A stretch of 19,034 bases of DNA from Streptomyces bikiniensis (GTDB lineage: Bacteria; Actinomycetota; Actinomycetes; Streptomycetales; Streptomycetaceae). The stretch covers positions 1 to 19,034 of the forward strand of contig JNWL01000073.1 of NCBI GenBank assembly GCA_000716465.1. Direction: 5' to 3'. The first letter of the stretch is position 1. Each line of letters begins with the position of its first letter. Positions 1 to 19,034 of the stretch are shown here, piece by piece. The notes below the pieces were generated by a model. The model was not told the DNA's origin, did no database searches, and saw only the letters and a list, made by a program, of their open reading frames with translations. Both the position numbers and the translations under genes were made by a program.

Positions 1-205
1 GGCCCCACCCCACGGCCGGTCCGCCCCACGGCCGGCCCCACCCCACGGCCGGTCCGCCCCACGGCCGGTCCGCCCCACGACCGGCCCCACCCCACGGCCG
101 GTCCGCCCCACGGCCGGCCCCACCCCACGGCCGGTCCGCCCCACGGCCGGTCCGCCCTACGACCGGCCCCACCCCACGGCCGGTCCGCCCCACGGCCGGT
201 CCGCC
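1..205. repeat. GC-rich compound tandem repeat array upstream of pstS
   Basis: The array is built from two related modules: A (17 bp, GGCCCCACCCCACGGCC) and B (16 bp, GGTCCGCCCCACGGCC). The order is A-B, A-B-B', A-B, A-B-B', A-B and a truncated B. This makes an 82-bp higher-order unit starting at 1, 83 and 165. The B' copies end in CGACC instead of CGGCC, and the second B' also carries CTACG. The window begins inside the array, so its left end is unknown. There are no unique spacers, and no convincing coding frame with a start crosses it. Its function is unknown; replication slippage would explain its growth. Confidence 0.9.
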
Positions 206-374
206 GCCGTCGGCGAGCACCGTCCACGGGAGGGCCCGCGCCTCCGCCCTCCTGCCTTCGCGGGCGGTGCGGGTGGGGGAACGCCCCGGCCGGAGGCCGG
301 AAACGAGCCGACCGCGGTCACCCCACCCCCCACCGCCGCCCGCCCAAGGGCCCCGCACCGGGGCTTACGGCACG
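206..374. other. Non-coding spacer between repeat array and PHO box
   Basis: Part of a roughly 540-bp stretch without a credible gene ahead of pstS. I see only GC-rich sequence. A 74-codon open frame beginning at 267 has a Pro/Arg-rich product, no ribosome-binding site and runs through the PHO box, so I do not call it a gene. The stretch may hold the 3' flank of a gene left of the window. Confidence 0.5.
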
Positions 375-418
375 GTTCACTTCCCGTTCACCCTCCCCCG
401 TCGACGGCTTCACCTGTT
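375..418 (+). promoter_or_regulatory. PHO box (PhoP operator) of pstS
   Basis: Two adjacent 11-nt direct-repeat units, GTTCACTTCCC (375-385) and GTTCACCCTCC (386-396), match the GTTCACC-type unit known for Streptomyces PhoP binding. They are followed in exact 11-nt register by a degenerate unit (397-407) and a further unit CTTCACCTGTT (408-418). The position upstream of pstS, the best known PhoP target in this genus, supports the call. PhoP phosphorylated by PhoR under phosphate limitation would be expected to bind here and activate transcription. Confidence 0.85.
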
Positions 419-429
419 CTGCCTAATTT
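401..429 (+). promoter_or_regulatory. Putative pstS promoter (-35/-10)
   Basis: TCGACG (401-406) and TAATTT (424-429) are separated by 17 bp and fit a housekeeping-type promoter with an imperfect -35. The -35 lies inside the degenerate third PHO-box unit, the usual layout for PhoP-activated promoters. This would give a 5' leader of about 110 nt before the GTG start of pstS. The start of transcription is inferred. Confidence 0.5.
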
Positions 430-546
430 CGGCCTTACGAGGTGCTCGGAGCACAGGGAAGCACCCGCCAAACCGACACACGCCGCCGTAGAACGTTCAG
501 GACACTCGGTCCGCGACAAGGCGGCTTCTGGAAGGAACACCCGAAA

Positions 547-1689
547 GTGAAGCTTTCGCGCAAGAACGGGCTTCGCGCCTCCGCGATCGGTGCCCTCGTC
601 GTCTCCGGCGCCCTGGTCCTCTCGGCGTGTGGTTCGGACGACAACTCGGCGGCCCCGGACAAGAAGGACGGCGGCAGCGCCTCGGCCGCCGCCTCCGACA
701 TCGCCTGCGAGGGCGCCAAGGGTCAGCTCCTCGCCGCCGGCTCCAGCGCGCAGAAGAACGCGATGGACCTGTGGGTCAAGAACTTCCAGGCCGCCTGCTC
801 CGGCGTCGAGATCAACTACCAGGCCATCGGTTCCGGCGGCGGCATCACCAAGTTCAACCAGGGCCAGGTCGCCTTCGCGGGCTCCGACTCCGCCCTGAAG
901 GAGGAAGAGGTCGCCGAGTCGCAGAAGATCTGCAAGGGCGGCAAGGGCGTCAACCTGCCCATGGTCGGCGGCCCCGTCGCCATCGGCTACAAGCTGGAGG
1001 GCGTGGACAACCTGGTCCTGGACGCCCCCACCCTCGCCAAGATCTTCGACAACAAGATCACCAAGTGGAACGACCCGGCGATCACCAAGCTGAACCCGGG
1101 CGCCAAACTCCCCGACTCCACCATCCAGGCCTTCCACCGCTCCGACGAGTCGGGCACCACCCAGAACCTGGGCAAGTACCTCTCCGAGGCCGCCCCGGCC
1201 GACTGGAAGCACGACCCGAAGTCGAAGTCGTGGCCCGCCCAGGGCGGCCAGGCCGCCAACGGCTCCTCCGGCGTCGCCACCGCGGTCAAGGACGCCGAGG
1301 GCTCCATCGGCTACTTCGAGCTCTCGTACGCCACCGCGAACAAGATCTCCACGGTCAGCATCAACACCGGCGCCGCCGCCCCGGTCGCCGCCACCTCGGA
1401 GAACGCCTCCAAGGCCATCGCCGCCGCCAAGGTCAAGGGCACCGGCAGCGACCTGGCCCTCTCCCTCGACTACGCCACCAAGGCCGAGGGCGCCTACCCG
1501 ATCGTCCTCGTCACGTACGAGATCGCCTGCGACAAGGGCAACAAGGCGGAGACCCTGCCGACCCTGAAGGCCTTCCTCAACTACACCGTGAGCGAGGAGG
1601 GCCAGAAGGTCCTCGCCGACGCCGGCTACGCCCCGCTCCCGGCCGAGATCGCCGCCAAGGTCCGCACGATCGTCCCCACCCTGTCCTGA
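547..1689 (+). CDS. pstS: Phosphate ABC transporter substrate-binding lipoprotein PstS
   Basis: This 380-aa lipoprotein captures inorganic phosphate outside the membrane and hands it to the PstC-PstA channel. A signal peptide with basic N-terminus and hydrophobic core ends in the lipobox L25-S-A-C28. Phosphate-contact segments typical of the family are visible: GSSA near 65, FAGSDSAL near 110-117, and RSDESGTT near 198-205. I chose the GTG at 547 because GGAAGGA lies about 10 nt upstream and the signal peptide starts there. An in-frame ATG at 442 would add 35 residues ahead of the signal peptide and has no good ribosome-binding site. It is first in the pstSCAB operon under a PHO box and is separated from pstC by a strong hairpin, which fits the usual excess of binding protein. 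Family assignment is near certain. Confidence 0.97.
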   Translation: MKLSRKNGLRASAIGALVVSGALVLSACGSDDNSAAPDKKDGGSASAAASDIACEGAKGQLLAAGSSAQKNAMDLWVKNFQAACSGVEINYQAIGSGGGITKFNQGQVAFAGSDSALKEEEVAESQKICKGGKGVNLPMVGGPVAIGYKLEGVDNLVLDAPTLAKIFDNKITKWNDPAITKLNPGAKLPDSTIQAFHRSDESGTTQNLGKYLSEAAPADWKHDPKSKSWPAQGGQAANGSSGVATAVKDAEGSIGYFELSYATANKISTVSINTGAAAPVAATSENASKAIAAAKVKGTGSDLALSLDYATKAEGAYPIVLVTYEIACDKGNKAETLPTLKAFLNYTVSEEGQKVLADAGYAPLPAEIAAKVRTIVPTLS

Positions 1690-1696
1690 CCCCCGG

Positions 1697-1738
1697 CCGG
1701 GGGCGGCCCCCCACCTCCCGTGGAGGAGCCGCCCCCGG
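1697..1738 (+). terminator. Intercistronic hairpin between pstS and pstC
   Basis: A perfect 11-bp stem, CCGGGGGCGGC (1697-1707) with GCCGCCCCCGG (1728-1738), encloses a second small stem, CCTCC (1714-1718) with GGAGG (1722-1726). No U-tract follows. It starts 8 bases after the pstS stop codon. It probably acts as an attenuator or as a 3'-end stabiliser, leaving more pstS message than pstCAB message. Which of the two is not decidable from sequence. Confidence 0.75.
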
Positions 1739-1801
1739 CATCCGGTGCACCGCCGCCAGGAGCCGTACGACCCGTACCGGCCCCGCAGACCGGAGAAGCA
1801 G

Positions 1802-2776
1802 ATGGCCACCACCACACCAGAGCTCAAGAGGAGCCGGAGCGCCAAGAGCGCCACCCGCCCCGGAGACCGCATCTTCAGCGGCCTCTCCCGGGGCTCCGGC
1901 ATCACCCTCCTCGTCATCATGGCCGCGATCGCGGTCTTCCTCAGCTACCGCACCGTCATCGCCATCTCGAAGGACAGCACCAACTTCTTCACCACCTTCG
2001 AGTGGAACCCGGCCGGCGACCCCCCGGTCTTCGGCATCGCCGTCCTCGCCTTCGGCACCGTCGTCTCCTCGATCGTCGCGATGGTCATCGCCGTGCCGGT
2101 CGCCATCGGCATCGCGCTCTTCATCTCGCACTACGCCCCGCGCAGGCTCGCCAAGCCCCTCGCGTACGTGGTCGACCTGCTCGCCGCCGTGCCCAGCATC
2201 ATCTACGGCCTCTGGGGCGCGATCTTCCTCGTCCCCTACCTGGCCGGCCTCAACGAGTGGCTCGACCAGTACCTCGGCTGGACGTACGTCTTCGACAAGG
2301 CCAACGAAGGCCCCGCCCGCAGCCTCTTCACCGTGGGCATCCTCCTGGCGATCATGATCCTCCCGATCATCACCAACGTGACCCGCGAGGTCTTCCTCCA
2401 GGTCCCGAAGATGCACGAGGAGGCCGCCCTCGCCCTCGGCGCCACGCGCTGGGAGGTCATCCGCATGTCGGTGCTGCCCTTCGGCCGCTCCGGCATCATC
2501 TCCGCCTCCATGCTGGGCCTCGGCCGCGCGCTCGGCGAGACCATGGCCGTCGCCGTGGTCCTCTCCCCCAGCTTCCTCATCTCGGGCCACCTGCTCGACC
2601 CGGGCGGCGGCACCTTCGCCCAGAACATCGCCGCCAAGTTCAACGAGGCCAACGAGTACGGCCGGGACGCCCTCATCGCGTCCGGTCTCGTCCTCTTCGC
2701 CATCACCCTGCTCGTCAACGGCGCGGCCCGCTGGATCATCGGCCGCCGCAAGGAGTACTCGGGGGCAGCGGCATGA
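1802..2776 (+). CDS. pstC: Phosphate ABC transporter permease PstC
   Basis: One of the two membrane subunits forming the phosphate channel. The 324-aa product has about six hydrophobic helices, the first near residues 33-50. A binding-protein-dependent permease EAA loop at 206-226 (EEAALALGATRW...LP) is where the PstB ATPase docks. The ATG at 1802 follows GGAG (1792-1795) with 6-nt spacing; an upstream in-frame ATG at 1745 would add an Arg/Pro-rich stretch and lies close to the pstS-pstC hairpin, so it is less likely. Its stop overlaps the pstA start in an ATGA, consistent with translational coupling. Length and motifs fit the PstC family. Confidence 0.95.
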   Translation: MATTTPELKRSRSAKSATRPGDRIFSGLSRGSGITLLVIMAAIAVFLSYRTVIAISKDSTNFFTTFEWNPAGDPPVFGIAVLAFGTVVSSIVAMVIAVPVAIGIALFISHYAPRRLAKPLAYVVDLLAAVPSIIYGLWGAIFLVPYLAGLNEWLDQYLGWTYVFDKANEGPARSLFTVGILLAIMILPIITNVTREVFLQVPKMHEEAALALGATRWEVIRMSVLPFGRSGIISASMLGLGRALGETMAVAVVLSPSFLISGHLLDPGGGTFAQNIAAKFNEANEYGRDALIASGLVLFAITLLVNGAARWIIGRRKEYSGAAA

Positions 2777-3846
2777 GCCACGCCATTCAGGACCGTCCGC
2801 TCTCGGTGGCCCCGCGCCGCGGGACCCTCTCCCACGCCCGCCTCCCCCGCTGGACCCCGGCCGCCGTCGCCGCCGGCTCGGTCCTCGCGGGCGTCGGCAC
2901 CGGCCTCGCCGCCGGCTGGCACAGCAAGGTCCAGTGGGGCCTGATCTCGGCCCTGCTCTTCGTCCTCGTCACGTACGCCCTGACCACCAAGGTCGAGGGC
3001 AGCCGGCAGGCCAAGGACCGCGTCGCCACCAGCCTCGTCTGGGTCTGCTTCGTCCTCGCCGTCGTCCCGCTGCTCTCCCTCGCCTGGGTCACGGTCAGCA
3101 AGGGCCTCGCCGTCCTCGACGGCTACTTCCTGACCCACTCGATGAACGGCGTCCTCGACGCCGAGGCCGGCGGCGGCATCTACCACGCGCTGCTCGGCAC
3201 CGTCGAGCAGGTCGGCATCGCGACCCTGATCGCCGCCCCGATCGGCCTGCTGACCGCGGTCTACCTCGTGGAGTACGGCGGCGGGAAGCTCGCCCAGGCC
3301 GTCACCTTCTTCGTGGACGTCATGACGGGCATCCCGTCCATCGTCGCCGGCCTCTTCGTCCTCACCACCTGGAACCTGACCCTGGGATTCGGCCCCTCCG
3401 GTTTCGCCGGCGCGATGGCCCTCGCCATCCTGATGATGCCGGTCGTGGTCCGCTCCACCGAGGAGATGCTCAAGCTCGTCCCGAACGAGCTCCGCGAGGC
3501 CTCCCTCGCCCTCGGCATCCCCAAGTGGCGCACCATCCTGAAGGTGGTCCTGCCCACCGCGATCGGCGGCATCACCACGGGCGTCATGCTCGCGGTCGCC
3601 CGCATCACCGGCGAGACGGCCCCCGTCCTGCTCCTCGTGTTCGGTACGAAGCTCATCAACCCGAACCCCTTCGAAGGCGCCCAGTCCTCCCTGCCGCTCT
3701 ACGTGTACGAGCAGTACGCGGTCGGCACCGACGCCGCCGTGGCCCGCGCCTGGGCCGCCGCGCTCGTCCTGATCGCCTTCGTCATGATCCTCAACCTGGT
3801 GGCCCGCGGCATCGCCCGCTGGAAGGCCCCGAAGACCGGCCGCTGA
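2773..3846 (+). CDS. pstA: Phosphate ABC transporter permease PstA
   Basis: Second channel subunit of the phosphate importer, 357 aa. The EAA loop is at 241-261 (REASLALGIPKW...LP). The protein is longer at the N-terminus than E. coli PstA (about 296 aa): residues 28-48 and 54-70 are two extra hydrophobic segments ahead of the conserved core, suggesting eight membrane helices instead of six. I recall this as common in actinobacterial PstA. The start overlaps the pstC stop by 4 bp (ATGA), so it depends on translation of pstC. It is followed after 26 bases by pstB. There is no sign of damage. Confidence 0.95.
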   Translation: MSHAIQDRPLSVAPRRGTLSHARLPRWTPAAVAAGSVLAGVGTGLAAGWHSKVQWGLISALLFVLVTYALTTKVEGSRQAKDRVATSLVWVCFVLAVVPLLSLAWVTVSKGLAVLDGYFLTHSMNGVLDAEAGGGIYHALLGTVEQVGIATLIAAPIGLLTAVYLVEYGGGKLAQAVTFFVDVMTGIPSIVAGLFVLTTWNLTLGFGPSGFAGAMALAILMMPVVVRSTEEMLKLVPNELREASLALGIPKWRTILKVVLPTAIGGITTGVMLAVARITGETAPVLLLVFGTKLINPNPFEGAQSSLPLYVYEQYAVGTDAAVARAWAAALVLIAFVMILNLVARGIARWKAPKTGR

Positions 3847-3872
3847 CGCGGTCATCCTGGAAGTGAACTGAT

Positions 3873-4649
3873 ATGGCCAAGCGAATCGACGTCAGCGGCC
3901 TCTCCGCCTACTACGGCGCCCACAAGGCGATCGACGACATCTCGATGACCGTCGAGCCCCGCTCCGTGACGGCCTTCATCGGCCCCTCCGGCTGCGGCAA
4001 GTCCACCTTCCTGCGCACCCTGAACCGCATGCACGAGGTCACCCCCGGCGGCCGCGTCGAGGGCAAGGTGATGCTGGACGACGAGAACCTGTACGGCACG
4101 AACGTCGACCCGGTCGCCGTGCGCCGCACGGTCGGCATGGTCTTCCAGCGCCCGAACCCCTTCCCCACCATGTCGATCTTCGACAACGTGGCGGCGGGCC
4201 TGCGGCTCAACGGCAACTACAAGAAGTCGCAGCTCAACGACATCGTCGAGAAGTCCCTCAAGGGCGCCAACCTCTGGAACGAGGTCAAGGACCGCCTCAA
4301 CAAGCCGGGCTCCGGCCTCTCCGGCGGCCAGCAGCAGCGCCTGTGCATCGCCCGCGCCATCGCGGTCGAGCCCGACGTCCTGCTGATGGACGAGCCCTGC
4401 TCGGCCCTCGACCCGATCTCGACCCTCGCCATCGAGGACCTGATCGGGGAGCTGAAGGAGCGCTTCACGATCGTCATCGTGACGCACAACATGCAGCAGG
4501 CCGCCCGCGTCTCCGACCGCACCGCCTTCTTCAACCTGGCGGCCGTCGGCCAGCCCGGCAAGCTGATCGAGCTGGACGACACGGAGCGCATCTTCTCCAA
4601 CCCGAGCGTCCAGGCGACCGAGGACTACATCTCCGGCCGCTTCGGATAA
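3873..4649 (+). CDS. pstB: Phosphate ABC transporter ATP-binding protein PstB
   Basis: Cytoplasmic ATPase that powers phosphate import, 258 aa, the usual length. All ABC motifs are present: Walker A GPSGCGKS at 37-44, Q-loop glutamine 92 in VFQRPNPFP, signature LSGGQ at 149-153, Walker B VLLMDEP at 169-175, D-loop SALD at 177-180, and switch histidine 205 in VTHNMQQA. A ribosome-binding site GGAAGTGA lies at 3859-3866. It is the last gene of pstSCAB and is followed by a rho-independent terminator. No phoU gene follows, unlike in enterobacteria; the DUF47 gene in the facing operon may fill part of that role. Confidence 0.97.
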
Positions 4650-4692
4650 GGCCGTCCTGCGGTGCTGCATGGCGGTGCCACCGCACGACGAA

Positions 4693-4732
4693 GGGCCCGG
4701 CTCCCCCGCGAGGGGAACCGGGCCCGTTTCCG
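4693..4732 (+). terminator. Rho-independent terminator of pstSCAB
   Basis: Stem GGGCCCGG (4693-4700) pairs with CCGGGCCC (4718-4725). After one C-A mismatch the stem continues TCCCC (4702-4706) with GGGGA (4712-4716) around a 5-nt loop, and GTTTCCG follows. It sits 43 nt after the pstB stop between convergent operons, so it may also stop the opposite operon. Confidence 0.85.
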
Positions 4733-4742
4733 TACGGAAGCA

Positions 4743-5065
4743 CTACCCGAAGCAGAGCCGCACCACGTGGAAGCTCAGCGCGGCGACCAGCGCCGCCGCC
4801 GGCACCGTGATACCGCATCCCCCGGGGGACGACCCCCGGACCCCCGGCAGTACCGGGGTGTGCCGCCCGTCAGCCGAAACAGAGCCGCACCACGTAGAAG
4901 CTCAGCGCGGCGACCAGCGCCGCCGCCGGCATCGTGATACCGCATCCCCCGGGAGACGACCCCCGGACCCCCGGCAGTACCGGGGTGTACCGCCCGTCAG
5001 CCGAAACAGAGCCGCACCACGTAGAAGCTCAGCGCGGCGACCAGCGCCGCCGCCGGCATCGTGAT
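4743..5065 (-). repeat. Tandem triplication of the pit gene 3' end, 127-bp period
   Basis: A 69-bp segment coding the last 22 residues and stop of the Pit permease occurs at 4997-5065 (the intact gene), 4870-4938 and 4743-4811. The 58-bp spacers 4812-4869 and 4939-4996 are nearly identical and differ at only about two bases. Copy 2 is identical to the gene in its coding part. Copy 1 carries an M-to-V and a Y-to-H change, two silent changes, and ends in TAG instead of TGA. The copies have no start codon or upstream coding sequence. Together with the pstB terminator they account for the gene-free 350 bp between pstB and pit. Confidence 0.92.
4969..4985 (-). terminator. Possible hairpin downstream of pit
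   Basis: CCCCGG (4969-4974), a 5-nt loop and CCGGGG (4980-4985) form a short GC stem 12 nt beyond the pit stop on the minus strand, without a U-tract. The same hairpin recurs 127 bp further, in the other spacer (4842-4858), because of the tandem duplication. It may be a weak terminator or mRNA-end stabiliser. Confidence 0.4.
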
Positions 5066-5995
5066 GAACCAGCCCAGGATGATGTTCTTGGCGACGCCCC
5101 ACCGGACCGCGTTGACGCGCTTCGTCGCGCCCACGCCCATGATCGCGGAGGTGATGACGTGCGTGGTCGAGATCGGCGCGTGGAACAGGAACGCCGAGCC
5201 GAACATGATCGACGCGCCCGTGGTCTCCGCCGCGAAGCCCTGCGGCGGGTCCAGCTCGATGATCTTGCGGCCGAGGGTCCGCATGATGCGCCAGCCGCCC
5301 GCGTACGTACCGAGCGACAGCATCACCGCGCAGGCGATCTTCACCCACACCGGGATGTCGTCACCGGCCTCCTGCACGTCCGCGATGACCAGGGCCATCA
5401 CCACGATGCCCATCGTCTTCTGGGCGTCCTGGAGGCCGTGCCCGAGGGCCATGCCGGCCGCCGACACCGTCTGCGCGATCCGGAAGCCGCGCTTCGCCTT
5501 GTGCGGGTTGGCCTTGCGGAAGATCCACATGATCGCGCACATCACCAGGTAACCGGCCACGAGGCCGACCACCGGGGAGACGAACATCGGGATGACGATC
5601 TTGTCGAGCACCCCGCCCCAGATCACCTCGGTGCCGCCGGCGAGCGCCGCGCCCACCATGCCGCCGAACAGGGCGTGCGAGGAGGAGGACGGCAGACCGA
5701 AGTACCAGGTGACCAGGTTCCAGATGATCGCGCCCACGAGCGCGGCGAAGAGGATGCCCATCCCCTTGTCGCCGGTGGGGGTCTCGATGAGCCCCTCACT
5801 GACGGTCTTGGCGACCCCCTGGCCCATGAAGGCGCCCGCGAGGTTCATCACCGCGGCCATCGCCAGGGCCGCCCGAGGCGTCAGGGCCCGGGTCGACACC
5901 GAGGTGGCGATGGCGTTGGCGGAGTCGTGGAATCCGTTGGTGTACGTGAAACCGAGCGCGACACCGATGGTCACGACCAGAGCGAAGGTGTCCAC
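4997..5995 (-). CDS. pit: PiT-family inorganic phosphate transporter
   Basis: Low-affinity, cation-coupled phosphate permease of the PHO4/PiT family, 332 aa and strongly hydrophobic. The two inverted half-signatures are visible: GFHDSANAIA near residues 21-30 and GHGLQDAQKTMG in the second half. SSSSHAL near 100-106 and the HAPISTTHV motif are also typical. It starts at GTG (5993-5995), 6 nt after the stop of the DUF47 gene, so the two are co-transcribed and probably translationally coupled. It corresponds by context to the gene I recall as pitH1 in S. coelicolor. I see no PHO box in front of the operon, which fits a constitutive system. The C-terminus is intact, but two partial copies of it lie downstream. 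Confidence 0.93.
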   Translation of the reverse strand: MDTFALVVTIGVALGFTYTNGFHDSANAIATSVSTRALTPRAALAMAAVMNLAGAFMGQGVAKTVSEGLIETPTGDKGMGILFAALVGAIIWNLVTWYFGLPSSSSHALFGGMVGAALAGGTEVIWGGVLDKIVIPMFVSPVVGLVAGYLVMCAIMWIFRKANPHKAKRGFRIAQTVSAAGMALGHGLQDAQKTMGIVVMALVIADVQEAGDDIPVWVKIACAVMLSLGTYAGGWRIMRTLGRKIIELDPPQGFAAETTGASIMFGSAFLFHAPISTTHVITSAIMGVGATKRVNAVRWGVAKNIILGWFITMPAAALVAALSFYVVRLCFG

Positions 5996-6001
5996 GAAGC
6001 C

Positions 6002-6622
6002 TCAGGACTCCTTGACCGCGATGGTCTCCACCGTGTTGGCCACGTGCTCGAACGCGTCGGCCGCCTCTTCGAGGACGTCCACGACCTGCTTGAGCTTCAG
6101 CACCTCGATGGCGTCGTACTTGCCGTTGAAGAGCTGGGCGAGCAGCTTGCGGTGGATCTGGTCGGCCTGGTTCTCCAGCCGGTTGACCTCGATCCAGTAC
6201 TCGGTGAGGTTGGACATCGTCCGCAGGTTCGGCATGGCCTCGGCGGTCAGCTCCGCCGCCCGGGCCAGGACCTCGATCTGCTGCTCGACGCCCTTGGGCA
6301 GCTCCTCGATGTTGTAGAGGACGACCAGGTCGACGGCCTCCTCCATGAAGTCCATGATGTCGTCGAGGGACGAGGCCAGGGAGTAGATGTCCTCGCGGTC
6401 GAACGGCGTGATGAAGGAGGAGTTCAGCTGGTGGAAGATCGCATGGGTGGCGTCGTCGCCGGCGTGCTCCGCTGCCCGCATCCGCTCCGCGATCTCGGCC
6501 CGGGCGGAAGGCTCCGCCCCGAGCAGTTCCATCAGGAGCTTCGAGCCCGTGACGATGTTGTCCGCGGACGCGGCGAACATGTCGTAGAAGCTCGTCTCCC
6601 TGGGGGTCAGACGAAATCGCAC
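6002..6622 (-). CDS. DUF47/PhoU-like phosphate transport regulator
   Basis: A 206-aa soluble helical protein of the DUF47 family (distant PhoU relatives), regularly encoded directly upstream of PiT permeases and thought to control them. Paired acidic metal-binding segments of the PhoU fold are visible: EHAGDDATH near 52-60, FDREDIYSLASSLDDIMD in the middle, and NRLENQADQIHR in the second half. The GTG start (6620-6622) has GAGGA about 6 nt upstream. The gene is first in the two-gene operon with pit, 6 nt apart. Function as a Pit regulator is inferred from family and context. Confidence 0.9.
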   Translation of the reverse strand: MRFRLTPRETSFYDMFAASADNIVTGSKLLMELLGAEPSARAEIAERMRAAEHAGDDATHAIFHQLNSSFITPFDREDIYSLASSLDDIMDFMEEAVDLVVLYNIEELPKGVEQQIEVLARAAELTAEAMPNLRTMSNLTEYWIEVNRLENQADQIHRKLLAQLFNGKYDAIEVLKLKQVVDVLEEAADAFEHVANTVETIAVKES

Positions 6623-6657
6623 GTGAGGTCCTCGGGGTGCTGGGTTGGGTCAGGCTG

Positions 6658-6687
6658 ATGCTAGGCGCATCATCCGGCCACGGCTAA
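6658..6687 (-). promoter_or_regulatory. Candidate promoter of DUF47-pit operon
   Basis: On the minus strand, TTAGCC (6687 to 6682) and TAGCAT (6663 to 6658) are separated by 18 bp. The -10 fits TAnnnT; the -35 is poor. It lies 36-65 nt upstream of the GTG start, in the divergent spacer with csoR. Weak evidence. Confidence 0.35.
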
Positions 6688-6765
6688 CCGGCGTCCTCTC
6701 AGTGTCGCCCATCAGGCACAGTGATCTGCACGGGCCCCCGCCCGGTTCGGCGGGGATCGGTACCA

Positions 6766-6784
6766 TATACCCACGAGGGGTATA
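6766..6784. promoter_or_regulatory. CsoR-type operator dyad
   Basis: TATACCC (6766-6772) and GGGTATA (6778-6784) form a perfect inverted repeat around a 5-bp centre. The pattern, A/T-rich ends with a GC-rich inside, matches known CsoR operators such as TACCC...GGGTA. It lies 30 bp ahead of the csoR start, so it probably mediates copper-relieved autorepression. Confidence 0.75.
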
Positions 6785-6814
6785 CACCCCCTTTCTGGAC
6801 AACGGGAGGACGCG

Positions 6815-7189
6815 ATGACGACCACCGAGACGGACCAGGTCACCCCCGAGCCCGTCGAGGCCGTCGGGCCCGTCGAGACCACCGGAGCGGCCGGCCACGA
6901 GCAGGGCGTGCACGGCTACCACAAGCAGAAGGACGAGCACCTCAAGCGCCTCCGCCGGATCGAGGGCCAGATCCGCGGCCTCCAGCGGATGGTCGACGAG
7001 GACGTCTACTGCATCGACATACTCACGCAGGTCTCCGCCTCCACGAAGGCGCTCCAGTCCTTCGCCCTCCAGCTCCTGGAGGAGCACCTGCGGCACTGCG
7101 TCGCGGACGCGGCGGCCAAGGGCGGCGACGACGTCGACGCCAAGGTCGAGGAGGCCACGAAGGCCATCGCCCGCATGATGCGCACCTGA
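6815..7189 (+). CDS. csoR: CsoR-family copper-sensing repressor
   Basis: A 124-aa all-helical DNA-binding repressor of the CsoR/RcnR family. The Cu(I) ligand set of M. tuberculosis CsoR is conserved with the same spacing: C66, H91 and C95 (36, 61 and 65 in Mtb), plus the second-shell Y65. An acidic residue near 112-113 could serve as the outer glutamate. RLRRIEGQIRGLQRMV at 45-60 is the typical first helix. About 38 residues at the N-terminus are Glu/Val-rich, poorly conserved and probably disordered. The start ATG follows GGGAGGA (6804-6810). No copper ATPase or chaperone gene is adjacent, so its targets beyond its own promoter must lie elsewhere. Confidence 0.9.
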   Translation: MTTTETDQVTPEPVEAVGPVETTGAAGHEQGVHGYHKQKDEHLKRLRRIEGQIRGLQRMVDEDVYCIDILTQVSASTKALQSFALQLLEEHLRHCVADAAAKGGDDVDAKVEEATKAIARMMRT

Positions 7190-7218
7190 TCACGCGCGCC
7201 TCCCGGCCCCCCGTGCGC

Positions 7219-7404
7219 TCAGCGGCCCCGTACGGCCCGCTCCGCCGCCACCCGCAGCACCTCGTCTATCCGGTCGGCGCTCAGCCGCTCCCCGTCGGCG
7301 GCGGAGGCGGCGATGATCAGCTCGCCGCACAGCTCTATCTCGGCGAGGGCGACGCGCTCCTGCTCTGCGGGCACGGTCGCGGTACCGGGCGGGGCCACGC
7401 GCAT
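7219..7404 (-). CDS. Conserved hypothetical protein, 61 aa
   Basis: A small acidic helical protein with no domain I can name. The sequence alternates ELCGELIIAAS with SADRIDEVLRVA, suggesting two amphipathic helices. I chose the ATG at 7402-7404 because AGGAAGAGG lies just upstream; a longer reading from 7479 adds 25 residues that look unlike coding sequence. I recall similar 60-70-aa proteins in other Streptomyces at this position. It is convergent with csoR, 29 bp away. It lies in the same direction as the lipoprotein gene upstream, and a common transcript is possible. Function unknown. Confidence 0.65.
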   Translation of the reverse strand: MRVAPPGTATVPAEQERVALAEIELCGELIIAASAADGERLSADRIDEVLRVAAERAVRGR

Positions 7405-7506
7405 CCACCTCTTCCTGCCGGCGTCGGTCTCCCAGCGGTCTCCCAGCGTAGGGACGGAGCCACGCACCGCGCATGACACGTCCGGACCATTTGCCGATGG
7501 CCCGTG

Positions 7507-8349
7507 TCAGCCCTCGACCTTCCCGTCGTAGAGGTCCCGGCGGTCCGGCAGCACGACCCGGACGGGGACCCCGAAGCCGTACAGGAGCGTGGTCGACGCG
7601 ACGGCGACCGTGCGGCCCTGGTTGCTGAAGCTGAACCGGTGGCGGACCTTCCGCAGCCGCCCCTCCCCGTCCAGGTACGCGTCGAACGGCACGGCGTGGT
7701 CGGAGAACCCTTTCGCCGCCGCGGCCAGCGCCCCGCGCAGCTGCGGCGAGGCGGCCCGGGCGGCGCGCGCGATGTCGGCGACCCCCCGGTAGTGGCCGAC
7801 CCTCTCCCCGGCGAGCTCGACCTCGCCGACGTACGCGACCTCCCGGACGCCCCGCAGCAGTTCGGCCGCGGCGGCCGGGTCGGTGGCGCCGCCCGTCACG
7901 AGGTTCCCGTCGTCGAGGGCGGTGGTGTCGACGCGGACCCACTTGCCGGCCGGCACCCCGGCCCCCCGGTTCTTCATGTAGAGGGCGCCGGGGGTGAGGA
8001 GTTCGGTGATCGGCCGGTGGCCGCTCTTCCCGGCCGGGTCCCTGGGCAGCACCACCTGGAGGTGGCCGGTCCGGCGCCGGAAGTCGTAACCGCCCTCGCC
8101 CCGGATGGTGACCCGGGTCCCGCCCGAGGCCATCTCCATGGCGGTGCTGGCCTTGGCGGTGCCGGCCCGCGTCAGCGCGTCGGCGGCGCCCCGCACGGCG
8201 AGCGCGGGATCGGCCGCGGGCTTCGGGTCCGGGGGCGCGGCGCACCCGGAGGCGGCGGCGGACCCGACGAGGGAACCGACCAGAACGACGGTGGCGGCGA
8301 ACGACCCGCTCCCCCGGCCGTACGGACGCCCGTGCTCCTGCACCGTCAT
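7507..8349 (-). CDS. LppX/LprAFG-like lipoprotein
   Basis: A 280-aa secreted lipoprotein. The N-terminus has a hydrophobic segment (about 17-33) ending in A-A-S-G-C36, a lipobox-like site with Ala where Leu is usual. The rest alternates beta strands with short turns: TAKASTAMEMASGGTRVTIRGEGGYDF, later LTPGALYMKNRG, then GKWVRVDTTALDDGN and a C-terminal DAYLDGEGRLRKVRHRFSF. This pattern resembles LolA-fold lipoproteins such as mycobacterial LprG/LppX, which carry lipids. The start is uncertain: ATG at 8349 or an in-frame GTG at 8367. Neighbouring genes also act on the envelope. The lipid-binding role is inferred from fold resemblance only. Confidence 0.85.
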   Translation of the reverse strand: MTVQEHGRPYGRGSGSFAATVVLVGSLVGSAAASGCAAPPDPKPAADPALAVRGAADALTRAGTAKASTAMEMASGGTRVTIRGEGGYDFRRRTGHLQVVLPRDPAGKSGHRPITELLTPGALYMKNRGAGVPAGKWVRVDTTALDDGNLVTGGATDPAAAAELLRGVREVAYVGEVELAGERVGHYRGVADIARAARAASPQLRGALAAAAKGFSDHAVPFDAYLDGEGRLRKVRHRFSFSNQGRTVAVASTTLLYGFGVPVRVVLPDRRDLYDGKVEG

Positions 8350-8470
8350 CGCCTGCCAACCCCCCACGCCTCGCCGCCGTCCGCCCGGGACCGCCTCGCC
8401 CCCGGCGCGGGGGCGTCCGTTCCGGATAACGACGGCCCGGACGAGCCGTCACGCGCAGTACGGTGGTCGC

Positions 8471-8644
8471 GTGCACGCGCAGGCTTCCTCCCACACGACC
8501 ACCACGACGGAACGCGGCTCGTTCGCGCTGGCGCGCTGCAGCTGCGGCTGGTCGGGCCCGGCCCGCAGATCGAGGGACCGCGCCCGTACGGACGCGGCGG
8601 ACCACACCCGTACGGCGACGGACCCGGGCACCGGCACCCCCTGA
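8471..8644 (+). CDS. Small CxCGW-motif protein, 57 aa
   Basis: A short plus-strand gene starting at GTG (8471), with GGTGG a few bases ahead. The product has a Thr-rich N-terminus, then ALARCSCGWSGPARRSRDRA and a DAADH helix. The CxCGW followed by an Arg-rich helix resembles small Streptomyces proteins I recall, where the two cysteines precede a conserved W-x-G-P-A-R segment. A single CxC could bind metal only as a dimer or with the histidines. It diverges from the lipoprotein gene and converges on the PAP2 gene, whose stop is 19 bp away. Function unknown. Confidence 0.6.
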   Translation: MHAQASSHTTTTTERGSFALARCSCGWSGPARRSRDRARTDAADHTRTATDPGTGTP

Positions 8645-8663
8645 GGGGTCTCCTCACCCGCCG

Positions 8664-9395
8664 TCAGGCGGCCAGGTCCTTGCGGTCCTTGCGGCCGGTG
8701 CCGGCGGACGGGCCGCCGACGCGGGACTCCGGGATGTCGATCGTCTCCGGGAGCCGCGCCGCCTCGGTCCGCCGGGAGCGGACGAGGCGGGCGCCGCGGC
8801 CCGAGCGGGCGACGGCGGAGACGACCGGGGTCAGCAGGGCGAGTGCGAGCGGGGCGAGGAGCAGCGCGACCGCCGTGCCGAGGGCGAGGCCGCCGATGAC
8901 GTCGGTCGGGTAGTGGACGCCCATGTAGACGCGCGCGAAGCCCTCGGCGAGGGCGAGGCCGATCGCGGCGAGCCCGAAGCCGCGGTGGGCGACGAAGACG
9001 CCCACGGCGAGGGCCATCGCGAGGGTGGCGTGGTCGCTGACGAAGGAGAAGTCGGTCTTCCCGCCGACGAGGACCTCGAGGCCCCGGTGGTCCACGAAGG
9101 GGCGGGGGCGCTCGACGAAGCCCCGGATCGGGATGTTGACCAGGAGGGCGATCCCGGCGGCCAGCGGGGCCCAGACGAGGCCGGCGACGGCCGAGACGGA
9201 GTCGGCGAGGACGCCGCGCCGGCGGACGCTCCACCAGCACCCGAGCACGGTGAGGAGGATCGCGAGGACGATCCCGTACTCGCCGACGTACGCCATGACG
9301 CGGTCGAACCACGGAGGAGCGGACCTGGCCAGTCCGTTGATGTCGTGGAGCAGGCTGACATCGGGGTTCGAACCGTCCGATGCGAGTACAGCCAT
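8664..9395 (-). CDS. PAP2-superfamily membrane phosphatase (BcrC-like)
   Basis: A 243-aa membrane protein likely to dephosphorylate a lipid pyrophosphate, possibly undecaprenyl diphosphate. The three PAP2 motifs are present in order. C1 is R91-x6-R98-P99 (Lys replaced by Arg). C2 is S120-D121-H122 (Asp in place of Gly, as in BcrC-type enzymes). C3 is R155-x5-H161-x3-D165. About five hydrophobic helices surround them, and a charged Arg/Lys-rich tail follows residue 196. Start: ATG at 9395; an in-frame TTG at 9434 would add 13 residues. The neighbouring peptidoglycan hydrolase gene fits an envelope role. The substrate is inferred. Confidence 0.88.
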   Translation of the reverse strand: MAVLASDGSNPDVSLLHDINGLARSAPPWFDRVMAYVGEYGIVLAILLTVLGCWWSVRRRGVLADSVSAVAGLVWAPLAAGIALLVNIPIRGFVERPRPFVDHRGLEVLVGGKTDFSFVSDHATLAMALAVGVFVAHRGFGLAAIGLALAEGFARVYMGVHYPTDVIGGLALGTAVALLLAPLALALLTPVVSAVARSGRGARLVRSRRTEAARLPETIDIPESRVGGPSAGTGRKDRKDLAA

Positions 9396-9461
9396 CTGCT
9401 GCGGCCCCTTGCTCTCGTGATCTGTGGTTTCCAACCCCCGTGGTCAGAGCGGTCGGATCAG

Positions 9462-9489
9462 GGAACGAACCGCCTGAGGCGTACGTTCC
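9462..9489. promoter_or_regulatory. 28-bp nested dyad between PAP2 and hydrolase genes
   Basis: Outer arms GGAACG (9462-9467) and CGTTCC (9484-9489) enclose inner arms CGCCT (9471-9475) and AGGCG (9477-9481) around a single G. It lies downstream of the NlpC/P60 gene and upstream of the PAP2 gene, both on the minus strand. On that strand GGAAC and GTT are separated by 18 bp, as in ECF-sigma promoters of the SigR/SigE type. It could be an operator, a promoter, or a hairpin terminating the upstream gene. Confidence 0.45.
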
Positions 9490-9612
9490 GCTCTCTCCGG
9501 TGGATCATGCCGACGTTATCGAAGAGTGACGGCCCGCCGCAGCTCAGGGCCTGTGCATGACGGAGAGTTCCGGCCATGTCCCGTACGCCCCGAAGGCGCG
9601 CCTCCCGCCCCG

Positions 9613-10653
9613 CTACGTCTGCGGCGGGTGCGTGGGCAGGGCGGCGGCGCCCTCCGCGGTGACCCGGGTGGCGCCGAAGTAGTCCGGGGTGTCGATCCGG
9701 TCGAAGCGGATCACCGCGCCGGTCCGCGGCGCGTTGATCATGTAGCCGCCGCCGACGTAGATGCCGACGTGCCGGATGGCCCGCGAGTTGGTCAGGTCGT
9801 CCGAGAAGAAGACCAGGTCCCCGGGGAGCAGCTCCTCGCGCGAGGGGTGCGGCCCGGCGTTGTACTGGTCGTTGGCGACGCGCGGCAGCCGGATGCCGAC
9901 GGTGTCGTACGCGGCCTGGGACAGCCCGGAGCAGTCGAACCGGCCGTTCTGCGCGGCCGTGCCCGTGCCGCCCCAGAGGTAGAGGGTGCCGAGCTGCTGC
10001 TGCGCGAAGTGGATGGCGCCCGCGGCCTGTCGGGACGGGTCGACGCGGCCGAGGGGCCGGGCGAAGCTCTTCTCCAGGGACTTGATGATGCGGACGTAGT
10101 TCCGGGTCTCGCTGATGGGCGGCACCCCGCCGTGCCGGATCACCCGGTACGCGCCCGCGTTGTACGCGGCCAGCATGTTGCTCGCCGGGTCCCCGGGCAC
10201 GTCCTTCACGTACGTGGCGAGCTCGCAGTCGTACGAGGCGGCCGACGGGATCGCGTCCTTCGGGTCCCAGATGTCCCGGTCCCCGTCCCCGTCCCCGTCG
10301 ATGCCGTGGCTGGCCCAGGTGCCGGGGATGAACTGGGCGATGCCGCGGGCGTCGGCCGGGGAGACGGCCCGCGGGTTCCAGCCGCTCTCCTGGTAGAGCT
10401 GCGCGGCGAGCAGGGCCGGGTTGATGGCGGGGCAGAGGTTCCCCCACCGCTGCACGAGGCCCTGGTAGAGGGCCGGGACGGCGCCCTTGGCGAGCGCCAC
10501 GGTGCCGTTCTTCCCGCTGCCCGCGCCGGCGGCGAGGCCCGAGGCCGCGGAGTACGTGCCGACGACGAGCATGGCCACGAAGGCGAGGCAGACCCCGAAG
10601 ACCCCGCCGGCCACCAGCCACGCCCTGCCCGCCCTCCGGGCCGCCCTACGCAC
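9613..10653 (-). CDS. Membrane-anchored lytic transglycosylase-NlpC/P60 peptidase
   Basis: A 346-aa bifunctional peptidoglycan hydrolase. An N-terminal membrane segment or uncleaved signal lies at about 10-34. An SLT-type transglycosylase domain follows, with catalytic E89 in QLYQESGWNP, then GIAQFIPGTW, an Asp/Gly-rich DGDGDGDRD loop that probably binds calcium, and AAYNAGAY. The C-terminal NlpC/P60 domain has C241 in FDCSGLSQ, H295 in RHVGIYVG and a third polar residue N307. It should cut both glycan strands and stem peptides outside the cell. The start is GTG 10653 or TTG 10659; both share the ribosome-binding site GAGGGG. It diverges from the secretion-like cluster. Such hydrolases often accompany type IV secretion systems (VirB1-like), so a link is possible. 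Confidence 0.9.
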   Translation of the reverse strand: MRRAARRAGRAWLVAGGVFGVCLAFVAMLVVGTYSAASGLAAGAGSGKNGTVALAKGAVPALYQGLVQRWGNLCPAINPALLAAQLYQESGWNPRAVSPADARGIAQFIPGTWASHGIDGDGDGDRDIWDPKDAIPSAASYDCELATYVKDVPGDPASNMLAAYNAGAYRVIRHGGVPPISETRNYVRIIKSLEKSFARPLGRVDPSRQAAGAIHFAQQQLGTLYLWGGTGTAAQNGRFDCSGLSQAAYDTVGIRLPRVANDQYNAGPHPSREELLPGDLVFFSDDLTNSRAIRHVGIYVGGGYMINAPRTGAVIRFDRIDTPDYFGATRVTAEGAAALPTHPPQT

Positions 10654-10763
10654 CGTCAACCACCCCTCGGCCCATGGCAGTACGTCCGGGAAGCCAGTCT
10701 AGGCGGCGAAGCCCTCCGTGGGGACGGTGCGCGACGACCTCGTCACACGCGCCCTGCGCGCGC

Positions 10764-10796
10764 CGCACGTACGCCGCACGTACGCCGCCCGTACGC
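10764..10796. repeat. Three tandem 11-bp repeats
   Basis: CGCACGTACGC at 10764-10774 and 10775-10785, then CGCCCGTACGC at 10786-10796. Each holds the palindrome CGTACG, repeated once per helical turn. It lies about 110 bp upstream of the hydrolase start. A binding site array or simple slippage are both possible. Confidence 0.8.
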
Positions 10797-10899
10797 CGCC
10801 CCAAGAGTGCAACAACGACGATCATTGCCCGGAGTCACCCTCCGTGATACACAGAGTGACCATACGCTTCTTCACGCGGAAACCGGCCACACCACCGCA

Positions 10900-10926
10900 G
10901 GTCAAGACGGTCAGACCGGTCAAGTG
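10900..10926 (+). repeat. Three 9-bp-spaced GGTCAAG-like direct repeats
   Basis: GGTCAAGAC (10900-10908), GGTCAGACC (10909-10917) and GGTCAAGTG (10918-10926) are adjacent direct repeats about 130 bp ahead of the first gene of the T4SS-like cluster. A -10-like TAAAGA begins at 10940. This may be an operator of the cluster. Confidence 0.6.
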
Positions 10927-11052
10927 TGCGGGGATCGGGTAAAGAGAGCCGCCAAGCAGTCACATGCGAGCGGTTTCATCAGCGAAGATAGAGCGATGAC
11001 CCGTGCCGTCCGGGAAGGGCGGCCAACAACCCATACAGGGGCGGTGAGTTAC

Positions 11053-11361
11053 ATGTACCTGGCGGCTGAAAAGGGCGACATCACCACCATTATCGGTGGA
11101 ATCGCCCCGAACTGGGGACCCTTCGGGAGCCTGGGCAACGAGGCCAAGATCATGATCGAGGTCGTGATGGCGGTGGCCATCCTGCTCTGCCTGGGCATCG
11201 CCATCTGGGGCGCGGCCAAGCAGCGCATCGGCGCGACCGCCCTCCGCGACACGTTCAGCGCGGAACAGGGCAAGGGCCTGATCGTGGCCGGCCTGACCGG
11301 CGTCTTCATCATCGGCTCGCTGGGGACGCTCTTCACCATCGTCTACGGAATGGCGGTCTGA
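11053..11361 (+). CDS. Small two-TM membrane protein, VirB2/TrbC-like
   Basis: A 102-aa membrane protein. Two hydrophobic helices (about 33-54 and 75-99) flank a short polar loop with basic residues (AAKQRIGATALRDTF). This is the layout of VirB2/TrbC-type pilins after processing, and the gene occupies the first place in a cluster of VirB-like genes, so I infer a pilin-like or small channel subunit. There is no cleavable signal peptide, unlike classical pilins. I chose ATG 11053 (GGTGAG 6 nt upstream); GTG at 11044 would add three residues. It resembles SCO4131 of S. coelicolor from memory. A 116-bp gap separates it from the next gene. Confidence 0.75.
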   Translation: MYLAAEKGDITTIIGGIAPNWGPFGSLGNEAKIMIEVVMAVAILLCLGIAIWGAAKQRIGATALRDTFSAEQGKGLIVAGLTGVFIIGSLGTLFTIVYGMAV

Positions 11362-11477
11362 CGTCCCGTCGGACCGACCGCTCCGCGACCGCCCACCCGG
11401 ATTGTCCACCTGAACCTGATGCCCAGTCCTGTTGCAGCACGGCCGTACCCGCGAACGAGTGAGGGGGCGTACCCGGC

Positions 11478-12314
11478 ATGAGTCCCGGAGACGAGCACGA
11501 CAGCTTCGGCGGCGTGGGCGGCTCGGGCCAGACCCGGACCCGCCTGCCCGAGGGCAACAGCGGCGACGTGTACGGCGCCGGCTGCCGGCCCGTCCGCAGC
11601 TCCCGCTCCCTCGTCACGGTCGTGGGCGTGGTGGTCCTCCTCATCGGCGCCATCGCCCTCGCCAACCGCGGCGGGGGCGACCCTGCGGACCCCTCCGCCC
11701 CCCGCTCCGGCACCCCGGGCAAGGCGGCCCCCACGGCCGCCACGGGCGTCCCCCCGGTCACCACCAGGAACGGCCCGATCCCCACGGGCTACGCCCACGA
11801 CGAACAGGGGGCCCAGAGCGCGGCGACGAACTACGCGGTGGCGCTGGACTCCGAGGAAATGGTCAAGGCCGACAGCCGCCACCGGATCGTCGACACGATC
11901 TACACGCCGGAGGCGGCGAAACGGCTGAAGCCGCATCAGGACGCCGCGTACACCGCCGACCTCCTCAAGCTGATGGGGCTGGACGCGGACGGCAACGCGC
12001 CCCAGGGAAGCATCTACGTCTCACGGACCATTCCGATCGGGACCAAGGTGGAGAGCTTCGACGGAAACACCGCCAGGGTCTCCGTCTGGTGCACCGGCCT
12101 GACCGGCATGTCGGGCGCCGACTCCACCGACCCCGTGCGCACCACGTGGAAGACCCGGACCTTCGACCTCGTGTGGACGAACGGCGACTGGAAGGTCACC
12201 GGGGACACGGAGAAGAAGGGCCCCGCGCCCGTACCCGGGGACGTCGCGGTGTCCGGGACCGAGGACATCAGCAGGGCCGTCACGGAATTCGGAGGGTTCA
12301 CCTATGCCCGGTAG
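11478..12314 (+). CDS. Bitopic VirB8/TcpC-like protein
   Basis: A 278-aa protein with a Gly/Arg-rich cytoplasmic N-terminus, one membrane helix at about 44-62, a Pro/Ala/Thr-rich linker, and an extracytoplasmic domain of about 170 residues. That domain starts TGYAHDEQGAQSAATNYAVAL and ends in beta strands (FDLVWTNGDWKVTGD), a pattern typical of NTF2-like VirB8/TcpC domains in Gram-positive conjugation systems. A ribosome-binding site GAGGGGG (11461-11467) precedes ATG 11478. Its end overlaps the next gene by 11 bp. Assignment as the VirB8-like scaffold rests on topology and context, not on a diagnostic motif. It resembles SCO4130 from memory. Confidence 0.8.
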   Translation: MSPGDEHDSFGGVGGSGQTRTRLPEGNSGDVYGAGCRPVRSSRSLVTVVGVVVLLIGAIALANRGGGDPADPSAPRSGTPGKAAPTAATGVPPVTTRNGPIPTGYAHDEQGAQSAATNYAVALDSEEMVKADSRHRIVDTIYTPEAAKRLKPHQDAAYTADLLKLMGLDADGNAPQGSIYVSRTIPIGTKVESFDGNTARVSVWCTGLTGMSGADSTDPVRTTWKTRTFDLVWTNGDWKVTGDTEKKGPAPVPGDVAVSGTEDISRAVTEFGGFTYAR

Positions 12315-13656
12315 CTCTGGGACGCGTGCGCCTTCCCGTGCCCGATCCCTCGCCACTCTGGTGGCGGGCCTCCAGACCACGGCCTTCTTCTTCGCAGCCC
12401 GCGCGTCGTCCGCACCGACGCCCACACCCACGCCGTCTCCCACCGCCGAGGGCAGCGAGAAGTGCCGCTACCTCAGCGGCCACGCCAAGTACTACTGCGA
12501 GCAGGGGGAGAGAGGAGGCACGGGAAGCGGTCCGGGTACCGGTGGTGTCTCCACCGACCCCACCGCCGCCCTCGACCCCCTCACCTCCCTCTCCCGAGGC
12601 TTCGCCGACGCCGCCACCGCCACCATCGACTACCTCTCCAAGGCCGTCAAAGAGACCGCCGACGTGGACTTCACCAACATGGAGTTCCTCGGCCGCTACG
12701 CCGTCGTCTTCGCCGCCTCCACCGTCCTCACCCTCCTCCTCTGGCTCCTCGCCGTCGCCAAGCGCGCCATCCGCGGCGTCCCCCTCACCACCGCCCTCTC
12801 CGAAGCCATCGGCTTCCTCTGGCTGACGGTCCTCGCCTCCGCCTTCACCCCCCTGATCCTCTACACCGTCGTCAACGCCACCGACGCCGTCACCGAGGTC
12901 ATCGCCTCCGGCACCGGCCGGCAGACCGACGTCTTCTTCGGCAGCTTCAAGGAGGCCCTCCAGAAGGGCGACAGCATCGGCGGCGGCCCCATCATGCTGA
13001 TCATCGTGTCCCTGGTGACCGTGATCGCCGCCGGCGTCCTCTACCTGGAGCTGTTCCTCCGCGCCGTCATGCTGTACGTCGGCGCCCTCCTCGGCGTCGT
13101 CGTCTACTCCGGCCTCGTCGACAAGAACATGTGGGGCCACGTCCGCCGCTGGGCCGGCATCATGATCGCGATCATCCTGGTCAAGCCGGTCATCGTCATC
13201 GTCCTCGGCCTCGCCGGCGCCCTCTCCTCCGGCACCGGACCCGACTCCTTCTCCGCCGTCGTCTCCGGCCTCGCGATCATCCTGCTCGCCATCTTCGCCT
13301 CCGCGATGATCTACCGCTTCGTCCCCGGCTTCGGCGACGAGATCGCCGCCTCCCGCAACAACCGCCTCCACCGCGCCGGCGAGAACGCCGCCGCGGCCGT
13401 CATCTCCTCCCCCGCCTCCCTCGTCTCCCAGGGCATCAAGACCCACAGCTCCCGCGGCGACGGCGGCGGAGGCGACGGCGGCCGCTCCCCCGCCCCCCGC
13501 CCCGCCAACCAGCTCTCCGGCGGCATGGCCGCCCACAGCAGCCGCGGCGGCACCGGAGGCGGCGGCACGACACCGCCCCCCGCCCCCCGCAGCAGCAGCC
13601 CCACCGCGGGCACCCCGCACGGCAACCGCAAGAACTCTGGAGGTGCAGGGCGTTGA
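12304..13656 (+). CDS. Polytopic membrane protein, VirB6/TrbL-like
   Basis: A 450-aa inner-membrane protein. An N-terminal hydrophobic segment (about 16-37) looks like a signal peptide, followed by a Pro/Thr run and an external loop with a cysteine pair, C54 and C65 (CRYLSGHAKYYC). Six helices follow, near 132-152, 168-190, 229-250, 254-272, 284-307 and 316-337. A Gly/Ser/Pro-rich cytoplasmic tail of about 90 residues contains HSSRG twice. This matches the channel subunit VirB6/TrbL of type IV secretion. The start ATG has GGAGGG 7 nt upstream, inside the previous gene. Its TGA overlaps the TTG start of the next gene. It resembles SCO4129 from memory. Confidence 0.82.
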   Translation: MPGSSGTRAPSRARSLATLVAGLQTTAFFFAARASSAPTPTPTPSPTAEGSEKCRYLSGHAKYYCEQGERGGTGSGPGTGGVSTDPTAALDPLTSLSRGFADAATATIDYLSKAVKETADVDFTNMEFLGRYAVVFAASTVLTLLLWLLAVAKRAIRGVPLTTALSEAIGFLWLTVLASAFTPLILYTVVNATDAVTEVIASGTGRQTDVFFGSFKEALQKGDSIGGGPIMLIIVSLVTVIAAGVLYLELFLRAVMLYVGALLGVVVYSGLVDKNMWGHVRRWAGIMIAIILVKPVIVIVLGLAGALSSGTGPDSFSAVVSGLAIILLAIFASAMIYRFVPGFGDEIAASRNNRLHRAGENAAAAVISSPASLVSQGIKTHSSRGDGGGGDGGRSPAPRPANQLSGGMAAHSSRGGTGGGGTTPPPAPRSSSPTAGTPHGNRKNSGGAGR

Positions 13657-15206
13657 CGACCCAGTCCCAGCCGGTCGCGCCCCGCCGCACGTATCTCATC
13701 GGCCGCGCCCGGCCGAACGCGATCGTCGGCAAGAACCGCGAGACCGGCGAGATCGCCCTGATCATCGTCGGCGCCTTCCTCGGCATGATGAGCGGACTCC
13801 TCGTCCCCTCCCTCCCCCTGCGGATCGCCCTCCTCGCGGGCCTCCCCATGCTCGCGATCGCCGCCGTCTACCTCCCGTACAAGGGCCGCACCTTCTACAA
13901 GTGGTACGAGATCAACCGCAGCTACAAGCGCATGCTCAAGCGCGGCACCGCCTACCGCTCCGCCGTCGTCGAGGCCGGCACCCGCCTCGACGGCCGCGAG
14001 GTCGAGGTCGGCCCGCCCCCCGGCATCGGCCGCGTCGGCTGGCTCTCCGCCCCCTTCGGCCCCGACGAGATCGCCGTCCTCCTCCACGCCGACCGCCGCA
14101 CCGTCACCGCCGCCATCGAGATCGAGGGCCCCGGCGTCGGCCTGCGCGACAGCGAGGACCAGGAGGCCCTCGTCGACCGCTTCGGCACCCTCCTCAAGCA
14201 CGTCGCCAACGGCGACGGCTTCGTCACCCGCCTCCAGATGCTCGCCCGCACCCTCCCCGCCGACCCCGACGCGCACGCCAAGGACGTCGGCCAGCGCGGC
14301 GACCCGCACGCGCCCGCGTGGCTCCAGGAGTCCTACGACCAGCTCCAGTCCATGGTCTCCACCTCCAGCGAGCAGCACCGCGCCTACCTCGTCGCCTGCA
14401 TGCACTACACCCGCGAACTCGCCGCCGAGGCCAACGCCATGGCCCGCGCCGCCAAGCACGCCTCCGGCGCCCGCCGCCTCGACCGCGACGCCGGCCTCGC
14501 CGTCGTCATGGCCCGCGAGCTCACCGACATCTGCGCCCGCCTCGCCGAGGCCGACATCCGCGTCCGCCAGCCCCTCGGCCAGTCCCGGCTCGCCTCCCTC
14601 GTGCACTCCATGTACGACCCGGACCACCCCATCGACCACATCCAGGCCATGACGAAACGAAACGCCTGGCCGGCCGAGCTGGACGCGATGGAACCGACGT
14701 ACCTGCAGGCCAAGACCCGCGAGTCCTCCACCCGCGCCCCCTGGTGCCACGCCACCGCCTGGGTCAAGGAGTGGCCGATGACCCCCGTCGGCGTCAACTT
14801 CCTCGCCCCGCTCCTCGTCCACACCCCCGACGTCATCCGCACGGTCGCCGTCACCATGGACCTGGAACCCACCGAGGTCGCCATCGAACGCATGCTCACC
14901 GAGAAGACCAACGACGAGGCCGACGCCAGCCGCGCCGCCAAGATGAACCGCACGGTCGACCCGCGCGACATCGCCGCCCACGGCCGGCTCGACCAGCGGG
15001 GTGAAGATCTCGCCAGCGGCGCTGCCGGGGTCAACCTCGTCGGGTACATCACGGTGTCGTCGCGTTCGCCCGAGGCCCTCGCCCGGGACAAGCGCACGAT
15101 CAGGGCCTCGGCCGGCAAGTCGTACCTGAAACTGGAGTGGTGCGACCGCGAGCACCACCGGGCCTTTGTGAACACCTTGCCGTTCGCGACCGGCATCCGC
15201 CGCTAG
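13653..15206 (+). CDS. SCO6880-like protein: PrgI/VirB3 segment plus VirB4 N-terminal domain
   Basis: A 517-aa protein of the type annotated as SCO6880 family. Two close hydrophobic helices (about 34-53 and 56-73), the PrgI/VirB3-like part, are followed by YKGRTFYKWYEINRSY and then a long soluble region with no P-loop. That region corresponds to the N-terminal half of VirB4 ATPases; the ATPase half is the next gene. The start is TTG at 13653, overlapping the upstream TGA as TTGA, chosen because a clear GGAGG (13639-13643) sits 9 nt before it and no ATG or GTG fits. The next gene starts 20 bp after its stop. The role is inferred as the membrane anchor for the VirB4-like ATPase. It resembles SCO4128 from memory. 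Confidence 0.85.
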   Translation: MTTQSQPVAPRRTYLIGRARPNAIVGKNRETGEIALIIVGAFLGMMSGLLVPSLPLRIALLAGLPMLAIAAVYLPYKGRTFYKWYEINRSYKRMLKRGTAYRSAVVEAGTRLDGREVEVGPPPGIGRVGWLSAPFGPDEIAVLLHADRRTVTAAIEIEGPGVGLRDSEDQEALVDRFGTLLKHVANGDGFVTRLQMLARTLPADPDAHAKDVGQRGDPHAPAWLQESYDQLQSMVSTSSEQHRAYLVACMHYTRELAAEANAMARAAKHASGARRLDRDAGLAVVMARELTDICARLAEADIRVRQPLGQSRLASLVHSMYDPDHPIDHIQAMTKRNAWPAELDAMEPTYLQAKTRESSTRAPWCHATAWVKEWPMTPVGVNFLAPLLVHTPDVIRTVAVTMDLEPTEVAIERMLTEKTNDEADASRAAKMNRTVDPRDIAAHGRLDQRGEDLASGAAGVNLVGYITVSSRSPEALARDKRTIRASAGKSYLKLEWCDREHHRAFVNTLPFATGIRR

Positions 15207-15226
15207 GGCCGAAGGGGCACAGACCC

Positions 15227-16621
15227 ATGCGAGATCCGCTGTCCGTCCTCACCGAGGCCTTCACCTCCTTCCTCTTCGGGAAGGTGGAGACGACCCGCCT
15301 GCCCGTCCGCACCTCCACCGGACAGGCCCAGGCCGTCTACCTGCCGACCGCGGCCCCCGGCCTCGGCGACTCCGGCGTCATCATCGGCCGCGAGGTCTAC
15401 AGCGGCAAGGGCTACATCTACGACCCCTTCCAGCTGTACGGGCAGCAGCTCCCCGCCCCCCACTGGCTGGTCCTCGGCGAGTCCGGCAACGGCAAGTCGG
15501 CCCTGGAGAAGACGTACGTCCTCCGCCAGCTCCGCTTCCGCGACCGGCAGGTCGTCGTCCTCGACGCCCAGGGCGAGGACGGCGTCGGCGAGTGGAACCT
15601 CATCGCCCAGGAGCTGGGGATAACCCCCATCCGCCTGGACCCGATGGTCGCCAACGACGCCGGGATCCGCCTCAACCCGCTCGACCCGTCGATCACCACC
15701 ACGGGCCAGCTCGCGCTGCTCCGCACCATCATCGAGGTGGCGATGGGCCACGGCCTCGACGAGCGCTCCGGCTTCGCGCTCAAGGTCGCCCACGCGTACG
15801 TGAACAACCACGTCACCGACCGCCAGCCGATCCTCACCGACATCGTCGAGCAGCTCCGCCACCCCAAGGCCGAGTCCGCCGAGGCGATGAACGTCGCCAT
15901 AGAGGACGTACGGGCCTGGGGCCTGGACGTCGCCCTCGTCCTGGACCGCCTGGTCGACGGCGACCTGCGCGGCATGTTCGACGGCCCGACGACCGTCGGC
16001 ATCGACCTCGACGCGCCCCTGATCGTCTTCGACCTCTCCCACATCGACCGCAACTCCATCGCCATGCCGATCCTCATGGCGATCGTCGGCGTCTGGCTGG
16101 AGCACACCTGGATCCGCCCCGACCGGAAGAAGCGCATCTTCCTGGTCGAGGAGGCCTGGCACATCATCAACAGCCCGTTCGTGGCCCAGCTGTTCCAGCG
16201 CCTCCTGAAGTTCGGCCGGCGCCTCGGCCTCTCCTTCGTCGCCGTCGTCCACCACCTCTCCGACGTGGTCGACGGAGCCGCCGCGAAGGAGGCCGCGGCG
16301 ATCCTCAAGATGGCCTCGACCCGGACCATCTACGCCCAGAAGGCCGACGAGGCCCGCAACACCGGCCGGGTCCTCGGCCTGCCCCGCTGGGCGGTCGAGA
16401 TCATCCCGACCCTCACCCCCGGCATCGCGGTCTGGGACGTCAACGGCAACGTACAGGTGGTCAAACACCTCATCACCGAGAAGGAACGCCCGCTCGTCTA
16501 CACCGACCGCGCCATGACCGAGTCCTCGGTCACCGACCCGGAACTGGAATGGGAGACGGAACAGCGGGCCATGCTCATCGAGCAGCAGATGAACGGCTCC
16601 TCGCAGTCGACGGTGGCGTAG
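15227..16621 (+). CDS. VirB4-like ATPase (ATPase domain only)
   Basis: A 464-aa P-loop NTPase of the VirB4/TraC/HerA group. Walker A GESGNGKS is at 84-91, and a beta-strand VVVLDAQGEDG at 109-119 follows it. A Walker B-like strand IFLVEEAW at 304-311 has Glu where Asp is usual. A following segment, LLKFGRRLGLSFVAVVHHLSDV, is characteristic of VirB4 ATPases. Full VirB4 proteins are about 800 aa; here the N-terminal half is encoded by the preceding gene. AAGGGG precedes ATG 15227 by 9 nt. It is likely a membrane-associated ATPase energising the complex. It resembles SCO4127 from memory. Confidence 0.9.
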   Translation: MRDPLSVLTEAFTSFLFGKVETTRLPVRTSTGQAQAVYLPTAAPGLGDSGVIIGREVYSGKGYIYDPFQLYGQQLPAPHWLVLGESGNGKSALEKTYVLRQLRFRDRQVVVLDAQGEDGVGEWNLIAQELGITPIRLDPMVANDAGIRLNPLDPSITTTGQLALLRTIIEVAMGHGLDERSGFALKVAHAYVNNHVTDRQPILTDIVEQLRHPKAESAEAMNVAIEDVRAWGLDVALVLDRLVDGDLRGMFDGPTTVGIDLDAPLIVFDLSHIDRNSIAMPILMAIVGVWLEHTWIRPDRKKRIFLVEEAWHIINSPFVAQLFQRLLKFGRRLGLSFVAVVHHLSDVVDGAAAKEAAAILKMASTRTIYAQKADEARNTGRVLGLPRWAVEIIPTLTPGIAVWDVNGNVQVVKHLITEKERPLVYTDRAMTESSVTDPELEWETEQRAMLIEQQMNGSSQSTVA

Positions 16622-16672
16622 CCGGGACGGGGCCGGGCCCGGCGAGGCGGAACGGCAAGGCAGGTGGGGCGG

Positions 16673-18280
16673 ATGGATCGGACGGACGCGGCGCGGAAGG
16701 GCGGCGGAGGGATCTCGGACGGGCTGCTGCTCAGCCTGTTCGCCCTCCTCCTCTGCCTCACGGTCCTGGTGTGGACGGCGACCGGCCTGGCGGGCCTGTT
16801 CGCCCACGGAGCCTGGCCGGACGGCGTCGCCTTCACCGGCACGCCGCCGGCCCTGCGCTCCCTGGCGACGGCCCCGACGGACCTCCCGGCGGCCTGGCCG
16901 GCCACCCCGCCGGACCAACTGTCCGGGTACGGCCTCTTCTGGGGCCTCCTGATCGGCGAGGCGATGGTCCTCCTCGTCCTCGCCGTCTTCGTCCTGGGCA
17001 CGGTGACCCGCTGGCGCGCCGTCCGCGCCCACCGCAGGACGGGCGCGTACGGGACTCCCGTACGGGACGTTCCCGAGGCCGCCCGTGTACGGGAGGACCG
17101 ACCGCATCCGGTACGGGACGGGGCCCCGCCGCCCCCCGTACGGGAACACGACCGCCCCCACCCGGCGAGCGCCCCGACGCCCACCACTCCACACGAGCAC
17201 ACCAGGGAACCCGCTCCCGCCCCCCTGGCCCCCGTACGGGAGACCCCGAGGCCACCCCTCACCGCGACCGAGCCGCAGATCCCCCCGCAACCCCGCCCCG
17301 CTCCCGAACCCGCGCCCGTCCACCCGGCTCCCGCCGCCTCCGACTCCGCAGGGCCCGGCACCCTCTTCGGCCCGCCCGATGTCCGCCGCCCCGCCGCCGT
17401 CCGGGCGGTGCGGGACGCCGAGGGCCCGGTCCTCGTCGTCACCTCCGACCCCGCCGTCTGGTCGGACACCAAGGACGCGCGCGGCAAGCTCGGCCCGGTC
17501 CTCGTCTACGACCCCGGCCACCTCTGCGACACCCCGGGCCGGCTCCACTGGTCGCCCTCCGAGGGCTGCGAGGACCCGGAGACCGCCCAGGCCAGGGCCG
17601 CCGCCCTGCTCGCCCCGGTCCGTCCGCACTCCCGGCTCGACGCGGCGACCGCCGACACCGCGGAAACGCTCCTGCGCTGCTGGCTGCACGCGGCGGCCGT
17701 CGACGGGCGCCCCTTCCGGCAGGTGCACCGCTGGGCCCAGGGCTCCGACGCCCACGAACCCGTACGGATCCTCCGCAGCCACCCCAAGGCCGTCTCCGGC
17801 CTGGCGGGCGTGCTCGAATCCGCCCTGACCGCACACCCCGAAAGCCGCCGTCTGGCACAGGAACTGACGGCCCGTGCGTTCTCGGCGTTCTCCACGGTCC
17901 ACATCAGGGAGGCGTGCACCCCGAATCGAACGGATTCGCTGGCACTGGCATCTTTCCTGCCCGAAGGGGGCACCCTCTACGTGGTGGGTGAATCGATCGA
18001 GGACCCCCGCACCCACCCCGGCGCGATGCCGCTCCTGACGGCGCTCGCCGCAAGCGTGGTCGAGCGCGGCCGCCGCATGGCCGCACGGTCATCCGACGGT
18101 CGGCTCGACCCACCACTCACCCTGGTGCTCGACGACGTCGCCGCCGTCGCCCCGTTTCCTGCGCTCCCGGCCCTCCTGGCGGAGGGCGAGACCCGGGGCC
18201 TGCCCACCCTGGCCCTGATGCGCTCCCGCGAACAGGCCAGAACCCGCTGGCCGAACGACGCACTGACCCCCAGGTCCTGA
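16673..18280 (+). CDS. VirD4/TraG-like membrane protein lacking Walker A
   Basis: A 535-aa protein with two membrane helices (about 18-40 and 88-110), a Pro-rich cytoplasmic linker of about 110 residues containing repeated PVRE/PVRD-type motifs, and a C-terminal domain. That domain follows the type IV coupling-protein pattern after its P-loop: GPVLVVTSDPAVWSDTKDARGKLGPVLVYDPG, then WSPSEGCEDPETAQARAAAL, and a Walker B-like TLVLDDVAAVAP with SREQARTRWP near the end. No GxxxxGK[ST] is present anywhere, so ATP hydrolysis is unlikely. The start is ATG 16673 or GTG 16664. It is last in the cluster and ends 7 bp from a convergent acetyltransferase pseudogene. It resembles SCO4126 from memory. Confidence 0.82.
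   Translation: MDRTDAARKGGGGISDGLLLSLFALLLCLTVLVWTATGLAGLFAHGAWPDGVAFTGTPPALRSLATAPTDLPAAWPATPPDQLSGYGLFWGLLIGEAMVLLVLAVFVLGTVTRWRAVRAHRRTGAYGTPVRDVPEAARVREDRPHPVRDGAPPPPVREHDRPHPASAPTPTTPHEHTREPAPAPLAPVRETPRPPLTATEPQIPPQPRPAPEPAPVHPAPAASDSAGPGTLFGPPDVRRPAAVRAVRDAEGPVLVVTSDPAVWSDTKDARGKLGPVLVYDPGHLCDTPGRLHWSPSEGCEDPETAQARAAALLAPVRPHSRLDAATADTAETLLRCWLHAAAVDGRPFRQVHRWAQGSDAHEPVRILRSHPKAVSGLAGVLESALTAHPESRRLAQELTARAFSAFSTVHIREACTPNRTDSLALASFLPEGGTLYVVGESIEDPRTHPGAMPLLTALAASVVERGRRMAARSSDGRLDPPLTLVLDDVAAVAPFPALPALLAEGETRGLPTLALMRSREQARTRWPNDALTPRS
17047..17241 (+). repeat. Dispersed GTACGGGA repeats inside the VirD4-like gene
   Basis: GTACGGGA occurs at 17047, 17060, 17087, 17111, 17138 and 17234. 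Most copies encode V-R-E or V-R-D in the Pro-rich linker. Some are part of the palindrome CCCGTACGGG. They may reflect repeat expansion or a short linear motif. Confidence 0.75.
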
Positions 18281-18287
18281 CGGGACC

Positions 18288-18863
18288 TCACCTACCCCCC
18301 GAACCCACCGGCCGCCGCAGCTCGTACTCCACCTCCTCCGCCGAGTCGCTCCCCGGCACCGCGATCCGCTCGCCCGTCGGCGCGAACCCGAACCGCCGGT
18401 AGAAGGCCGCCGCCCGCGCGTTCTCCTCGTGCACGTACAGCCGCACCCGCTCGACCACCGGGTCCGTCAGCGATCAGGACCACTCCACGCCCGCCCGGAA
18501 CAGCGCGTCGATCACGCCCGTCCCGCGCGCCTCGGGACGCACGTACACCCCCACGACGTGCGTCTGGTCGGCCTTCGCCGCCTCGCCGAACCCCGCCTCG
18601 TCCGAGGGGCGCTCCACGAGCAGCGTGATCGTGCCCGCCCAGGAGCCGTCCGGCCTCTCGGCCACGAACTGCCGTGCCTTCCCGCCACCGCTCGCGGACG
18701 ACCTCTCCGCCCACTCCCGCCAGGAGGAATCGGGCCGCTCTACGGCCGCCTCGTACGTGTCGAGGAACGCGAGGTGCGCGACCGGGTCCCGGAGGGCGGC
18801 GAGACGGATCTCGCGCGCCTTCTCCCACTCGTCGGCGCGGGGGGTGCGTATCAGATAGTCCAT
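18288..18863 (-). pseudogene. GNAT acetyltransferase interrupted by an in-frame TGA
   Basis: Read from ATG 18863, the frame encodes 129 residues of a GNAT N-acetyltransferase, including the acetyl-CoA-binding motif A VVGVYVRPEARGTG, then stops at TGA (18476-18474). The same frame continues without a break for 61 more residues to TGA 18290-18288. These include the family's C-terminal motif VRLYVHEENARAAAFYRRFGF. The codons around the stop read GVEWS-stop-SL; W-S-W-S is expected, so a single TGG to TGA change explains it. The substrate is unknown. It is either a recent pseudogene or a sequencing error. A truncated product would lack the last strands and helix of the fold. Confidence 0.85.
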
Positions 18864-18870
18864 GGACCCG

Positions 18871-18900
18871 ATCCTGACGACGGGCGCACGCCCCTGACAA
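18871..18900 (-). promoter_or_regulatory. Candidate promoter of GNAT gene, possibly leaderless
   Basis: On the minus strand, TTGTCA (18900 to 18895) and CAGGAT (18876 to 18871) are 18 bp apart. Transcription starting 6-8 bases after the -10 would fall at or next to the ATG at 18863, which would make a leaderless mRNA. An AGGA within the -10 could alternatively be a ribosome-binding site for a longer transcript. Confidence 0.4.
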
Positions 18901-18948
18901 GGCATTTCCCGGGGCCCCACCGCCGGCGCCTCGCCCCCCGAACGCAGA

Positions 18949-18978
18949 AAAGCCCCGCACCAGGAGGTGCGGGGCTTT
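18949..18978 (-). terminator. Rho-independent terminator of the rRNA operon
   Basis: A perfect 13-bp stem, AAAGCCCCGCACC (18949-18961) with GGTGCGGGGCTTT (18966-18978), has a 4-nt loop. On the minus strand it ends in TTTT followed by C. It lies 12 nt past the 3' end of the 5S rRNA gene and separates the rrn operon from the GNAT gene. Confidence 0.93.
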
Positions 18979-18990
18979 CCCACAATGATT

Positions 18991-19034
18991 GTTCGGCGGT
19001 GTCCTACTCTCCCACAGGGTCCCCCCTGCAGTAC
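18991..19034 (-). rRNA. rrf: 5S rRNA, 3' part (cut by window end)
   Basis: The reverse complement of 18991-19034 starts GTACTGCAGGGGGGACCCTG and ends in GGCGGTGT on the complementary side, matching the last 44 or so bases of actinobacterial 5S rRNA (usually about 117-120 nt). The 5' part and the rest of the rRNA operon lie beyond the right edge. The orientation is minus, with the terminator immediately downstream. Confidence 0.95.

Follow-up and report, generated by a model that had tools for sequence, protein, structure and literature searches.

The window analysed here is a stretch of 19,034 nucleotides (contig C73:1-19034 of its genome) and carries six adjacent genes on its + strand (11053-18280) in the order cmdF-E-D-C-B-A. 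Their sizes and membrane topologies are as described in a first-pass annotation of this DNA. The range given there left out a linked gene that diverges from the cluster on the - strand (9613-10659). This gene, the counterpart of tgdA (SCO4132), starts with TTG and encodes a protein of 348 aa with transglycosylase SLT and NlpC/P60 domains. The starts of tgdA and cmdF are separated by 393 bases (10660-11052), a predicted regulatory region common to both genes.

The cluster is the Streptomyces cmdABCDEF locus (SCO4126-4131), whose sporulation and actinorhodin phenotypes in S. coelicolor were described in 2009 (PMC2782261). As in that locus, the six cmd genes stand on one strand in the cmdF-to-cmdA order, and a transglycosylase gene and pst genes are their neighbours. 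As far as the published descriptions go (PMC2782261, PMC6585502), the S. coelicolor cmdABCDEF genes with tgdA and the window are alike in gene content, order and membrane topology, and both have a VirB4-like CmdB with lysine 90 and adjoin tgdA and phosphate genes. The two loci are one system, not different ones. The first-pass annotation had given the cmd name, its phenotypes and a similarity to transfer genes of plasmid SLP2, which agrees with the published account (PMC2782261). It had also placed an rRNA operon beside the cluster. No rRNA was detected in the window at Rfam's threshold, but Rfam scans of three relatives (L031, L062 and L066) showed a 5S-23S-16S operon that lies 3' of cmdA and is read from the other strand, which fits the operon named in that annotation.

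Proteins encoded at the locus

The fifth gene, cmdB (15227-16621, + strand like all cmd genes), encodes a protein of 464 aa that had been read as a VirB4 ATPase. The searches bore this out, with matches to Pfam AAA_10 (1.3e-13), to the C-terminal halves of VirB4/TraC models and to the VirB4 domain in PDB entry 4ag5 (5.5e-6). The Walker A motif (GESGNGKS, residues 84-91, 15476-15499) and a Walker B-like motif (IFLVEEAW) are intact and are kept in 81 of 81 loci. The locus thus includes the VirB4 ATPase with Walker motifs that is expected of a monoderm conjugation system. Lysine 90, which lies in the ATPase domain and is present in the window protein, is one of the residues that were mutated in S. 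coelicolor CmdB; the mutant failed to complement, and its authors noted that the protein was possibly unstable (PMC2782261). The second residue mutated in S. coelicolor is lysine 404; the window protein has no lysine at that position, though its numbering may differ. None of the six Cmd proteins gave a Pfam match to the FtsK_SpoIIIE domain at E up to 1.

The second gene, cmdE (11478-12314), encodes a protein of 278 aa with one membrane segment and a VirB8-type NTF2-like domain. Its earlier reading as VirB8 is upheld by the model of the protein, which has the VirB8-type fold expected of a monoderm conjugation system; by Foldseek alone, plastid ARC6 ranked first. The TgdA protein matches NLPC_P60 (6.5e-23) and SLT (7.2e-16) in Pfam, has an N-terminal hydrophobic segment and carries QESGWNP at residue 90, DCSGL at 242 and RHVGIY at 296, which we take to be active-site motifs. 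TgdA is a VirB1-like wall hydrolase, another part expected of a monoderm conjugation system, and its gene is linked to cmdF in relatives as well.

The remaining membrane proteins were harder to assign. The product of cmdD (12304-13656, 450 aa) has six predicted membrane segments; for the window protein the matches were to TrbL_4 (0.0056, below threshold) and SCO6881_fam (1.2e-5), and TrbL_4 appeared below threshold in 3 of 13 CmdD sequences. The protein may be VirB6/TrbL-like. CmdC (cmdC, 13653-15206, 517 aa) is of the SCO6880 family and matches NF042935 (1.6e-53). It had been described as PrgI plus the N-terminal part of VirB4, a claim for which no accepted profile match was obtained, PrgI and VirB4 both being absent from its Pfam matches. 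We infer that CmdC could be the membrane-anchored N-terminal half of a split VirB3/VirB4, of which CmdB would be the other half. CmdF (cmdF, 11053-11361, 102 aa) has two membrane segments and is 38-43% identical to the proteins encoded first in five plasmid regions of Streptomycetaceae. Topology and position agree with its description as VirB2/TrbC, but no Pfam match was accepted; CmdF may be a VirB2-like subunit. Pfam and PDB sequence searches gave no accepted match for a VirB3-type identity of CmdC or a VirB2-type identity of CmdF. The median dN/dS values were 0.075 for cmdF and 0.153 for cmdC (plain Nei-Gojobori, uncorrected for codon bias).

The sixth gene, cmdA (16664-18280), encodes a protein of 538 aa with two N-terminal membrane segments, a Pro-rich linker and a shortened C-terminal part derived from VirD4. 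The earlier reading as VirD4 stands with respect to descent, since CmdA aligned with nine mobile-type coupling proteins in a profile-profile comparison (probability 100, E 8.6e-53). It does not stand with respect to the ATPase. The segment aligned with the VirD4 P-loop, GPPDVRR (residues 236-242, 17369-17389), is not a P-loop, and the canonical motif is kept in none of the 77 chromosomal CmdA sequences aligned, as opposed to 10 of 10 mobile-type relatives. The P-loop alignment drew on 63 loci whose CmdA was 470 aa or longer; another survey comprised 71 complete frames, four of them short (186-316 aa) and little informative. CmdA is thus homologous to the VirD4 coupling ATPase but is not a normal one, and its reading as a working VirD4 was rejected for Streptomyces. 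The model of CmdA made with AlphaFold2 was poor (mean pLDDT 66.9, pTM 0.37), with TM-scores of 0.17-0.27 to TrwB and Cag-beta; it backs only the origin of the protein, because each of the 29 chains matched by Foldseek with E no higher than 0.001 belongs to TrwB or Cag-beta.

The decay goes further in other lineages. Only the membrane part of CmdA was found in genera g2 and g5, and no CmdA is encoded beside cmdB in genera g13 and g14 and in all 11 loci of family f44. Where CmdA is cut or missing, cmdB, cmdC, cmdD and cmdE are retained, as are cmdF and tgdA where the contig reaches. In the f43 genome, most of the CmdA C-terminus persists together with a near P-loop (GPARSGKA). Three of the four f44 genomes searched (G645, G647 and G651) encode an unlinked CmdA-family protein, with a P-loop seen in two of them (G645 and G651), so a coupling protein acting in trans is possible there. 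A search of the window's genome for another P-loop coupling protein of the family, with one plasmid protein as query, found CmdA as the sole match. The VirD4-like part of Streptomyces CmdA has a median dN/dS of 0.277 (plain Nei-Gojobori, uncorrected for codon bias; 77 pairs were used for the linker); it is still constrained, which points to some role. Judged by its sequence, CmdA descends from VirD4 and is a decayed relic without the canonical P-loop that other lineages have shed. Deletion of cmdA alone was reported to leave sporulation visibly unchanged (PMC2782261), which fits the prediction that CmdA is not a motor.

Distribution and relatives of the cmd locus

The cmd locus, which lies mid-chromosome, is present in 296 of the 297 genomes of the family, and CmdB was found in 146 of the 147 genomes of the order. 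In a tree, the CmdB proteins of the order form one clade beside Streptomycetaceae plasmid systems; its deep joins are unsure because of long branches. The tree includes a sequence from outside the order (G303) with a 78% CmdB match, which was set aside as evidence of range since its contig is 10.7 kb long and the genome, in 970 contigs, has a contamination of 6%. The G+C content of 10700-18280 is 71.4% and that of the window 71.3%, the normal base composition claimed earlier. No relaxase lies beside the transfer-like genes: PF03432 had no match in the whole genome, and pieces of the TrwC family (PF08751) occur only on contigs C75, C76 and C89, not on that of the window. Pfam showed no integrase among 16 window ORFs, a set that does not include those at about 2773-3846, 7219-7479 and 18291-18983. 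The first-pass annotation was right that no relaxase adjoins the cluster. Two marks of an integrative conjugative element are missing, as no integrase was found in the scanned ORFs and the distribution is not patchy. The lack of a relaxase does not by itself set the cmd locus apart and was dropped as a distinguishing mark, since the call of non-mobilizable was also made for 119 of the 202 plasmid records that carry a CmdB relative.

The large Streptomycetaceae plasmid transfer regions L084, L183, L184, L189 and L190 share a colinear F-E-x-D-C-B-VirD4 order with the locus, with CmdB 46-49% and CmdC about 40% identical. They differ from it in an extra gene between E and D and in a coupling protein that, unlike CmdA, has its P-loop and a complete C-terminus; four of the five carry a divergent M23 peptidase in place of SLT/NlpC-P60. 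For SLP2, the published identities to Cmd are 22-33% for three proteins; the SLP2 genes are required for plasmid transfer, whereas deletion of the chromosomal cmd cluster was reported to have no effect on transfer of an SLP2-derived plasmid (PMC2782261).

ComB, Ptl, Brucella VirB and Bartonella Trw are described as having a type IV core without coupling protein, and all are Gram-negative (PMC12857230), whereas the cmd wall is monoderm. Streptomyces differs from such VirD4-less systems in still having CmdA as a decayed protein; cmd gene content fits a VirD4-less core where CmdA is missing, with the unlinked CmdA-family protein in three of four f44 genomes to be kept in mind. The type IV system described for Saccharibacteria (Patescibacteria) is, like cmd, monoderm, resident and needed by its own cell. 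Its parts include VirB1/B3/B4/B6/B8 and a VirB2-like protein; it differs from cmd in having a VirD4-like protein and in supporting growth on a bacterial host (PMC12857230).

Possible function of the Cmd machinery

The published work reports that the S. coelicolor cmd cluster is needed for normal spore formation, that the cmdB transcript rises with aerial growth and that CmdB is at the membrane. Mutants showed chromosome segregation defects, aberrant branching and septation and late aerial mycelium, and phenotypes were seen in three species (PMC2782261). Mutants of tgdA have an actinorhodin phenotype in common with cmd mutants, an effect that the authors read in terms of cell envelope homeostasis (PMC6585502).

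We propose, with a probability of roughly 55%, that tgdA-cmdFEDCBA represents the core of a monoderm type IV secretion system, domesticated and passed on vertically, which has given up VirD4-type DNA coupling and acts as a wall-spanning envelope machine of aerial development. The parts recognized by sequence and modelling are a VirB4-type motor (CmdB), a VirB8-type wall component (CmdE), TgdA and the VirD4-derived CmdA. During aerial growth, CmdB would power the assembly and action of a membrane complex in which CmdE would position TgdA, the thick wall would be opened locally by TgdA, and CmdF and CmdD would make up a short filament or a conduit. Since it lacks a relaxase and a functional coupling protein, cmd would not be loaded with DNA in the way that conjugation systems are; the machine would move or build something else in the envelope of the hyphae, and its failure would give rise to the unevenly sized chromosome complements and misplaced septa of mutants. 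The likeness of cmd to conjugation is one of origin, and nothing found supports cmd-driven transfer of DNA to other cells. This proposal is favoured by the P-loop absent from 77 of 77 chromosomal CmdA but present in 10 of 10 mobile-type relatives, by the loci with a cut or missing CmdA that keep the other genes, by the Walker motifs kept in 81 of 81 CmdB, by the published cmdB, K90 and cmdA results, by the CmdE fold, by a linked hydrolase with the same phenotype and by the near-universal single mid-chromosome clade. Against it count the CmdF and CmdC assignments, the constraint on the VirD4-like part of CmdA, the possible trans coupling protein of f44, the near P-loop of f43 and a literature in which no Cmd cargo, pilus, complex or septal localisation is known.

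The reported chromosome segregation defects also count against it, as they would be directly explained by a DNA pump. Close to a suggestion of Xie et al. 2009 (PMC2782261), Cmd would move trapped chromosome through closing sporulation septa beside FtsK, with CmdB as DNA motor. CmdB is among the VirB4/HerA-type ATPases, and anucleate spores were reported at 8% in the cmdB deletion and 6% in the cmdA-F deletion versus 0.1% (PMC2782261). However, the Cmd proteins lack an FtsK_SpoIIIE match within the E range searched, the would-be DNA coupling protein is decayed or gone, its deletion had no visible effect on sporulation as reported, and the pump does not explain abnormal branching and late aerial mycelium; we hold it to be improbable. 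Somewhat better placed, yet still doubtful, is a wall-remodelling scaffold without transport, in which the sole task of Cmd in aerial hyphae is to place and control TgdA, perhaps along with further enzymes of the wall. The tgdA linkage, the common actinorhodin phenotype, the envelope homeostasis reading (PMC6585502) and the aberrant branching and septation (PMC2782261) speak for it. Against it, a scaffold would need neither a VirB4 motor that is conserved nor membrane parts like VirB6 and VirB2, and the K90 mutant did not complement, though possibly through instability.

Two further explanations have very little probability. One is that cmd is an element, conjugative or defective integrative, that is active or in decay and has no host role of its own. 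This would agree with the closest relatives being plasmid transfer regions of the same gene order, and an ICE screen of one population reported that all strains have a defective ICE around the middle of the chromosome, which may be cmd (PMC9513070). It is disfavoured by the distribution in family and order, the chromosomal position, the window-like composition, the conservation of cmdF and cmdC, the mutant phenotypes in three species and the unaffected SLP2-derived transfer (PMC2782261), and the earlier view of a chromosomal locus that is not a recent mobile element holds. For a DNA uptake channel, equally hard to credit, the parallel is ComB of Helicobacter pylori, described as lacking VirD4 and VirB11 with ComB4 as sole ATPase (PMC12857230), which equals the cmd motor content where CmdA is gone; no competence gene occurs among the flanking ORFs scanned, and cmd expression and phenotype are developmental (PMC2782261).

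A more specific and tentative form of the envelope-machine proposal is that this order-wide resident core is a VirB4-driven developmental organelle that penetrates the wall as a conduit or as a VirB2-type filament; set up together with TgdA in aerial hyphae, it would export or pass non-DNA cargo across the envelope or the sporulation septa. If so, it would represent a monoderm type IV system that functions with no coupling protein, and the coupling motor visibly decaying across genera would mark it as a conjugation machine that was converted to a role in development. What is added to the published work is the decay of CmdA, the range across the order and the assignment of tgdA as the hydrolase of the machine; the 2009 phenotype thereby gains a testable parts list, with tgdA joined to the same machine. 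SCO5677, reported to have a phenotype in common with tgdA and cmd, was also weighed as a separate ATPase of the machine, the literature search on it giving a single paper (PMC6585502).

The cmd locus and its neighbors

The six consecutive plus-strand genes recognized by the first-pass annotation were recovered among the window ORFs at 11053-18280, separated by short gaps or overlapping. Their order, cmdF, cmdE, cmdD, cmdC, cmdB and cmdA, corresponds to SCO4131 through SCO4126 in descending number, and the Walker A lysine of the window CmdB is residue 90. Mutants of either of two S. coelicolor CmdB residues, K90 and K404, are reported to have failed complementation (PMC2782261); the window protein has no lysine at number 404. 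Orthology with the S. coelicolor cluster is taken from gene content, order and CmdB residues, and the identity as cmdABCDEF (SCO4126-4131) given in the first-pass annotation agrees with content, order and K90. A Pfam scan of the window identified, upstream of cmd, genes for PstS-, permease- and PstB-type proteins, a PHO4 transporter with a DUF47 protein, a metal-sensitive repressor, a PAP2 protein and a transglycosylase/NlpC-P60 protein. SCO4132 and SCO4142 of S. coelicolor are described as tgdA and pstS, respectively (PMC6585502). The rRNA operon proposed as the other flank was found as 5S-23S-16S, 3' of cmdA on the opposite strand, in the three relatives scanned, but the window contained no rRNA at threshold. 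Downstream of cmdA, a minus-strand ORF at about 18291-18860, which resembles a GNAT acetyltransferase gene, has its reading frame interrupted by a stop codon near 18474.

CmdA, a coupling protein homologue lacking a canonical P-loop

The assignment of the sixth gene to VirD4 was correct as to descent. Profile comparison of 30 CmdA sequences with nine plasmid coupling proteins gave a probability of 100 (E 8.6e-53, 471 columns); all nine plasmid proteins matched T4SS-DNA_transf and TraG-D_C, and their profile matched TrwB at 1.4e-16. A canonical P-loop is absent, and the C-terminus is short. The 77 chromosomal rows of a joint alignment comprised the window, 63 loci of Streptomyces with 470 aa or more, 12 further rows (11 other genera and genome G227) and one genome of family f43. 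Mobile-type rows carry APPREGKT or similar where the window has GPPDVRR, and GK[ST] was found at this site in none of the 77 chromosomal rows; one locus, L060, has a GK pattern, but in the linker. At the P-loop site, nine of the ten mobile-type relatives aligned with them have GKT and the tenth has GKG. Past the matched part, 4-75 C-terminal residues remain in 12 chromosomal frames, compared with 101-147 in the ten mobile-type proteins. When CmdA was searched against translated plasmid sequences, 61 records matched; of the 40 listed, most align only from residue 254 onward, just past the P-loop site. Judged from these sequences, CmdA is a coupling protein that has decayed.

The decay is stepwise across lineages, as read from the frames compared. 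CmdA of the f43 genome (locus L201) retains GPARSGKA and most of the C-terminus, and both features are lost in Streptomyces and other-genus Streptomycetaceae. Only the membrane part follows cmdB in G001 (genus g2, L175) and G004 (g5, L177), with the same short frames in two g5 genomes, G019 and G030. No CmdA follows cmdB in G013 (g13), G014 (g14) or any of the 11 loci of family f44. Whole-genome searches of 16 genomes chosen for this question detected no CmdA-family match anywhere in six (G013, G014, G072, G100, G178 and G652) and a weak, partial one in G136; three of four f44 genomes had an unlinked match, with a P-loop observed in two. Within Streptomyces, median dN/dS was 0.277 for the VirD4-like remnant, 0.428 for the membrane part and 1.118 for the linker. 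Since the remnant is the most constrained of the three, it resembles a pseudo-ATPase that has been kept more than it does debris.

The tgdA hydrolase and possible functions of the machine

The tgdA product (9613-10659, divergent from cmd) has SLT and NlpC/P60 domains, with motifs that we take to be their usual active-site motifs. Of 77 Streptomyces loci, 48 have the gene upstream in divergent orientation; the other 29 showed no match within a flank of less than 6 kb, and tgdA-cmdF spacing reaches about 6 kb in some Streptomyces. It was found in all six loci with longer flanks (L195-L200), in 13 of 15 other-genus loci (one miss at a contig edge, the other in G015) and in 9 of 11 f44 loci (both misses at contig edges). 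On contig C20 of G015 (L166, L194, L245), a distance of about 128 kb separates cmdF, with tgdA beside it, from cmdE-A, and this may reflect rearrangement or misassembly; the arrangement is normal in G027, which belongs to the same genus. A divergent gene annotated as an M23 peptidase, unlike the SLT and NlpC/P60 hydrolase beside chromosomal cmd, occupies the tgdA position in four of five Streptomycetaceae plasmid regions, and the fifth has an unnamed gene there. In an SLP2-like plasmid a transglycosylase/C40 protein is adjacent. Actinorhodin in tgdA mutants is reported to rise to the same levels as in cmdBCDEF mutants (PMC6585502). The hydrolase belongs to the cmd module. The same report describes for S. 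coelicolor SCO5677 an antibiotic phenotype common to cmd and tgdA (PMC6585502), and SCO5677 could act in the same pathway.

Both the cmd locus with its phenotypes and the possibility of a type IV-like channel have already been published (PMC2782261). The genes are reported to be co-transcribed, CmdB was found in the membrane fraction, and the cmdB transcript increased with aerial growth; mutants of cmdB or the whole cluster showed abnormal branching, bad septation and chromosome mis-segregation, and single deletion of cmdA is described as having no visible sporulation effect (PMC2782261). The sporulation and antibiotic phenotypes named in the first-pass annotation are documented (PMC2782261, PMC6585502). 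CmdA decay, the order-wide range and tgdA as the machine's hydrolase are our additions; they were unstated in the literature searched, with most subscription papers outside its reach.

The motor, the VirB8-type part and the hydrolase have been kept and the coupling motor has decayed. We hypothesize that the VirB4-type motor drives a complex in the envelope that would use TgdA to open the wall and would form a conduit or short filament, with no DNA loading via VirD4. The main rivals are a septal DNA pump and a scaffold that remodels the wall but transports nothing; sequence alone cannot separate the scaffold from the envelope complex.

Range and origin of cmd

Within the family, 296 of 297 genomes, covering all 16 genera, have a CmdB match, as do 146 of 147 order genomes. 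The one miss in both, G217, is probably an assembly gap because its cmdC lies less than 50 bases from a contig end. The CmdB match is split in two in four family genomes: G227 and G021 have an open frame of the same size for both pieces, with a short insert near residue 195, and the frames of the two pieces are unlike in G208 and G256, which suggests a frameshift or sequencing error. The 13 order genomes outside the family matched at 81-85%. In the class sample 173 of 394 genomes matched; outside the order, among the matches listed, the best was 78%, in G303, whose assembly is fragmented and 6% contaminated, and the next 39%. Across 11 large records, the locus falls between 0.42 and 0.55 of the sequence length. 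The cluster is an old chromosomal resident, and the expectation that it is not a recent mobile element is consistent with this range and mid-chromosome site.

In a 53-row CmdB tree, which carried long-branch warnings, a branch (99/97) sets the 36 chromosomal CmdB apart from the other rows, and their join with the neighboring clade, made up of seven Streptomycetaceae plasmid-type systems, has support of 94/87. The origin is most simply read as a single domestication of a plasmid-type transfer region, a direction that we infer. Apart from cmdB itself, the window's genome gave one CmdB match, L002 (G000:C17, about 30424-30639), which is short (36% over residues 360-431) and adjoins an ORF that may encode a type VII secretion component. 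A defective ICE has been reported near the chromosome middle in all strains of one Streptomyces population (PMC9513070), and it may be cmd itself, classed there as the remnant of an ICE.
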